The position numbers were made by a program, and so were the translations under genes. DNA of 64,000 nucleotides from Seleniivibrio woodruffii (GTDB lineage Bacteria; Chrysiogenota; Deferribacteres; Deferribacterales; Geovibrionaceae): assembly GCF_029267515.1 (NCBI RefSeq), contig NZ_JAJUIS010000002.1, positions 62,001 through 126,000 on the forward strand, read 5' to 3'. This document shows positions 1 to 64,000 of the stretch, piece by piece. Position 1 is the first letter of the stretch. The number at the start of each line of letters is the position of its first letter. The notes under the pieces are model-generated. The model worked only from the letters and a program-made list of their open reading frames with translations. It was not told where the DNA came from and did not search any database.

Positions 1-55
1 AATTTTACGCGCTTTGGTATTATCATGCTCCTAAATCTTCATATAGAGGGATATG

Positions 56-1678
56 ATGGCTAAATTCAAAGTTCTTGTTACCGACCACATCTCACCGGAC
101 GGTATAGACATTTTGAGAGCGGAAGGCGACATACAAGTCGATATCATGGCGGGTATCAAGAATGCCGAGCTGAAAAAGATAATAGGCGAGTATGACGCGA
201 TAATCACAAGAAGCGGCACGACAGTTGACGCAGATCTTATTGAAAATCCGGGGAAACTGAAGATTATCGGACGTGCAGGCGTAGGTCTTGACAACGTTGA
301 TATCGAAGCGGCAAGCATGAAAGGCATTATCGTTATGAACGCCCCCACTGGCAACACACTGGCTGCCTGCGAACTGACCATGGGGATGATGCTTTCCGTG
401 GTTCGTAAGATACCCACCGCAAACCAGGTTACAAAAGCCGGCGAGTGGGACAGAAAAAGATTTATGGGTATGCAGCTTTACAAAAAGACTCTCGCAGTTG
501 TCGGTCTCGGACGTATCGGCGGCAACGTCGCCAAAAGATGCAAGGCTTTCGAAATGAAGGTCGTTGCGTTCGACCCGTATATCAAACAATCAAAAGCGGA
601 CGCTCTCGGCGTCGAGCTTTGCGAAACCCTTGAACAGGCTATATCTCAGGCGGATGTTATCACTTTCCACACCCCTCTGACAGAGGAAACAAGAAACCTC
701 ATCACGGCAAAAGAGATTTCAAAGATGAAGGACGGTGTCGTTATCATTAACTGCGCGCGCGGCGGTATAGTTAACGAGCTTGACCTTGTTGCTGCCTGCA
801 AATCAGGAAAGGTGCTGGCTGCGGGACTCGACGTTTTCGTAAGCGAACCCCCCGTTAACCACCCCTTCTTCGAAGTTGATAACATATATGTTACTCCTCA
901 CATCGGCGCGAACACTCAGGAAGGTCAGTACGGCGTTGCCGTTATTATCGCAGAGCAGGTTAAAAACGCTCTCCACGGACGCTCATACCGCAACGCGGTA
1001 AACATTCCTTTCATGAAGTCACAGCTCCCCGAAGAGATGCAGAAATATTTCGAACTCATGGAGAGCATGGGACACCTTGCGGCGCAGGTCGTTAAGGGCA
1101 GACCGGAATCAATTGAGTTCACAATGGTCGGACCCAAGTTTGAAGAGGATTTCGGCGAAAGAACGTTCGATACACCCTTTAACTTCCAGCCTTTCACCAT
1201 TGCAGGTCTGAAAGGTTTTATGGAGGTGGCAGTTAAAGAGAACGTATCCTTCATCAACGCTCCCTACGTTGCAAAAGAGCGCAGCATAGACATACTTGAG
1301 ACCAGAACCAACTCATATGGTAAATTCAACGATCTCGTTGTCATAAAAGTTAAAACCGACAAAGAGGAAAAGACGCTCGGCGGTACGGTTTTCAATGATG
1401 GCATCGGACGTATCCTTACATACGACAACTACTATCTCGACCTTATCGGCGAGGGAACTTATCTGTATTTCAAAAATATGGACAGACCAGGCATGATAGG
1501 CAAACTGGGAACCATCCTCGGCAACAACAACATCAACATTGCCGATTTTGAACTCTCCAGAGAAGCCGAAGGAACAGCCGTTGGCTTCGTCCGTGTTGAT
1601 AACAAGATACCCTCCGAGGTTGTTAAGGAGATTCTCGCCCTCGACGGCATGATGGAAGTTAAAGCCGTCACACTTTAA
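56..1678 (+). CDS. serA: D-3-phosphoglycerate dehydrogenase
   Basis: Oxidises 3-phosphoglycerate to 3-phosphohydroxypyruvate, the first step of serine synthesis, in the cytosol. The roughly 540-residue length is that of the long SerA form: catalytic and NAD-binding domains (GLGRIGG loop near residue 150, NCARGG arginine, SEPP glutamate, TPHIGA histidine), then an intervening domain and a C-terminal ACT domain (MDRPGMIGKLG). Two adjacent ATGs exist at 53 and 56; an AGAGGG lies 5 bases before the second, so 56 is chosen. The stop overlaps the start of yjbQ (TAATG), so the two are probably translated together. Confidence 0.96.
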   Translation: MAKFKVLVTDHISPDGIDILRAEGDIQVDIMAGIKNAELKKIIGEYDAIITRSGTTVDADLIENPGKLKIIGRAGVGLDNVDIEAASMKGIIVMNAPTGNTLAACELTMGMMLSVVRKIPTANQVTKAGEWDRKRFMGMQLYKKTLAVVGLGRIGGNVAKRCKAFEMKVVAFDPYIKQSKADALGVELCETLEQAISQADVITFHTPLTEETRNLITAKEISKMKDGVVIINCARGGIVNELDLVAACKSGKVLAAGLDVFVSEPPVNHPFFEVDNIYVTPHIGANTQEGQYGVAVIIAEQVKNALHGRSYRNAVNIPFMKSQLPEEMQKYFELMESMGHLAAQVVKGRPESIEFTMVGPKFEEDFGERTFDTPFNFQPFTIAGLKGFMEVAVKENVSFINAPYVAKERSIDILETRTNSYGKFNDLVVIKVKTDKEEKTLGGTVFNDGIGRILTYDNYYLDLIGEGTYLYFKNMDRPGMIGKLGTILGNNNINIADFELSREAEGTAVGFVRVDNKIPSEVVKEILALDGMMEVKAVTL

Positions 1679-2070
1679 TGATAACACTGAATATCAATAC
1701 ATCTGCCCGCTGTCAGCTTGTGGACATCACCCGTGATGTGGAAAACAGGCTGACAGCCCAAGGGCTGCAGGACGGCATTGTCGTCATCTATACTCCGCAC
1801 ACCACATCGGCAATCACTATCAATGAAAACGCAGACCCCGACGTTCAGACTGATATGAACGCATTTCTTTCAAAACTCATTCCGGTATCAAGGGATTTCA
1901 GACACGTTGAAGGGAACTCCGACAGCCACATCAAGGCATCGCTTGTGGGCGCGTCGGAAACTGTGATAGTTGAAAACGGCAGGCTCGTTCTCGGCACATG
2001 GCAGGGCATATATTTCTGTGAGTTCGACGGACCCAGAAACCGCAAAGTCCATCTGAAATTCATCGGCTAA
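1678..2070 (+). CDS. YjbQ family protein (UPF0047, secondary thiamine-phosphate synthase-like)
   Basis: This 130-residue protein carries the UPF0047/YjbQ signatures: the THTTSA stretch, a conserved NENADP segment, and the EGNSDSHIKASL block with family histidines. Family members are small trimeric metal-binding proteins; some show weak thiamine-phosphate synthase activity, but the physiological role is unsettled. It begins on the last base of the serA stop codon and ends overlapping the next start, so it sits inside a three-gene coupled block. Confidence 0.9.
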   Translation: MITLNINTSARCQLVDITRDVENRLTAQGLQDGIVVIYTPHTTSAITINENADPDVQTDMNAFLSKLIPVSRDFRHVEGNSDSHIKASLVGASETVIVENGRLVLGTWQGIYFCEFDGPRNRKVHLKFIG

Positions 2071-2834
2071 TGAACACATTTTTTAATCTTAAAAACACTG
2101 ATAAAGTAAGTTTAAGCCAAATTGTAAGGGTCTCTAGTGAAACGTGGGTTCATGAAAACGGGTTTTGTGCAAACTGTCTCTGCGGTCTTAATAAATTCCC
2201 AAATAACAAACCTGTTGCTGATTTTTTCTGTCCTGAGTGCGGAGAACAATTTGAATTGAAATCAAAAAAGAACAAGTTTGGGAATAAAATAACTGATGGT
2301 GCCTATGAATCCATGGTTTCCAGAATAAACTCGTCGGATAACCCCAATTTTTTCTTTATGTCATACAACCTCGTTGAAATGACTGTAAATGATTTGATTT
2401 TGATTCCTAAACATATTTTTGAAATAAATCTAATTGAGCGCAGAAAACCATTAAATTCAACCGCTAAACGCGCAGGCTGGGTTGGATGTAATATTCTGTT
2501 TAATATGATACCGGAATACACAAAAGTATATTACATCAAAAGTGGGTCTGTAATGTCTCGCAATGAAATTAACTTTAAATGGAATCAATTAACTTTTTTC
2601 AAATCACAGGATTTACGTGATTCTAAAGGATGGCTGCTGGATGTTATTCTTTGTATCGAAAAGCTAGGAAGAAAAGAATTTAATCTTAATGATATTTATT
2701 CATTTGAATCATGGCTAAAGAACAGACATGAAAGAAATAATAATATTCGCGCAAAAATCAGGCAACAGCTTCAAGTGTTGCGGGACAGGCAATATTTAGA
2801 ATTTACTTCCAGAGGACTTTACAAAGTTCTGTGA
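2070..2834 (+). CDS. DpnI-like methyl-directed restriction endonuclease
   Basis: The 254-residue protein matches pneumococcal DpnI in length and along its whole course as I recall that sequence: WV at the N-terminus, two CxxC pairs (C33/C36, C54/C57), KPVADFF...FELKSKK, DGAY, NPNFFF, RKPL, RRAGW-like KRAGWVGCN, and a C-terminal KIRQQLQVLRD winged-helix region. The PD-(D/E)XK residues are D51, E62 and K64. DpnI cuts GATC only when adenine is N6-methylated, and its C-terminal domain also reads the methylated site. No Dam methylase or ssDNA methylase lies nearby. The gene is visibly more AT-rich than its neighbours and is squeezed between yjbQ (1-base overlap) and a convergent gene 9 bases away, which suggests acquisition by transfer. 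Function is inferred from homology. Confidence 0.9.
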   Translation: MNTFFNLKNTDKVSLSQIVRVSSETWVHENGFCANCLCGLNKFPNNKPVADFFCPECGEQFELKSKKNKFGNKITDGAYESMVSRINSSDNPNFFFMSYNLVEMTVNDLILIPKHIFEINLIERRKPLNSTAKRAGWVGCNILFNMIPEYTKVYYIKSGSVMSRNEINFKWNQLTFFKSQDLRDSKGWLLDVILCIEKLGRKEFNLNDIYSFESWLKNRHERNNNIRAKIRQQLQVLRDRQYLEFTSRGLYKVL

Positions 2835-2843
2835 AAGTAGCTC

Positions 2844-3794
2844 TTAGCCGCAGACATCCTCGCCCATAAGAACTGTGAACTTATTGCGTCCGGTTGACTT
2901 GCTCAGATAGAGCGCCTTATCCGCAACGCCGACCATAAACTCCACGTCTGTATAGCATTTATGATAAGGAGTTATTCCTGTGCTGAACGTTATCTGAAAC
3001 TGTTCCCCGTTGCTTTCGAAAATGGTCGCAGCAAGTTTGGTGCGTATCCTCTCAACAGCCATGATGGAATGTTCAAGGTCGGTTTCTGTAAAGATGATCG
3101 CGAACTCCTCTCCGCCGTAACGGGATGCGAGGTCGGTTGAGCGGATGCACTCTTTTATCGTGTTGGCGTATACTTTGAGAACTTCGTCGCCTTTAAGGTG
3201 ACCGAAATTATCATTTACCTTCTTAAAGAAGTCTATATCCATGAGAGCAAGGCAGAAATGGTTGTTGTAGCGTTCGGAGCGCTGCATCTCGTCTTTCAGT
3301 TTGTCTTTGAAATATGAGTGGTTGTAGAGCAGGGTGAGACCGTCTTTTTTCGCCATCTGCTCAAGGAACTCGTTCTGTTCCAGAACGTTTGTGGATGCGA
3401 ATGCCAGCTCAAATATCGTTGATTCCAGCTCTTCTGTCTTCTCTTCCAACTCAAGTTTGATGCTTCTGTGCTGTTTCAGCGTATTGAAACGTATCTCAAT
3501 CTCTTTTTCAGGGTCTTCCTTCAGGCAGAACACGAAATAGTATTCCTTTGAAAGTTCAAGCAGGATTGCATCATGGAGCTTATCGGAGATGAACAGGAAA
3601 AAATTGTTTGTTTTCAGCAGCTCTTTTATAGAACCGATGCTGTCGTCTTCGCATATTTCAAAGACGACAAGCTCGCGGTTTATATTCTCGATTTCATCGG
3701 CAGACATGAACTGCGCCTGAGTGAATATCTGCGCAATGTGCTGTCTGATGTTTTCTGTTTTGGCTCTCGCTGTAACTTTTGTGTTATTCGGCAT
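2844..3794 (-). CDS. Diguanylate cyclase (GGDEF domain)
   Basis: A 316-residue protein with an N-terminal region of about 130 residues that I do not recognise, a short coiled-coil-like linker (LELEEKTEELEST) and a C-terminal GGDEF domain. The active-site motif is GGEEF and an RSTD inhibitory site lies five residues before it, so it should make cyclic di-GMP and be product-inhibited. No transmembrane segment is evident, so it is probably cytosolic. Its start overlaps the lysS stop by 11 bases, an unusual pairing of a tRNA synthetase with a signalling enzyme. Confidence 0.92.
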   Translation of the reverse strand: MPNNTKVTARAKTENIRQHIAQIFTQAQFMSADEIENINRELVVFEICEDDSIGSIKELLKTNNFFLFISDKLHDAILLELSKEYYFVFCLKEDPEKEIEIRFNTLKQHRSIKLELEEKTEELESTIFELAFASTNVLEQNEFLEQMAKKDGLTLLYNHSYFKDKLKDEMQRSERYNNHFCLALMDIDFFKKVNDNFGHLKGDEVLKVYANTIKECIRSTDLASRYGGEEFAIIFTETDLEHSIMAVERIRTKLAATIFESNGEQFQITFSTGITPYHKCYTDVEFMVGVADKALYLSKSTGRNKFTVLMGEDVCG

Positions 3795-5253
3795 CCTCAG
3801 GCCTCATGTGGGGAAATAGTATAACGTCGCGGATGGACTGGCTGTCTGTGAAAAGCATGACAAGCCTGTCAATGCCGAGACCGGCGCCTGCGGTGGGGGG
3901 AAGACCGTATTCCAGAGCACGGATGTAGTCTGTATCCATCATGCAGGCTTCTTCGTCGCCGGCTTCTTTTGCGGCAACCTGTTTAGCAAATCTCTCATAT
4001 TGGTCAATGGGGTCGTTAAGCTCATTGAAACCATTGGCAAGCTCAAATCCTCCCATAAAAAGTTCAAATCTTTCAGTGGTTTCCGGGTCGTCTTTTTTGG
4101 ACTTGGCAAGGGGGGAAACCTCTTTCGGGTAGTCGATTATAAAAGTGGGATTGATAAGTGTGTGCTCAATCAACTCTTCGAAGATCTCCATAATAATTTT
4201 GCCTTTGCCCCATTCCTTCTGTACTTTTATACCAATTTTGGTAGCTGCATTTTCTGCCGATTCTCTGTCTTTAAGCATGTCTTCGGTGATGCTGCTGCCT
4301 TTAACAATGGCTTCCTGCATGGTCATTCTTGCCCAGGGGCTTTCAAGGTCTATCACGTTTCCGCCGAAAGTTATCTCTTTCTTACCGTAGAGTTTTTCAG
4401 CAATTTTCTGGCACATTTCCTCAATCATGTCCATGAGGCCGTGATAGTCGTTGTAAGCATTATACCACTCTATCATGGTAAATTCAGGATTATGTCTTGT
4501 AGACAGTCCTTCATTTCTGAAATTTCTGTTGATTTCGAAAATCCTCTCGAATCCGCCGACCACCAGACGCTTGAGATAAAGCTCCGGCGCGATGCGCAGA
4601 TAAAGGGGCATGTCCAGTGCGTTGTGATGCGTTATGAAAGGTTTGGCGGTTGCGCCGCCGACGATGGGGTGCATCATGGGGGTTTCCACTTCAAAGAAGT
4701 CTTTATCTATGAAAAATTTTCTGACTTCCTGAACAATGATGCTGCGTTTTCTGAAAGTTTCCTTCACATCCTCATTAACTATAAGGTCAACGTACCTTTG
4801 GCGGTAGCGTGTTTCTATGTCTTTGAGACCGTGCCATTTTTCCGGCAGGTCGCGGAGTGCTTTCGTGAGAAGGCGGAACTCTTTCGCGCAGATTGTCAGC
4901 TCGCCTGTTTTTGTTTTGAACAGGAATCCTTTGATGCCGATTATGTCGCCGACGTCAGTAAGGTCGAAAGCCGCATACTGTTCGTCGGATATTTCCCCTT
5001 TTTTAACATATACCTGAATGATGCCTGTGCGGTCTTTAACAGTAAGAAACGCCGCTTTTCCGAAGGGGCGCAAAGCCATTATTCTGCCTGCTACGTCGAA
5101 CCATACATCCTGTGCCGGCAGGTTCTCTTTTTCTGTTTCCGCGTATTGTGCTGTAATTTCTGCAATGTCGTTCGCTACTTTATGATAATTGACAAACGGC
5201 TGTTCTGAAAGCTCTTTCAGCTTCTGCATTTTATCAAGACGGTGTTGTTCCAT
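3784..5253 (-). CDS. lysS: Lysyl-tRNA synthetase (class II)
   Basis: Charges tRNA-Lys with lysine. N-terminal OB-fold anticodon-binding domain (roughly residues 50-150), then the class II catalytic core with motif 2 (FRNEGLSTRHNPEF) and motif 3 (GAGLGIDRLVM). The ORF track extends 25 residues further upstream, but the extension is not family-like; an AGGAG lies about 10 bases before the ATG at 5253, giving a usual 489 residues. Divergent from mreB. Confidence 0.96.
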   Translation of the reverse strand: MEQHRLDKMQKLKELSEQPFVNYHKVANDIAEITAQYAETEKENLPAQDVWFDVAGRIMALRPFGKAAFLTVKDRTGIIQVYVKKGEISDEQYAAFDLTDVGDIIGIKGFLFKTKTGELTICAKEFRLLTKALRDLPEKWHGLKDIETRYRQRYVDLIVNEDVKETFRKRSIIVQEVRKFFIDKDFFEVETPMMHPIVGGATAKPFITHHNALDMPLYLRIAPELYLKRLVVGGFERIFEINRNFRNEGLSTRHNPEFTMIEWYNAYNDYHGLMDMIEEMCQKIAEKLYGKKEITFGGNVIDLESPWARMTMQEAIVKGSSITEDMLKDRESAENAATKIGIKVQKEWGKGKIIMEIFEELIEHTLINPTFIIDYPKEVSPLAKSKKDDPETTERFELFMGGFELANGFNELNDPIDQYERFAKQVAAKEAGDEEACMMDTDYIRALEYGLPPTAGAGLGIDRLVMLFTDSQSIRDVILFPHMRPEDAE

Positions 5254-5360
5254 TGAATCTGAGATCTCCTGATAAGTTGATTTATTTTGACTGTTTATAC
5301 CATAACTGCATATGCCTTCAAAGTGCAAATAAAAAATGCATCATATTTCATTTTATTTAT

Positions 5361-5389
5361 TTGACACAGTATATAAAAATCACTAATCT
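5361..5389 (+). promoter_or_regulatory. Possible sigma-70 promoter for mreB
   Basis: A perfect TTGACA at 5361-5366 is followed after 17 bases by TAATCT, a weak -10. It lies in the AT-rich 257-base gap between divergent lysS and mreB. A second candidate, TTGAAA at 5432 with TAAATT at 5455, is also possible. Confidence 0.35.
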
Positions 5390-5435
5390 AAAAAAGCAGA
5401 TAAATTCCTTTGTTTCGTTATATTAATTCACTTGA

Positions 5436-6527
<1,092 letters not shown>

Positions 6528-6546
6528 GGTGTCGGCAGCGGGGCAG

Positions 6547-7341
6547 ATGAAACTTTGGAAAAAAACACTTATCGCTTTTATCGCCCTGCTCATCCTTGTT
6601 ATCATTCAGGCGAGAAATCCTGAGATAAAAGGACCGTTCAGGGGCGTAATCGGCAACTTCGTTAATCCGTTTGTGTATTACACTGAAAAAACGTTCAGCT
6701 TTTTCAGCGATATATGGAGCGGGTACATTAATCTGGTGGACGTGCGCAGGCAAAACGACAGACTGAAGCAGGCGAACGGCGAACTTATGCTCGAAAACTC
6801 ACTTCTGCGGGAGCAGGTGAAGGAACACGGACGCATAGCCAGACTTCTGAAGTTCAAAAACTATTCAGATCTCGATTTCGTTCCGGCATCCGTTGTCGGG
6901 CGCAACGTAAAAGGCTATCTGAAATTCATCGTTATCGACAGAGGCAGCCGCGACGGCATCAAACGTCAGGATCCGGTTATAAGCTATAACGGTCTTGTGG
7001 GCATGGTGCGCGAGGTTTATGCGGACAGCGCAGAGGTGGAGGTTGTTTTAAGCCCCGCCAGCAACGTTTCTGTTATGAACAACAGAACCCGCACCGTGGG
7101 CATAGTCCGAGGAAACGGTCACGGCAGTATGGCTGTTGATTTCTACGACAGGCTTGACAATGTCAAAAAAGGCGACACGATGGTCACTTCCGGTCTGGGC
7201 GGAGTATATCCCAAAGGACTGGTGGTCGGCTATGTCAGCGATGTGAAAACCGCTGAAACCGGACTTTTCAAGATAATGACACTCAATTCTAAGGTCAGGT
7301 TTGAAAAACTTGAAAATGTACTGGTGATAAGACAGCGATGA
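6547..7341 (+). CDS. mreC: Rod shape-determining protein MreC
   Basis: Bitopic inner-membrane protein linking MreB to the elongation machinery. One N-terminal membrane segment (LIAFIALLILVII), a coiled coil around residues 65-100, then the beta-rich periplasmic domain with the family block FIVIDRGSRDGI and a SGLGGVYPKGLVVG stretch. An upstream in-frame GTG at 6529 lies right after the mreB stop; the ATG at 6547 is preferred because MKLWKK resembles usual MreC starts, but either is possible. It overlaps mreD by 4 bases. Confidence 0.93.
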   Translation: MKLWKKTLIAFIALLILVIIQARNPEIKGPFRGVIGNFVNPFVYYTEKTFSFFSDIWSGYINLVDVRRQNDRLKQANGELMLENSLLREQVKEHGRIARLLKFKNYSDLDFVPASVVGRNVKGYLKFIVIDRGSRDGIKRQDPVISYNGLVGMVREVYADSAEVEVVLSPASNVSVMNNRTRTVGIVRGNGHGSMAVDFYDRLDNVKKGDTMVTSGLGGVYPKGLVVGYVSDVKTAETGLFKIMTLNSKVRFEKLENVLVIRQR

Positions 7342-7808
7342 AAAGCATCAACTATCTTTATCCGGCAATATTTTTTGCGCTCATTTTCGGTCATATAATT
7401 ACGCTGGTTTGGGCGTTTGTTTTTTCAAATTTTGATTTTGCAGTGGTGATTTTTCTTCTCATCTACGAAATGATAGATGAAGACAACTATATATGGCTTT
7501 CCGTTCTTTTCGGGGTTTACACAGATTATGCGCGCAACGGATTTTTCGGTCCCGGAGTCATGCTGTTTCTTGCGTTTTCAATCTCAAGGTTTAAAGCCGA
7601 TATTGTTATGGATATGACCAAATTTAATTCGAAGGTGCTGCTGTTCACTTTTATTTCCGCTGTCTACTGCATTTTTAACGCTGCCCTTTCCGGTTACGAC
7701 CCTGAAACGGTTTTGAAAATGACAGTCACAAGAACGGTTATAAACGTTGCCGTTGCGATAGGAATCGTGAAACTCTCGGAGTACAGAATTGCTTTTAAGA
7801 ACGCTTAA
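7338..7808 (+). CDS. mreD: Rod shape-determining protein MreD
   Basis: A 156-residue, highly hydrophobic protein with about five predicted membrane segments, in the standard MreD position between mreC and PBP2. It shows the DYARNGFFGPGVMLF region typical of the family. ATGA overlap with mreC; its 3' end overlaps the TTG start of the next gene. Sequence conservation is low in this family, so position carries much of the call. Confidence 0.9.
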   Translation: MKSINYLYPAIFFALIFGHIITLVWAFVFSNFDFAVVIFLLIYEMIDEDNYIWLSVLFGVYTDYARNGFFGPGVMLFLAFSISRFKADIVMDMTKFNSKVLLFTFISAVYCIFNAALSGYDPETVLKMTVTRTVINVAVAIGIVKLSEYRIAFKNA

Positions 7809-9630
7809 AGACGAGATACTTGATTATTTCAAAAAGCGCGCCATGTTCGGATATGTGGTGCTCGGTCTTTTCTTTGCGTTCCTGGCTCTGCGTCTTTTTT
7901 ACATGCAGGTCATAAGTTACGAAAAATTCAAACAGCTTTCAGAAAACAACCGTATCCGTATCGTCCGCATAAAGGCCGACAGAGGATTTATCAAGGACGT
8001 AAGGGGACGGCTTCTCGTTAAAAACTCACCAAGCTACGAGCTGAAAATCGTGAAAGAGGACGTTAAAGACCTCAACGCCATTCTTGATAAGCTGGCGAAG
8101 GTTCTCCCTATAGATAAGAAATACGCTATAAAGCAGGTGGAGAAATCCTATCTTTATGAACCTGCTGTCATTCTTCGCGGTCTGTCATTCAATCAGGTTG
8201 CGGAGATAATGGAACACTCCGACGATTATGCCGGTGTTGAGATAGGGCTTGAAGCCGTCCGAAGTTATATGGACAGCAGAGCGTTCAGCCACATCCTCGG
8301 TTATATGTCAGAAGTTAACGAACAGGAGCTCAGAGACAGCGCCTATTATCGTTCCGGCGATATGCTTGGTAAGACCGGAGTTGAAAAAGTATATGAAAAA
8401 CAGCTCAGAGGCGATGATGGTGCCAGACAGGTTGAAGTTGATTCATACGGACGACCTGTCGAGATACTTTCAGAGAAGGCGAGTGTTCCGGGTGAAAACA
8501 TAACACTCACCGTCGATTATGACGTTCAGACTTTCCTGCACAGACTGATGGACGGCAAAAAAGGTGCTGTCGTGGTTATGGATGTGAACAATTTCGATGT
8601 GCTTGCTCTCTATTCAGCGCCCGCATTCGATCTTATGTCGTTCACACCGTTTGCAACTTCTCAGGATAGGCTGGCTATCATAAAAGACCCTTCCAAACCG
8701 CTCCTTAACAGAGCCATTGAGGGTCGTTACCCTCCCGGATCCGTCTATAAGGTACTTATGGCGGTTATGGGGCTTATGGAGCATAAAATAAATCCGGACA
8801 GCAGATTCACCTGTACCGGAGAGATGCAGTACGGCAATTTCAAATATAAATGCTGGAAAAAAGAGGGGCACGGGACCATAAATCTCGTTCAGGCAATTGA
8901 GGAATCGTGCGACGTATATTTCTATAACCTCGGTCTTATACTTGGTATTGATACAATTTACGACTATTCCACAAGGCTGTCGCTCGGCGTGAAAACAGGT
9001 ATAGCTCTGCCAAACGAGAAATCAGGATTTTTCCCAGGCAGACAGTGGAAAAAAGAGGTTCGCCACGAGGGCTGGTACCCTGGAGAAACGATAATAACAT
9101 CAATCGGTCAGGGCTATATGGCGACAACCCCAATACAGATTGCCGTTATGCTCGGAGGTATTTTCAATGGGGGACACATATACACTCCAAATCTTGTCAG
9201 ATACCTTGAAAATCCATCAACCGGGCATGTGCGTGAACCAGTCCGAAATCTTAAAAACAAGGTGCATATTGATAAATGGGCGGCAAACGTCGCTATGAAA
9301 GGTATGGTTAAAGTGGTTGAGGGCGAACACGCCACCGGCTACAGGGCTAATGTTCCCGGAGTTCATATCGGCGGAAAAACCGGTACGGCGCAGGTTGTAA
9401 GCCTTAAACGTACCGAGGATATGGACGAGGATGATATTCCTGAGCATTACAGAGACCACTCGTGGTTTGCCGCTGTTTTCCCGGCGGAAAACCCGAAATA
9501 TGTCGCGGTTGCGATGATAGAGCACGGCGGAGCCGGCAGTAAGGGCGCAGCACCCATTGTCGGAGCATTAGTAAATAAAATGGCGGATCTTGGCTATGTT
9601 AAGCGTGAAACTGGACAGGAAGCACATTGA
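7789..9630 (+). CDS. mrdA: Penicillin-binding protein 2 (peptidoglycan transpeptidase)
   Basis: Cross-links lateral-wall peptidoglycan together with RodA. Single N-terminal membrane anchor (GYVVLGLFFAFLALRLF), a dimerisation domain, then the transpeptidase domain with SVYK (catalytic serine), SCD (in place of SxN) and GKTGTAQ. 613 residues is normal. The start is a TTG with a CGGAG seven bases upstream, inside the mreD 3' end; no ATG occurs until after the membrane-proximal residues. Confidence 0.95.
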   Translation: MLLRTLKDEILDYFKKRAMFGYVVLGLFFAFLALRLFYMQVISYEKFKQLSENNRIRIVRIKADRGFIKDVRGRLLVKNSPSYELKIVKEDVKDLNAILDKLAKVLPIDKKYAIKQVEKSYLYEPAVILRGLSFNQVAEIMEHSDDYAGVEIGLEAVRSYMDSRAFSHILGYMSEVNEQELRDSAYYRSGDMLGKTGVEKVYEKQLRGDDGARQVEVDSYGRPVEILSEKASVPGENITLTVDYDVQTFLHRLMDGKKGAVVVMDVNNFDVLALYSAPAFDLMSFTPFATSQDRLAIIKDPSKPLLNRAIEGRYPPGSVYKVLMAVMGLMEHKINPDSRFTCTGEMQYGNFKYKCWKKEGHGTINLVQAIEESCDVYFYNLGLILGIDTIYDYSTRLSLGVKTGIALPNEKSGFFPGRQWKKEVRHEGWYPGETIITSIGQGYMATTPIQIAVMLGGIFNGGHIYTPNLVRYLENPSTGHVREPVRNLKNKVHIDKWAANVAMKGMVKVVEGEHATGYRANVPGVHIGGKTGTAQVVSLKRTEDMDEDDIPEHYRDHSWFAAVFPAENPKYVAVAMIEHGGAGSKGAAPIVGALVNKMADLGYVKRETGQEAH

Positions 9631-10717
9631 GAATTTTGATGTCGTTCTGTTCGCACTTCTCTTTCTGATAACGACTCTCGGCATTTTCGCCATTTATAGC
9701 GCGGGGTTTGACCCTGTGGACGGTAAAGTGCGCAATTTCTGGCTGAAACAGTTCTATTTCCTCATACTGGGGTATTTTTTGTTTTTTGCTTTCAGCGCAA
9801 TAGGTTACAAAAAACTTGTTAAATATTCCTATGTGCTTTATGCTCTTGGTCTTATTATATTGGCGGCGGTTCTCGCCATGGGACATGAGGGAAAGGGTGC
9901 CGTGCGCTGGATATCCGTTGCCGGCATACGCATACAGCCCTCTGAGTTCTTTAAGTTCATCTGGATGATAGTTCTGGCAAGGCTCTACATAGATTTCACA
10001 ATGAACAAGTACGGTATGCTGGATATAATAAAAAAACTGTTTATCGCCATGCCTCCGTTTGTTCTGGTTTTCCTCCAGCCCGACCTCGGTACCGGAGGAA
10101 CCTATCTTGCCGTATGGGGAATTGTGCTGCTTTTTATCGGCATAAAGCGCATGACGCTGGTAATTATTGTCACCAGCCTTGTGTTTGCTGCGCCGATACT
10201 CTGGACGCACATGAAGCCTTATCAGAAGCAGAGGGTTGAGACGTTCCTTAATCCGGAGGCGGATCCTTTCGGTTCCGGATATCACGTTATACAGTCAAAG
10301 ATAGCCATCGGTTCAGGCGGTCTTTTCGGCAAAGGATTTATGAACGGAACCCAGTCCCACCTGAAATTCATACCTGAGCGCCACACCGACTTCATTTTCG
10401 CGGTTATTGCGGAGGAGTTCGGTTTTATCGGTGCGTGTGTGGTGATTCTCTTATTTACAGGGCTGGTTTTCCGTATAATTTATGTAGGCATAAACTCGAA
10501 AGAATCGGCGGGAAAGCTGGTTTGTGTGGCTGCCGGTGCTATTTTCTTTTTCCAGTTTTTCGTGAACCTCGCAATGACAGTTGGTATGATGCCTGTTGTT
10601 GGTATTCCTATGCCGATGGTCAGTTACGGGGGTTCTTCCCTTATCACGTTCATGTCCATTCTCGGCATAGTGAACAGTGTGGCCATGAGGCGTTTTGACA
10701 GTCCCAGTGAGGTATAA
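9596..10717 (+). CDS. rodA: Rod shape-determining protein RodA (SEDS glycosyltransferase)
   Basis: Polytopic SEDS-family lipid II polymerase that partners PBP2. About ten hydrophobic segments, plus the SEDS signatures QPDLGT and PMVSYGGSSL and the RHTDFIFAVIAEEFG loop. It overlaps mrdA; an in-frame TTG at 9590 precedes the chosen ATG at 9596, which has GGCGGA seven bases upstream. Its TAA overlaps the next ATG (TAATG). Confidence 0.95.
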   Translation: MLSVKLDRKHIENFDVVLFALLFLITTLGIFAIYSAGFDPVDGKVRNFWLKQFYFLILGYFLFFAFSAIGYKKLVKYSYVLYALGLIILAAVLAMGHEGKGAVRWISVAGIRIQPSEFFKFIWMIVLARLYIDFTMNKYGMLDIIKKLFIAMPPFVLVFLQPDLGTGGTYLAVWGIVLLFIGIKRMTLVIIVTSLVFAAPILWTHMKPYQKQRVETFLNPEADPFGSGYHVIQSKIAIGSGGLFGKGFMNGTQSHLKFIPERHTDFIFAVIAEEFGFIGACVVILLFTGLVFRIIYVGINSKESAGKLVCVAAGAIFFFQFFVNLAMTVGMMPVVGIPMPMVSYGGSSLITFMSILGIVNSVAMRRFDSPSEV

Positions 10718-13131
10718 TGAAAGATTATAAAAAGCTCCTTAAAATATCCAGACCCGCAAGATATATCAACGGAGAGATAAACTCCATCCACAAGGAACAC
10801 GAAGGCAGAACGACTGTTTGTCTTGTTTTTCCCGACGTTTATGAGGTCGGTATCAGCCATATAGGGTATAAAATGCTCTATGAAAGATTGAATCTGCGTG
10901 ATGAGCTTGTTTGCGAGCGGTTTTTCATGCCGTGGCCTGATGCCATCGAAGCATACGGAAGTGAGATGTTCGTCAGTCTGGAATCTACAGCAGGTCTGAA
11001 AGATTTCGACGTAGTCGGCTACAGCTTTCAGTATGAGCTGTCATATACGAATATGCTGAAATCCCTGCTGATGGCCGGAATTCCAGCCAGAAGCAAAAAC
11101 AGGGGCGAGGACGACCCGATTATAATTGCGGGCGGTCCCTGCGTTTGCAACCCCATGCCTATAGCTGACTTTATAGACGTATTTTTCATCGGTGAATCTG
11201 AGATAACTCTGCCTGACGCAATGGTTAAGCTCAATGAAATGAGCGGTGCCGCAAGAGCAGAGAAGATAGCGTATCTCAACTCTCTGCCGTTCACATACGT
11301 TCCGGAGATAGACCCTGACAAACATGTAAAACGTTCCATTCACACCGGATTTTCTGACGACTATACAATAAAAGACCTTGTGGTTCCGGCTATCCCCGCC
11401 GTTCAGGACAGGGTCGCTGTCGAGATTTCACGCGGCTGCACACGGGGATGCAGGTTTTGTCAGGCAGGTATAATCTATCGCCCGAACCGCGAGCGCAGCG
11501 TTGACAATGTAGCTTGTGACGCACTGTATCAGCTGGATAAAACAGGATATCTCGAAACCTCTCTGCTTTCGCTTTCCGCATCGGATTACAGCAGGCTCGA
11601 AGAACTGCTTGTCACCATGGTGGGGCTGACCGAGGCGAGAAAGGTTTCTCTCGCATTGCCCTCCATAAGGGCGGACAGAATTAAGGAGTATATTTTCCGC
11701 GAACTTTCGAAGGTGCGCAAATCCGGCTTTACCATAGCGCCGGAGGCGGGTTCTCAGCGGATGCGTGACTCCATAAACAAGGGACTTACGGAAGAGGCGA
11801 TACTTGAGGCTGTTGAGAAAGCATCTGATGCGGGATGGAACGGTGCGAAGCTCTATTTCATGATGGGACTGCCGGGTGAAACCCTTGAAGACGTGCTTGC
11901 CATAGCTGAGCTTGCGAGAAAGGCAAAATACCTGCGAAAAGGCAGATTCAGTATAAAGGTATCCGTTTCAAATTTCGTACCCAAAGCCCATACTCCATAT
12001 CAGTGGTGGGGGCAGAACAGCGGTGATGAATTTTTCGAAAAAAGGCAGAAACTCAAGGAACTTCTTGTTAAATATAAAATTCCCCACGCTTTCCACGGTA
12101 TTAAAACCAGTGTTCTTGAGGGTGCATTTTCCCGCGGTTCCAGAGAACTAGGTAATGTTATCGAAGAGGCTGTTAACCGCGGAGCCATGTTTGACGCGTG
12201 GACTGAGTTCTTCAATTTCTCCGTCTGGGAGGAGTGTTTCGCTAAATTCGGGCTGAAAGTCGAAGATTTCGCTCAGCGCAGCTACAAACGCACGGAGAGA
12301 CTGCCTTGGGAGCATATAGACTCCGGGGTTACAAACGATTTCCTTTGGGATGAATATCTCAAATCACAATCGCTGGAGCTTACATCGGACTGTACAGACG
12401 GCGTATGTCATATGTGCGGTGTATGCGACTTCAAAGAGATTAAGAACACATTTGCCGATAAAACTGAAATAGCTACTGAACCTGTGAAGGACGTGGATGA
12501 ACAGAAATTCACCCGTTACGCGATGGTGTTTTCAAAGACGGAAAGGCTAAGCCTCCTGTCAGCCATCGAAACCCAGAGGCTGTTTACTCACGTTCTGACA
12601 ATATCAAAATTCGGACTGAAATTCACCAAGGGGTTCAATCCGCAGCCGAAACTGAGCTACGTTCAGGCGGCTTCCACGGGGCTTTCGGGACTTAACGAGG
12701 TTCTTATATTCGAATCGGAAAAGATAGATGATTTTCAGGAAGCCATAGACAGGCTGAACGGTATTCTGCCTAAATGGGTACGTATCAGCCACATGGTCGA
12801 ATTTCCGGTCAATCCCAGACACTTCGACGTATACGTACGCTTCGGGTTTGCAAAAGAATTTATAGACATTTTCAAGGCGAAATATGAAGCCGGAGAGGCG
12901 AAATACGAAAAACTGAACAAGAAAGGACTGCCCAAGGTTATGGATGCAAAGGATTTCACCGCGCAGACAGGTGAGACGGACGTTGTTTTCAAGACTGAAA
13001 CCACGGGTAATTTTAACTGTTTCGAGTTTTTTGAAAGCCTTGGATATGAGCGCGGCGACATTGATATAATAAGAAAGAACGTTTATCTTGTGCCGAGAGA
13101 GGGTGACGATGCGGTCGGAACCGATTTATAA
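10717..13131 (+). CDS. Radical SAM protein (TIGR03960-type) fused to a DUF2344 domain
   Basis: An 804-residue fusion. The N-terminal part resembles B12-binding-domain radical SAM proteins of the TIGR03960 family and carries CTRGCRFC, the CxxxCxxC that holds the 4Fe-4S cluster, near residue 245; it has the APEAGSQRMRD and MMGLPGET segments seen in the family. A Cys-rich patch (CTDGVCHMCGVCDF) lies near residue 565. The last ~200 residues begin FTRYAMVFSKTERL and match the DUF2344/TIGR03936 domain (KGFNPQPKLSY). Substrate unknown; in many bacteria these two domains sit near ribonuclease G and rod-shape genes, so an RNA-linked role has been suggested. It is coupled to rodA. Confidence 0.9.
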   Translation: MKDYKKLLKISRPARYINGEINSIHKEHEGRTTVCLVFPDVYEVGISHIGYKMLYERLNLRDELVCERFFMPWPDAIEAYGSEMFVSLESTAGLKDFDVVGYSFQYELSYTNMLKSLLMAGIPARSKNRGEDDPIIIAGGPCVCNPMPIADFIDVFFIGESEITLPDAMVKLNEMSGAARAEKIAYLNSLPFTYVPEIDPDKHVKRSIHTGFSDDYTIKDLVVPAIPAVQDRVAVEISRGCTRGCRFCQAGIIYRPNRERSVDNVACDALYQLDKTGYLETSLLSLSASDYSRLEELLVTMVGLTEARKVSLALPSIRADRIKEYIFRELSKVRKSGFTIAPEAGSQRMRDSINKGLTEEAILEAVEKASDAGWNGAKLYFMMGLPGETLEDVLAIAELARKAKYLRKGRFSIKVSVSNFVPKAHTPYQWWGQNSGDEFFEKRQKLKELLVKYKIPHAFHGIKTSVLEGAFSRGSRELGNVIEEAVNRGAMFDAWTEFFNFSVWEECFAKFGLKVEDFAQRSYKRTERLPWEHIDSGVTNDFLWDEYLKSQSLELTSDCTDGVCHMCGVCDFKEIKNTFADKTEIATEPVKDVDEQKFTRYAMVFSKTERLSLLSAIETQRLFTHVLTISKFGLKFTKGFNPQPKLSYVQAASTGLSGLNEVLIFESEKIDDFQEAIDRLNGILPKWVRISHMVEFPVNPRHFDVYVRFGFAKEFIDIFKAKYEAGEAKYEKLNKKGLPKVMDAKDFTAQTGETDVVFKTETTGNFNCFEFFESLGYERGDIDIIRKNVYLVPREGDDAVGTDL

Positions 13132-13897
13132 GACTTTTCTCGAAGATATTTACAGGAAATACAACAGTATTGAATATCTTGACACAGACCCTGTGTTCTT
13201 CCCACATGCGTATGAAGGCAACACCGAATACGTCGCTTTGACTGCGGCTGTATTCGCGTATGGAAACGTGAAGGCTATCAAAGGGTTTATCCGTTCATTC
13301 CTTGATTATTACGGAACAGACCCTCTTGCGGCTGTAAAACCTTCCGGCGGGCTGTATTACAGGTTTCAGAAGAAGCACGATATAGAGTATTATTCGGAGC
13401 TTATGCGCAGGCTTTACGGTGAATACGGCTCCATAGAGAACATTTTTGCCAAAAGGGATACGCTGGAGGAGGGGATACTCCTTTTCCATGACCTGATTAA
13501 AAATTACGCGGCTGATGCAGATACCGGACTGCACTTTCTGTTCCCAAATCCGGTAACATCCGGTTCAAAACGCCTGCGTATGTTTCTGCGCTGGATGATT
13601 CGCAAGGATAACGTAGATTTCGGCTTATGGACGAAATTCAGTCCCGCTGAGCTTATGATGATAATAGACACACATATTCTCAGATTCGCAAAAAATAACG
13701 GAGTTATAACAAATGACTCTGCCACCCGTTCCAACCTTGAAAAAGTCAGCAGTTTTTTCAGAGCCATGAACCCAGAAGACCCTGCGAAATATGACTTTGC
13801 GCTCACAAGACTTGGTATCGTTTCGGGATGTAAGTATATGAGCTGTATAGCCTGCAGCACCTGCGGGCACAATGACGGCTGTATATTTAGGAATTGA
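13109..13897 (+). CDS. TIGR02757 (DUF2400) family protein
   Basis: A 262-residue protein recognised by its family N-terminus (SIEYLDTDPVFFPHAY) and by a C-terminal cysteine group (CKYMSCIACSTCGHNDGC) that probably binds metal or an Fe-S cluster. The family is widespread in Bacteroidota and related lineages, with no defined function. The ATG at 13109 has GAGGG just upstream and lies inside the preceding gene, so it is the last member of the mre operon as far as can be seen. The central HILRFAKNNGV region recalls helix-hairpin-helix glycosylase folds, but that is a weak impression. Confidence 0.85.
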   Translation: MRSEPIYKTFLEDIYRKYNSIEYLDTDPVFFPHAYEGNTEYVALTAAVFAYGNVKAIKGFIRSFLDYYGTDPLAAVKPSGGLYYRFQKKHDIEYYSELMRRLYGEYGSIENIFAKRDTLEEGILLFHDLIKNYAADADTGLHFLFPNPVTSGSKRLRMFLRWMIRKDNVDFGLWTKFSPAELMMIIDTHILRFAKNNGVITNDSATRSNLEKVSSFFRAMNPEDPAKYDFALTRLGIVSGCKYMSCIACSTCGHNDGCIFRN

Positions 13898-13933
13898 TGA
13901 ATATATGAATATTTAAAATGTATCTTCGTAGCA

Positions 13934-13964
13934 TTGACAAAGCATGAAAATAGTATAGTATAAA
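13934..13964 (+). promoter_or_regulatory. Candidate promoter for trxA
   Basis: TTGACA at 13934-13939 with TATAAA at 13959-13964 (19-base spacer); an alternative TATAGT at 13954 would leave only 14. It is the only good -35 in the 102-base gap before trxA. Confidence 0.5.
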
Positions 13965-13999
13965 TCTGAAAGCGCTTAAAGATATTTAGGAGGATTGCT

Positions 14000-14317
14000 A
14001 TGGCAGCAGAACTTAACGAAGCTAGTTTTCAATCAGAAGTAATCGATTGCAGCATGCCCGTCCTTGTGGACTTTTGGGCAGTGTGGTGCGGACCTTGCAG
14101 AATGCTCACACCCACTATAGAGTCTCTTGCTTCAGAATACGCAGGCAAAGTGAAAGTTGCAAAGGTTAACGTTGACGAAAACCAGCAGCTCGCAGCCAAA
14201 TACGGTATCATGAGCATACCTACAGTTATGGTTTTTAAAGACGGCAAAGTTGTTGAACAGTTCATCGGCGTTCAGCCTAAAGGCGTTTACGAAGACGCTC
14301 TTAAAAGATACATATAA
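14000..14317 (+). CDS. trxA: Thioredoxin
   Basis: Cytosolic disulfide reductase, 105 residues, with the classical WCGPC active site near residues 28-32 and the cis-proline loop SIPTV. A strong AGGAGG precedes the ATG. It has its own promoter and terminator, so it appears monocistronic. No thioredoxin reductase gene is in the window. Confidence 0.96.
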   Translation: MAAELNEASFQSEVIDCSMPVLVDFWAVWCGPCRMLTPTIESLASEYAGKVKVAKVNVDENQQLAAKYGIMSIPTVMVFKDGKVVEQFIGVQPKGVYEDALKRYI

Positions 14318-14355
14318 CATATCTTACGCACACTGCGGCTTTTCAGCCGTTACGG

Positions 14356-14386
14356 GAGCAGCTTTTTAACAGGCTGCTCTTTTTTT
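14356..14386 (+). terminator. Rho-independent terminator of trxA
   Basis: GAGCAGC / GCTGCTC perfect 7-bp stem with a 10-base loop, followed by seven T residues. Confidence 0.9.
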
Positions 14387-14462
14387 ATCCATTTCCCTGA
14401 TTTCAACTTCTTGATATGAATCAAAGAAAAAACTTTTCTTCAAACATATGCTGTGTATTGAT

Positions 14463-14481
14463 GATAATGAATATCATTTTC
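14463..14481. promoter_or_regulatory. Fur-box-like site 1 upstream of feoA
   Basis: GATAATGAATATCATTTTC agrees with the consensus GATAATGATAATCATTATC at most of its 19 positions. It sits just upstream of a TTGACG (14484-14489) that could be the feo -35, so a bound Fur protein would block transcription when iron is sufficient. Confidence 0.75.
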
Positions 14482-14498
14482 TCTTGACGCGACGGCGT

Positions 14499-14517
14499 GA
14501 TAATGATAGTTATTTTC
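14499..14517. promoter_or_regulatory. Fur-box-like site 2 upstream of feoA
   Basis: GATAATGATAGTTATTTTC matches the Fur consensus at about 16 of 19 positions and covers the region where the -10 should lie downstream of TTGACG. Two boxes 36 bases apart suggest cooperative repression. Confidence 0.75.
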
Positions 14518-14565
14518 ATCATGCTTGGTATAGGGTTTTACTTTTTTAATTAGGGAGATCAACAA

Positions 14566-14799
14566 ATGATTATTTCCATGAGAAAGATGAAAGACAATCA
14601 AAAGGGCAGGATTGTCAAGGTCAACTGCGAAGGCGAACTTCGTCAGAGGATCAACGATATGGGTCTGACCTCAGGAACTGAATTTAAGATCATAGGCAGG
14701 GCGCCCCTTTTCGACCCTGTTGCTCTGAAAGTGAGAGGGTTTACCATCACACTCAGAAACAACGAAGCTGATCACATTGAAGTGGAGGTCATTGATTAA
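14566..14799 (+). CDS. feoA: Ferrous iron transport protein A
   Basis: A 77-residue SH3-like protein that works with FeoB in Fe2+ uptake. Family features: GELRQRINDMGLTSGTEF and LKVRGFTITLR. The start follows GGGAGATCAACAA; the stop overlaps the feoB ATG (TAATG). Two Fur-like sites lie upstream. Confidence 0.93.
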   Translation: MIISMRKMKDNQKGRIVKVNCEGELRQRINDMGLTSGTEFKIIGRAPLFDPVALKVRGFTITLRNNEADHIEVEVID

Positions 14800-16985
14800 T
14801 GAAGATTGTTGCCATTGCCGGAAACCCCAACTGCGGGAAGACGTCTCTTTTCAACAACATAACAGGCGCAAACTACCACGTTGCCAACTATCCCGGTGTT
14901 ACAGTTGAAAAGAAGGAAGCGAAAGTTAAGCACAACGGTGAGGAGTTTACAATCGTAGACCTTCCCGGTACATACAGCCTTTCCCCTTACTCGCTCGAAG
15001 AGAAAGTGGCGAGAGACTATGTTGTAAACGAAAAACCGGATGTTGTCGTCAACGTTCTGGACGCATCTAACCTTGAAAGAAACCTTTACATGTTCGTTCA
15101 GTTTATGGAGATGGGCGCACCTGTCATGGCTGCGCTTAACATGGTTGATGTTGCAAAGCTCAGAAAAATCAATATAGATGTCAAGGCTCTGGGCGAAAAG
15201 CTGAATGTGCCCGTGGTTGAAACTGTCGCAAGGGAAAACAAGGGTACCAGAGAGCTTCTGGACGCCGTTGCAAAATTCAGCGCGAGCCAGACAAAAGCGG
15301 CTCCCCTTGATATTTCATACGGTCCCGATGTTGACGAGACTCTCGTTAAAATGGAGACCAAGATCAAAGACGCAGGTTTCATGACTGCAAAATACCTTCC
15401 CAGATGGACAGCTCTGAAATATCTTGAAAACGACGAGCAAATAATCGCAGAAGGTTCAGGCATCGGCAGCATCCATCAGGAACTCGTTGCGATGGCTGAA
15501 AAACTTAACAGCCACATCAAAACAACTCAGAAAACAACAGCGGAAAACCTCATTGCGGATTACAGATACGGCTACATCAGCTCTATCCTTAAATCAGTTG
15601 TAACATATGAGGATTCCCCTCTGGACAGACTGTATCTCAGCGACCGCATAGACAAGGTACTTACTAACAAACTGCTGGGACCGATAATAATGCTCGGTTT
15701 CCTGTATCTTATATATGAGTTTACATTCTGGGCGAGTGAATATCCTGTTATGTGGCTTGAAAGCCTGTTCGGCTGGCTCGGCGGTGTTGCCGAAGCGGGC
15801 ATGGCGGAGGGCTTGCTGAAATCTCTTGTAATTTCAGGTATCATCGATGGTATGGGCGGGGTTCTCGGTTTTGCACCTCTTATCCTTTTCATGTTCTTTG
15901 CCATCGCGTTCCTTGAGGACTCAGGCTATATGGCAAGAACCGCCTATATGCTGGACAGGGTGTTCCGTATTTTCGGGCTTCAGGGCAACTCTGTTGTTGC
16001 ATACATCGTTTCCGGCGGTATCGCTGGAGGATGCGCAGTTCCCGGCGTTATGGCGGCAAGAACCATCAAAGGCGAAAAAGAGAGACTGATAACAATCCTT
16101 ACGGCTCCTTTCATGCCCTGTGGTGCTAAACTGCCCGTTTATGCTCTGCTTATCAAGGCTTTTTTCCCCGGCAACGAAAGCGGAATGATGCTTGCAATCA
16201 CGCTTATAAGCTGGCTGCTGGCGCTTTCAATAGCAAGAATACTGGGCACTTTCTTTGTAAAAGAACCAGATTCAGCATTTGTTATGGAGCTTCCTCCTTA
16301 CAGGATGCCCACACTGAAAGGTCTTTCAATACACGCATGGGAAAGATGCTGGATGTACGTCAGGAAAGCGGGTACCGTTATCCTTGCGATATCCATCCTG
16401 CTCTGGGCTATGATGACCTTTCCGCAGCTCACAGACAAACAGCTTGAAGTTTATGAGAGCCAGCGTCAGGACGTAACCGCTTCTTACGATAAAGCTGTTG
16501 TTGAAGAGGGCGATTCCGATGCTGAAGAAGTTTCCGCTATGGCTCAGGAATATCGTGACCGACTTGCAGAGGTTGATGCCAATGAGGCTGGCGACGCTCT
16601 TGCAAATTCTGTGGCGGGCAGACTCGGAAAAGTGTTCGAACCTGTAACACAGTTTGCAGGATTTGACTGGAGAACCAATATTGCTCTTATAGGCGGTATA
16701 GCTGCAAAAGAGGTCGTGGTTGCGTCTCTGGGTACTGCATACTCTCTCGGAGAGGTTGACCCTGAGGAATCAGACAGTCTTGCTGATAAGCTGGTTAAAT
16801 CCGGCTGGACCACAGCAAACGCAATCTCGCTGATAATATTCACAATGCTGTACGCGCCGTGTTTCGTAACTGTGGTTGCTATACGTAAGGAGACAGGCTC
16901 TTCCAAGTGGGCGCTTTTCACACTTGTCGTTTACACAGGTGTTGCGTTCCTTGCTTCTATTGCCGCCTTCCAGATTATGGGGTAA
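14799..16985 (+). CDS. feoB: Ferrous iron transport protein B
   Basis: Polytopic inner-membrane Fe2+ transporter with an N-terminal G domain: G1 GNPNCGKTS, G3 DLPG, G4 NMVD. A helical guanine-dissociation-inhibitor region follows to about residue 280, then two Gate domains with cysteine-containing GGCAVPGVMAAR and APFMPCGAKLPVY segments. 728 residues is normal. An acidic stretch near residue 560 lies between the Gate halves. Translationally coupled to feoA. Confidence 0.96.
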   Translation: MKIVAIAGNPNCGKTSLFNNITGANYHVANYPGVTVEKKEAKVKHNGEEFTIVDLPGTYSLSPYSLEEKVARDYVVNEKPDVVVNVLDASNLERNLYMFVQFMEMGAPVMAALNMVDVAKLRKINIDVKALGEKLNVPVVETVARENKGTRELLDAVAKFSASQTKAAPLDISYGPDVDETLVKMETKIKDAGFMTAKYLPRWTALKYLENDEQIIAEGSGIGSIHQELVAMAEKLNSHIKTTQKTTAENLIADYRYGYISSILKSVVTYEDSPLDRLYLSDRIDKVLTNKLLGPIIMLGFLYLIYEFTFWASEYPVMWLESLFGWLGGVAEAGMAEGLLKSLVISGIIDGMGGVLGFAPLILFMFFAIAFLEDSGYMARTAYMLDRVFRIFGLQGNSVVAYIVSGGIAGGCAVPGVMAARTIKGEKERLITILTAPFMPCGAKLPVYALLIKAFFPGNESGMMLAITLISWLLALSIARILGTFFVKEPDSAFVMELPPYRMPTLKGLSIHAWERCWMYVRKAGTVILAISILLWAMMTFPQLTDKQLEVYESQRQDVTASYDKAVVEEGDSDAEEVSAMAQEYRDRLAEVDANEAGDALANSVAGRLGKVFEPVTQFAGFDWRTNIALIGGIAAKEVVVASLGTAYSLGEVDPEESDSLADKLVKSGWTTANAISLIIFTMLYAPCFVTVVAIRKETGSSKWALFTLVVYTGVAFLASIAAFQIMG

Positions 16986-17002
16986 CCGCTCGGAGGTGAT
17001 AT

Positions 17003-17161
17003 ATGATGTCAAATATTATTCTTACGGCAATACTGCTCTGGGCAGTGGGTTTCGCCGGATATAGGGGATATAAGACCTATAAACAGGCGAAAAGCGACAA
17101 GCCTATGCAGTGCGCATGTTCCGGCTGCGGCGGAAGCTGTTCATCGGACAAGAAAATATAA
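17003..17161 (+). CDS. FeoB-associated Cys-rich small membrane protein
   Basis: Too short for the ORF track: 52 residues starting MMSNIILTAIL, with one N-terminal membrane segment, a basic middle (YRGYKTYKQAK) and a Cys-rich tail CACSGCGGSC. This matches the FeoB-associated Cys-rich membrane protein family, which often ends feo operons and is thought to assist Fe2+ handling. A good CGGAGG ribosome site precedes the start 17 bases after feoB, and the gene ends just before the operon terminator. Confidence 0.88.
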   Translation: MMSNIILTAILLWAVGFAGYRGYKTYKQAKSDKPMQCACSGCGGSCSSDKKI

Positions 17162-17167
17162 CATGGG

Positions 17168-17195
17168 AAGAGGGGCGCTTGCCCCTCTTTTTTTT
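17168..17195 (+). terminator. Rho-independent terminator of the feo operon
   Basis: AAGAGGGGC / GCCCCTCTT perfect 9-bp stem with a GCTT loop and a long T-run. Confidence 0.93.
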
Positions 17196-17293
17196 GTAAT
17201 TATCAGATAAATCTATATTTTATTGAATATCTGTTTAAATTGGATGAAAACCTTGTTTTTCAAATATTTGTAGCATTAGTAAAACCTATTGTG

Positions 17294-17299
17294 TATACT
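17294..17299 (+). promoter_or_regulatory. Possible -10 of the luxR-type gene leader
   Basis: TATACT is the best -10 in the 361-base gap after feoB; the -35 is unclear (TTGTAG sits 20 bases upstream). If real, it would start a leader of about 215 bases. Confidence 0.3.
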
Positions 17300-17368
17300 G
17301 ATTGAAATATGAGGAGCTTAGCGCCACTAGTTCTGGTAGTATCAAAATGTTGTTAAACGGGGTATACC

Positions 17369-17530
17369 ATGTTAGCTAAAACTTCACCAAAACCAAGTTT
17401 TTGCAAAAGTCATACACGGTGCAAACCGTGTCCCGCAATTGGCCGTTGGCAGCAACATTTTCCGGGCTTTGCTTCCAACGGCATTTTTTCGTGTCTAATT
17501 TCACTCCAGGGAATTTCCAGCCATGCTTAA
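17369..17530 (+). CDS. Possible 53-codon leader ORF upstream of the luxR-type gene
   Basis: ATG at 17369 with CGGGGT upstream opens a 53-residue frame (MLAKTSPKPSF...) rich in Cys, Pro and Ser, which runs through both leader hairpins and stops 8 bases inside the luxR-type gene. It resembles no family I know. Its overlap with a strong terminator hairpin makes a chance frame quite possible; if translated, ribosomes would open the terminator and couple to the next gene. Confidence 0.25.
   Translation: MLAKTSPKPSFCKSHTRCKPCPAIGRWQQHFPGFASNGIFSCLISLQGISSHA
17414..17431 (+). promoter_or_regulatory. Leader hairpin with GNRA tetraloop
   Basis: ACACGGT-GCAA-ACCGTGT is a perfect 7-bp hairpin closed by a GCAA (GNRA) tetraloop, 10 bases before a terminator. 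The hairpin-terminator order suggests an aptamer or attenuator upstream of the luxR-type gene. It does not fit any riboswitch class I can recall in full. Confidence 0.55.
17442..17489 (+). terminator. Terminator hairpin inside the luxR leader
   Basis: GCCGTTGG / CCAACGGC 8-bp stem extended by GCAA / TTGC across a 2x2 mismatch, then ATTTTTT. It lies 33 bases before the luxR-type start codon, so it would stop leader transcription unless prevented. Confidence 0.75.
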
Positions 17531-18233
17531 ACGTAAAGAACTGACTAATATTCTTGATTTTTCTCTTGAGCTGCTGAATATACGGACGTATTCTGGTTTC
17601 ACATCTTCTGTTATGGGGCTTAAAGGGCTTTTTGAGTTCGATTTTGTTCACATAGGCGCTGTTTATTTTTCGGAAGAGTGGAAGATGCAGACCTTCTATA
17701 CCAACCTGAGTGTTATGAAAGAGTGGTCTCCTTATCAGTATTCAACCAGCCCGAATCCCAACGACCCTGTTTACCACATGGTGAGCGCCGGAAAAACCAT
17801 GATGTGGTGGGAAGAACTGCCCCCTGCGATAGGTTCCGTGACTCCGCTGATGATACTTCCTAACCTCTGCGGCTACAGCTTCAGCAAGGTTGCACCTGAT
17901 AAATCCAAAACCGCCGTTATTTCATTCGGAGGCAGGGAATTCAGTAAAGCAGAGCGGACAGAGGAAATTCTTTATTATATTTATCCGCACCTTGCCAACG
18001 CATATTACAGGCTGAGCGAGATGCAGGACATTGACCCCGGACTTATCAGCGGAAGGGAAATGGACGTTCTGAGATGGCTGAAAGCTGGCAAAACCTCTTG
18101 GGAAATTTCAAAAATACTGGAAATAAGTGAGAATACGGTTAATTTTCATATCAAGAATATAAAGAGAAAGCTGAACGCGACAAACCGTCAGCACGCAGTT
18201 GCGATAGCTATAGCCAACAGTATCATTTCCTAG
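17523..18233 (+). CDS. LuxR-family transcriptional regulator, solo
   Basis: A 236-residue protein with an N-terminal ligand-binding-like domain (about residues 1-160; NDPVYHM and a nearby WWE resemble autoinducer-binding domains) and a C-terminal LuxR helix-turn-helix (SGREMDVLRWLKAGKTSWEISKILEISENTVNFHIKNIKRKL). No luxI-type synthase is in the window, so it is a solo regulator; its ligand is unknown. It is expressed from a structured leader. Its TAG overlaps the stop of the convergent GGDEF gene (CTAG). Confidence 0.85.
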   Translation: MLKRKELTNILDFSLELLNIRTYSGFTSSVMGLKGLFEFDFVHIGAVYFSEEWKMQTFYTNLSVMKEWSPYQYSTSPNPNDPVYHMVSAGKTMMWWEELPPAIGSVTPLMILPNLCGYSFSKVAPDKSKTAVISFGGREFSKAERTEEILYYIYPHLANAYYRLSEMQDIDPGLISGREMDVLRWLKAGKTSWEISKILEISENTVNFHIKNIKRKLNATNRQHAVAIAIANSIIS

Positions 18234-20116
18234 GTTTCGTTGCCGTCGCAGATTTTTACTCTGTTTCTTCCCGATTCTTTCGCCTTGCAGAGGGATGTAT
18301 CTGCCTTTTTAAATAAGAGATCAGATGTGGCGTTTACAGGCGGCACAGCGCAGCATACTCCTATTGATACCGTTATATAGCCTCCAGTGTCTCCTGTTGT
18401 ATGTTCAATTTTAAGGTTTTCCACATCTTCGCGGATCTGTTCGAAAAATTCTTTTGAGTGTCTCGTGTTCATTTCCGTGCATATAACAGCAAAAGCCTCG
18501 CCGCCGATTCTGAAAGCGAAATCACCGGCACGGTTTAGGGATTTTTTTATTGTAGCAGCGATACTTTTCATAACATTATCTCCGGCAAGGTGCCCGTAAG
18601 AATCGTTGTACGCTTTAAACGCGTCTATATCTATTATTGCAAGCGTCATGAATGAGCGGTTTCTCTGTGCTCTTCTCATTTCCTGTTCGATTATCTGGTT
18701 AAAATACCTTTTATTGTAAAGTCCGGTTTGTTCATCGGTAATGGTAAGCTCTTCGACACGCTTTTTATCAGTTATATCTGTTCTGATGGAGGAATAGCCT
18801 ATGAAATTACCGCTTTCATCAATTTTGGGTACTATGTGTGCGTTAACCCAGAAAGTGCTGCCGTCTTTTCTTATATTTTTTATATCTCCGTTCCATGAAT
18901 TGCCGGACATTATGGTATTCCACATCTGTCTGGACATATTCTGATCCATATCAGGGTGTTTTAATATTGTATGCTGCGCCCCGATAAGTTCGTTTCTTGA
19001 AAACTGAGAAATCTCACAAAGTGCTGTGCTGACCTTAGTTATTACCCCTTTTGCATCAGCTTCCGAGTAAATCACATATTTATCGATTATTTTATGGTTA
19101 TAATTCAGCTCGTCTTTTGCCCTGTTCAGGTCGGAGCTTGTTCTGTGCAGGCTCCCGATATAAGCGTTAAATCCGATGTTAACAACAGTAAGGGTTGCCG
19201 CGGCAATTATAATACTGAACAGAAGGAGTATGAGGACATCATCCTTTATGTCCTCTATACTTTTTGTTACGTCTATGGCAGCAACAAGGGAGGCTATGCT
19301 CTCGTTGCTGTAGTTTTTAAGCTCCATGACAGGCGCAATGAGATATGTCCGTCCTTCGCTTTCATAGGTGATCATTTTCTGTTTTTTAAGGTATTTAAGA
19401 GCTTTAACAAAGAAGTCAGGCGTATCGGTTTTGATATATTCGTTTCCGGCAAGAACCAGTCCGTCCTTATTTCTCAGGATGTTCAGGGAGTCTTTTTTGA
19501 AAACGAAAGCCAGTTTTTTGTCCGTATACATTGTTTCAAGGAGATGGGTGAAATACATCGGGTCAGTGCCCAGTTCCAGACATCCAATATGCTTGTGGTC
19601 GCTATTGTAAACAGGCTGTACGACTCTATAATAAATACCGTTCAGTCCAACCTCTATTCCGCTTTCAGGCAGTTTTTCCTGATTTGATTTGGCTATTATG
19701 TGCCTTATTTTCGAAAGATCGTCGCCATATTGTGCCGGCATATGGACGCGGAGAATGGTGACGGTATTTTCCGTATGGAAATGCATGTTTTTAAAGAAAT
19801 GATTTTCAGCGGCGAAGAGATCGAAATTCTGCTTAACAAGAGTGTAGAGCTTGATTCTGTCTCTTTGTTCTATGGCATTGATAACATCCTGATTTGACAG
19901 AATATTGTCAATTCGTGTGTAGTTCAGTTCGTTAAGGGCGTTCAGTTCGGATTTAAAAAACGCTTTAAGGTGCTCTGCTTCACCTGAGAGTGTGTTTTCC
20001 AGTTTTTGCCTATAACTTACATAGGTTATGAACAGAAAGAGGGCGAATAATAGCGCCATGATTACTGAAAGGCGTATCAGGGTTTTGTTCTTTATGTTCA
20101 GATAACGTTCTGTCAT
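18230..20116 (-). CDS. Cache-PAS-GGDEF membrane signalling protein
   Basis: 628 residues: membrane segment at ~15-33, a periplasmic sensor of about 240 residues that resembles double-Cache domains, a second membrane segment near 290-310, a PAS/PAC domain (about 340-455, HPDMDQNMSRQMW and GYSSIRTDITD), and a GGDEF domain. The active-site motif is GGEAF, not GGDEF/GGEEF; the RAGD inhibitory site is intact. It is probably a diguanylate cyclase or a c-di-GMP sensor; the altered fourth residue leaves activity uncertain. It is monocistronic, between a convergent luxR-type gene and an upstream terminator. Confidence 0.88.
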   Translation of the reverse strand: MTERYLNIKNKTLIRLSVIMALLFALFLFITYVSYRQKLENTLSGEAEHLKAFFKSELNALNELNYTRIDNILSNQDVINAIEQRDRIKLYTLVKQNFDLFAAENHFFKNMHFHTENTVTILRVHMPAQYGDDLSKIRHIIAKSNQEKLPESGIEVGLNGIYYRVVQPVYNSDHKHIGCLELGTDPMYFTHLLETMYTDKKLAFVFKKDSLNILRNKDGLVLAGNEYIKTDTPDFFVKALKYLKKQKMITYESEGRTYLIAPVMELKNYSNESIASLVAAIDVTKSIEDIKDDVLILLLFSIIIAAATLTVVNIGFNAYIGSLHRTSSDLNRAKDELNYNHKIIDKYVIYSEADAKGVITKVSTALCEISQFSRNELIGAQHTILKHPDMDQNMSRQMWNTIMSGNSWNGDIKNIRKDGSTFWVNAHIVPKIDESGNFIGYSSIRTDITDKKRVEELTITDEQTGLYNKRYFNQIIEQEMRRAQRNRSFMTLAIIDIDAFKAYNDSYGHLAGDNVMKSIAATIKKSLNRAGDFAFRIGGEAFAVICTEMNTRHSKEFFEQIREDVENLKIEHTTGDTGGYITVSIGVCCAVPPVNATSDLLFKKADTSLCKAKESGRNRVKICDGNET

Positions 20117-20154
20117 AAAGAATTATACCCTTATTAAAGGGTATATCAAATAAA

Positions 20155-20178
20155 AAAGCCGGACAAATGTCCGGCTTT
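20155..20178 (-). terminator. Terminator of RRM gene 1
   Basis: AAAGCCGGAC / GTCCGGCTTT 10-bp perfect stem with a 4-base loop; the minus strand continues into a T-run. Confidence 0.9.
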
Positions 20179-20203
20179 GAAAACTCAGTATAATGAGTTG
20201 TTA

Positions 20204-20518
20204 TTAGTATCTTCCGCGTCCGCCGCCGAAACCGCCGCGTCCACCGCCGAAACCGCCTCTGCTGTTTCCGCCCTCTTCACGGGGTTTAGCTTCGTTAACA
20301 GTTATGTTTCTGCCGCCGAACTCAGCGCCGTTGAACTGTTCGATAGCTGCTTTTGCTTCGTCGTTGTTAGACATTTCTACGAAGCCGAAGCCTTTTGAGC
20401 GTCCTGTTTCTCTGTCTTTGATGATGCGTGCTGAATCAACAGCGCCAACGCCGCCGAAAAGAGATGTAAGATCGTCTTCAGTTGTTCCGTAGCTAAGGTT
20501 ACCTACATAAATGTTCAT
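20204..20518 (-). CDS. RRM-type glycine-rich RNA-binding protein (copy 1)
   Basis: 104 residues: one RNA recognition motif with RNP2 (IYVGNL) and RNP1 (KGFGFVEM), then a Gly/Arg-rich tail (repeated RGGFGGG). Bacterial and cyanobacterial proteins of this form bind single-stranded RNA and are often cold- or stress-induced. It is the most downstream of three tandem paralogues and has its own promoter, about 205-base leader and terminator. The copies share EDDLxxLFxxVGxVDSARII and DRETGRSKGFGFVEM almost unchanged. Confidence 0.94.
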   Translation of the reverse strand: MNIYVGNLSYGTTEDDLTSLFGGVGAVDSARIIKDRETGRSKGFGFVEMSNNDEAKAAIEQFNGAEFGGRNITVNEAKPREEGGNSRGGFGGGRGGFGGGRGRY

Positions 20519-20724
20519 TGTAAAAATTCCTCATAATATTATTTGTCAAAACTCTCAACTCTGGGATAATACGGTGAGCAATACGGATGCTAAGGAGCCA
20601 AACGCAGGGAACTTATGAACAATTTTTGCGGGTTATATTGAGGTACAACGGCATAAATGATCTAGGTTCTGGTTCAAAATCCGGGTCAGTTTGCTAACAA
20701 CGTTCAACCAAATCTCGGTCTGAC
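20519..20724 (-). promoter_or_regulatory. Long conserved 5' leader of RRM gene 1
   Basis: The 206 bases between the predicted start site and the ATG share ordered blocks with the leader of RRM gene 2: a TGTCAGACCGA element near the 5' end, GGTTG...TTGTTxGCAAA, CCCGGATTTTGAACC, GATCA, and TTTTGACAAATAATAT next to the ribosome site. Spacers between the blocks have diverged, as expected for a structured RNA. The long leader resembles the layout of cold-shock (cspA-type) mRNAs; no sequence identity to those is claimed. Confidence 0.7.
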
Positions 20725-20730
20725 AAACTA

Positions 20731-20758
20731 ACTATACATTGTTAAAAATAAATAGCAA
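20731..20758 (-). promoter_or_regulatory. Promoter of RRM gene 1
   Basis: On the minus strand TTGCTA - 16 bases - TATAGT. The same hexamers, spacing and spacer composition (TTTATTTTTAAC) occur upstream of RRM gene 2. Confidence 0.75.
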
Positions 20759-20794
20759 TAGAAAAAATGGAGGGTTATGAAGAAAATATCAAAA

Positions 20795-20812
20795 GCGGGC
20801 ATTGCTGCCCGC
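20795..20812 (-). terminator. Terminator of RRM gene 2
   Basis: GCGGGC / GCCCGC stem with a 6-base loop followed on the minus strand by TTTT, 24 bases after the gene. Confidence 0.75.
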
Positions 20813-20836
20813 CTGAAATTTGTTTACAGGAGATGA

Positions 20837-21163
20837 TTAATATCTGCCGCGTCCGCCGCCGAAGCCGCCTCTGCTGTTTCCGCCGCGTCCGCCGCCGAAA
20901 CCGCCACGGTTTCCGCCTTCTTCACGGGGTTTTGCTTCGTTAACGGTGATGTTGCGGTTGTCAAGCTCTGTGCCGTTGAATTTTTCAATTGCAGCTTTGC
21001 CTTCGTTGCTGTCGCCCATTTCTACGAAGCCGAAGCCTTTTGAGCGTCCTGTTTCTCTGTCGGAGATGATGCGTGCTGAATCAACGCTTCCAACGCCGCT
21101 GAAAAGTGAAACAAGATCGTCTTCTGTTGTGCCGTAGCTAAGATTTCCTACATAGATGTTCAT
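20837..21163 (-). CDS. RRM-type glycine-rich RNA-binding protein (copy 2)
   Basis: 108 residues with the same RNP2 (IYVGNL) and RNP1 (KGFGFVEM) motifs and a Gly-rich tail a few residues longer than copy 1. Differences cluster in the second half of the RRM (GDSNEGKAAIEKFNGTELDNR). It has its own promoter, about 217-base leader and terminator, so the duplication unit included regulatory DNA. Role as for copy 1: probably an RNA chaperone or mRNA regulator; the target is unknown. Confidence 0.94.
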   Translation of the reverse strand: MNIYVGNLSYGTTEDDLVSLFSGVGSVDSARIISDRETGRSKGFGFVEMGDSNEGKAAIEKFNGTELDNRNITVNEAKPREEGGNRGGFGGGRGGNSRGGFGGGRGRY

Positions 21164-21380
21164 AATGAATCCTCATAAAATATTATTTGTCAAAACTATT
21201 CATGGAACGGTGCGCAAAGAGCGGAGATGTACAGTCTTGTGTACATAGAAACGGTGGAGTGAACAATTTTGCAGATAAATATTGAAGACTCAATAGAAAG
21301 CGGCATATAACTGATCAGGATCCGGTTCAAAATCCGGGATAAATTTGCGAACAACCTGCAACCGATGTATCGGTCTGACA
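21164..21380 (-). promoter_or_regulatory. Long conserved 5' leader of RRM gene 2
   Basis: Homologous to the leader of RRM gene 1. In this copy CCCGG...CCGG around ATTTTGAA forms a clearer inverted repeat, and a GTACA...TGTAC inverted repeat (around 21224-21240) is present that copy 1 lacks. The region between the blocks differs, so the shared blocks stand out. Confidence 0.7.
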
Positions 21381-21386
21381 GGAGTT

Positions 21387-21414
21387 ACTATATATGGTTA
21401 AAAATAAATAGCAA
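21387..21414 (-). promoter_or_regulatory. Promoter of RRM gene 2
   Basis: Minus strand TTGCTA - 16 bases - TATAGT, matching the promoter of RRM gene 1. Confidence 0.75.
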
Positions 21415-21446
21415 GAGAAAAATAAAAAAAATATCAAATAAATAAA

Positions 21447-21470
21447 AAGGCGGACAAAAATGCCCGCCTT
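21447..21470 (-). terminator. Terminator of RRM gene 3
   Basis: AAGGCGG / CCGCCTT 7-bp stem with a 10-base loop; the minus strand continues into TTT. Confidence 0.7.
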
Positions 21471-21493
21471 AACAGCTTTTATCTTTGAAGGAA

Positions 21494-21796
21494 TCAGAAC
21501 CTTCTGTTTCCGCCGCCAAAGCCGCCTCTGGGACCGCGTCCGGCGGGTTTGTCCTCTTTTGGCTTTGCTTCGTTAACAGTGATGTTTCTGCTTCCGAATT
21601 CGGAGCCGTTAAATTTTTCGATTGCTGCTTTCGCCTCAGCGTCGTTGGGCATTTCCACAAAACCGAATCCTTTGGAACGTCCTGTTTCCCTGTCTTTGAT
21701 GATGCGTGCGGAATCCACTGCGCCGACTGTTGAGAAGAGTCCTATAAGGTCTTCTTCTTTTGTCTGATAGCTGATGTTACCTACATAAATGTTCAT
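21494..21796 (-). CDS. RRM-type RNA-binding protein (copy 3)
   Basis: 100 residues: RNP2 IYVGNI, RNP1 KGFGFVEM, with a shorter tail (RGPRGGFGGGNRRF). The ORF track begins at an upstream TTG; the ATG at 21796 has AAAGGG at proper distance and matches the N-terminus of the other copies. Its upstream sequence does not contain the TTGCTA/TATAGT promoter or the long leader of copies 1 and 2, so it is probably regulated differently. Confidence 0.92.
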   Translation of the reverse strand: MNIYVGNISYQTKEEDLIGLFSTVGAVDSARIIKDRETGRSKGFGFVEMPNDAEAKAAIEKFNGSEFGSRNITVNEAKPKEDKPAGRGPRGGFGGGNRRF

Positions 21797-22004
21797 ATAC
21801 AACCCTTTGACCGCATTATGGTCATTTAATGTGATTGCTCAGAATAGCTGAAAATTAATACAAATCAAGTGAAAAGTTATACATTGAAATGGGTTGGGAC
21901 AAAAAACAGTCTGTTTCACATCTTTAACATTGAAAAATCCTGAAGTGCTGTTAATGTAGTGTGGTGCAAAAGAATTTATTAAAGATATTTACGGAGTTTC
22001 AAAT

Positions 22005-23075
22005 ATGTCTGAAAAAACATGGGAACTGAAATGGATGGCCTGGGAGATCACATCAAAATGCAATCTGAAATGTGTCCACTGCCGTTCATCTTCGGGTATT
22101 CATTCCGCCGTTGGCGATTTCACCCTTGAAAAGGCAAAAAAATTTATCGACGAGCTTACTGAGTTTGCTAAACCTGTCGTTGTTCTGACAGGCGGCGAAC
22201 CGCTCATGCGCGAGGATGTGTTCGACATCGCCGCATACGGCACGGAAAAAGGTCTGCGCATGGCTATGGCTACAAACGGGACACTCATTAACGACGAAGT
22301 CTGTGAAAAGATGAAAGCCGCCGGCATCCGCATTGTGTCTCTCAGCCTTGACGGCTCAACTCCTGCCGTACACGACGACTTCCGCCAGCAGGAAGGCTCT
22401 TTTCAGGCTGTAATGGATGCCGCCGCATACTTCCGCAAACACGATATCAAATTCATCATAAACTCATCGTTCGCAAAACGTAACCAGCACGACATCATGG
22501 ACACATACAGACTCGCAAAGTCTCTTAAACCCACCGCATGGTATATGTTCCTCATAGTTCCCACGGGCAGGGGAGAAGAGCTTATGAAAGAACTTATCAG
22601 CAAAGAGGACTATGAAGATATACTAAACTGGCACTACGATATGGAACGCAACGAGGACGAAATTCTTGTCCGCCCCACCTGCGCTCCACAATATTACAGA
22701 ATATGGGCGGACCGCAGCAAAGAGGCTGGGCTGGACAAAAACCGCAGGAACCTTACTTTCGGCACAGGTGGAAGCAAGGGCTGCATAGCCGGACAGACCA
22801 TTGCCCTTGTGAACTCAAAAGGTGATGTGCTTCCCTGCTCATATTTCCCCGTAACTGCGGGCAACGTTTTCGAAAAGCCGTTTAAGGAAATATGGGATAA
22901 CTCCAAACTTATGAATGATATGCGCAGCTTTAAAGACTATGAGGGAAAATGCGGTGTCTGTAAACACCTCGGCGTCTGCGGCGGCTGCCGTGCGAGAGCC
23001 TACGCCGTCACAGGCGACTATATGGCGGAAGAACCCTTCTGCGATTACATACCCGCTAACTATATCTGCAAATAA
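22005..23075 (+). CDS. Radical SAM/SPASM protein, AhbD/NirJ-like (putative heme synthase)
   Basis: 356 residues. The radical SAM motif is CNLKCVHC near residues 19-26, preceded by the WMAWEIT lead typical of AhbC/AhbD/NirJ enzymes; SAM-binding GGEP follows. The C-terminal SPASM-type region has cysteines in [29 protein letters not shown] and FC. AhbD turns iron-coproporphyrin III into heme b in the siroheme-dependent route; NirJ acts in heme d1 synthesis. The overall pattern favours an AhbD-like role, but no other heme gene is here to confirm it. Ribosome site ACGGAG; monocistronic. Confidence 0.75.
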
Positions 23076-23082
23076 TATTTTC

Positions 23083-23115
23083 TGCGGGTGTTTTATAATT
23101 GATAAAGCACCCGCA
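23083..23115. repeat. Inverted repeat after the radical SAM gene
   Basis: TGCGGGTG ... CACCCGCA arms with inner TTTAT / ATAAA pairing. No T-run follows, so it is a weak terminator candidate or an mRNA-stabilising hairpin. Confidence 0.45.
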
Positions 23116-23182
23116 TCTCTTACCCCGACACCTTTTCACATTACACAGTCTTTTTATCGTCTTATAATGAACATTTACTGTC

Positions 23183-23211
23183 TTGACATGGTACAAATTA
23201 TGTTTTAAAAT
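23183..23211 (+). promoter_or_regulatory. Sigma-70-type promoter for the amidase gene
   Basis: TTGACA (23183-23188), 17-base spacer, TAAAAT (23206-23211), 22 bases before the start codon; the transcript would have a very short leader with AGGGGAG. Confidence 0.75.
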
Positions 23212-23233
23212 CCCGAAGACTTAGGGGAGTCAT

Positions 23234-24019
23234 ATGAAGATAATTTCGCTTCAGTTGCCAGTGAGGCTTTCAGAGGTTGACGAAAACCTGAGAAAGTTTA
23301 AAGACGGGATTTCGCAAGTTATTGATGGTGAAGATTCAATTATCATTCTTCCTGAGATGTGGGCTTGCGGTTTCGACTATCAGCGGCTGGTGGAATTTTC
23401 TGAACAAACGCACTCTGTTATTGACGGAATACAAAGTATTATAAATGATAATACGCTTGTAATCTCATCACTCCCCGAAAGAAATCAAAACAAGGTTTTT
23501 AATACGGTTTATGCGGTGACAAAAAACGGAATCGCTGCAACCTATAGAAAGAACTTCCTTTTTTCTCCCATGAGGGAGGATGAATATATAGACAAAGGCA
23601 GTGGTGTGACCGTCTTTGACTTCAAGGGTATGAAGGTCGGACTGCTTTTGTGCTATGAGGTAAGATTTCCGGAGATGTTCCGTATGACGGCGTTTGCCGG
23701 AGCGGATATAATAACCGTACCCGCTATCTGGCCGCAGATGAAAAAGGAACACTGGCTCACGCTTATGCGTGCGCGCGCCATAGAAAATCAGTGCTATGTC
23801 GCCGGATGCAATACAAACGTCATGATGGGCAAAAAAGATATGCCCTGCGGTTTTTCCGTCGCGTATGACCCCTGGGGCGAACCGATGTTTGAACCCTCCG
23901 AGGAGGAGGGAATCTACACATCTTTTGCCGATGCAGAGGTCGTTAAAGATATCAGGACAAAAATTCCCAGCTTCCTTGATGCAAAGGGATTTTTTACAAT
24001 AAAAGGCATTAACAGTTGA
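23234..24019 (+). CDS. Nitrilase-superfamily carbon-nitrogen hydrolase (omega-amidase-like)
   Basis: 261 residues with the Glu-Lys-Cys triad of the superfamily: LPEMW (E41), YRKNFLF (K) and LLLCYEVRFPE (C). Size and the RFPEMFR / MRARAIENQ blocks are closest to YafV/Nit2 omega-amidases, which hydrolyse alpha-ketoglutaramate or similar amides. It is followed after 25 bases by the CoA-transferase gene and may share its mRNA. Confidence 0.85.
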   Translation: MKIISLQLPVRLSEVDENLRKFKDGISQVIDGEDSIIILPEMWACGFDYQRLVEFSEQTHSVIDGIQSIINDNTLVISSLPERNQNKVFNTVYAVTKNGIAATYRKNFLFSPMREDEYIDKGSGVTVFDFKGMKVGLLLCYEVRFPEMFRMTAFAGADIITVPAIWPQMKKEHWLTLMRARAIENQCYVAGCNTNVMMGKKDMPCGFSVAYDPWGEPMFEPSEEEGIYTSFADAEVVKDIRTKIPSFLDAKGFFTIKGINS

Positions 24020-24044
24020 TAACTACTCAAATATGGAGGAACAA

Positions 24045-25625
24045 ATGTCCGAATTAGAGTCACGCATCAGATGTAAGAGCCTTCTCAGCAAAGTTGTTAA
24101 AGTTGAGGAGACTATCCAGTATTTCAAAGACGGAATGAACCTCGGCTGGTCAGGTTTCACACCTGCCGGTTATCCCAAAGCAGTTCCGATAGCTCTGGCT
24201 GATTATGTTGAAGCTAACAACCTTCAGGGCAAAATGAAATTCAACCTCTTCATCGGCGCATCCGTCGGTGCGGAAACTGAGAACAGATGGGCACAGCTTG
24301 ATATGATAGACCGCAGATGGCCCTATCAGACAGGTAAAGACATCGCTAAAGGAATCAACGAAGGACGCATCCGCATGGGCGACAAACACCTTTCTCTGTT
24401 CGCTCAGGATCTCGGATACGGTTTCTATACAAAAGACACTCCCACAGGCAAACTTGACCTTGCCATCATAGAGGTTTCTGCTATCACAGAAGACGGCGGA
24501 CTTGTTCCCACTTCTTCTTGCGGCGTTATCCCCGAAATACTTATGATATGTGACAGAGTTATCCTTGAGGTCAACACTGGTCAGCCCTCTTTCGAAGGTA
24601 TGCACGATATCATCGTTCCCGGAACACCCCCTAACAGACAAGTGTTCAACATCACAAGAGCTGACAGCCGCATAGGTACAACTTACTGTCCTTGCGACCC
24701 CAGCAAAATCATCGCTATCGTTGAGTCCAAACACCTCGACAAAGGTCGTGCTTTCGCTGAGCAGGACGACACTTCCGAAGCTATCGCAAACCACATCATG
24801 GACTTCTTCCAGTATGAAGTTAAATGCGGCAGACTTCCCAAAAACCTTCTGCCTATCCAGTCTGGCGTTGGCTCAATCGCAAATGCTGTTGTAGGCGGTC
24901 TTGCAAAAGGTCCTTTCAGCAACCTTACAGTTTTCACCGAAGTTCTTCAGGATACAATGCTTGACCTGTTTGATTCCGGTAAACTGGATTGCGCATCTTC
25001 TTGCTCTCTTTCACTCTCAGAGAAAGAAGGTTTCCCCAGATTTTTCGCTGACAAAGAAAAATATGCTCCTAAGATCACCCTTCGTCCTCTGTCAATCTCA
25101 AACGCGCCGGAACCTATCCGCCGTTTAGGTTGCATTGCTATGAATACACCTGTTGAGTTCGACATCTATGCACACGCTAACTCAACACTTGTCGGCGGCA
25201 CAAGAATGATCAACGGTCTTGGCGGTTCTGGCGACTTCCTCAGAAACGCTTTCCTGTCAATCATGCACACACCTTCAACAAGACCCAGCAAAACAGATCC
25301 CCACGGCATTACTTGTGTGGTTCCCAAAGCTCCCCACATTGACCACACTGAACACGATCTTGACGTTCTCGTTACAGAGCAGGGTCTTGCCGACCTTAGA
25401 GGTCTCGCACCTAAAGACAGAGCACAAATGCTCATCGACAAGTGCGTTCACCCCGAATACAAACCGATTATGCAGGAATACTTCGACATGGCGAAGAAAG
25501 AGTGCCTGAGCAGAGGTGTAGGTCACGAGCCTCAGCTTTTCGACAGATGCTTCAAAATGCAGATGAACCTTGCAAAACACGGTACAATGAAGATCACAAA
25601 CTGGGACGTACCGGAAATCGTCTAA
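24045..25625 (+). CDS. Succinyl-CoA:acetate CoA-transferase
   Basis: 526 residues of the acetyl-CoA hydrolase/transferase (Cat1/AarC/YgfH) family. Signatures: WSGFTPAGYPKAVP, GVGSIANAV, and VFTEVLQD with the likely catalytic glutamate; C-terminal VTEQGLADLRG. It moves CoA between succinyl-CoA and acetate, letting acetate enter a TCA cycle without ATP use, as in acetate-oxidising anaerobes. The ORF track adds four residues, but GGAGGA sits 4 bases before the ATG at 24045. Codon use is strongly biased, suggesting high expression. Confidence 0.92.
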   Translation: MSELESRIRCKSLLSKVVKVEETIQYFKDGMNLGWSGFTPAGYPKAVPIALADYVEANNLQGKMKFNLFIGASVGAETENRWAQLDMIDRRWPYQTGKDIAKGINEGRIRMGDKHLSLFAQDLGYGFYTKDTPTGKLDLAIIEVSAITEDGGLVPTSSCGVIPEILMICDRVILEVNTGQPSFEGMHDIIVPGTPPNRQVFNITRADSRIGTTYCPCDPSKIIAIVESKHLDKGRAFAEQDDTSEAIANHIMDFFQYEVKCGRLPKNLLPIQSGVGSIANAVVGGLAKGPFSNLTVFTEVLQDTMLDLFDSGKLDCASSCSLSLSEKEGFPRFFADKEKYAPKITLRPLSISNAPEPIRRLGCIAMNTPVEFDIYAHANSTLVGGTRMINGLGGSGDFLRNAFLSIMHTPSTRPSKTDPHGITCVVPKAPHIDHTEHDLDVLVTEQGLADLRGLAPKDRAQMLIDKCVHPEYKPIMQEYFDMAKKECLSRGVGHEPQLFDRCFKMQMNLAKHGTMKITNWDVPEIV

Positions 25626-25645
25626 TCATCGTTTATACGATTCAA

Positions 25646-25675
25646 AAAGCCCGACCTTTGTGTCGGGCTTTTTTT
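25646..25675 (+). terminator. Terminator of the CoA-transferase gene
   Basis: AAAGCCCGAC / GTCGGGCTTT perfect 10-bp stem, 6-base loop, then a T-run. A-rich on the other side, so it could also work in reverse. Confidence 0.92.
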
Positions 25676-25737
25676 CGTTTAACGGAAATATGAGCCTGCT
25701 TCACCCCATAGGGGTTCGCAGAGACGGGTAGAGGTGA

Positions 25738-25830
25738 ACGTCTTCGCGGGGAGTTCAACGACGCGGCGATCTGATATCTTCAGCATCTTCTATGCGGAGC
25801 AGATTGCTTCGCTCTGTTCGCAAAAACGAC
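25738..25830. repeat. Intergenic imperfect-palindrome repeat, copy 1
   Basis: Two facing arms: GTCTTCGCGGGGA...ACGCGGCGATCTG and CAGATTGCTTCGCTCTGTTCGCAAAAACGAC. It belongs to the widespread GCGAGGAGCG...GACGCGGCAATCT type of intergenic repeat. Two related copies lie at 30.1 and 31.6 kb. Confidence 0.7.
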
Positions 25831-25881
25831 ATAAATTTCGTTAAATGCTCTAATAAATATCCCATTGAAAAATAGTAACTT

Positions 25882-25909
25882 TTGACTATTAATACCGATG
25901 TGGTATTAT
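25882..25909 (+). promoter_or_regulatory. Extended -10 promoter for the Met-rich secreted protein gene
   Basis: TTGACT, 16-base spacer, TATTAT, with TGG directly before the -10 (extended -10 TGn). It lies 17 bases before the start codon. Confidence 0.65.
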
Positions 25910-25926
25910 ATGGCAGAGGTATAAAT

Positions 25927-26376
25927 ATGAATCGTTTAAGAATCGCCGTCGGAGCCATTTCATTCATTCTGGCAGTTTTCTGCCTTACAGCTCCCAGCTT
26001 TGCGGCGGAGAAATTTGTTATAAACTATGACAAAAAACTGGATGTAACTCAGAATCCAGTGACAATAGAGCAGGGAGGATACAAAATTAAAATTGATATG
26101 TCCCGCCCTGCGCGTCCCTTTTCGGAGATAGTTTTCCGTGTGTTCATAGACAAAGGCGGCAAGCCTGTGAGCATTTCGCAGGGGCACATCCTGTTTAATA
26201 TGTCAATGGATATGGGACTTTACAAAGCTAATCTTCAGAAAGCCAATACAGGCTACACCGCAAAGGTGACTCTTCCTAAATGTATCATGGGCGGCAAGAT
26301 ATGGTATGGTAAGCTGTCTTTCGGGCATGAGGGCGGTCAGGTTGAAAAGGTTTTTCTGTTTAATATAAAGGATTGA
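25927..26376 (+). CDS. Secreted/periplasmic protein of unknown function, possibly copper-related
   Basis: 149 residues from the ATG at 25927 (AGAGGT upstream); the ORF track's longer start has no support. Clear signal peptide (RLRIAVGAISFILAVFCL...SFA). The mature part looks like an immunoglobulin-like beta domain as in FixH/YtkA proteins and carries HILFNMSMDMG, a His/Met cluster that could bind Cu(I). Next to a TauE/DsbD-like protein and facing ccoI, so a role in metal supply to the cbb3 oxidase is inferred from context only. Confidence 0.6.
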   Translation: MNRLRIAVGAISFILAVFCLTAPSFAAEKFVINYDKKLDVTQNPVTIEQGGYKIKIDMSRPARPFSEIVFRVFIDKGGKPVSISQGHILFNMSMDMGLYKANLQKANTGYTAKVTLPKCIMGGKIWYGKLSFGHEGGQVEKVFLFNIKD

Positions 26377-26377
26377 C

Positions 26378-27037
26378 GTGGAAGAGCTTTCATATCTTGG
26401 CTTTCTGACCCTTGGTTTCTCTGTCGGCTTCGGGCATTGTCTGGGGATGTGCCATCCCTTTGTGCTCTATATTTCAGGTCGTTTCGTGGGCGAAAAGAAG
26501 GGCTATCAGGCGCTTTTTCTGCCTCATATCAAATATAATCTCGGCAGGATAACAACTTACTGCGTTCTTGGTGCTGCTGCCGGACTTGTGGGCAGTATGG
26601 TTCAGGTTGTGGGCAATCTTGCGGGAATACAGAAGGGTGCGGCTATCTTCGCCGGTATCTTTCTGGTGCTGTACGGTATTTTTGCATTTTCAGGCTACAA
26701 TTTCATGAATAAGCTGGAGAGCAAAATAGGGCGGGTGGACGTCGCGGACAAGATTAAGCGTTTTCAGCCTAAAACACCATATCTTACAGGTCTTATTCTG
26801 GGTTTTCTGCCATGCGGACCTTTATACGGCGTAATCATAGCCTCAGCTTCATCTGCGGATGCTTTGCGCGGGCTTCTTTCAATGCTTTTTTTCGGCACGG
26901 GGACTATGGCTGCGCTTCTTGCAGCTTCTGTCTTCGGCAATTTCCTTATGGCGCGAAGAGGTTTTTTTAACGCTCTTTCACTGGTGATAATGGTTGTAAT
27001 GGGGGCTTTTTTTATCTGGTCAGGAATCAGGATGTGA
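26378..27037 (+). CDS. TauE/SafE-like (DsbD_2 / UreH-type) membrane protein
   Basis: 219 residues with six predicted membrane segments. GFGHCLGMCHP in the first segment and LPCGPLYG in the fourth are the conserved Cys motifs of the family found beside ccoI/ccoS in many genomes, where it is thought to take part in copper or thiol handling for oxidase assembly. Start is GTG, 1 base after the preceding stop, with AAAGGA upstream. It ends abutting the convergent ccoI stop. Confidence 0.82.
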   Translation: MEELSYLGFLTLGFSVGFGHCLGMCHPFVLYISGRFVGEKKGYQALFLPHIKYNLGRITTYCVLGAAAGLVGSMVQVVGNLAGIQKGAAIFAGIFLVLYGIFAFSGYNFMNKLESKIGRVDVADKIKRFQPKTPYLTGLILGFLPCGPLYGVIIASASSADALRGLLSMLFFGTGTMAALLAASVFGNFLMARRGFFNALSLVIMVVMGAFFIWSGIRM

Positions 27038-29452
27038 TTATCTGTTGATTCTCAGTGAGTTGAAGACCACCAGCAGACTGCTGACGCTCATCAGGGCGGC
27101 GCTGAAAACCGGATGCACCTTGCCCGTTACAGCCAGAGGTACCATCACTATATTGTAAGAGAACGCCCAGAACAGGTTCTCCTTGATTACCCTCAGAGTT
27201 TTCACAGAAGTTTCGTGCAATGTTGTCAGCATAGGGAGTTCATCCCTCATCAGAACTATGTCGGAGCTTTCTATGGCTATATCTGTGCCCTGACCGATTG
27301 CCACGCCTACGTCCGCGGTTGTAAGAGCCGGAGCGTCGTTTATGCCGTCACCAACCATCACACAAACATTCCTGTCAGACTGATATTTTCTGACTATATC
27401 GGCTTTATCAAAAGGTGTGACATCCGAAACATATTCCAGACCCTCAACGCCGAGCTTCTGGACCAGCTTTTCAGCCGCCGCTCTGTTGTCACCTGTGATT
27501 ATGACAGCTTTCATGCCTTTTCTGCTTATGTATTGAAGTACCTCTGCTGCGTTTTCACGGATGCTGTCAGAAAGCGTTATCATGCCGCCGAATATGCCAT
27601 CTATGCCAACACAGGCGATGGTATGTCCTGTATCTGCGGTTTGCGGAACGGATATGCTATTTTCTGCCATGAACGTTTTAGTACCCACCAGAACATGTTT
27701 GCCGTCAACAAGTCCTTTGACTCCCTTGCCCGGAACTTCAGAAAAATCAGTGACAGGCAGAAAATCGTCTTCGTATGCAGTTGTTATCGCCTTTGCTATG
27801 AGGTGCGTTGAATTCTTTTCAAGTGATGCTGCCAGAGCCAGAACGGTCTTTTTGTCGTCCGCTATGATGCTTTCGACCTTCAGTTCGCCCTTGGTTATGG
27901 TGCCTGTTTTGTCGAACAGGAATACGTCAGCTTTACTGTATCTCTCTATTATATCGCCCGATTTTGCAACAGCGCCCAGTTTGGTGATTTTCGATGTAGC
28001 AATAAGTATCGCCAGAGGGGTTGCAAGTCCCAGAGCGCAGGGGCAGGCTATTACAAGCACGGAAACCGCCGTCATTACGGAAGTCAGCACGTCCCCGCTG
28101 TGCAGATACCAGAATATGAATGTCGCCGCGGCAATTGCCAGTATGGATGGAACAAACCATGCCACTACCTTGTCTGCGACGTTCTGTATGGGCGCTTTTG
28201 AAGACTGCGCATCCTCCACAGCCTGAACTATTTTGGAGAGTGTCGTCGTTGCTCCCACCTGTTCAATCTGAACGACAATACTGCCGTTGATGTTGATGGT
28301 TCCGGCGAACACTTTATCGCCGTGCGACTTATACTTGGGACTGGATTCCCCTGTCAGCATGGATTCGTTTATCTCCGTGCTGCCTTTAACGACATATCCG
28401 TCGGCAGGCACCGAGTCACCCGGCAAAACCTCAAGATATTGTCCGGAGCGTACCTGTTTAACGTGTACCATCACGGATTCGTACTGTTTTTCAGGGTTAA
28501 AATCTTCTATGAGCCTCACCTGAGTTGGCTGGTATGTAAGGAGCTTTGAAACCGCGTTAGAGGTGCGTACCTTCGCTCCGGCTTCAATGTAGCGCCCAAG
28601 AAGGATGAGCGTAATTATGTTCGCAGTTGTGTCGAAATATATCTCTTTGTTCATGAAGAGTGCAAAGATGCTGTAGACATATGCGGTGAACGAACCCAGA
28701 AAGATAAGGGTGTCCATGGTTGTATGTCCTTTGCGTATCGCCTGTAAAGAGCTTTTGATGAAGGGATAGCCCGAATAGAACATTACAGGGGTGCAGAGGA
28801 ACCATGCGATGTATTCGAAAAAGTCTTTGAGTCCCGCGTTGATACCCTGAAAATATCCGGCGTAAAGGGCAACTGTATAAATCATTAACTGCATTGTAAA
28901 AAATGCGGCTATGGAGAAACGGTAGAAATAATCTTTCTTTTCGTTTTCGTATATGGTTTCGACAGATGATTTGCTTATGGGAAGAGGGCAGTAGCCTATG
29001 GACGTTATCCTGTCGATTATCTCGGCAAGGGTTATTTTCCCTTTTTCCCAGCGGATTCGGGCTTTGTGGGTGGCGTAGTTCACGCGAACCGACTCCACCC
29101 CTTCCGCCTTTGATATGTAGGTTTCTATCAGCCAGATACATGCGGCACATCTTATGCCGCTGAGAGCGATGTCCACTTCATAACCTGTGTCTGTCAGCTT
29201 TATGCTGTCGAAGAATAGATCCTCCGACACTTTGACATTGGACACGGCACCCGCTTCCCATTCGCCCTCTCTTTTTGAGTAAAATTTGCCAAGCCCTTCT
29301 GTTTTGAGTATCTTATAAGCACCCGCACAGCCATGGCAGCAAAAGAAGACATCCTGACCGTCAATACGCTCCTGTATTGCCTGGTTTCTGTTGACCTCCT
29401 GCATACAGTGAGAACATTGAACAACCTTCTCACTTATCGTCGTCATCGTCAT
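27038..29452 (-). CDS. ccoI: Cation-transporting P1B ATPase CcoI (copper, cbb3 assembly)
   Basis: About 804 residues. N-terminal Cys-rich domain (CSHC, FCCHGC) typical of CcoI/FixI, then a heavy-metal-associated domain (GIRCAACIWL), eight membrane segments with the CPCAL metal site, DKTGT phosphorylation site, TGES actuator loop and GDGINDAP. It exports or delivers Cu for CuB of cbb3 oxidase. The ORF track starts 26 residues earlier; two ATGs (29452, 29446) fit better, both inside the ccoS 3' end. The start choice between them is open. Confidence 0.92.
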   Translation of the reverse strand: MTMTTISEKVVQCSHCMQEVNRNQAIQERIDGQDVFFCCHGCAGAYKILKTEGLGKFYSKREGEWEAGAVSNVKVSEDLFFDSIKLTDTGYEVDIALSGIRCAACIWLIETYISKAEGVESVRVNYATHKARIRWEKGKITLAEIIDRITSIGYCPLPISKSSVETIYENEKKDYFYRFSIAAFFTMQLMIYTVALYAGYFQGINAGLKDFFEYIAWFLCTPVMFYSGYPFIKSSLQAIRKGHTTMDTLIFLGSFTAYVYSIFALFMNKEIYFDTTANIITLILLGRYIEAGAKVRTSNAVSKLLTYQPTQVRLIEDFNPEKQYESVMVHVKQVRSGQYLEVLPGDSVPADGYVVKGSTEINESMLTGESSPKYKSHGDKVFAGTININGSIVVQIEQVGATTTLSKIVQAVEDAQSSKAPIQNVADKVVAWFVPSILAIAAATFIFWYLHSGDVLTSVMTAVSVLVIACPCALGLATPLAILIATSKITKLGAVAKSGDIIERYSKADVFLFDKTGTITKGELKVESIIADDKKTVLALAASLEKNSTHLIAKAITTAYEDDFLPVTDFSEVPGKGVKGLVDGKHVLVGTKTFMAENSISVPQTADTGHTIACVGIDGIFGGMITLSDSIRENAAEVLQYISRKGMKAVIITGDNRAAAEKLVQKLGVEGLEYVSDVTPFDKADIVRKYQSDRNVCVMVGDGINDAPALTTADVGVAIGQGTDIAIESSDIVLMRDELPMLTTLHETSVKTLRVIKENLFWAFSYNIVMVPLAVTGKVHPVFSAALMSVSSLLVVFNSLRINR

Positions 29453-29579
29453 CCAGCATCCGGTATTTAGGTCCTTCCATGTCTTCAAACTCCCCGCTTT
29501 TGCCTGCCCAAAGAAAAACGGCAAGGACAATCACTCCCAGAATGAGGGAGATGGGGATCATAATGTAGAGTGCGCCCAT
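29430..29579 (-). CDS. ccoS: Cbb3 oxidase maturation protein CcoS
   Basis: Too short for the ORF track: 49 residues, MGALYIMIPISLILG with one membrane segment (IPISLILGVIVLAVFLW), GKSGEFEDMEGPKYRML and an acidic tail DDDDDK. The single membrane segment followed by an F-D-D/E-x-E-G-P-like stretch is the CcoS/FixS pattern. CcoS is needed to insert heme and copper into the oxidase. Starts on the stop of the 28-codon gene (TGATG) and overlaps the ccoI start. Confidence 0.9.
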   Translation of the reverse strand: MGALYIMIPISLILGVIVLAVFLWAGKSGEFEDMEGPKYRMLDDDDDDK

Positions 29580-29665
29580 CAGTTAGCGAATTTCATCGCG
29601 AAAAAGAGGGGGATGCCTATCATAGCGATAAGCGAGACTATCATAACAACTGTTCCGAGTTTCAT
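29579..29665 (-). CDS. 28-residue membrane peptide in the cco cluster
   Basis: ATG at 29665 with a strong AGGAGG encodes MKLGTVVMIVSLIAMIGI..., a single hydrophobic helix ending KFAN, stopping on the ccoS start codon (TGATG). The ribosome site, one-base coupling and clean membrane helix argue that it is translated. I know no named family; it could be a small oxidase or assembly subunit. Confidence 0.65.
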   Translation of the reverse strand: MKLGTVVMIVSLIAMIGIPLFFAMKFAN

Positions 29666-29682
29666 AATAAAAAACCTCCTGC

Positions 29683-30117
29683 TTATTGGTTGATATAAAA
29701 ATTCTTCCTGAGGGCTATTTCGTCCGCTGCTACTTTCGCACGAACCTCAAGAACAAAATTGCCGTAACCGTTTGCGGGAAATTCCGCTTTGTATGAACTG
29801 CCTTCAAGCCTCGGTGTGATATACACCATGTCTCCGTTTGTTGCGGGGCGCTCGACTGCGAACTTTTCATCGGCGAACGCAACTCCTGTCGCGTTTGCGA
29901 TGGCAAATTCTATCGCCACCTTATCGCCGTTTTTAACGGTTCTGATGTTTTCAAGCGCCAGACCGTTGTCCTTTATTATCTTTTCGCATTTGTCATACTC
30001 CAGCCCCGTTTCGTAAGGCTTTTCAGTTACCTTGCCGTCAAAGTATTTGATACCAAGATAAATACTCGGTGCTATGGTAAGAAAAGCCACAAAAATAATC
30101 AAAAGCGATATTTTCAT
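29683..30117 (-). CDS. FixH family protein (CcoH-like)
   Basis: 144 residues: an N-terminal membrane anchor (LLIIFVAFLTIAPSIYLGI) and a periplasmic beta domain; VTEKPYETGLEYDK just after the anchor is the FixH signature. FixH/CcoH is an assembly factor, in some bacteria a stable partner, of cbb3 oxidase. It follows ccoG after a repeat-bearing gap and precedes the 28-residue peptide by 17 bases. Confidence 0.85.
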   Translation of the reverse strand: MKISLLIIFVAFLTIAPSIYLGIKYFDGKVTEKPYETGLEYDKCEKIIKDNGLALENIRTVKNGDKVAIEFAIANATGVAFADEKFAVERPATNGDMVYITPRLEGSSYKAEFPANGYGNFVLEVRAKVAADEIALRKNFYINQ

Positions 30118-30134
30118 TTAAAGCCTCAAAAATT

Positions 30135-30206
30135 CAGACTGCTTCGCCGTTGGTTCGCAGAGACAATATTATGTCATTGCGAGGAACAGAGAGACTCGGC
30201 AATCTG
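30135..30206. repeat. Intergenic repeat, copy 2
   Basis: CAGACTGCTTCGCCG...TTCGCAGAGAC facing GTCATTGCGAGGAACAGAGAGACTCGGCAATCTG; same family as the copies at 25.7 and 31.6 kb. It fills most of the ccoG-fixH gap. Confidence 0.75.
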
Positions 30207-30209
30207 TTT

Positions 30210-31436
30210 TTATTTTATAGTCTTACGTTTTGCCTTTATGGGTCTGCGGAAACTCATCTCACTCTCCTGCGGTTTCATCTCTTTGTCGTCAGGGATGGCG
30301 TGCATTTCTAGTGACAGAATAGGGAATTTTTCCAGTTTTTGCGCAGGAATGAACAGAAATACCGTTTGCTTGCCTGTTTCCGTGGGTTTGACGGTAAACG
30401 GTTTTTCATATTGCAGTTCGTACTCTTCAGTTCCCTTAACATCAAGGGTGAAGGCTATGTCCTTGTCGGAAATATTCTTAACTATAATTTCGTAAGAGTT
30501 GATTATGCGACCGTCTTTCTCTCTTGGCATGAACATCTGGTTAGGCAGAACCTGAAACTCGAATGGTTTCGTAGTTGCCGCCATCCAGATAAAAGCTATG
30601 CCGAATATAAGCGTGATGAATGTGGTTATCATCACGTTCACACGGTAAGGGTTCTTCTGTTTGTCAAACCCGAAAATATAGTGTACTAGGCTGGGATGCT
30701 GCTTTTTCTTCATGACCTTAGCGCAGGCGGTGATGCACTGCCCGCAGTTAATGCAGGCGGAAACAAGTCCTTTGCGGATGTCCAGCCCAACCGGGCAGGT
30801 TTTCACGCAGGCGTTGCATTTTATACATTTGTCCGCCGTGGCAGGGTCAAAAGCCACAATCAGCGTGTTCTTATCGAACATGATGGATTGCAGCTTGGAA
30901 TAGGGACAGATAGTCGTGCAGAACTTATAGCGTACCAGTGTGAAGCTGAGATATGTCAGCACTGTCAGTACAATGCAGAACCACGCCGTGACACTGCCGA
31001 GTGTTCCCCCCGCAAGGTCGCGGAAGAAGTCGTAGGGTGAAACGAAATAGAATACTATAGTAACGCTCGCAATGAGACTAACGAGAAACACAAGTATATG
31101 GTTAAGAACCTTATTGATAAAATTCAGTTTTTTTCTGTCAAAGAACCATGTGAGGTTTATCATCACGGTGTGGGGGCAGAACCAGCCGCACCAGATGCGA
31201 CCGTAAAGCTGTGTTATCAGTATACCGAGGAAAGTAATAAAAAATGTAAATATAAGAAGAATAAAGAAGTTTTCTATCCAAACGGATGCGCCGAAGAAAA
31301 AAAGGCGCATGGAAGGGATGTCAAAGCGCACAGCACTGTGACCGCCAACTATAAGCCAAGGGATTAGAAGGAATAAGGCGGTGTTAAAAAGCCGCACCGC
31401 CCAACGGTATTTTTGCAGATTAATCATCATCGTCAT
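30210..31436 (-). CDS. ccoG: Cytochrome c oxidase accessory protein CcoG
   Basis: About 408 residues, with several membrane segments, WCGWFCPHT, two ferredoxin-type clusters (CIKCNACVKTCPVG and CINCGQCITACAK) and a C-terminal Ig-like periplasmic domain. CcoG/RdxA reduces Cu(II) to Cu(I) during cbb3 assembly. The track start lies 11 residues further upstream; ATGs at 31436, 31430 and 31427 are nearer the family start, all inside the ccoQ 3' end. Confidence 0.93.
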   Translation of the reverse strand: MTMMINLQKYRWAVRLFNTALFLLIPWLIVGGHSAVRFDIPSMRLFFFGASVWIENFFILLIFTFFITFLGILITQLYGRIWCGWFCPHTVMINLTWFFDRKKLNFINKVLNHILVFLVSLIASVTIVFYFVSPYDFFRDLAGGTLGSVTAWFCIVLTVLTYLSFTLVRYKFCTTICPYSKLQSIMFDKNTLIVAFDPATADKCIKCNACVKTCPVGLDIRKGLVSACINCGQCITACAKVMKKKQHPSLVHYIFGFDKQKNPYRVNVMITTFITLIFGIAFIWMAATTKPFEFQVLPNQMFMPREKDGRIINSYEIIVKNISDKDIAFTLDVKGTEEYELQYEKPFTVKPTETGKQTVFLFIPAQKLEKFPILSLEMHAIPDDKEMKPQESEMSFRRPIKAKRKTIK

Positions 31437-31566
31437 CCAGCATTTTGTATTTTGCTTCCTCAACCGCATCTTTTCTCTTTTTTGAATAGTAATAGAAAAT
31501 TATTACGGCGAAGATCACTGTCAGCGACAGTCCGTAGAAAAGAAAGGAGTAAACGCTCCCAATCAT
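31420..31566 (-). CDS. ccoQ: CcoQ/FixQ-like small subunit of cbb3 oxidase
   Basis: Missing from the ORF track: 48 residues, MIGSVYSFLFYGLSLTV, one membrane segment, then YYYSKKRKDAVEEAKYKML and an acidic DDDDD tail. Length, topology and position fit CcoQ, which stabilises the oxidase. AGGAGG lies six bases before the ATG. Its last codons overlap the ccoG start. The tail closely repeats that of CcoS. Confidence 0.8.
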   Translation of the reverse strand: MIGSVYSFLFYGLSLTVIFAVIIFYYYSKKRKDAVEEAKYKMLDDDDD

Positions 31567-31591
31567 AGACAGCCTCCTTGTTTTTTTATGA

Positions 31592-31640
31592 GACTGCTGC
31601 GTCAGTCTTCGCGAGGAGCGCAGCGACGCGGCGATCTCTT
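31592..31640. repeat. Intergenic repeat, copy 3
   Basis: GTCAGTCTTCGCGAGGAGCGCAGCGACGCGGCGATCTC; a single-arm member of the family seen at 25.7 and 30.1 kb, between the FixP_N gene and ccoQ. Confidence 0.75.
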
Positions 31641-31651
31641 TAAGTTAAAAG

Positions 31652-31675
31652 GAAAGGGAGCCTAAGCTCCCTTTC
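31652..31675 (-). terminator. Hairpin between structural and assembly genes of the cco cluster
   Basis: GAAAGGGAGC / GCTCCCTTTC perfect 10-bp stem with a 4-base loop; only CCTTTT follows on the minus strand, so termination is probably partial. Confidence 0.6.
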
Positions 31676-31689
31676 TCGTTATCGATAGG

Positions 31690-31884
31690 TTACTTAGGCT
31701 GAGTCTGCATGGACTCCTGAAGCGCTTTCTCCTGCGACCACCCTGTAAAGGCGGGCGTATAAGCGTATACATAGTATATGCCGAAAACGATGAGTCCGAT
31801 AAAAAGTATCAGCCAGCCAAGGGGAAGTGCGTTTTCGGTGTCTTCCCTTGTGAATTCTTCTAAGTTATCGAATTCCTCTTGCAT
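31690..31884 (-). CDS. Free-standing FixP N-terminal domain peptide (cbb3 oxidase)
   Basis: 64 residues: acidic N-terminus (EEFDNLEEFTRED), NALPLGW, one membrane helix (LILFIGLIVFGIYYVYAY) and a short PAFTGWSQE tail. This is the membrane-anchor domain that normally begins CcoP/FixP, but no heme-binding CxxCH follows; the heme domain appears to be fused to CcoO instead. It lies 18 bases after the CcoO fusion. Confidence 0.82.
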   Translation of the reverse strand: MQEEFDNLEEFTREDTENALPLGWLILFIGLIVFGIYYVYAYTPAFTGWSQEKALQESMQTQPK

Positions 31885-31902
31885 GATTACACCTCTTCCC
31901 TG

Positions 31903-32787
31903 TTATTTAAGGCTGTTGATATAAGAAACAACAGACCATATTTTGTCTTTGCTGAGCTGTCCGGCAAAAGCGGGCATAGCGCCTTCAAGACCGTTTGCAA
32001 CGGTTATGTAGGTGTCTGTGTCAGCGGGTTCGCCTTTGGCATAGTCGGAGATGGATGCACCGATGTTGCCTTCAGCGTTCTGACCGTGGCAGCCTGCACA
32101 TTCAGCTTTGTATATAGCCTGACCTTCCGCTATGGCTTCGGGTTTTCCAGCAAGGGGGTTTGCGGCTTCTATCATTGAAGCGTCAACAACGATAGCCTCT
32201 TTTCTTGCAACGGAAGTACCGATTACCTGCATGTATGCCACAAGAGCGTCAAGCTGTGTTGCGGATGCAAGTGCAGTGGCGTCCTCTTCTGTGTAGGGGA
32301 AGCCGAGCGCTTTCATATGCGCAAGGGTTTCGGGAGCGTTGACAGGCTTGTTTTTCAGCCATGTGTATTTAGGCATGTTCGACTTAGGAAAGAACGCCTG
32401 AGGGTTCTCGAAGTGCTGAATATGCCATTCGTCGGGATATTTGCCGCCGATTCTCGCAAGGTCGGGACCTGTACGTTTTGAACCCCAAAGGAAGGGTCTG
32501 TCATAGGCAAATTCGCCTGCTTTTGAATATTCACCGTATCTCAGCACATCCGCTTTAAGGGGACGAACTGTCTGTGTGTGGCAGTTAACGCAGCCTTCCG
32601 CCTGATAGATGTCTCGTCCTGCAAGCTGCAGAGCCGTGAAAGGCTGAAGGTTTTCGTTTTTCGGGTGCATTCCCGCTGTGAACATGGGAACGAACACTGT
32701 CACAATTGTACCGATAAGTACTGTTACCGCAGCAACAACTGCGAACAGGACGGCTTTGCTGTAAAGTGAGTTTTCGTGATTGCTCAT
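31903..32787 (-). CDS. ccoO: Cbb3 oxidase subunit CcoO fused to a C-terminal cytochrome c domain
   Basis: 294 residues. An N-terminal anchor (about 11-33) and CcoO heme site CVNCH (66-70) with QTVRPL, then after about residue 210 a class I cytochrome c domain with CAGCH (230-234) and a methionine ligand candidate in AMPAFAG. Normal CcoO has one heme c and about 200 residues; the added domain looks like one of the two CcoP heme domains. The subunits would carry two hemes c in total rather than three. Confidence 0.9.
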   Translation of the reverse strand: MSNHENSLYSKAVLFAVVAAVTVLIGTIVTVFVPMFTAGMHPKNENLQPFTALQLAGRDIYQAEGCVNCHTQTVRPLKADVLRYGEYSKAGEFAYDRPFLWGSKRTGPDLARIGGKYPDEWHIQHFENPQAFFPKSNMPKYTWLKNKPVNAPETLAHMKALGFPYTEEDATALASATQLDALVAYMQVIGTSVARKEAIVVDASMIEAANPLAGKPEAIAEGQAIYKAECAGCHGQNAEGNIGASISDYAKGEPADTDTYITVANGLEGAMPAFAGQLSKDKIWSVVSYINSLK

Positions 32788-32798
32788 CGTGTGCCTCC

Positions 32799-34199
32799 CT
32801 ACGCTGCCTGTTTGGCAAGGTCGTTGCCTTTTTTGATTGTCATAAGCACGTTATATACGAAGAACAGCATACCGACAACGAATATCACACCGGCAACGGT
32901 TCTCATCTGCCAGTAGGGATAGTTACGGACCAGTGTCTCCATAAAGGTGTACTGGAGCGAGCCGTCGGCGTTTGTCATCTTCCACATAGCGCCTTGCTGG
33001 ATACCTGTTATCCACATAGTGATGGAGAACATAAGCTGTCCGATAAGGACTATCCAGAAGTGTATGTTGGCAAGTTTCTGGCTGTATATTTCGGTTTTAT
33101 ACATAGCGGGTATCATATAGTAAACTGATGCGCAGATAACCATTGTAACCCAGCCCATTGTTCCCATGTGAACGTGTCCGGGAACCCAGTCTGTATAGTG
33201 GATAAGGGAGCTTATCACCCTTATACCCTGAGAGGGACCCTGAATTGTCTGAAGACCGTAGAAGGTGATTCCAACTATGAAGAATTTTGTCAGATAGTTG
33301 GTTCTCATCTTAGACCAGTCCCTGTCCACAGTGAAGTAGCCGTTTACAACGGAACCCCATGAGGGAGCGATGAGGAACAGTGTGAATGCGATACCCAGAG
33401 TCTGTATCCAGTCGGGAAGGGGAGTGTACACAAGGTGGTGCGCCCCTGTCCAGAGATATGCAAATATCAGTGACCAGAAAGAGATGATGGACAGTCTGTG
33501 GCTGTATATAGGCAGCCCGGTAGACTTGGGAAGGAAATAGTAGAACATTGCAAGTATGGGAGTTGTGAAAAGGAAACCCACTGCGTTGTGTCCGTACCAC
33601 CACTCAACGTTCGCACTGTTTACACCTGCAAAAAGGTGATAAGACTTTGTGAGCGACGCGGGGATCGCAAGGTTGTTAACGATGTACAGAATTGCAACAG
33701 TTATGATCGTCGCAATTACATACCAGAGAGAAACGTACATGTTTTTCTCTTTTCTTGTGAATACGTTGCCGAGAACGTTTATCGCAAACAGTACCCAGAG
33801 GATAACTATCGCGATGTCGATTGGCCACTCGAACTCTGCATATTCAAGAGACTGGTTCATGCCTGCGAAGAGAGAGAGCGTCGCAAGAACCATGCCGACA
33901 TTGAACAGCCAAAGGTGGAAACGCGCCAGTTTCGGAAGAACCAGCGGTCTCTTGGTCAGCCTCATGACGATATAATAGAATATACCGAATTCGGCGCCGA
34001 TTCCGAGCCCGTATGCCAGAACGTTGACGTGAAGGGTTCTGAGCCTGCCATATGAGAAATACTCACCAAAGTTAAGGTTAGCATCCCAAAGCTGGGCAGA
34101 GATGAGAAGACCCATCACAAGCCCGATGACACCCCAAAAGATGGCGGAGAGAACGAATCCCTGTACCGTCTTGTAGTCGTAATGAAACTCGTTGTTCAT
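32799..34199 (-). CDS. ccoN: Cbb3-type cytochrome c oxidase subunit I
   Basis: 466 residues, about twelve membrane segments. Heme and CuB ligand histidines are visible in LHVNVLAYG, WWYGHNAVGF, GAHHLVYTP and DWVPGHVHMG. It reduces oxygen with high affinity and pumps protons. The start lies directly after the Rrf2 gene stop, with AGGAGG inside that gene's 3' end, so regulator and oxidase are one transcript. Confidence 0.96.
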   Translation of the reverse strand: MNNEFHYDYKTVQGFVLSAIFWGVIGLVMGLLISAQLWDANLNFGEYFSYGRLRTLHVNVLAYGLGIGAEFGIFYYIVMRLTKRPLVLPKLARFHLWLFNVGMVLATLSLFAGMNQSLEYAEFEWPIDIAIVILWVLFAINVLGNVFTRKEKNMYVSLWYVIATIITVAILYIVNNLAIPASLTKSYHLFAGVNSANVEWWYGHNAVGFLFTTPILAMFYYFLPKSTGLPIYSHRLSIISFWSLIFAYLWTGAHHLVYTPLPDWIQTLGIAFTLFLIAPSWGSVVNGYFTVDRDWSKMRTNYLTKFFIVGITFYGLQTIQGPSQGIRVISSLIHYTDWVPGHVHMGTMGWVTMVICASVYYMIPAMYKTEIYSQKLANIHFWIVLIGQLMFSITMWITGIQQGAMWKMTNADGSLQYTFMETLVRNYPYWQMRTVAGVIFVVGMLFFVYNVLMTIKKGNDLAKQAA

Positions 34200-34643
34200 T
34201 CAGACCTCCTGCATTGATTTGGATTTTAAAAACAGTTCGTTACCATTAAAAAGAAACTCTTTTATCTTGGCCTCTTTCAGCCTATCCTCTATGTCTTTCT
34301 GGATATTGCTGAAAAGTCTGTTGATCTTGCAGATGGGGAAAAGCTGGCAGGTAGCGTTGTTTGTTGTGCAGGAGTTCACCCTTCCGGTGAATCCCATGCA
34401 GGCGAGTATATCGTACATACTGGCTTCGAGAGTTTTTTCCCCGATGGTCAAACCGCCGTCTTTTCCGGTTTTGGTCACGATAAAACCGCAGTTTTTGAGT
34501 TTGTTGATTATTTTGACAACGATAGGGCGGGAAAGATAGAGTGAGCGGCAGATGTCGTCTGTTTTAACCTGTTTACCGACAGTTGCCAGAAACACGATGA
34601 TCCGTATTGCATAGTCTTCTTCACGCAGTATGAATGAATCCAA
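34200..34643 (-). CDS. Rrf2-family transcriptional regulator with Fe-S cysteines
   Basis: 147 residues. N-terminal winged helix (DYAIRIIVFLA...SRPIVVKIINKLKNCGFI...KDGGLTI) and cysteines C92, C99 and C105, close to the IscR/NsrR cluster ligands. It probably senses oxygen, NO or Fe-S state and controls the cco operon it heads. Start is TTG with GAGAGG upstream; that ribosome site is part of a palindrome that may be its operator. Confidence 0.88.
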   Translation of the reverse strand: MDSFILREEDYAIRIIVFLATVGKQVKTDDICRSLYLSRPIVVKIINKLKNCGFIVTKTGKDGGLTIGEKTLEASMYDILACMGFTGRVNSCTTNNATCQLFPICKINRLFSNIQKDIEDRLKEAKIKEFLFNGNELFLKSKSMQEV

Positions 34644-34648
34644 TTGTA

Positions 34649-34661
34649 TACCTCTCAGGTA
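34649..34661. promoter_or_regulatory. Palindrome overlapping the Rrf2 ribosome site
   Basis: TACCT-CTC-AGGTA, a perfect 5-bp inverted repeat between the putative -10 and the TTG start. It could be the Rrf2 operator, or fold in mRNA to hide the AGAGGT ribosome site. Confidence 0.5.
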
Positions 34662-34662
34662 A

Positions 34663-34692
34663 ACAATACATCTTGTGTGAGACCCTTGTCAA
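34663..34692 (-). promoter_or_regulatory. Candidate promoter of the rrf2-cco operon
   Basis: Minus strand TTGACA (34687-34692), 18-base spacer, TATTGT (34663-34668). Confidence 0.55.
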
Positions 34693-34721
34693 CAAAAGAT
34701 ACAAAAAATATCTAAATAGGC

Positions 34722-34994
34722 TTATTTGGATTTTCTATCGAGCATGAGCATTTCGCCGTTTTCTTTCAGATTTCCAAAGGCTTTGCCCAGACGCTCCATA
34801 ATAAACTGATAACTGTTTTCATCATGATTTTTTGTGCAGGCGGAGCAATCCTTAATGTTACCTTTCCATTGCGGGTCGCCGCCGCAGTCGCCAAAGAAAT
34901 AAAGAGGGCAATAGCAGAACAGACAGTTTTGCCGTTCAATCTTATGGCAGGGGAAATACTCACATTGTTCATTTGTAAAATACTTATAGCTCAA
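34722..34994 (-). CDS. Cysteine-rich small domain protein
   Basis: 90 residues starting at a TTG with GGAG seven bases upstream. YKYFTNEQCEYFPCHK...NCLFCYCPLYFFGDCGG and a later CSAC match the cysteine-rich small domain family (PF04071), presumed metal-binding and often near cobalamin genes; no such genes are here. Function unknown. An ATG frame overlapping on the same strand (34972) is a shadow. Confidence 0.82.
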   Translation of the reverse strand: MSYKYFTNEQCEYFPCHKIERQNCLFCYCPLYFFGDCGGDPQWKGNIKDCSACTKNHDENSYQFIMERLGKAFGNLKENGEMLMLDRKSK

Positions 34995-35050
34995 AAGGAT
35001 GCTCCATATGCTTCAATATTAAGTTTACCACTTAAAATAGGATTTGCACT

Positions 35051-35734
35051 TTATTTTTTTGGTCTGAATTTTGTTTTCACCTCTTTGCTGTTAAGCTCGT
35101 TCAATACCTCTGTTGCTGTTGTTTTTGCAGTTTTTGATCCGCCGTCTCGCATGACTTTTGCAACTTTTACAGCCAGTTTTCGGTTCTCCTCATTGCGTTT
35201 TCCGATATTGCGCAGCGCCCAGCTCACAGCCTTTCGCACATAGTTGCGGCTGTCGTCGCACTCGTTCAGTATCAGCGTACAATAGCTGTCTATCTCCGCA
35301 GCGGTGAGCGTTTCGTCTTTTGCCGCGATATTGGCTATCATGGCGAAACCAGCCCGTTTAACGAATGTTTCGTTCTGAACAGCCCATTCGTATATCTTCA
35401 TCTTGGCGCTTTCGGTTTTGTATGCAAGGTTTGTGCAGAACTGGTCGCACAGATCCCATGAATTTATCTCCATAACCCATTTTTCAAGCAGTTCATCGTC
35501 CATTCTGTTTTTGTCTGCAACCATGGTTGCAAGAATACGCGCTTCATGAATACCCGTTTCCCAAAGTTCAAGCGCAAGAGCGTGGTCTTTTCTCAGTTTT
35601 TTGCCTATTTCTCTGAGGTCGGCGGTCGTAACACCGCAGGCGTTCGCTGTGTTGATGCCGAATTTTGCCATGCTCTCCTTGTTCTCTTCCGAGCGTTTTT
35701 CTTCCAGAATCGTTAAAATTTCGTCTTTAGTCAT
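35051..35734 (-). CDS. DNA alkylation repair protein (AlkD-like HEAT-repeat glycosylase)
   Basis: 227 all-helical residues with the AlkD pattern: HEARILATMV, SWDLCDQFCTNL, FVKRAGFAMIANIA, DSRNYVRKAVSWALRNIGKR. AlkD proteins excise N3/N7-alkylpurines. The SWDLCD aspartate is at the place of the catalytic one. The start shares a base with the stop of the preceding gene. Confidence 0.9.
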   Translation of the reverse strand: MTKDEILTILEEKRSEENKESMAKFGINTANACGVTTADLREIGKKLRKDHALALELWETGIHEARILATMVADKNRMDDELLEKWVMEINSWDLCDQFCTNLAYKTESAKMKIYEWAVQNETFVKRAGFAMIANIAAKDETLTAAEIDSYCTLILNECDDSRNYVRKAVSWALRNIGKRNEENRKLAVKVAKVMRDGGSKTAKTTATEVLNELNSKEVKTKFRPKK

Positions 35735-37410
35735 TAGTTGATATACCTCATAAAATTAGAGAACAGGGTCGGGTGTCCGCTTGCATATTTGATAAGCCTG
35801 TCAGCTGCGTAATCCATTATTTTTCCGTAATCTTCAACACCAAGAGCTTCGCCGTAATTCAGCAGCAGCCCGGCAAAAACTCCGATTGGGTTGGGCATGG
35901 AATCGTCGAACGTATCTGCGACGGTTTTGTCGATATCAAGGTATATAAGACCGTCCTTAGTGAATATATCCAATGCTCTTTGTGTCAGTTTTGCCGCTTC
36001 TGTAAGGAAGTTACGCTCTTTTGTAACATGCAGGAACTCAAGGAGCGTGTCGATAGTGTACGCATAGTCTTCAAGGGTGACATGAGCCATAACTTCGCCG
36101 GCATAGTTTACGCGGAAAAGGGTGCCGCCCTCCATGTGGAAATGGCGCATCTTGTTCATTAGTGCTGAAGCCTGTTCAAGATAATATTCTTTGCCAGAAA
36201 CCTCGAACATTTTAAGAAGCGCTTTGCAGAAAAGCATATTTTGCGAAAGGATTATCTTTGTATCCTTCGCTGGTTTTTCCCGTGTGTTTGTATCTTTCAA
36301 CAGGTCGAAATGTTTCTCAAGACGGACGTAGTTTTCGTAATCAGCTTCATTGACGTTCACCACGCCTTCTTGCAGCGAGACAAGCTCTCTGACAGGTGCC
36401 ATGGCATTTTCCGTATAGAGATAGTAATAACCTTCAACGAGCTTGCCGTCGTCGGAAAGGCTGTCTGCATCCATAGCAGCGATAAGTCCGAAATCAGTAT
36501 TAAACTCATGGAGTATGAAATCAATGGTCTTTTCTGCTATGCGGAAATAGAGCATGTTGTCCGTGCGTTCATACATCTGTAAAAGGAATACGGCGTTCTG
36601 GGCGTTGTCATAAAGCATCTTTTCAAAGTGGGGGACTGTCCATTGCCTGTCCACCGCGTATCTGTAAAACCCGCCGTTGACATGGTCGTATATCCCTGAA
36701 GTACATAGCATATCTGCCGTAAGATTCATGAAATCGCGCACATAGAGGTCGGTGTCATAATAGTACAGCATGGCGTTAAGCACTGGAATATTAGGGAATT
36801 TTGCATCTCTGCCCAGTCCGCCGAACTCTGCATCGAACATTTTTGAAAAGTCTTCGGACGCCGTGTGAAAATCGAAATCACGCAGGTCGTTCATGCACCC
36901 CTCAAAAGAGGTGAATTTCTGCATAAAGGCGTCAAAATTATTGGCGTATTTTTCTGCCTCTTTCTGGTTTTCTCGGTATAGTTTGCCCAGTTGAACCACT
37001 ATTTCAGTGAATGCGGGCAGTCCGTGTGTGGGTTTAGGCGGGAAATAGGTGCCGCCGAAGAACGGGCGTCCGTCCGGCAGGGTGAAAACGGAAAGCGGCC
37101 ATCCGCCCCGTTTTCCGGTTGCATGGAGATAAAACTGATAGCGCTTGTCAACGCCAGGGAACTCCTCGCGGTCTATTTTCACCGGGATAAAATATTTATT
37201 AAGTATTTCCGCCGCAACCTGATTTTCGAATGTTTCATGCGCCATGACATGGCACCAGTGGCACGAAGAATATCCTATGCTGAAGAAAATGGGCATATTC
37301 AACTGCTTTGCTTTTTCAAACACTTCATCGGAATATGCCTGCCAGTTGACAGGGTTATTCTCATGTTGTTTCAGATAAAGACTTTTCTGTTCGGAGAGTG
37401 TATTTTGCAT
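35734..37410 (-). CDS. YyaL/SSP411-type thioredoxin-domain protein (DUF255), short form
   Basis: 558 residues. N-terminal thioredoxin-like domain with SSCHWCHVM and family blocks NPVNWQAY, KIDREEFPGVD, GGWPLSVF, GGTYFPP; the rest resembles an alpha/alpha barrel (GGFYRYAVDRQW, PHFEKMLYDNA). Members are usually 600-700 residues, and the Cys-bearing C-terminal part is missing here. Exact role unknown. A GGAAG precedes the ATG at 37410; the track's upstream TTG has no ribosome site. Confidence 0.88.
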   Translation of the reverse strand: MQNTLSEQKSLYLKQHENNPVNWQAYSDEVFEKAKQLNMPIFFSIGYSSCHWCHVMAHETFENQVAAEILNKYFIPVKIDREEFPGVDKRYQFYLHATGKRGGWPLSVFTLPDGRPFFGGTYFPPKPTHGLPAFTEIVVQLGKLYRENQKEAEKYANNFDAFMQKFTSFEGCMNDLRDFDFHTASEDFSKMFDAEFGGLGRDAKFPNIPVLNAMLYYYDTDLYVRDFMNLTADMLCTSGIYDHVNGGFYRYAVDRQWTVPHFEKMLYDNAQNAVFLLQMYERTDNMLYFRIAEKTIDFILHEFNTDFGLIAAMDADSLSDDGKLVEGYYYLYTENAMAPVRELVSLQEGVVNVNEADYENYVRLEKHFDLLKDTNTREKPAKDTKIILSQNMLFCKALLKMFEVSGKEYYLEQASALMNKMRHFHMEGGTLFRVNYAGEVMAHVTLEDYAYTIDTLLEFLHVTKERNFLTEAAKLTQRALDIFTKDGLIYLDIDKTVADTFDDSMPNPIGVFAGLLLNYGEALGVEDYGKIMDYAADRLIKYASGHPTLFSNFMRYIN

Positions 37411-37473
37411 CGGTCTTCCTGACATCAATAATTTAGAAATCAGAATATAGACTTCGCCACTTTACGGCAAGGG

Positions 37474-37501
37474 AAAAAAAACGGGGCGGATGTTCCGCCC
37501 C
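37474..37501 (-). terminator. Terminator of maeB
   Basis: GGGGCGGA / TCCGCCCC perfect 8-bp stem with a 3-base loop; minus strand then reads GTTTTTTTT. Confidence 0.9.
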
Positions 37502-37580
37502 ACACGATAAGAGAGGTACGGCATGATGCCGCATAATGGTTTTGCAAACGCATGTTCCCCTTTATACAGAGGACATTATA

Positions 37581-39866
37581 TTATTTATGTTTCTGTTTTG
37601 CCTTTTCTATTGCATCAACAACTGCGATTGCGCCGAGGTTGACTATCTCATTAACTCCGCTACCTCTTTGCAGAACATGAACGGAGCTTTGGAAACCTTG
37701 CAGTATGGGACCTATCGCTATGCCGCCGCCCAGTCTCCAGAGGAGTTTGTACGCGCTGTTCCCTGCCTCAAGGTTGGGGAAAACAAGCACGCTTGCGTCG
37801 CCTTTAATGTCGGAGAAGGGGAATGCCTCTTCCGCAATGGGTCTGTAAAGTGCTGTGTCCGCCTGCATGTCTCCGTCTATTATCAGTTTGGGATATTTAT
37901 CTTTAACCTTTTTAATTGCATCGACAATTTTTGTTGTTCTGGGCATTTTAACAGAGCCGAAGTTGGTGAAAGATATCATGGCAACTTTAGGTTCTATTTC
38001 GAACTTAGCGCATGTGTCCGCGGACTGCATGGCTATCTGTGCCAGAACGTCAGCGTCGGGGTCTATGTTCACAGTTGTGTCGGCGCAGAGGACAACCCGG
38101 TCTCTGAAAACCATGAAATATGCGCCGGAAGGACTTGTATAGCCTTCCTGCATGGGCATTATCTCAAGCAGAGGCTTAATGGCATCGGGATAGTTGCGTG
38201 AATATCCGTTGAGCAGACAGTCAGCGTCCCCGCAATATACCATCATAGCAGCGTAATAATCGCTTATGCGCACAAGGAGTCTGTGCGCCTCATCCATGGT
38301 GAGTCCCTTCCTCTGGCGCATGTTGTGAAGCAGTTTAGTGTACTTGTCCAGATTGGGCGCGAGCGAGGGGTTAATTATTTCGCAGTCCGTAAGGTCGATG
38401 TTGTGTCTTTCGGCAATAGCGCGGATATGTTCTTCTTCTCCCAGCAGTACGGGTCTTGCGATACCTTCCTCAACCATTTTCTGTGCTGCGCGGAGAACTT
38501 TTTCGTGTTCGCCTTCGGGCAGTACGAGTCTTTTCGGTTTTTGTCTTGCAACACTTATTATCTGTCTGGTGAACTCTTTTGCAAAAGAGAGTCTTGATTC
38601 CAGATAATCCTTGTATTTTTCAAAGCTGGGGATGTCTTTCTGTGCAACGCCTGTGTCGATTGCAGCTTTAGCGACCGCGGGTGCAACCCATGTGAGCACT
38701 CTGGGGTCGAAAGGTTTCGGGATTATATAGTCAGGACCGAACTCAATTCTGTCAACGCCGTACGCCTTGCATACCGATTCCGGAACTTCCTGTCTGGCAA
38801 GCTGGGCGAGAGCATTTACAGCAGCCATCTTCATGTCCTCATTGATTGCTTTTGCTCTGACATCAAGCGCGCCTCTGAAAATGAAGGGGAATCCGAGAAC
38901 GTTGTTAACCTGATTGGGATAATCAGAGCGACCAGTAGCCATGATAGCATCTCCGCGTATCTCTGCGACCTCTTCTGGTGTGATTTCAGGATCGGGGTTT
39001 GCCATTGCCATGATGATGGGGTTGCGAGCCATGCCTTTGACCATGTTAGGTGTCACGGCACCTTTCTGGGAGAGACCGAGGAAAACGTCTGCTCCGTCCA
39101 TCGCCTCTTCGAGTGTCCTTTTGTCAGTGTTGACGGCGAACTCCTCTTTATATTTGTTCATGCCTTCGGTGCGTCCATTATATATAATACCTTTAGTGTC
39201 GCACATAACGATATTTTCGCGTGTCGCACCGACGAGCACCATCAGTTTCCCGATGGCTATTCCCGCTGCTCCGGCTCCGTTGACAACTATTTTTACTGTG
39301 CCTATCTTTTTGCCCACAAGGTCAAGAGCGTTTATGAGTGCGGCAACGGCTATGATAGCTGTCCCGTGCTGGTCATCGTGGAAAACGGGTATGTTGAGTC
39401 GCTCTTTAAGGGTCTCCTCAATATAAAAACAGTCCGGAGCTTTAATATCTTCAAGGTTGATGCCGCCGAAGGTCGGTTCCATCAGCTCACATGCTTTGAT
39501 AACGTCGTCGGGGTTTTTGGTGTTAAGTTCTATGTCAAAAACATCGACATCGGCAAACCTTTTGAAGAGAACGCCTTTTCCCTCCATAACAGGTTTTCCG
39601 GCAGCGGCGCCTATGTCGCCGAGACCAAGAACCGCCGTGCCGTTTGAAACGACGGCGACAAGGTTTCCTTTGGATGTGTAGTCATAGACCAGTTCTGGGT
39701 TGGCTTCTATTTCCAAACAGGGCTGAGCAACGCCCGGAGTGTATGCTAGTGAAAGGTCTCTCTGAGTATAACAGGGTTTAGTGGCGACGACCTCAATTTT
39801 TCCGCATCTTGGAAATTTGTGATAGTCAAGGACTTCTTCCTTCGTTATTGCTTTTCTGTTCTTCAT
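37581..39866 (-). CDS. maeB: NADP-dependent malic enzyme, MaeB type (malic enzyme-phosphotransacetylase fusion)
   Basis: 761 residues. The first ~420 are malic enzyme ([30 protein letters not shown]), converting malate to pyruvate, CO2 and NADPH; the last ~330 resemble phosphotransacetylase ([17 protein letters not shown]), which in MaeB is regulatory, responding to acetyl-CoA. Length matches E. coli MaeB. In an acetate-using cell it would link the TCA cycle to pyruvate. Own promoter and terminator. Confidence 0.95.
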
Positions 39867-39896
39867 ATACAGTCCTCCATACTAATGTTCTGTTAC

Positions 39897-39925
39897 AGGA
39901 TAGGGTATGTTAAACTATTAGTCAA
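39897..39925 (-). promoter_or_regulatory. Candidate promoter of maeB
   Basis: Minus strand TTGACT, 17-base spacer, TATCCT; the predicted start site lies about 25 bases before the start codon. Confidence 0.55.
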
Positions 39926-40307
39926 CTCAAAATCGACAGCACTACTTTTTTTCATAAAAAAGTTAAATTAAATTAAACGAAAAGTTAGCTATATTTAAAT
40001 CGAAAAAATCAATTCAATTTTATAATATTCCTGTTCTGTTATTGAAATAAAAAATAGTATGAAAATATAATATGTGTTTGTTATTTGATTTATCTATCGA
40101 TATAGACCTTTAAATAAAGCCTTTGTCTGATGATATTCTTTGTTTTGATTTAATTTATAGGAAGATTTTTTAATAGTATTTCTATACAATAATAATTGTG
40201 ATAATACTTGTTATATGGTTTTGCGATAAGTTGTTTCATAGTGATGTTTTGATGTAACCAAAATTTAACAGAGGTTGTTTCAATTTTTTACCTGCAATCT
40301 TAAAAAA
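39926..40307. other. AT-rich intergenic region between maeB and the recombinase gene
   Basis: About 380 bases, very AT-rich, with no ORF, hairpin terminator or recognisable RNA. It separates two divergent genes. Direct short motifs such as TTAAATTAAATTAAA are low-complexity. I see no origin-like repeat set or dif-like 28-mer, though a dif site could be missed by eye. Confidence 0.4.
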
Positions 40308-40336
40308 TTGAAATCTGTACCATGAGGGTGTATACA
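40308..40336 (+). promoter_or_regulatory. Candidate promoter of the xerD-phoH-era gene row
   Basis: TTGAAA, 17-base spacer, TATACA, 35 bases before the TTG start of the recombinase. Confidence 0.5.
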
Positions 40337-40371
40337 TATTACAGACTTATGTTAGCACGAAAAGGGATATT

Positions 40372-41259
40372 TTGGACAACGGAAAACTTATTTTCAATTT
40401 TAAAACATGGATGAAGCACGAGCAGGGGCTTGCCGATAACACCGTTGCCGCTTACGAATCCGACGTTTCCATCTTTGCATCTTCAATCATGAAAAATCTT
40501 GCCGAATGTTCCGCTCAGGAGATAATTGCCTTTATGACGGCAATGCGCAAAGACGGCTACAGTATAGAGACGGTTCTGCGCAGGATATCCGGCATTTCAG
40601 CCTTCTATGATTTTCTGATTCAGGAGAGGATGATAAAGACCAATCCCTGCGGATTTGTGTCCAAGCCTTCAAAGTGGGAGAAACTGCCCGTATTTCTGAA
40701 TTTTGATGAAGTGGAGATGCTGCTCAATGCGCCTGATGTTTCATCTAAATTTGGTTTCCGTGACAGGATAATTTTTGAAACTCTGTATTCAACCGGTATG
40801 CGCATAAGCGAGCTTACCGGGCTTAAAGTTGCAGAACTTGACATGAACCGCGAGATAATGCGTGTGACAGGAAAGGGCGGCAAACAGCGCTTTGTTCCTC
40901 TTTACAGCTCTCTGGCGGAGAAAATGAGGGATTATCTTGGTTTCCGTAAAGATTATTTTGTTAAAGAGCGTGATGAAGGCTGGCTTTTTCTCAGCAAAAA
41001 CGGTAAACAGCTAGACAGGGAGCTTGTATTCATGCTTGTGAAAAAATATGCCGAAAAAGCCGGAATCAATAAAAATATATCGCCGCATACCCTGCGTCAC
41101 TCGTTCGCTACTCACCTGCTGACAAACGGCGCAGATTTGCGAACAATACAGATTTTTCTCGGTCACTCAGACCTTTCCACCACCCAACGCTATACGCATG
41201 TCACTGATGACACTTCCAGAAACGTGCTTCTGAACTGCCATCCGAGATTTAAAAGATGA
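40372..41259 (+). CDS. xerD: Tyrosine recombinase, XerC/XerD type
   Basis: 295 residues, the usual Xer size. N-terminal SAM-like core-binding domain and C-terminal catalytic domain with the Arg of STGMRISE, lysine of GKGGKQR, HTLRHSFATH, LGHSDLSTTQ and the tyrosine of RYTHV. It resolves chromosome dimers at dif. XerC and XerD cannot be told apart safely here. Start is TTG behind AAAAGGGAT. It overlaps the next gene by 4 bases and starts a six-gene row, so it is a housekeeping gene and not a phage integrase. Confidence 0.9.
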   Translation: MDNGKLIFNFKTWMKHEQGLADNTVAAYESDVSIFASSIMKNLAECSAQEIIAFMTAMRKDGYSIETVLRRISGISAFYDFLIQERMIKTNPCGFVSKPSKWEKLPVFLNFDEVEMLLNAPDVSSKFGFRDRIIFETLYSTGMRISELTGLKVAELDMNREIMRVTGKGGKQRFVPLYSSLAEKMRDYLGFRKDYFVKERDEGWLFLSKNGKQLDRELVFMLVKKYAEKAGINKNISPHTLRHSFATHLLTNGADLRTIQIFLGHSDLSTTQRYTHVTDDTSRNVLLNCHPRFKR

Positions 41260-43898
41260 AAAGAATAGCAGTTACTCATAAAAATCCTGATTTCGATGCC
41301 ATGGCAAGTGCTTACGCTGCGTACAGACTTTACGGATTAGATGCCGTGGTCACAGCCACTTCATACGAATCCGCAGTTAACGAATACGTTTCGACACTTG
41401 AAAAACCGCTCCCGATAGTCCATCTGAAAGAGAAGGATATTGAAGATATAGAATCTCTTGATCTGCTGGTTATAACCGACTGCAAGCTGGCGGGCAGGCT
41501 TGAACCGTTGGAAAGCCTTGTGGCAAAAGCTAAAAAGGTTATAGTTTTCGACCATCATCCGGCACACGGGCAGGACATTGAGGCGGATGAGATGTACGTC
41601 GAGGAGACCGGATCCTGCTCTGCCGTTATAGTGCAGAAGATGAAAGAATCGGGGCTTACCCTTACGCCGGAAGAGGCTACCCTTATTATGACGGGCATCT
41701 ACGAGGACACTGGTATGCTTACCTTCACAAGCACTACCGTTAAGGATATGGAGGCTGCCGCTTGGCTTCTTTCTTTCGGGGCGAACCTGCACGAGGTGGG
41801 GGAATATGTCAAACGGGAACTCAGTAGAGAACACGTTTTCATACTTAACGAACTTTTGACCAATATGAATGTGCACGCCATAGGGTCTGTGAGAGTCGGT
41901 GTATCAAATGCAAGTAACGACAAATATATAGAAGATATATCTCATCTTGCTCATAAGATAATGGATATAGAATCTCTGGACGCTTTGTTCATTCTTGTGC
42001 GGACTGGCGACAGGATCGTTCTTGTGGGCAGGAGCCGCACCGACGATGTTGACGCGGCGGAGATAGCCGCGGCTTTCGGAGGCGGCGGGCACTATACGGC
42101 GGCGAGCGCCGTAATAAAAGACCAGATGCTCCACGAGTGTGTGGCTAAACTGGATATGATTCTTGGTGAATCGGTGAAGCCTGTCAAAAAGGCGCGGGAC
42201 ATCATGACATCGCCTGTGAAAACCCTTGCAGCAAATGTGACTTTCGATGCGGCGATAGATATTTTCATGAAGCACAACCTGAACAACATGCCTGTCGTGC
42301 AGGGCGACGTACCTGTGGGTATCGTCTCCAGAAGGGATATCCTGCAGGGTTTGAAACACGGACTTAACAGTGAGCCTGTAAGCTCCATCATGCAGGTGGA
42401 GTTCACGAAAATACCGCCGGATATGCCGTATTACACCATAGAGGAGACCATGCTTGCCGGTAACCATAAGATGGTTATTGTTGAAGAGGATGGCAGACTT
42501 ATGGGGGTAATCACCCGCACGGATCTTCTTAGGCTGATTCACGACGAAATAGCCAGAATGCCCCGTTTCAGCGACGGAAGGCTGATGAAGGGCGAGAACG
42601 GCAGAAGCAAGAACATCGCTGGGCAGATGGAGAACATTCTGCCGGAGCGTGTTTTCGGCACACTCAAAGACGTTGGCGCTATGGCGGATGAGCTTGGGTA
42701 CAAGTGTTATCTGGTTGGCGGCGTGGTGCGGGATATTCTGCTGAGGAAGACAAACGAGGATATCGACATAGTCGTTGAGGGCAGCGCCCCTGATTTCGCG
42801 AAGGTTTTTGCCGACAGGATGGGTGCGCGGGCTGCCATACATGCGAAATTTAAAACTGCCGTGGTGATTTTTCCCGATGGTTTTCGTGTGGATTTTGCCA
42901 CCAGCCGCACCGAATACTATAATTTTCCTGCCTCCGCTCCCACAGTGGAGGACGCTTCTATAAAGAATGACCTTTTCCGAAGGGATTTTTCCATAAACGC
43001 AATGGCTGTTAAGCTGAACAGGAAAGAGTTCGGCGTTCTGCTGGACTTTTTCGGCGGACAGAGGGACTTGCAGGATAAAAAGATACGGGTTCTTCATTCG
43101 CTTAGTTTCGTTGACGACCCGTCCCGTGCACTGCGCGCCGTTCGGTTCGCCGTGCGGTTCGATTTCATGATAGGACCTCACACTGACAGACTTTTCCGCC
43201 ACGCTGTTAACCTTGACCTGTTCGAGCGCGTTCAGGGACAGCGGATGTTTCTGGAACTGAAGTATATCCTGAGCGAGAAGAACTACCGCAAGGCATTAAG
43301 GATGATGCGTAAATATGACCTGCTGAGATTCTTTCATCCTACGCTGCGTGTGGACGAGCGGAAAGAGGCGCTTTTTGATGATCTGGACACTATTCTGGAT
43401 TGGTACGGGTTCCAGTTCGACGAGGAACCGGAGGCGTATCTTGCGCGGATGGCAGTGCTTTTCAGCGATATGGAGAGACAGGCGGTCAAGGATGTGCTGA
43501 GGCGTTTCAGTCTGGATGAGCACAAAACAAATCAGCACGCGGAATGTTTCAAAATGGTTAAGGATACCTCTGCATGGCTCAGACGATCGAAAAAGATGCC
43601 GGATTCGGTGTTTACCAGAAGGATGAATATGATGGATATTCCATGTGCTATAGCGGTTTCCGCTCTTGCAGGAGAGGATTTCGAACGGCAGGTCAAAGAA
43701 TATTTTACTGTTTTCAGGTATGTTAAGCCGGATATCACCGGAAACGACCTGCTTGAGATGAAAATTGAGCCGAGAACTGAGTATTCCAACCTGCTTTCGG
43801 CGCTTAAAGATGCGAAAATAGATAAAAAATGCACCGACAGGGAGAGCCAGATAAGATTTGTGCAGGAAATGGTGAAAAATGATAAAAAAAACCGTTGA
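41256..43898 (+). CDS. DHH/DHHA1-CBS-tRNA nucleotidyltransferase fusion protein
   Basis: 880 residues. DHH phosphoesterase (THKNPDFDAMAS, TDCKLAGR, FDHHPAHG) and DHHA1 (GGGGHYTAAS) to about residue 300; two CBS domains (about 310-430, VGIVSRRDIL and MGVITRTDLL); then a CCA-adding/poly(A) polymerase domain (LVGGVVRDILL, EDIDIVVEG, RRDFSINAMA) to the end. The architecture is that of long A-adding tRNA nucleotidyltransferases, in which the DHH part is thought to act on RNA ends and CBS may sense adenylates. A separate CC-adding enzyme may exist elsewhere. Confidence 0.92.
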   Translation: MKRIAVTHKNPDFDAMASAYAAYRLYGLDAVVTATSYESAVNEYVSTLEKPLPIVHLKEKDIEDIESLDLLVITDCKLAGRLEPLESLVAKAKKVIVFDHHPAHGQDIEADEMYVEETGSCSAVIVQKMKESGLTLTPEEATLIMTGIYEDTGMLTFTSTTVKDMEAAAWLLSFGANLHEVGEYVKRELSREHVFILNELLTNMNVHAIGSVRVGVSNASNDKYIEDISHLAHKIMDIESLDALFILVRTGDRIVLVGRSRTDDVDAAEIAAAFGGGGHYTAASAVIKDQMLHECVAKLDMILGESVKPVKKARDIMTSPVKTLAANVTFDAAIDIFMKHNLNNMPVVQGDVPVGIVSRRDILQGLKHGLNSEPVSSIMQVEFTKIPPDMPYYTIEETMLAGNHKMVIVEEDGRLMGVITRTDLLRLIHDEIARMPRFSDGRLMKGENGRSKNIAGQMENILPERVFGTLKDVGAMADELGYKCYLVGGVVRDILLRKTNEDIDIVVEGSAPDFAKVFADRMGARAAIHAKFKTAVVIFPDGFRVDFATSRTEYYNFPASAPTVEDASIKNDLFRRDFSINAMAVKLNRKEFGVLLDFFGGQRDLQDKKIRVLHSLSFVDDPSRALRAVRFAVRFDFMIGPHTDRLFRHAVNLDLFERVQGQRMFLELKYILSEKNYRKALRMMRKYDLLRFFHPTLRVDERKEALFDDLDTILDWYGFQFDEEPEAYLARMAVLFSDMERQAVKDVLRRFSLDEHKTNQHAECFKMVKDTSAWLRRSKKMPDSVFTRRMNMMDIPCAIAVSALAGEDFERQVKEYFTVFRYVKPDITGNDLLEMKIEPRTEYSNLLSALKDAKIDKKCTDRESQIRFVQEMVKNDKKNR

Positions 43899-44829
43899 GG
43901 TTGCAAAAATACTCGTTCCGTCCATCCTCGGACATAAAGACACACATCTGAGGATGATAAATTCTGAATTTTCAGTCAGCACAAGCGTTCTTGGCGGCGT
44001 ATTCACCATTGAAGGCAAGGCGGAGGATGTCCGTATGGCTGTCAAAGTGCTTGAGGAAATGGTTAAGATAGCTTCCGAAGACGACCTTGACACATCCAAG
44101 ACCGCAGACATAATCCGCATGATTGCAGACAACACAGAGGACGCATACGATATCATGAAGGATGGCATACCTGTTGCGGGGCGCGTTAAAAAAGTTGCGC
44201 CGAAATCCGCATTACAGAGGGATTACGTCAACGCCATCCGCAACAACGACATGGTTTTCGGCATAGGTCCGGCGGGAACAGGCAAAACTTATCTTGCCAT
44301 GGCGATGGGTGTTTACTATTTTCTGCGTAAGAAATGCGGTAAGATAATTCTGACACGCCCCGCTGTTGAGGCGGGTGAGAACCTCGGATTTCTCCCAGGA
44401 GACATAAGCGACAAGATAAACCCTTATCTGCGCCCTCTGTACGATGCGATGTACAGCATGATGGACTACGGCAGAGTGAACGCTCTGATTGAAGACGGCA
44501 TAATCGAGGTTGCGCCGCTGGCTTTCATGCGCGGAAGGACTCTGAACGATGCTTTTATTATTCTTGACGAGGCGCAGAACACCACGGAGGAGCAGATGAA
44601 GATGTTTCTGACGCGGATGGGCTTCCAGTCAAAAGTTGTTGTTACCGGAGACATAACCCAGATAGACCTGCCGACCTCCAGAAACAGCGGTCTGATACAG
44701 GCCAGAAAGATACTTAAAGATATCAATGGCATAAAGTTCATACAGTTCACGGAAAAGGACGTTGTGCGCAATACCCTTGTGCAGAAGATTGTTCAGGCAT
44801 ACGATAAATATCACGGAGATACACATTGA
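43879..44829 (+). CDS. ybeZ: PhoH-family ATPase (YbeZ)
   Basis: 316 residues. An N-terminal KH-like segment, then the P-loop ATPase with GPAGTGKTYLAMA and IILDEAQN, TRPAVEAGENLGFLPGD, and VVTGDITQIDLP. YbeZ works with YbeY in rRNA maturation. Overlaps the previous gene by 20 bases and ybeY by 4. Confidence 0.95.
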   Translation: MIKKTVEVAKILVPSILGHKDTHLRMINSEFSVSTSVLGGVFTIEGKAEDVRMAVKVLEEMVKIASEDDLDTSKTADIIRMIADNTEDAYDIMKDGIPVAGRVKKVAPKSALQRDYVNAIRNNDMVFGIGPAGTGKTYLAMAMGVYYFLRKKCGKIILTRPAVEAGENLGFLPGDISDKINPYLRPLYDAMYSMMDYGRVNALIEDGIIEVAPLAFMRGRTLNDAFIILDEAQNTTEEQMKMFLTRMGFQSKVVVTGDITQIDLPTSRNSGLIQARKILKDINGIKFIQFTEKDVVRNTLVQKIVQAYDKYHGDTH

Positions 44830-45281
44830 AAGCGGAAATACTTATAACGGATGAGGTTGAGAGCGGACTTGCTGAGGAGCTTTTCAGACAGGCGGCTGAC
44901 GCTGTTTTTGAAGAGCTTGAGGTGGAGTTTGACGAGTGCGAGGTTTCGCTGCTTATATGCGATGATGCCCAGATTCAGGAACTTAACAAAGAATACCGCG
45001 AGAAGGATTATGCAACGGATGTGCTGTCGTTTCCGATGTCCGACGATCCTTATGGCGAGGGCGGGATGCTCGGCGATATCGTTATTTCTCTTGATACCGC
45101 GAAGAAGCAGGCGGCAGAGGCTGATATTGCACTTGAGCGCGAGGTGAGTTTCCTTTTTATACACGGACTTCTGCACCTTATGGGGTTTGACCATGAGCTT
45201 GGGCAGGAGGAAGAGGAGGAAATGTTCACTCTTCAGGAGGAAATATTACTGAAACTTGTCAAATCAGGGAAAGTAGCTTGA
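44826..45281 (+). CDS. ybeY: Endoribonuclease YbeY (rRNA maturation)
   Basis: 151 residues with the H-x3-H-x5-H zinc site HGLLHLMGFDHE and family blocks NKEYREKDYATDVLSFP and GDIVIS. It matures 16S rRNA 3' ends. The start is TTG with GGAG seven bases upstream, overlapping the ybeZ stop. Confidence 0.95.
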   Translation: MKAEILITDEVESGLAEELFRQAADAVFEELEVEFDECEVSLLICDDAQIQELNKEYREKDYATDVLSFPMSDDPYGEGGMLGDIVISLDTAKKQAAEADIALEREVSFLFIHGLLHLMGFDHELGQEEEEEMFTLQEEILLKLVKSGKVA

Positions 45282-45415
45282 TAAAGTTTCTTCGTTATGT
45301 TATTTAGAGCTAATCGGCACTGGATTTTTTCCTGCCGAAATTAATATTTTTTATGAGGTAAAAAACCCTTCAATGGACTCGGACAGTTCGTGTTATCGTT
45401 TTAAAGGAGACGTAA

Positions 45416-46723
45416 GTGAGTGATTCTTTAATTCTTGAGTTGCTTACGATTATCGTCTGCGTCGTTCTTTCATCATTCTTTTCGGGAAGTGAAACTGCTC
45501 TGACATCGCTCAGCGAGATACGTGTGCGCCGTTTGATTGATGAAAATCCAAAAAATAAGCCGCTTAAACTCTGGCTTGAGCACCCTAACAAAGTGCTTAA
45601 CACCACATTGATAGGAAACAACATTGTCAACATTCTTGCGTCTGTTCTGGCGACGGACTTCACCGCAAAGGTTGCCGGAAACTCAAACATAGCACTGGTT
45701 ACAGGTGTTATGACCATTGTTATTCTTATTTTCGGTGAAATCACACCTAAAACCTATGCGAAACACAATGCCGATAAAATAGCGCTGCGTGTTGTCAAAC
45801 TTATAAAAATTCCGTTTATTCTGTTCTACCCCTTTTCTTACGGGATAAATAAACTCGTAAAATGGATAATCGTGCTTTCGGGCGGAAACTTTGAGAAATC
45901 AAGGCATAAGATAACCGAGGACGAGCTTGAATTTTACATCTCTGAAAGCGGAAAAGAGGGGATGCTTGAAGGCAATAAAACTAAGATGCTCCAGAATATC
46001 TTCGACATCAGTGAGATATATGTAAAAGAGGTCATGGTGCCCAGAACGGATATGGTTGCTGTTGACATAAATACTCCTGCCGAAGAGTATCTGGACAGGA
46101 TACTTGCTTCCGAATTTTCGCGGATACCCGTTTATGAAGACAGCATAGACAAGATAGTCGGTATCCTTTACGTTAAAGACCTGCTGAAATTCGTTAAAGA
46201 GGACGGGGTCAATTTCGACCTCAGAAAGGTTATCAGAAAGCCCTTCTTCGTGCCTGAGACCAAAAAGATAGACTCTATGATGGGTGAGTTTCAGAAAAGC
46301 CGCAACCATATGGCGGTGGTTATTGACGAATACGGCGGCGTTGCCGGTATTGTCACCCTTGAGGATATCCTTGAGGAAATTGTCGGCGAAATATGGGACG
46401 AGTATGACACTGAAGAACACGAAGTGGTTCAGACATCCGATGATACCTATATCGTTGATGTGCGTATGGATATCGACGATTTCTGCGACAAGTTCGGAGT
46501 GGACAAGACTCACGAGATGGACGAGTACGAAACCCTTGGAGGGCTTGTTTTCGACATAGCGGGCAAGATTCCGGAGGTCGGCGAAGTCTATAAATTTGAC
46601 GGCTATTCGTTTAAAATATTGAATAAACATGAAAGAAGACTTGACAAGGTGGAGTTAACAAGGCTACACAGAGAGCCTGAAGATGATGAGGAGAACTCCG
46701 CCGAATATGAAAAAACAGCATAA
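45416..46723 (+). CDS. CNNM/CorB-type transporter (DUF21-CBS-CorC_HlyC)
   Basis: 435 residues. DUF21 membrane domain of about four segments (to ~190; FFSGSETALTSLS, NTTLIGNNIVNI), a CBS pair (VMVPRTDMVAVD, GIVTLEDILEEIVGEI) and a C-terminal CorC/HlyC domain. Related proteins move Mg2+ or regulate its efflux. GTG start with AAAGGAGA upstream; overlaps era by 17 bases. CorA lies 1 kb downstream, so two Mg2+-related genes flank era. Confidence 0.92.
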   Translation: MSDSLILELLTIIVCVVLSSFFSGSETALTSLSEIRVRRLIDENPKNKPLKLWLEHPNKVLNTTLIGNNIVNILASVLATDFTAKVAGNSNIALVTGVMTIVILIFGEITPKTYAKHNADKIALRVVKLIKIPFILFYPFSYGINKLVKWIIVLSGGNFEKSRHKITEDELEFYISESGKEGMLEGNKTKMLQNIFDISEIYVKEVMVPRTDMVAVDINTPAEEYLDRILASEFSRIPVYEDSIDKIVGILYVKDLLKFVKEDGVNFDLRKVIRKPFFVPETKKIDSMMGEFQKSRNHMAVVIDEYGGVAGIVTLEDILEEIVGEIWDEYDTEEHEVVQTSDDTYIVDVRMDIDDFCDKFGVDKTHEMDEYETLGGLVFDIAGKIPEVGEVYKFDGYSFKILNKHERRLDKVELTRLHREPEDDEENSAEYEKTA

Positions 46724-47597
46724 AACAGGTTTTGTAGCAATAGTAGGACGCCCGAACGTGGGCAAATCAACACTTCTTAACGCCATTCTTGGTGAAAAGA
46801 TTGCCATTACATCTGCGAAGCCGCAGACAACAAGAACAAATATTCAGGGGATCCTCACAAACGAGGATTCCCAGATTATCTACATAGATACACCGGGATA
46901 TCACAACGCCAAGGACACCATAAACAAGATGATGGTGCAGCAGGCTAAAGACAGTCTGGATAACGCTCATGTGATTTACATGCTCGTGCAGCCGGATGAA
47001 TTTATGGGACCGGAGCTTGAAAGTCTTCTTAAAGTTCTGGAAAAGACCGAAGCCGTTAAGTTCCTTGTGGTAAATAAGGTTGACAACTTTAAACGTGAAC
47101 TGGTATATGAAGCCGCCAACAAGTTCTTCCCGAAACTGCAGTTCAAACACGTTCTGCCCGTTTCCGCTCTTAAAGGTACCAACGTGGATAAGCTCATTGA
47201 GCTTACCGTTGAGGAACTGCCCGAAGGTGAACCGCTTTTCATCGATGACGAAATAACCACTCAGCCTGAAAAACTTCTGGTGTCCGAGTTTATCAGGGAA
47301 CAGGTTTTTCGCAGGCTGAAAGATGAGATTCCATATCAAATAATTGTTGAAACAGAAAAAATTGAAGACAGGAACGACGATTTGATGTATATTGCAGCAT
47401 CGATAATCGTTAACCGAGAATCACAGAAGGGAATAGTTATAGGCAAAGGCGCGCGTGAACTTAAAGAAATCAGCACCGCGGCGCGCATATCTTTGTCAAA
47501 TTTCTTCGGTGTAAAGATTTATTTGGATTTGTATGTTAAAGTCATTGAAGGCTGGCAGACCAAAGACGAGTATCTGAAACTACAGGGGCTTTATTGA
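46707..47597 (+). CDS. era: GTPase Era
   Basis: 296 residues. G1 GRPNVGKSTL, G3 DTPGYH, G4 NKVD, and a C-terminal KH domain (IVIGKGARELKEI). It assists 16S rRNA and 30S assembly, in keeping with ybeY and ybeZ upstream. The track starts eight residues earlier, but MKKQHKTGF matches usual Era starts. Confidence 0.96.
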   Translation: MKKQHKTGFVAIVGRPNVGKSTLLNAILGEKIAITSAKPQTTRTNIQGILTNEDSQIIYIDTPGYHNAKDTINKMMVQQAKDSLDNAHVIYMLVQPDEFMGPELESLLKVLEKTEAVKFLVVNKVDNFKRELVYEAANKFFPKLQFKHVLPVSALKGTNVDKLIELTVEELPEGEPLFIDDEITTQPEKLLVSEFIREQVFRRLKDEIPYQIIVETEKIEDRNDDLMYIAASIIVNRESQKGIVIGKGARELKEISTAARISLSNFFGVKIYLDLYVKVIEGWQTKDEYLKLQGLY

Positions 47598-47598
47598 A

Positions 47599-47727
47599 AT
47601 GACAGGAATCTCTGTGAAAACGAAGAACAGACATATTGGTATCAGCGCCGTTAAGCATCCCCAGATGCGCATACAGCGCCAGTATTTCACGGAGATGGAA
47701 ACTTCTTGCGATTCCCGATCGCGCTGA
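47599..47727 (+). CDS. Doubtful 42-codon ORF between era and corA
   Basis: ATG at 47599 opens a 42-residue frame (MTGISVKTKNRHIG...) one base after the era stop. It is Arg/Lys-rich with no family likeness, and its ribosome site is poorly placed. The gap also holds GCGAT-TCCCG-ATCGC and AACGGTTTAAACCGTT inverted repeats, so the DNA may be a leader for corA. Confidence 0.2.
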   Translation: MTGISVKTKNRHIGISAVKHPQMRIQRQYFTEMETSCDSRSR

Positions 47728-47783
47728 ACGGTTTAAACCGTTAAAAACACATTGTTTATCAGCGCTATGAAAGGAGAATTGCC

Positions 47784-48740
47784 ATGGTCAAAATTTACAC
47801 CAACATTAACTCACGCCTGAAAATTTTTGAGCTTGAAGAATATCTTGCAAATATCGACGACATTGAGAGCGACGTTCTCTGGGTGGATATGATAAATCCA
47901 TCCGGCGAAGATATAAGCACCGTCGCGAAAGAATTTGAAATTGAGTTCCCATCAAAACAGGAAACGGAAGAGATTGAGATAAGCTCGCGTTTCTGGGAAT
48001 CCGATAAAGATATAACAATTAACAGCTATTTCCTCATTGTTGACGGCGAAGCGGTTTACAATGAGACTGTCACGTTCATCCTTCAGAACAACCTGCTTGT
48101 GACGATGAGATACAGGGAACTGAAAGTATTCAACGAGTGCGTTAAGAAACTGGTTTCAAGCCCAAGCATTTTCCGTGACGGCTCATACATCCTGAGCTAT
48201 ATTTTTGAAACGCGCATCGACCTTGATGCCGACATTATCGAAGGTTTGTCCCGCAACATATCCGGTCTGCGTAAAAAGCTGTCAGCAAACGACATTGACA
48301 ACGAAGATATACTGGATTATATCTATCATTACGAAAACCTTAACACCAACATCAGAGATAGTCTTATTGATAAGCAGCGCATCATTTCCGCACTGCTGAA
48401 ATCGCATAAACTTGCTGAAATAATCAAAAACAATTTCCGCATCATGATTAAAGACGTTAACTCGCTGATAGATTATGCGAAATATAACTTCGACCGTATG
48501 GACTATATCCAGAACATCGTTCTCGGTTTCGTAAACATTGAGCAGAACAAGGTAATTAAAATATTTACCGTAGTGAACGTCATATTCCTGCCGCCTACGC
48601 TTGTTGCAAGTATTTACGGTATGAACTTCAAGCATTTTCCGGAACTTGGGCTTAAATACGGATACGGATTTGCATGGGTGTTCATGATAGTTTCGGCGAT
48701 CCTGCCTGTGCTTATTTTCCGCAAGAAAAGATGGTTGTAG
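47784..48740 (+). CDS. CorA-family magnesium/divalent cation transporter
   Basis: 318 residues: a large cytosolic N-terminal domain, then two C-terminal membrane segments with the YGMN motif at the first segment's end and a basic C-terminus (RKKRWL). CorA-like pentamers conduct Mg2+, Co2+ or Ni2+ into the cell. AAAGGAGAA ribosome site. Confidence 0.9.
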   Translation: MVKIYTNINSRLKIFELEEYLANIDDIESDVLWVDMINPSGEDISTVAKEFEIEFPSKQETEEIEISSRFWESDKDITINSYFLIVDGEAVYNETVTFILQNNLLVTMRYRELKVFNECVKKLVSSPSIFRDGSYILSYIFETRIDLDADIIEGLSRNISGLRKKLSANDIDNEDILDYIYHYENLNTNIRDSLIDKQRIISALLKSHKLAEIIKNNFRIMIKDVNSLIDYAKYNFDRMDYIQNIVLGFVNIEQNKVIKIFTVVNVIFLPPTLVASIYGMNFKHFPELGLKYGYGFAWVFMIVSAILPVLIFRKKRWL

Positions 48741-48788
48741 ACTGAAAATAGCTCTTTGCTTTCTGCCGTTTTGGAGTAATGTATCTGC

Positions 48789-49490
48789 ATGAGCAGAGAG
48801 AAGACCGGAGCAATAATATACCGCCTAGTGAAGTATTCCGACAGTTCCGCCATTGCCATGGCTTTTTCGAAAGAATTCGGCAAGGTGAAACTGTTTGTGC
48901 CCAAAGCGTACACCAAAAAGGGCGGGGTGATGACCTTCATTCCAGGTCTGCTTGATATCGGCAGAAAGGACAGCGACCTCTCCAGATTTTACGCCTTCGA
49001 ACCGGATACGGCTTTTTATAAGTATCTGAATAATCATGAAATTATTCTTCGTCTGCACCTTGTGTTCGAAATATTGGACGGGCTTTATCAGATAGATATG
49101 GCGGACGAACGGTTATTTGAACTTATACTTAAAATAGACGACGTAAACTACAGAAAAATAACGCCTTATATGATATATTTCATGCTGAGACGCGCCGGTT
49201 TGATGTACGACACTGAAAACTGTGCCAACTGCTCATCCGACGAAGATATTTTCACCGTTGCTTCAAACGGAATGTACTGCCCCACATGTGCAAAAGAGCT
49301 TGATATAGACAGCTTCTGCGACAGGGAATCGGCATATATAATCCGTTGTTTCGGCAACGCCCCTCTTTATAAAGCTCTTACAATCAACAGGAAACAGGAG
49401 ATTCAGGTGCTTTCCGCCCTCGGCGCATATGCCGCTCATGTGTTTGAAAAACCCCTGAAAAGCCTGAAAACCATTATGGACATTATATAA
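48789..49490 (+). CDS. recO: DNA repair protein RecO
   Basis: 233 residues: N-terminal OB fold (VKYSDSSAIAMAFSKEFGK), helical region, and a four-cysteine zinc site (CANC ... CPTC). RecO loads RecA with RecR/RecF. The ribosome site (GGAG) lies 12-13 bases upstream, rather far. Confidence 0.9.
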   Translation: MSREKTGAIIYRLVKYSDSSAIAMAFSKEFGKVKLFVPKAYTKKGGVMTFIPGLLDIGRKDSDLSRFYAFEPDTAFYKYLNNHEIILRLHLVFEILDGLYQIDMADERLFELILKIDDVNYRKITPYMIYFMLRRAGLMYDTENCANCSSDEDIFTVASNGMYCPTCAKELDIDSFCDRESAYIIRCFGNAPLYKALTINRKQEIQVLSALGAYAAHVFEKPLKSLKTIMDII

Positions 49491-49536
49491 AAGTGTAAAA
49501 AACAGTCTATAGGGAAAATTAATATATGTTATTTTC

Positions 49537-49565
49537 TTTACATTTTTCAAACGAATGGCTACACT
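49537..49565 (+). promoter_or_regulatory. Candidate promoter of the fbp operon
   Basis: TTTACA, 17-base spacer, TACACT, 57 bases before the fbp start. Confidence 0.5.
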
Positions 49566-49622
49566 TAATAAGTGCTTCACATATAACACAAATCAAAGGT
49601 ATACAAAATATAAGAGGTTATT

Positions 49623-50624
49623 ATGGAAAAGGGTGTTACGAATCTTAACAGATTCCTCATTGAGGAGCAGAGGGCATTTCCCGAAGCTACGGGCGACTTT
49701 ACCATGCTCATCGAATCGATTGCTTTCGCTTCCAAAATCATCAGCCGCGAAGTAAATAAAGCGGGTATAGTTAATATCATCGGAAAAGCTCAATCTGTTA
49801 ACGTCCACGGAGAAGAACAGCAGAAGCTGGACGTTTACGCCGACAAAAAAATGATTGAGGCAATGGATCACCTCGGAAAACTCTGCGCCATGGCTTCCGA
49901 AGAGAACGACGAGGTCATTCAGGTTCCCAAAGAATATCCGAAAGGGAAATATCTTGCGGTTTTCGACCCGCTCGACGGTTCAAGCAACATTGACGTGAAT
50001 ATCAGCATCGGAACAATCTTCGGCATCTATAAAAGACAGGATGGCGATACAGGAACTCCTTGCTGTAAAGACTTTATGCAGCCCGGACGCAAGATGGTTG
50101 CGGCTGGATACGTTATATACGGCTCCTCCACGATGATGGTGTATTCCGCAGGGAACGGAGTACACGGCTTTACACTCGACCCAAGCATCGGTGAATATAT
50201 CCTCAGCCACCCGAATATGAAAATTCCTGAATGTGGAAAGATTTACAGCATTAATGAGGCTAACTATCACCACTGGGACGAGCCCACGAGAAAGTTTGTT
50301 GAACATATAAAAAACAACACTGAAAGAACTTACACTGCTAGATACATAGGATCGCTGGTGGCGGATTTCCACAGAAACCTGCTTAAAGGCGGCGTTTTCC
50401 TCTATCCCGGCGACGAGAAGAACAAACGCGGCAAACTGCGTCTGCTCTATGAGTGCGCACCTCTTGCATATATCATAGAGAACGCTGGCGGAAGAGCAAC
50501 CAACGGTGCTCAGGACATTCTGGATATAGTTCCTGATACTCTCCACCAGAAAGAACCGCTTATCATCGGCTCTAAATATGAAGTTGAAACCTATCTGAAA
50601 TATCAGAGGGGCGAACTCAAATAG
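49623..50624 (+). CDS. fbp: Fructose-1,6-bisphosphatase class I
   Basis: 333 residues with the metal/substrate block FDPLDGSSNIDVN and the class I pattern GGVFLYPGD...RLLYECAPLAYI. It removes the 1-phosphate in gluconeogenesis, consistent with growth on acetate or other organic acids. First gene of a six-gene row; nfo starts 3 bases after its stop. Confidence 0.96.
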   Translation: MEKGVTNLNRFLIEEQRAFPEATGDFTMLIESIAFASKIISREVNKAGIVNIIGKAQSVNVHGEEQQKLDVYADKKMIEAMDHLGKLCAMASEENDEVIQVPKEYPKGKYLAVFDPLDGSSNIDVNISIGTIFGIYKRQDGDTGTPCCKDFMQPGRKMVAAGYVIYGSSTMMVYSAGNGVHGFTLDPSIGEYILSHPNMKIPECGKIYSINEANYHHWDEPTRKFVEHIKNNTERTYTARYIGSLVADFHRNLLKGGVFLYPGDEKNKRGKLRLLYECAPLAYIIENAGGRATNGAQDILDIVPDTLHQKEPLIIGSKYEVETYLKYQRGELK

Positions 50625-50627
50625 ACG

Positions 50628-51452
50628 ATGCTCATAGGTGCGCATAAATCTATAACGGGTTCAATAGATAAAAGTATTGAGAGGGCACTTGCAGACGGCT
50701 GTGAGTGCCTTCAGATTTTTGTGAAAAACAAGAACAGATGGGAGGGCAAGCCGCTTTCCGAAGACGATGCTCTTGCTTTCGCATCCGCACTTGTCAGAAG
50801 CGGACTCAGGGTTTGTTCTCACGCTTCATATCTCATAAATCCCTCCGCTGTTAATCCTGAAACTGCTGATAGGTCTCTGATATCTTTTAAGGATGAGCTT
50901 TTGCGCTGTGACAGGCTCACCGTGCCTTTTCACGTTATACATCCGGGCGCGCACATGAAAGCGGGCGTGGAAGCCGGCATCGAAAGCGTCGCTGAGTTTC
51001 TGGACAGAGCTTATGATGATGGCGGATTTTCCGCTATGACGCTGCTGGAAACCACTTCTGGTATGGGAACATGTCTCGGTCACAGGGTTGATGAGATAGC
51101 CCGCATAATCGAAAAATGCAGAAACGGCGACAAAATAGGCGTATGTCTTGATTCATGCCACATTTTTGCGGCGGGATATGATATAGTCGGGGCATACGAT
51201 GAAGTTTTTGATGAATTTTTCCGTATTTTCGGGGATAAGATAAAGGTGTTTCATCTTAACGACAGCAAAAAGCCGCTTGGTTCGAGACTGGACAGGCACG
51301 AGCTGATAGCGGAAGGTGAAATAGGCGAAGAATTTTTCAGGAAAGCTGTTAACGATAAGAGATTTGAAAACGTTCTTGGCATACTTGAAACGCCAGTTGA
51401 AACGGATTATAAAAAAGAAATAATAAAACTGAAATCATACAGGGGGAAATAG
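50628..51452 (+). CDS. nfo: Endonuclease IV (AP endonuclease)
   Basis: 274-residue TIM barrel. GAHKSITGS, the metal ligands in PFHVIHPGAHM, LLETTSGMG, CLDSCHIFAAGYD and FHLNDSKKPLGSRLDRH are family marks. It incises abasic sites. It lies tightly between fbp and the APH/AAA gene. Confidence 0.94.
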   Translation: MLIGAHKSITGSIDKSIERALADGCECLQIFVKNKNRWEGKPLSEDDALAFASALVRSGLRVCSHASYLINPSAVNPETADRSLISFKDELLRCDRLTVPFHVIHPGAHMKAGVEAGIESVAEFLDRAYDDGGFSAMTLLETTSGMGTCLGHRVDEIARIIEKCRNGDKIGVCLDSCHIFAAGYDIVGAYDEVFDEFFRIFGDKIKVFHLNDSKKPLGSRLDRHELIAEGEIGEEFFRKAVNDKRFENVLGILETPVETDYKKEIIKLKSYRGK

Positions 51453-52997
51453 ATGGAAATCACCGAAACTCCGGTCGTAACCATTATGAAAGAGCTTATC
51501 AAACCCGACAGAATCGCGGAAACGCATATTTCATATGTGTTTCTGAAAGACGATTATGTCTATAAAGTAAAAAAATCGGTGGATTTCGGATTCCTTGATT
51601 TCAGCTCCAAAAAGAAACGTAAGGCCATGTGTATACTGGAAAAAGAACTCAACGAGCGCTTTTGTAAGGATATCTATCTGGATGTGCTGAAAATCGTTCG
51701 CAAAGAAAAATCATTTGACCTTGTGAAATATGACAGTTCGCTCCTCACTATTGACTACTGTGTTAAAATGAAACGTATCAAGGACGACGCGTTCCTGTCC
51801 GCAAAGGTGGCAAGCGGCGAGGTTGCTGCGGAGGATGCGGTAAGGATAGGGGAGAACGTCGCGAAACTCTTTAAAAATATCAAAACAGATCCCTATGCTG
51901 CGGAGGCGAACGGAAGCTACGATATCGTGCGTTTCAACTGCGAGGAGAATTTTTCACAGACCGAAGGATATAAGGGCGGGCTGATTGACGCTGCACAGTT
52001 CGATTTCATAAAAAAACAGACCATAAAATTTCTGGATGAGAATAAAGAGATGTTCGAGCGCAGGCTGAAAGACGGCTACGTAGTTGACGGACACGGCGAT
52101 CTGCGCCTTGAACATATCTATATGGACGGTGACGATTTCGGTCTTATCGACTGTATTGAGTTCAACCAGAGGTTCAGGTTTAACGATGTTATGTCGGAAA
52201 TCGCATTCCTCAGCATGGAAGTTGACCAGATGGGGAAGACAGAATTTTCTGACGGGCTTCTGGAGGGCTTTTTCAGGGTATATGATGATGAGGATTCGAA
52301 AAAACTGCTCAACTTCTACCGCTGCTACAGGGCATACGTCCGCGCAAAAGTGACGTGTTTCCTGCTTGGTTCAAAGGATGAAAGCTGGGAGCACTATAAA
52401 AAGAACAGGGACGACGTTGCAAAGCTGATGAATATGGCGGCGCTCTATGCGGCAAATATGTTCGAAACAAAAAGCCTTATTTTTTATGGACTTATGGCTT
52501 CCGGTAAAACAAGGAATGCCAAGATGTTCAGTGAAGTTTTTCCTGTCAGGCACATCAATACAGACGTGGTGCGGAAAGTAATGCACGGTATTGACCCTGA
52601 AAGTAAAGTGCACGTTGATTTCGGCGTTGATATCTATTCAAAAGAAAACTCGCTGAAACTTTACGAAGAGCTTGGAATGATGGCTGAGACCAACAGAAAG
52701 CTGGGGCGCATGAGCGTCATTGACGGCAGTTTCAGCAAAACTGAGTATCTAGGCAGGGTGAACGTTTCATATAAAGGAAAGTTCTTAAAAGTGCGTTTTT
52801 TCGCCTCCGAAGAGGAGATAATGGCAAGGCTTGAGAAACGAAAAAATAAAATATGCGTCACCGACGGGCGCATCGAGATATATGAAAGTCAGAAGAAGAC
52901 CGCGCAGGACATAGGCGCGGATTTCGAAGTTGAAACAACAGGAAGAGCGGAAGACAACGCCATGAAAATACTGGGATTTCTGATTAATGAAGCATAA
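51453..52997 (+). CDS. Aminoglycoside phosphotransferase-like/AAA ATP-binding fusion protein
   Basis: 514 residues. The N-terminal ~330 resemble the APH kinase fold (VVDGHGDLRLEHIY catalytic loop, LIDCIEFN metal site); the C-terminal ~170 are a P-loop kinase-like domain (GLMASGKT). Such two-domain proteins are widespread and of unknown substrate; antibiotic resistance should not be assumed. Starts right after the nfo stop; its end overlaps the MBL gene by 11 bases. Confidence 0.85.
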   Translation: MEITETPVVTIMKELIKPDRIAETHISYVFLKDDYVYKVKKSVDFGFLDFSSKKKRKAMCILEKELNERFCKDIYLDVLKIVRKEKSFDLVKYDSSLLTIDYCVKMKRIKDDAFLSAKVASGEVAAEDAVRIGENVAKLFKNIKTDPYAAEANGSYDIVRFNCEENFSQTEGYKGGLIDAAQFDFIKKQTIKFLDENKEMFERRLKDGYVVDGHGDLRLEHIYMDGDDFGLIDCIEFNQRFRFNDVMSEIAFLSMEVDQMGKTEFSDGLLEGFFRVYDDEDSKKLLNFYRCYRAYVRAKVTCFLLGSKDESWEHYKKNRDDVAKLMNMAALYAANMFETKSLIFYGLMASGKTRNAKMFSEVFPVRHINTDVVRKVMHGIDPESKVHVDFGVDIYSKENSLKLYEELGMMAETNRKLGRMSVIDGSFSKTEYLGRVNVSYKGKFLKVRFFASEEEIMARLEKRKNKICVTDGRIEIYESQKKTAQDIGADFEVETTGRAEDNAMKILGFLINEA

Positions 52998-53973
52998 TTT
53001 TGACATCAAGCAGGTTAATTCGCCATTCGAGGATACGGCGTTCTTTGTGCGCAACGTATACAAAACTGAAGGATTTCTTTTCGACTGCGGCAGGCTTGGC
53101 GGTCTGACCAATTCAGAAGTGCTTTCCATATCTGAAATATTTATAAGTCACACACACATAGACCATTTCTACGGATTCGACAGGATACTGCGCGGGACGC
53201 TTCTTTCTGGGAAACGGTTCCGTGTTTTCGGACCGCAGGGCATCATTAAGAACGTGCGCGGCAAGATTGACGCTTATACATGGAATCTGATAAAAAGTTA
53301 TCCGGTAAGTTATGAGGTTATTGAGCTTAATTCCGGTAAAAAAGAGTATGATACTGCAGTTTTTTCCGCCGCGGACGGTTTTGAAATGGTAAGAGGCTCC
53401 ATAAAGCACGAAGACTTAATTCTTGGCGATGGTTTCAGACTGGATTTTGATATTTTCGATCACAGGGTACCGTCTGTGGGCTACAGGGTTTCCGAACGTG
53501 AGATGGTTGCCGTTAAAAAAGATGCTCTGGAAAACGGATTCCTCCCCGGAAAATGGATAGGAGAGCTGAAACGCAGGATACTTTCCGGTGAGCTTGACGG
53601 AGATATAGAGGCGGAAAGCTCTTCCGGGCTCGTAAAAATGACTATACGCGAGGCAGCGGAAAGGTTTATCGAACATGTTAAGCCGAAATCTGTCACTTTT
53701 ATAACAGACATCGCGCCCAGCAGTGAGAATTTTGAAAAGGCTGTGGCGCTGGCGAAAGACACGTCCGTTCTGCTTATTGAGTGCGTGTTTCTGGAAGAGG
53801 ATTTCGAGCACGCGGACATAAAAAAACACCTTACTATGACCCTTTCAAAGAGGATTTTCAGGGAGAGCGGCGCGGAAAAGGTACGTTTTTTCCATTTCGC
53901 ACCCCGTTACGATCAATGCCGCAGGGAGTTTTATGACAGGCTCCACAGCGACATGGAGGGATGTATTTACTGA
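52987..53973 (+). CDS. Metallo-beta-lactamase-fold hydrolase (RNase Z-like)
   Basis: 328 residues with FISHTHIDHF, the zinc-binding HxHxDH motif, and later ligands in FITDIAPS and HFAPRYD. The RNase Z-like layout suggests a phosphodiesterase, but the sequence departs from canonical Rnz, so the substrate is uncertain. Confidence 0.82.
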   Translation: MKHNFDIKQVNSPFEDTAFFVRNVYKTEGFLFDCGRLGGLTNSEVLSISEIFISHTHIDHFYGFDRILRGTLLSGKRFRVFGPQGIIKNVRGKIDAYTWNLIKSYPVSYEVIELNSGKKEYDTAVFSAADGFEMVRGSIKHEDLILGDGFRLDFDIFDHRVPSVGYRVSEREMVAVKKDALENGFLPGKWIGELKRRILSGELDGDIEAESSSGLVKMTIREAAERFIEHVKPKSVTFITDIAPSSENFEKAVALAKDTSVLLIECVFLEEDFEHADIKKHLTMTLSKRIFRESGAEKVRFFHFAPRYDQCRREFYDRLHSDMEGCIY

Positions 53974-54809
53974 TGACTGAACTGAAACCTTTCAAAGATC
54001 TGTCCGATGTCGAAGATATTGAACTGCACGATCTGGACTTTAAACGCGCGGAATCGGAAAATGTTGCACTGAAAGCAAATTACCCGCATTTTGAAAAACG
54101 AGGAGACATAGGCGTTCTGCTGGTGCACGGCTTTACGTCCAGCCCTCTTGAGATGCAGCCGCTTGCCGACTATCTTGCATTGCAAGGGTTCAGCGTTTAC
54201 AACGTCCGTCTTGCCGGACACGCATCGGATTATCATTATCTGAATATGACAGGCTACGACGACTGGTACGATTCAGTCAAATACGGGCTGTTTACTCTGA
54301 AACGCAACTGTAGAAAGGTTTTTGCCGCAGGTTCGTCCATGGGTGGTCTGATATCTCTTATGACCGTGCACCTGAACGGACTAGACGGTGCTGTGCTGAT
54401 GGCACCCTGCATAAGGATAAAGGCTCCTCTGGCATCCATTACTCCTGTTGTCAGCATGGTGATGCCTTATATGCCTAAGATAGGGTTTGATATGCAGTAT
54501 TCGGATATTTTTTACCACACATGGCCTATGAAAGGGGTGGCAGAACTTTATCGGTTCACCAGATACATTGAAAATGTTACGCAGCATTTTTCTATGCCGC
54601 TTCTGGGTTTTCAGTTTCCCGGTGACATGATTGTGAGCGCAAAGGCGACGAAAAATTTCTTTTCCGGCGTCGGCTCGAAAGATAAATTGTATGTTGAGTT
54701 TCCGAATAAAGACGGGCAAACTCATATCTTGACATCCCACCTGAATCAGCATAGAGATGAGATGTTTGCAAATATCGCCGTTTGGCTTAAAGACAGGAGC
54801 GAAAAATGA
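53973..54809 (+). CDS. Alpha/beta hydrolase (carboxylesterase/lipase-like)
   Basis: 278 residues. Oxyanion-hole motif LLVHGFTSSPLEM, nucleophile elbow GSSMGG, and a histidine in DGQTHILTSH near the end. Resembles EstA/Est30-type esterases. The ATG at 53973 overlaps the preceding stop (TGATG); the track's ATG at 53961 sits directly on the ribosome site. Confidence 0.86.
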   Translation: MTELKPFKDLSDVEDIELHDLDFKRAESENVALKANYPHFEKRGDIGVLLVHGFTSSPLEMQPLADYLALQGFSVYNVRLAGHASDYHYLNMTGYDDWYDSVKYGLFTLKRNCRKVFAAGSSMGGLISLMTVHLNGLDGAVLMAPCIRIKAPLASITPVVSMVMPYMPKIGFDMQYSDIFYHTWPMKGVAELYRFTRYIENVTQHFSMPLLGFQFPGDMIVSAKATKNFFSGVGSKDKLYVEFPNKDGQTHILTSHLNQHRDEMFANIAVWLKDRSEK

Positions 54810-55618
54810 CGGAAAGTCTGAAAATAGGCTTTATCGGAGCCGGAAACATGGCGGAAGCAACTATAAAAGGGCTTCTCGCATCCGAACTGAAAACTGAACT
54901 CGCCGTCAGCGATTCCAGCGTAGAGAGACTCGAAGTAATCCGTACTGTTTACGGGATTGAAGGCGTTACGAAAGATAATAAGAAAGTGGCGGATTTTGCT
55001 GAAATACTGGTTCTGGCTGTAAAACCTCAGATAATCTCCGTTGTTCTGCGCCAGCTCAAGGGCAGAGTGCGGGAAAAGCTCATCGTGTCCATAGCCGCAG
55101 GAGTGACCACTGAATATATCGAAAGCGTTCTTGGGGAGGATACGCGCATTGTACGCGTTATGCCCAATACGCCAGCGCTGGTTCTCAGCGGCGCTGCGGC
55201 TGTTTGCGGCGGAAAAGCGGCATCAGATGAAGATCTTGCGACGGTGAAATCAATATTCGATGCCGTGGGAAGCTGCATCATCGTTGACGAATCTAAGATG
55301 GATGCTGTAACAGGGCTTTCAGGCAGCGGTCCCGCATACGTTTATCAGTTCATAGAGGCGCTTAGTGATGCAGGGGTTAAAATGGGGCTTATGCGTGCGG
55401 ACGCAACCCTTCTTGCCGCGCAAACCGTTATGGGGGCGGCCAAAATGGTGCTTGAGACTAAAAAACACCCAGGCGAGCTGAAAGACAGCGTGACCTCACC
55501 CGGCGGAACGACAATTTGCGGTATCCATGAGCTTGAAAAGGGCGGGATGCGCGCCACTGTGATGAACGCAGTTGAAGCAGCGACTGAGAAATCCAGAGAG
55601 CTTGGTAAAAAGAAATAA
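54806..55618 (+). CDS. proC: Pyrroline-5-carboxylate reductase
   Basis: 270 residues. N-terminal Rossmann motif GFIGAGNMAEA, VRVMPNTPALV, and the C-terminal GLSGSGPAYVYQFIEAL and SPGGTTICGIHELE dimerisation and active-site blocks. Final step of proline synthesis. ATGA overlap with the hydrolase gene; last gene of the fbp row. Confidence 0.96.
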   Translation: MTESLKIGFIGAGNMAEATIKGLLASELKTELAVSDSSVERLEVIRTVYGIEGVTKDNKKVADFAEILVLAVKPQIISVVLRQLKGRVREKLIVSIAAGVTTEYIESVLGEDTRIVRVMPNTPALVLSGAAAVCGGKAASDEDLATVKSIFDAVGSCIIVDESKMDAVTGLSGSGPAYVYQFIEALSDAGVKMGLMRADATLLAAQTVMGAAKMVLETKKHPGELKDSVTSPGGTTICGIHELEKGGMRATVMNAVEAATEKSRELGKKK

Positions 55619-55712
55619 AAGGTGTGCAGATTTTTCTCTCATATGTGAAATATTTGCGTGCCTATCTTCTTGTAATTAGCTTATATATAACAAATATGTT
55701 GACAAAATGAAG

Positions 55713-55728
55713 TGGCATTTCTTTTGCA
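55713..55728 (+). promoter_or_regulatory. Sigma-54-type promoter upstream of the DUF4405 gene
   Basis: TGGCATTTCTTTTGCA has the -24 GG and -12 GC exactly 12 bases apart and fits TGGCACGnnnnTTGCW except at two internal positions. The implied start is near 55739, leaving a very short leader with GAGGAGG. A TTGACA (55699) lies upstream but has no -10 at correct distance. Confidence 0.65.
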
Positions 55729-55749
55729 TTATCCTTTGAGGAGGAAAAA

Positions 55750-56007
55750 ATGCGAAAATATAGAAATACCGTTTCGATTATTACTTTTGTGCTGTTTATT
55801 GTGTCGGCTGTGACGGGGTTCATAATATTTTTTATGCCACACGCTCCCCGACCGGATGTTGCTGCTGAAGCTGTGCGGGCTATCAGTTTCGGGCTGGTGA
55901 TGAAAAGAACCCATGAATATGGTGCTATGCTGATGGCGGTTGCTGCGCTGCTGCATATTTATCTTAACTGGGGCTCGTTAAAAAGCTATATAATTAAGAA
56001 CAGATAA
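55750..56007 (+). CDS. DUF4405-like two-helix membrane protein
   Basis: 85 residues. Two membrane helices (TVSIITFVLFIVSAVTGFIIFF and AMLMAVAALLHIYL) with a histidine before the second and one inside it (KRTHEYGAM, LLHIYLNW), and the HIYLNW ending typical of DUF4405/cytochrome b-like small proteins. It may bind heme b; no partner lies next to it. It stands alone with its own promoter and terminator. Confidence 0.8.
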   Translation: MRKYRNTVSIITFVLFIVSAVTGFIIFFMPHAPRPDVAAEAVRAISFGLVMKRTHEYGAMLMAVAALLHIYLNWGSLKSYIIKNR

Positions 56008-56008
56008 G

Positions 56009-56032
56009 AAAGGCGGTCTTGCGACCGCCTTT
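56009..56032. terminator. Bidirectional terminator between the DUF4405 gene and leuB
   Basis: AAAGGCGGTC / GACCGCCTTT perfect 10-bp stem with a TTGC loop; A- and T-rich flanks allow use from both sides. Confidence 0.88.
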
Positions 56033-56036
56033 TAAG

Positions 56037-57113
56037 CTATATTCTTTCAGAAATAAGGTCGCCCATCCGGTCGGTTTTGACCAGTGTCTGTCCCGTCTTG
56101 TTCTTGTTAAAGATGTCGCCGGTTCTGTAACCCTCGTCCAGAACCTTCTGAATAGCGTTTTCGATGTCTGTTGCCGCAGCATCCATGCCGAGAGAATAAC
56201 GGCACATAAGAGCCGCAGACATTATTTGAGCGATGGGGTTTGCTATGTTCTGCCCGGCGATGTCTGGGGCTGTTCCGCCGATAGGCTCGTACAGACCGAA
56301 GTTAGATTCGTTGATTGAAGCGGAAGGGAGCATACCCAGTGAACCGGTGAGCATTGCCGCCTCGTCGGAGAGTATGTCGCCGAACATGTTTTCGGTAACC
56401 ACAACATCGAACTGGGAAGGCCAGCGAACAAGCTGCATTGCTGCGTTGTCCACATACATGTGGTTCAGTTCAACGTCGGGGTAGCTCTTGTGAACCTCTG
56501 TAACAACCTCACGCCACAGAATAGAGGACATGAGTACGTTTGCCTTGTCAACGCTTGTAACTTTCTTGCTGCGCAGTCTGGCGGCTTCAAAAGCGAGTTT
56601 TGCGATGCGCTCGACTTCGGGCTTGGTATAGAGCATGGTGTCCATACCCATTGTGCGTTCGGCGTTTATCTCTTTGGGCTGACCGAAGTAGATACCGCCT
56701 GTGAGCTCGCGGAAGAAAGCTATGTCGAGACCTTCAGGGATAAGCTCGTTTTTAAGTGAGCTTGCGTCTATGAGAGAGGGGAATATTTTAACCGGTCTGA
56801 TGTTGCAGAACAGGCTGAAATGTTTACGCAGGGGGAGCAGAGCGCCTCTTTCGGGCTGTTGTGCCGGAGGAAGATTTTCCCATTTGGGACCGCCCACTGA
56901 ACCGAAAAGGATAGCGTCTGATTTTTCGCAGAGTTCCAGAGTTGACTCGGGAAGGGGGGTGCCGTGGTTATCTATTGCGATACCGCCTATGTCGGCGAAT
57001 GAAAATTCGAATGTTTTATTATATTTTTCAGATACTTTGTTCAGGACTTTAATAGCCTGCTGCATCACTTCGGGTCCGATTCCGTCACCCGGTAAAACTG
57101 CTATTTTTGCCAT
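56037..57113 (-). CDS. leuB: 3-isopropylmalate dehydrogenase
   Basis: 358 residues. Catalyses the NAD-dependent oxidative decarboxylation in leucine synthesis. [27 protein letters not shown], and [25 protein letters not shown] are family blocks. GGAG lies 8 bases before the ATG at 57113; the track begins at an upstream GTG. Other leu genes are not nearby. Confidence 0.95.
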
Positions 57114-57194
57114 GTGAAACACTCCTTATATTAGTTAACTATCAATTTTATGCCAATATATCTGTAAAGTCAAACTTTAATATGTTTAATAAAA

Positions 57195-58283
57195 CTACAT
57201 TGCATGTTCTCGTCTGTATATGATGTAAACTGCGAGACTGGCAAAAATTATTATGGGCAGAAAGCTGGACATGAATGGGCTGAGTACGCCGTTTTTGCCT
57301 AGTGAAGCGCATGAAGCAACACTCATCCAGAAGCCGAATCCCACTCCAAGTGATTTTGCGGCAACTTTAATATATGAATGGTTTCTGTTGAAGTCTACGC
57401 AGAGAGGAAATATCACAAGAATTATCACAAGAACGCTGACTGCATGTGCAAAAATTTTATATATCTGCATCATATATTTGGAAGTGTTAACGTTCTGATT
57501 TTTCATAACCTCCGCAACCTTGTATATGTCGCCTATGGAGACGAATTGAGGTTTAAGGAAAGGCATTTTTGAAAGTTCGTCAAAAATAGGTTTTTCAGTT
57601 ATTATGTTTCTGACATCATAAGTTTTTTTCGGGACGTTCATCATTTCGTATTTTTTCTGATTGAACAGTTTCCACTTGTTCCCGTCTTTTTTTGCTGAGT
57701 TATAGGTTTCTATGGATTCAACCTGCAATTTATCATTCAGAGTATATTCGGTGACGTAGTGAAACTCCATCTTTTCAGGGTCAAGAGCGGTTATGTGTAT
57801 GAACCTGTTTCCGTGGAGTTTCATCCAGATGTTAGTGAGAGAAGGGCGTATGTCCATCTCTTTCTTATAGATTATTTCCGCGGCATATTTTTCCCGCATA
57901 TACATGACTTTCGGGTTAATTGTGTTTGCTGTCAGAACGAGGAGCATGGATACAACTACGCCTGAGATGAGAAACGGCTGTATCAGGCTGCGTATCTTGC
58001 CGCCGAGTGAGACATACGCTACCAGTTCATTATTTTTTATAAGCGTAAGCATAACCAGCATTGTCGAAATGACTATGGACATCGGCATGGTCGTATAGAG
58101 CAGATACGGAACTTTCATGAGGTCGAATATCAGTACCTCAGTGATCGTTACAGCGTATTTGTCTATGAGGTCGGTGTGCATTGCGGCATTGGCGAGGAGT
58201 GAAATGACCCCTACAACAATCTGAACAACAACTGTATATTTAAGGAATAAGGTTATGACATATTTATCAAATTTAGATATCAT
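57195..58283 (-). CDS. lptG: LPS export permease LptG
   Basis: 362 residues of the YjgP/YjgQ family: three N-terminal and three C-terminal membrane segments around a periplasmic beta domain. With LptF and LptB it draws LPS from the inner membrane. Called LptG because it follows the LptF-like gene, with a 4-base overlap. lptB, lptA and lptC are not in the window. Confidence 0.88.
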   Translation of the reverse strand: MISKFDKYVITLFLKYTVVVQIVVGVISLLANAAMHTDLIDKYAVTITEVLIFDLMKVPYLLYTTMPMSIVISTMLVMLTLIKNNELVAYVSLGGKIRSLIQPFLISGVVVSMLLVLTANTINPKVMYMREKYAAEIIYKKEMDIRPSLTNIWMKLHGNRFIHITALDPEKMEFHYVTEYTLNDKLQVESIETYNSAKKDGNKWKLFNQKKYEMMNVPKKTYDVRNIITEKPIFDELSKMPFLKPQFVSIGDIYKVAEVMKNQNVNTSKYMMQIYKIFAHAVSVLVIILVIFPLCVDFNRNHSYIKVAAKSLGVGFGFWMSVASCASLGKNGVLSPFMSSFLPIIIFASLAVYIIYRREHAM

Positions 58284-59332
58284 AGAACTCTCTCATAGGC
58301 GAAGATGCTCAGTATTCCGAAAAATATGTTCGGCACCCACGCGGCGAAGAAAGGATCGATGCTTCCCTCTGTTGCAATGTTCTGTGCAACGAGAAACATC
58401 ATATTATAAATGACTACTATGAAAACTGTGGATGGAACAGCCATGGTCTTTCCGCTTCTGTGGAAGAACATGCCGATACTCATTCCGAAAACGCACATGA
58501 TTATTGCTGCGAAGGGCATTGAAAAGCGTTTTGAGTATTCGAATTTATATATCGGATCCTCGTTGAAGTTTGCTCTGAGCTCGCTCATAGGCATGAGTCT
58601 TTCTGTTTTGATAGTCACTTTAGAAGCGTCAGAAAGTGGCGCATTTATGCTGAATTTCTCGAAATTTATTGTGGAGTGCATATTGTCTTCGCGGATTGTG
58701 GCTATACGTCCGTTGGAAAGCTCCAGAAGAAGACCTGCATCACCTGTGGGGATAATCTGCGCAGACTGTGCGGTTATAACCGAGTTCTTGTTCTTGTCAA
58801 TGATCATCAGACGTTCGTATTCAGTATCGCTCTTCTTCTTTTCCGCGTAGAAAACATAGCCTTTGAGTTCTTCGTAAAGCTCTTTTTCCTTGATATCTTT
58901 GATGGACACCAGTTTTGCCATTCTGAGTACGTTCTCTGCCGCCATAAAACTGCCTTTTGGCATGAAATAGGCACTCATCGCAATACCCATCAGGAAAACG
59001 CCTATGGCAAATATCATTGACGGCAAGAGAAAAAATCTTCTGCCAGCCCCGAAAGACCTCATGGCTATTATTTCGCTTTCAGAGGACATCCTGCCGAAAA
59101 CAAAGATAACGGCGAGAAGTGCCGACGTTGGTATGGTTATTACGAAAAATGAGGGGAGATAATATATCACCGTCTGGATTATCAGCCATGCCGGAACGCT
59201 TTTTGTGAAGAAAAGGTCTGACAGGTCAACGAGTTTATCCAGCAGCAGCAGAAGTACGAAAAATATGTTGCCGAGCAGAAAGATCGGCAGCAGTTCTTTC
59301 AGAATATATTTATGAATCAGTTTGAGTTTCAC
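58280..59332 (-). CDS. lptF: LPS export permease LptF
   Basis: 350 residues, YjgP/YjgQ family, with six membrane segments and a central periplasmic domain; SSESEIIAMRSFGAGRR is the cytoplasmic coupling-helix block. Starts at GTG inside the DUF1820 gene with AAGG upstream. It confirms a diderm LPS-bearing envelope. Confidence 0.88.
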   Translation of the reverse strand: MKLKLIHKYILKELLPIFLLGNIFFVLLLLLDKLVDLSDLFFTKSVPAWLIIQTVIYYLPSFFVITIPTSALLAVIFVFGRMSSESEIIAMRSFGAGRRFFLLPSMIFAIGVFLMGIAMSAYFMPKGSFMAAENVLRMAKLVSIKDIKEKELYEELKGYVFYAEKKKSDTEYERLMIIDKNKNSVITAQSAQIIPTGDAGLLLELSNGRIATIREDNMHSTINFEKFSINAPLSDASKVTIKTERLMPMSELRANFNEDPIYKFEYSKRFSMPFAAIIMCVFGMSIGMFFHRSGKTMAVPSTVFIVVIYNMMFLVAQNIATEGSIDPFFAAWVPNIFFGILSIFAYERVL

Positions 59333-59606
59333 TGTAAAGCCTTATGACCGGAGTCTCTTTTTTTACGGTAACTTCGTCTATTCGGACTATGTAGTTGAGC
59401 GGGATATACGAGCGCTCAACATTTTTGAAGACCTCTTTCAGTTTTCCGTCGTCGGGAGAGATAATTATATCAGACTGCCCGATGAAGACTATGTCGGATA
59501 TCTCTATCAGCCCAAGGAACGAGGACGGATTAAGGTAGCTGGCGTGTATGGTCTGAACCTTTTTGTCTTCGTCTATAAAGATGATTTTATACAGTTTTTT
59601 GTTCAT
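59310..59606 (-). CDS. DUF1820 family protein
   Basis: 98 residues; YKIIFIDEDKKVQTIHASYLN, GLIEISDIVFI, and VERSYIPLNYIVRIDEV match the DUF1820 pattern. Function unknown. It overlaps the lptF start by 23 bases and follows the holin-like gene by 4 bases, so all four genes appear to be one transcript. Confidence 0.78.
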   Translation of the reverse strand: MNKKLYKIIFIDEDKKVQTIHASYLNPSSFLGLIEISDIVFIGQSDIIISPDDGKLKEVFKNVERSYIPLNYIVRIDEVTVKKETPVIRLYSETQTDS

Positions 59607-59610
59607 TCGT

Positions 59611-59994
59611 TTATTCGCCTTTGCGGTAGTAAAATTTTACGGCGGAGCGTGAGGAGAATGAATCGAATATCAGGTTTACCAGGCTTATGATTATAGCGCC
59701 GAGAAAAGCCGCCCAGAATCCTTTGATGACCAGTTCTTCAATAAAATGAGCCGTAAGCAGCAGAAGCAGTGAGTTGATGATCATGTACCCGATACCGAGG
59801 CTCAATATCTGGAAAGGAAGCGTCAGGAAAAAAAGCAGCGGGCGCAGGAAAGTCTGGAAGAACGTGAGGATAAGCGCTGCCGCCAGAAGAGCGCCGTATG
59901 ATTTCACATTAATGCTTTCCATGATAAGCGATGCGAAACCTATTCCTATTACGTTGACACAAATTCTGTAAAGTATATACTGAAATCTATACAT
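59611..59994 (-). CDS. Phage-holin-family 4 membrane protein (PF04020-like)
   Basis: 127 residues with four hydrophobic segments; TFFQTFLRPLLFFLTLPFQILSLG is characteristic of this chromosomal holin-like family. Despite the name these are ordinary bacterial membrane proteins of unknown role; no other phage gene is near. First gene of the DUF1820-lptF-lptG row. Confidence 0.85.
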   Translation of the reverse strand: MYRFQYILYRICVNVIGIGFASLIMESINVKSYGALLAAALILTFFQTFLRPLLFFLTLPFQILSLGIGYMIINSLLLLLTAHFIEELVIKGFWAAFLGAIIISLVNLIFDSFSSRSAVKFYYRKGE

Positions 59995-60041
59995 AATAGG
60001 ACATAATATATTGTTAAAATGATAATAACAAGGAGTTTTTC

Positions 60042-60875
60042 ATGATAGATCTGCATTGTCACTCAACCTATTCTGACGGTACGTTTTCTCCTGCAAAGCT
60101 GCTTGAATACGCTGAAAAAAGGGGCGTAGAGGTTCTGGCTCTGACAGACCATGATACTGTTGACGGGCTGCCTGATTTCTTTTCTCACGAAACAAAAGTG
60201 GAACGGGTTGCCGGTACTGAACTGAGCATCGACTATGACAATGGAACATTTCACGTTGTCGGACTTTTCCTTGATTATCATAATAAAAAACTGAACGAAA
60301 CTCTGGATTTTCTGAAAACGGCACGCAGAGCCAGAAACGAGAAGATACTCACCGCCGTCAGCAACCTTCTCGGACGTGAGGTGACTTTGGATGACGTTTC
60401 CGATGGCAATGAGGGCGAACTGGGCAGACCGCATATAGCAAAATTTCTTATAAAATGCAAAGTTGTCTCCACCATGCAGGAGGCTTTCGACAAGTATCTT
60501 GCAAAGGGTAAGCCGCTTTATGCAGACAAAGCCCGTCTGAGTTTTGACGACGCTGCCAAAATAATTCACGGTGCGGGCGGTATAGCCGTTCTGGCGCATC
60601 CTGTGAGTTTGAGGCTTGAAGATGATGCCGTTGAGCCGTTTCTTTCGGACTTGAAGGGCAGAGGACTGGATGCAATAGAGGTTTTCTGTTCAGAAGTGGT
60701 TCCAGAACGCCGCCCGTTTTATCTTGAAACAGCGCAAAGGCTCGGTCTCGGCGTTTCCGGCGGCAGCGATTTTCATGGAGATAATAAGCTGAAAATAGCT
60801 CTCGGCACGGGTCCTGAAACTCTTAATACTCCGTATTCGGTTTATCAGGCGCTGAAAGAGCTTACGCAGAGATAG
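60042..60875 (+). CDS. PHP-domain phosphatase (RNase AM/YciV-like)
   Basis: 277 residues. DLHCHSTYSDG, ALTDHDTVDG, GTELSI, AHPVSL and GGSDFHGD are the PHP metal-binding blocks. Family members hydrolyse 3',5'-nucleoside bisphosphates or trim RNA 5' ends. AAGGAG before the ATG. It ends overlapping the convergent HAD gene by 31 bases. Confidence 0.9.
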   Translation: MIDLHCHSTYSDGTFSPAKLLEYAEKRGVEVLALTDHDTVDGLPDFFSHETKVERVAGTELSIDYDNGTFHVVGLFLDYHNKKLNETLDFLKTARRARNEKILTAVSNLLGREVTLDDVSDGNEGELGRPHIAKFLIKCKVVSTMQEAFDKYLAKGKPLYADKARLSFDDAAKIIHGAGGIAVLAHPVSLRLEDDAVEPFLSDLKGRGLDAIEVFCSEVVPERRPFYLETAQRLGLGVSGGSDFHGDNKLKIALGTGPETLNTPYSVYQALKELTQR

Positions 60876-61480
60876 TCGAATACCTCTGTATGGTCTTTTA
60901 TGACCATGCTGTCTTCAAGCTCGTTTTCGTATGCGAGGAAATGCACTTCTGCCGCTTTTGCAGCCAGATAGTCCGTCATCGAATCGCCTATGAAAAGAAT
61001 CGATTCTTTCGTGCTGCTGAAGTAATCCATAATTTTGAAAAGCCCTTCGGGGTTTGGCTTGGGATTTGCTACATCCATACACGTAACGGTATAGGAGAAA
61101 AAATTTCCCATACTGAAATGTTCCAGAAGGTATGAAAGCGATATGCCCCTGTTTGTGAAAACGGCGAGGCTGCGACCGGAACTTTGGAGCTTTTCGAGGG
61201 TGTCGTGTATGTTCGGGTTTGGTTTCATAAGATCTATGAACATTTTAAAGTTCATTTTCATGGCAAACTCAAGCATCTCTGCAATCAGTTTTTCGTCTTT
61301 AACGAAATGCCTGATTATTCCTTCGTTGGTTCCCATCATGGCGAGTTTCACAAGGGAAGGGTTTTCCCAGTCTATGACAGGGATTCCGTATTTTTCAAAA
61401 ACGAAGTCGTAATAACCCTTAACCGCCATGGTGCTGTCGAACAGCACTCCGTCGCAATCGTAAACAATAATATTTTTCAT
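60845..61480 (-). CDS. HAD-family phosphatase (phosphoglycolate phosphatase-like)
   Basis: 211 residues. HAD motif I YDCDGVLFDS, motif II FTNRG, motif III lysine in NPKPNPEG, motif IV FIGDSMTDY, with a helical cap. Possibly phosphoglycolate phosphatase; substrate cannot be fixed from sequence. Convergent overlap with the PHP gene. Confidence 0.88.
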   Translation of the reverse strand: MKNIIVYDCDGVLFDSTMAVKGYYDFVFEKYGIPVIDWENPSLVKLAMMGTNEGIIRHFVKDEKLIAEMLEFAMKMNFKMFIDLMKPNPNIHDTLEKLQSSGRSLAVFTNRGISLSYLLEHFSMGNFFSYTVTCMDVANPKPNPEGLFKIMDYFSSTKESILFIGDSMTDYLAAKAAEVHFLAYENELEDSMVIKDHTEVFDYLCVSSFSA

Positions 61481-61524
61481 ACCTAATTGCTTAATACATT
61501 TTTACGGTTTGGGCAATTTGTTTC

Positions 61525-61552
61525 TAAAGATAAGAAGAAATCAGTCCGAATA
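61525..61552 (+). promoter_or_regulatory. Sigma-28 (FliA)-like promoter of fliD
   Basis: TAAA, 16-base spacer, TCCGAATA; compare TAAA-N15-GCCGATAA. It lies 26 bases before the fliD start, as expected for a late flagellar gene. Confidence 0.5.
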
Positions 61553-61578
61553 GACTGGTATCCATAGGAGGTTGACCC

Positions 61579-64000
61579 ATGGCAGGTATACAGGTTGGCG
61601 GTATCGTTTCCGGACTTGACACGAACGCGCTGGTTGAACAGATGACCCAGCAGGCTAACATTGCTGTGGACAGGCTTAACGGACAGTATTCTTATAAATC
61701 AATCGAAAAGAGTGTTTATACAGACATTAACGATATGATGGGTGATATCTCAACCGATCTTCTGTCGCTGAAGCTGGAATCAACTTTCCTTTCCAAAAAA
61801 GTATCGTCAACAAATACTTCTGTTGCAAGCGCCACCGCCACTACAGATGCGGATATCGGTTCGCATTCTATAAAAGTTTCAAAACTCGCGAAAAACTCTG
61901 AGGCTATCAGCTCATATACTCGTGTTGCCATGGTCTCCGCAGGAGCCAATGTTTCGAAGATAACAGGTACTGCCACGGAATCCCTTGAAGGCACGCACAC
62001 GGTCACTGTGTCCACGGTTTCATCTAAATATCTCTCAACAGATGTTCTTGAAGTAAACAATATAGGTTCGGTCACAAAGCAGGCGGGTACAACTTTTTCC
62101 GGGGTTGACTCAAACGGTTTGCTCACGGCTGATGTAACCGGAGATATAAAGTTCAGCTATACGGACGCTGACGGAAACAGCCAGACGCTGACCATAAGCG
62201 GTACTTTCGGATCCTCCGGTCAGGACATAAACGTCGTTTCAACGAATGTTGAAGATACCCTTAATAACGCACTTAACGCCTCTATGGGGACGAACAATGT
62301 TCAGTATGTCGTCATGAGGTCTGATTATAACAGCACATCCTCTTCATGGAATTTTTCCATGTATGAAACCACGATAGATGATTTTAACATAGCTTTTGAC
62401 GGAACGGATGCGTCTACCATAAGGGATACTCTCGGTTTTTCCGAATCTTCATCCCCAACGGTTTCCACCACTACAAAAATAAACAAGTACCACCTTTCCG
62501 ATTCTGCCGCCAACCTTGGAAACAAACTGGCAAGCTCCATTTCCGGTATTGTTCCTGGGGCATCTCTTGAGCTTTCCGGTGCGCTTACAACAGGAACTTT
62601 TGTTTTCGCTCAGGATGCGTCTTTAAAGGTCTCTGCGGCAACATATTCCACATACGTCTCAGACACAGTTACAACAGGTACTTTAGATACGGCAACGGAC
62701 GGACTTCAGAACGCCGGATTTTCGGTTGCGGCAAGCAGCAGCCTCAACGGTACCTTCACCATAAACGGTGTGGCAATAACTATTGATGATTATACGAAAA
62801 TAAGCGTTGACGACCTGCTTGGCATAATAAACAGTTCCGGTGCCGGGGTCACGGCTTCGTATGATTCCACTGCCAAAAAATTCAAGCTGGAATCAAATAC
62901 CATCGGTGCGAAAAGCATTACCCTCGGCGACTACAGCGATACAAGCAGTATGTTTAAACTGCTGAAACTGGACTCAACCAGCGAAACAACATATACCATA
63001 GGAAGCACGTCCGGCAGTATCAGCACTACAACAAATCTCACGGGTGCGGGGCTTACAACTTATCCTTACTCAGGAACCTTCACTGTAAACGGCGTGTCCA
63101 TTTATGTGGATACCGCTGTGGATACTATACAGACGGTAATAGATAAGGTGAATAAGTCCGGTGCCGGCGTAACAATGAGCTATGACGCCACAACAGATAA
63201 AATAAAGCTAAAATCAAATACGATAGACCCCATTACTGTGGGTTCGTCTGCGGATACAAGCAACCTGCTTGTAGCGTTTAACCTTACAGACGATTCAACT
63301 GTTGAAAAAACTGTCGGGGAAGAGGGCAGCAGAGCCGTTTTCACTGTGGACGGCACAACGTATGTCAGAGATACAAACGTTATAGACGATGTTGTGGGCG
63401 GTATTACGTTTACTCTTAACTCTGTCAGCAACGAATCCGCAACCATTGACGTGTCTGTTGATCCTGCAAAAGGTGTTGCGGCTTTCGCGAAACTGATTCA
63501 GCACTATAACACCCTAATGGAAAAACTCTATACACCGGAAGTGGATGAAGACGAAGAGGAAAAATATATCGAATATCTCACTGATTCCGACAAAGAGAGC
63601 ATGAGTGAAGACGATATAGCTACTTATCAGGAAAACTATGAACTTTATAACAGCTATAAGATAATCAGACGAAGCTCTGAACTTAGGAACCTTGACACAA
63701 ACCTGAGAAAATCATTCTTTGCCGAGCGAACCGGAATAACATCATCCATAAACGATATGTCCGACCTCGGAATAAAAGTTGCCGGAGCAGGGGATACATC
63801 GAAAGAGGTCTACGGATACCTCGTTTCCCTGTCCACAGATTATGATGAAATCTATGCCGCTCTTGAAGGCAACGAAACTTTTATGGATGCTCTTCAAAAT
63901 AATCCTAAAGATGTTTATACATTTTTTGCGAATTCATCCGATTTAGATGTAGATGATGCTACAACCACCAAAGAGAAGGCAGCCATTGAACAGCAGATAG
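61579..64000 (+). CDS. fliD: Flagellar hook-associated protein 2 (filament cap), partial
   Basis: Open from ATG 61579 (AGGAGG upstream) to the window edge: at least 807 residues, incomplete at the 3' end. The N-terminus GIQVGGIVSGLDTNALVEQMTQ is the FliD_N signature. Two flagellin hook-IN type repeats begin near residues 391 and 499 (GTFTINGVAITID and GTFTVNGVSIYVD), with SNTI and similar downstream spacing. Most FliD proteins are 450-700 residues, so the exposed middle part is expanded. FliD caps the filament and guides flagellin folding outside the cell. Confidence 0.93.
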   Translation, partial: MAGIQVGGIVSGLDTNALVEQMTQQANIAVDRLNGQYSYKSIEKSVYTDINDMMGDISTDLLSLKLESTFLSKKVSSTNTSVASATATTDADIGSHSIKVSKLAKNSEAISSYTRVAMVSAGANVSKITGTATESLEGTHTVTVSTVSSKYLSTDVLEVNNIGSVTKQAGTTFSGVDSNGLLTADVTGDIKFSYTDADGNSQTLTISGTFGSSGQDINVVSTNVEDTLNNALNASMGTNNVQYVVMRSDYNSTSSSWNFSMYETTIDDFNIAFDGTDASTIRDTLGFSESSSPTVSTTTKINKYHLSDSAANLGNKLASSISGIVPGASLELSGALTTGTFVFAQDASLKVSAATYSTYVSDTVTTGTLDTATDGLQNAGFSVAASSSLNGTFTINGVAITIDDYTKISVDDLLGIINSSGAGVTASYDSTAKKFKLESNTIGAKSITLGDYSDTSSMFKLLKLDSTSETTYTIGSTSGSISTTTNLTGAGLTTYPYSGTFTVNGVSIYVDTAVDTIQTVIDKVNKSGAGVTMSYDATTDKIKLKSNTIDPITVGSSADTSNLLVAFNLTDDSTVEKTVGEEGSRAVFTVDGTTYVRDTNVIDDVVGGITFTLNSVSNESATIDVSVDPAKGVAAFAKLIQHYNTLMEKLYTPEVDEDEEEKYIEYLTDSDKESMSEDDIATYQENYELYNSYKIIRRSSELRNLDTNLRKSFFAERTGITSSINDMSDLGIKVAGAGDTSKEVYGYLVSLSTDYDEIYAALEGNETFMDALQNNPKDVYTFFANSSDLDVDDATTTKEKAAIEQQI

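Follow-up and report, generated by a model that had tools for sequence, protein, structure and literature searches.

Can an operon for a cbb3-type oxidase, a high-affinity enzyme of oxygen respiration, be complete when none of its genes encodes a diheme CcoP? The question is raised by a locus of Seleniivibrio woodruffii that lies within the 64,000-nucleotide stretch of DNA analyzed here (the window). Judged from sequence, we consider it probable (about 0.8) that this operon encodes a working C-type (cbb3) oxidase with a split CcoP and two hemes c, an arrangement that would be both old and stable. A CcoP-type heme c domain would sit at the C-terminus of CcoO, and the membrane helix of CcoP, together with the short segment that follows it, would form a separate 64-amino-acid subunit.

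Operon organization and the two pieces of CcoP

The genes run on the minus strand in the order ccoN, CcoO::cytochrome c, anchor peptide, ccoQ, ccoG, ccoH, micropeptide, ccoS and ccoI (Table 1), and the features that mark a C-type (cbb3) heme-copper oxidase are present: the CcoN motifs, a membrane-bound CcoO heme site (here with an extra domain), and ccoGHIS together with ccoQ. CcoN contains RTLHVN (54), YGHNA (202), AYLWTGAHH (247) and PGHVHMG (340), which we take to supply the His ligands of heme b, heme b3 and CuB and the helix-VII Tyr; TIGR00780 scores the protein at 527 bits, under its cut-off of 583. For the canonical diheme CcoP family (TIGR00782, cut-off 179.95), the anchor peptide reached 21.5 bits and the fusion 51.6 bits. 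By these comparisons the operon appears to match a cbb3 oxidase on every feature tested, yet it falls outside the definition of a canonical CcoP. Directly upstream of ccoN (34200-34643, minus strand) lies a gene for an Rrf2-family regulator with the cysteine set C-x6-C-x5-C, which could act as an Fe-S sensor and regulate the oxidase.

Table 1. Features of the oxidase locus, in window coordinates.
Feature	Position	Strand	Size and matches	Remarks
ccoN, catalytic subunit	32799..34199	-	466 aa; COX1 355 bits	
CcoO::cytochrome c fusion	31903..32787	-	294 aa; FixO + Cytochrome_CBB3; NF011054/PRK14486	
First heme c site, CVNCH	32578..32592	-		CcoO part, residues 66-70
Tail cytochrome c domain	31918..32136	-	Cytochrome_CBB3 (PF13442) 66.2 bits	residues 218-290
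Second heme c site, CAGCH	32086..32100	-		tail, residues 230-234
Stand-alone CcoP anchor peptide	31690..31884	-	64 aa; FixP_N (PF14715) 30.1 bits, cut-off 24.9	
Terminator-like stem-loop	31652..31675	-	10-bp stem; z = -3.6	directly after anchor gene
ccoQ	31420..31566	-	48 aa; FixQ 31.0 bits, cut-off 29	
ccoG	30210..31469	-	FixG_C + Fer4_18; TIGR02745 240 bits, under its cut-off	
ccoH	29683..30117	-	FixH 23.4 bits, cut-off 23	
Single-helix micropeptide MKLGTVVMIVSLIAMIGIPLFFAMKFAN	29579..29665	-	28 aa	between ccoH and ccoS
ccoS	29430..29579	-	49 aa; FixS about 72-74 bits	
ccoI, copper-transporting P-type ATPase	27038..29530	-	E1-E2_ATPase, HMA, ATPase-cat_bd; TIGR01511 553 bits	

The fusion combines a FixO domain (residues 8-172, 232.7 bits) with the C-terminal cytochrome c domain, or tail, and matches NF011054/PRK14486 ('subunit II/cytochrome c') over its full length (residues 5-294 to model positions 2-291, 449.1 bits, cut-off 447). 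The fusion protein is therefore already known as a named NCBIfam family and is not peculiar to this genome; that family's name gives no hint of an accompanying anchor peptide, of the absence of a CcoP or of how many hemes there are. In alignments with structure 3mk7, CcoO (chain B) pairs end to end with fusion residues 10-196 and CcoP with residues 215-294, placing the start of the tail past the normal C-terminus of CcoO. The ligands of both hemes are conserved without exception among 11 aligned members (C66-C69-H70 and M138-P139 for the first, C230-C233-H234 and M271-P272 for the second). An AlphaFold2 model, too poor around the first (CcoO) heme for geometry, supports a CcoO core and a cytochrome c fold. 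Two home-made HMMs of CcoP domains gave 45.6 and 39.4 bits for the tail, and by these HMMs the tail is closer to CcoP domains than unrelated cytochromes of the same genome are. Neither the HMMs nor a tree of heme domains (91 columns) clearly assigned it to CcoP domain 1 or 2.

The anchor gene has its own ribosome-binding site (GAGGTG) upstream of an ATG, and its 64-residue product lacks a CxxCH heme motif. An HMM built from 66 canonical CcoP N-termini gave a score of 27.2 bits to this product and of 20-30 bits to most of the peptides related to it. Among 36 stand-alone peptides the consensus (EEfDdie.f.ReDTenkLPlGWlILFiGLIvfGIYY.yaYTPafsGWtQekAyeesm) parallels that of canonical CcoP ('NPLPrWW..LF..TivFa..YL.LYPGLGn..G.LGWts.gqye.E') through the helix and the next 'GWtQ/GWts' segment, and the CcoP of a Nitrospirae locus (L053) has this anchor too, with 'YTPQISGWSQ', continuing there into a single heme domain. 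Identity with CcoQ was considered and ruled out, since the cluster contains a distinct ccoQ. In Anaeromyxobacter oryzae (L052), the fusion gene is followed at a distance of about 14 bases by an ORF for a 93-amino-acid peptide in which a FixP_N anchor and a second transmembrane helix are joined; a separate CcoQ-like ORF lies farther along.

Both proteins are thus as the first-pass annotation had described them: a CcoO-like protein with a second CAGCH domain at its C-terminus, here confirmed by FixO and Cytochrome_CBB3 matches with invariant ligands, and a FixP_N-like peptide of 64 residues, which scores over the gathering threshold and has no CxxCH. Its account had overlooked ccoQ, ccoS, the hairpin after the anchor gene and the micropeptide.

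Conservation and range of architectures

The S. woodruffii genome, which is 99.97% complete, was searched family by family with profiles. Its single FixP_N match is the anchor peptide; no diheme CcoP, linked or unlinked, was found in the genome, and no other cytochrome c match bears FixP_N. The cytochrome c matches that were read, all but two single-domain ones on contigs C10 and C13, are not CcoP. They include a small soluble cytochrome c, a tetraheme cytochrome c adjoining a cytochrome b, and a CoxB-like subunit II of a second oxidase (L004, contig C26), whose C-terminal part holds two cytochrome c domains. A quinol-oxidizing cluster (L133, contig C11) comprises a putative NrfD-like protein, a putative Rieske protein, cytochrome b and a putative tetraheme cytochrome c, the last of which stands in place of cytochrome c1.

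A full-length fusion was present in 36 of 60 relatives (the first 60 genomes searched), and in all 36 a FixP_N segment follows immediately downstream. In 35 of these the segment is a short heme-free ORF; the exception, genome G048, has it within a 215-amino-acid frame with one heme, a monoheme CcoP. The weakest of the 36 FixP_N matches was that of G041 (E = 0.058). Within the genus, comparison with the four closest relatives gave dN of 0.04-0.08 versus dS of 0.37-1.58 for the anchor peptide, which is therefore under purifying selection there. The fusion with a separate anchor is conserved across the whole order and in several other phyla, and, being real and so widely kept, it represents a stable variant instead of a damaged gene.

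These results bear on two explanations that would deprive the anchor of a function. A sequencing error or a broken ccoP, which the first-pass annotation had named beside a diheme CcoP elsewhere as what would overturn its reading, could make CcoP look missing from one genome in just this way; dozens of independent genomes, however, share the gene boundaries, and no relic of a heme domain was seen in the 123 bases that separate the anchor gene from ccoQ. With the adjacent FixP_N segment in every fusion relative and purifying selection on it, we regard this explanation as refuted, its chance being negligible, and the single FixP_N locus disposes of the diheme CcoP elsewhere. That the peptide is a dispensable remnant and not a subunit is also very improbable, if less so: some fusion loci have no recognisable copy of it, but it is kept beside the fusion in 36/36 relatives, is under purifying selection, has its own ribosome site, and persists even where the tail domain is absent. 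The preferred reading thus remains that of a split CcoP whose anchor is a subunit in its own right.

A survey of 385 genomes and a named scan, which take up the comparison of relatives proposed in the first-pass annotation, found the fusion throughout the order as well as in genomes of Nitrospirae, Geobacter, Anaeromyxobacter and Desulfuromonadales type. The fusion with a bare anchor recurs, and intermediates exist. Canonical CcoNOQP (PDB 3mk7/5djq, 6xkw), with monoheme CcoO and diheme CcoP, shares with the window locus CcoN, the CcoO core, CcoQ and ccoGHIS; the window locus departs from it in having no diheme CcoP, a free anchor and one heme domain carried by CcoO. A monoheme CcoO with monoheme CcoP occurs in Bacteroidota-type CcoN-CcoO fusions and in L053 (Nitrospirae) and L055 (Chlorobiaceae); the total of two hemes c is as in the window, but the second heme is still on an anchored CcoP. 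One-tail CcoO is found with monoheme CcoP (L022, L043, L050, L051) or with a bare anchor, the latter being the form of the window locus and of most fusions. Two-tail CcoO (L040, L044, L045) likewise carries heme c domains on CcoO, but there all three hemes c are on this subunit. Finally, two loci (L140, L141) from genomes of about 1.3 Mb (G046, G047) combine a tail-less CcoO with a bare anchor, and as no Cytochrome_CBB3 match over the cut-off was found elsewhere in these genomes, their cbb3 operons apparently encode one heme c in all. The L045 anchor is weak (11.8 bits), and no convincing anchor was found in L042, L044, L040 or L049, L040 and L044 ending at contig ends. The number of hemes c therefore runs from one to three, while the anchor is usually kept. 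Heme c domains behave as modules that have passed between CcoO and CcoP in the course of evolution.

Origin of the tail domain

An unrooted CcoN tree of 67 rows, obtained by quick search, placed the fusion-plus-anchor rows in one main group that also holds the two-tail and no-tail forms. Its close neighbors include lineages with monoheme CcoO and monoheme CcoP, and the nearest unfused relatives, L053 and L055, are of this kind. One domain may therefore have moved with nothing lost, and a second heme domain may never have been present here.

The first-pass annotation had proposed instead the move of one heme domain of CcoP to CcoO and the loss of the other, which is unsupported as a specific history. 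An ancestral diheme CcoP, of which one domain moved and the other was deleted to leave the anchor, would agree with the diheme CcoP of canonical Pseudomonadota, and the loci with fusion plus monoheme CcoP resemble a halfway stage. However, CcoP is monoheme in L053 and L055, the nearest relatives without the fusion on the CcoN tree, and the apparent halfway loci lie on a separate CcoN branch and hold both a tail and a CcoP domain, which differ from each other. We therefore think this course of events rather unlikely. Slightly less likely still is the recruitment of an unrelated cytochrome c onto CcoO with simple loss of the CcoP heme domain or domains. Against the CcoP domain HMMs the tails reach no more than moderate scores (40-51 bits in most relatives but 22 bits in L022), and when the PDB is searched, certain unrelated cytochromes c come near the score of CcoP. 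Against recruitment, Cytochrome_CBB3 is the best Pfam family of the tail, and the heme-domain tree groups the tails, with modest support, with monoheme CcoP domains from outside the Pseudomonadota; control cytochromes of the same genome fall apart from the tails, again weakly supported.

Accessory features and proposed working of the enzyme

Between the anchor gene and ccoQ lies a GC-rich stem-loop whose counterparts at 25 loci have a median z of -3.4, versus -0.4 for control segments. Its position is kept in most of these loci and its sequence differs between loci and families; it is absent in the f6 loci L030, L034 and L036 and in L041. A 3' end or an attenuator may lie here, setting ccoN, ccoO::c and the anchor apart from the assembly genes. 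A nearby GC-rich, repeat-like stretch (31603-31628) has just one other near-copy in the genome. ccoQ, preceded by AAGGAGG before its ATG, is under purifying selection (dN 0.00-0.09 versus dS 0.24-1.25 in the four closest relatives); the true start of ccoG is probably near 31427, after ccoQ, and the ccoI start, which overlaps ccoS, is a mechanical call. Membrane micropeptides of 26-28 amino acids with an AGGAGG-type ribosome site were present in 11 of 13 loci (among them L162-L167 and L170-L173), with dN well below dS; in the window the stop of the micropeptide gene overlaps the ccoS start. The micropeptide has no confident match in Pfam or NCBIfam and could serve the oxidase as a small subunit or in its assembly.

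Electrons would leave quinol by way of the Rieske/cytochrome b complex that is encoded, together with a tetraheme cytochrome, elsewhere in the genome. A c-type carrier would take them to the tail heme, from which they would pass through the CcoO heme and heme b to heme b3-CuB in CcoN. The canonical order of cbb3 cofactors is cp2, cp1, co, b, b3 (PMC7876108), and the window enzyme would therefore be missing one relay. The reading of two hemes c in place of three, the second on CcoO and the CcoP anchor left as a separate peptide, is borne out at the level of sequence, and it is plausible that the path of the electrons is shorter. Work on model systems shows that CcoH binds CcoP via its transmembrane domain and CcoQ stabilizes CcoP binding (PMC8267372), and the CcoP helix is located at the bc1-cbb3 interface (PMC7876108). 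The free anchor would keep the structural job of this helix, packing on CcoN and offering a contact surface for CcoH and CcoQ. We suggest tentatively, with doubt slightly outweighing confidence, that the CcoP helix is an autonomous, essential structural subunit kept while heme c domains move, halve or vanish, and that the undescribed micropeptide of the same operon belongs to the oxidase or its assembly.

A literature search that covered few subscription papers found no description of the split-CcoP arrangement, and one paper mentions PRK14486 merely as a domain match. Where a genome paper expects a diheme ccoP, such operons can be labeled incomplete. In a 2026 study of two Deferribacter species, probably members of the same order, ccoP and ccoQ 'were not evidenced' and the oxidase was 'only partially encoded' (PMC13186404); split genes may explain this, as nearly all genomes of this order that we examined and that have the full-length fusion carry the split pieces beside it (the two genomes of that study were not recognised among them). 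The arrangement suggests that anchoring by CcoP can be parted from its electron relay and that nature has done so, and split operons are natural test systems for the role of the CcoP helix without its hemes.
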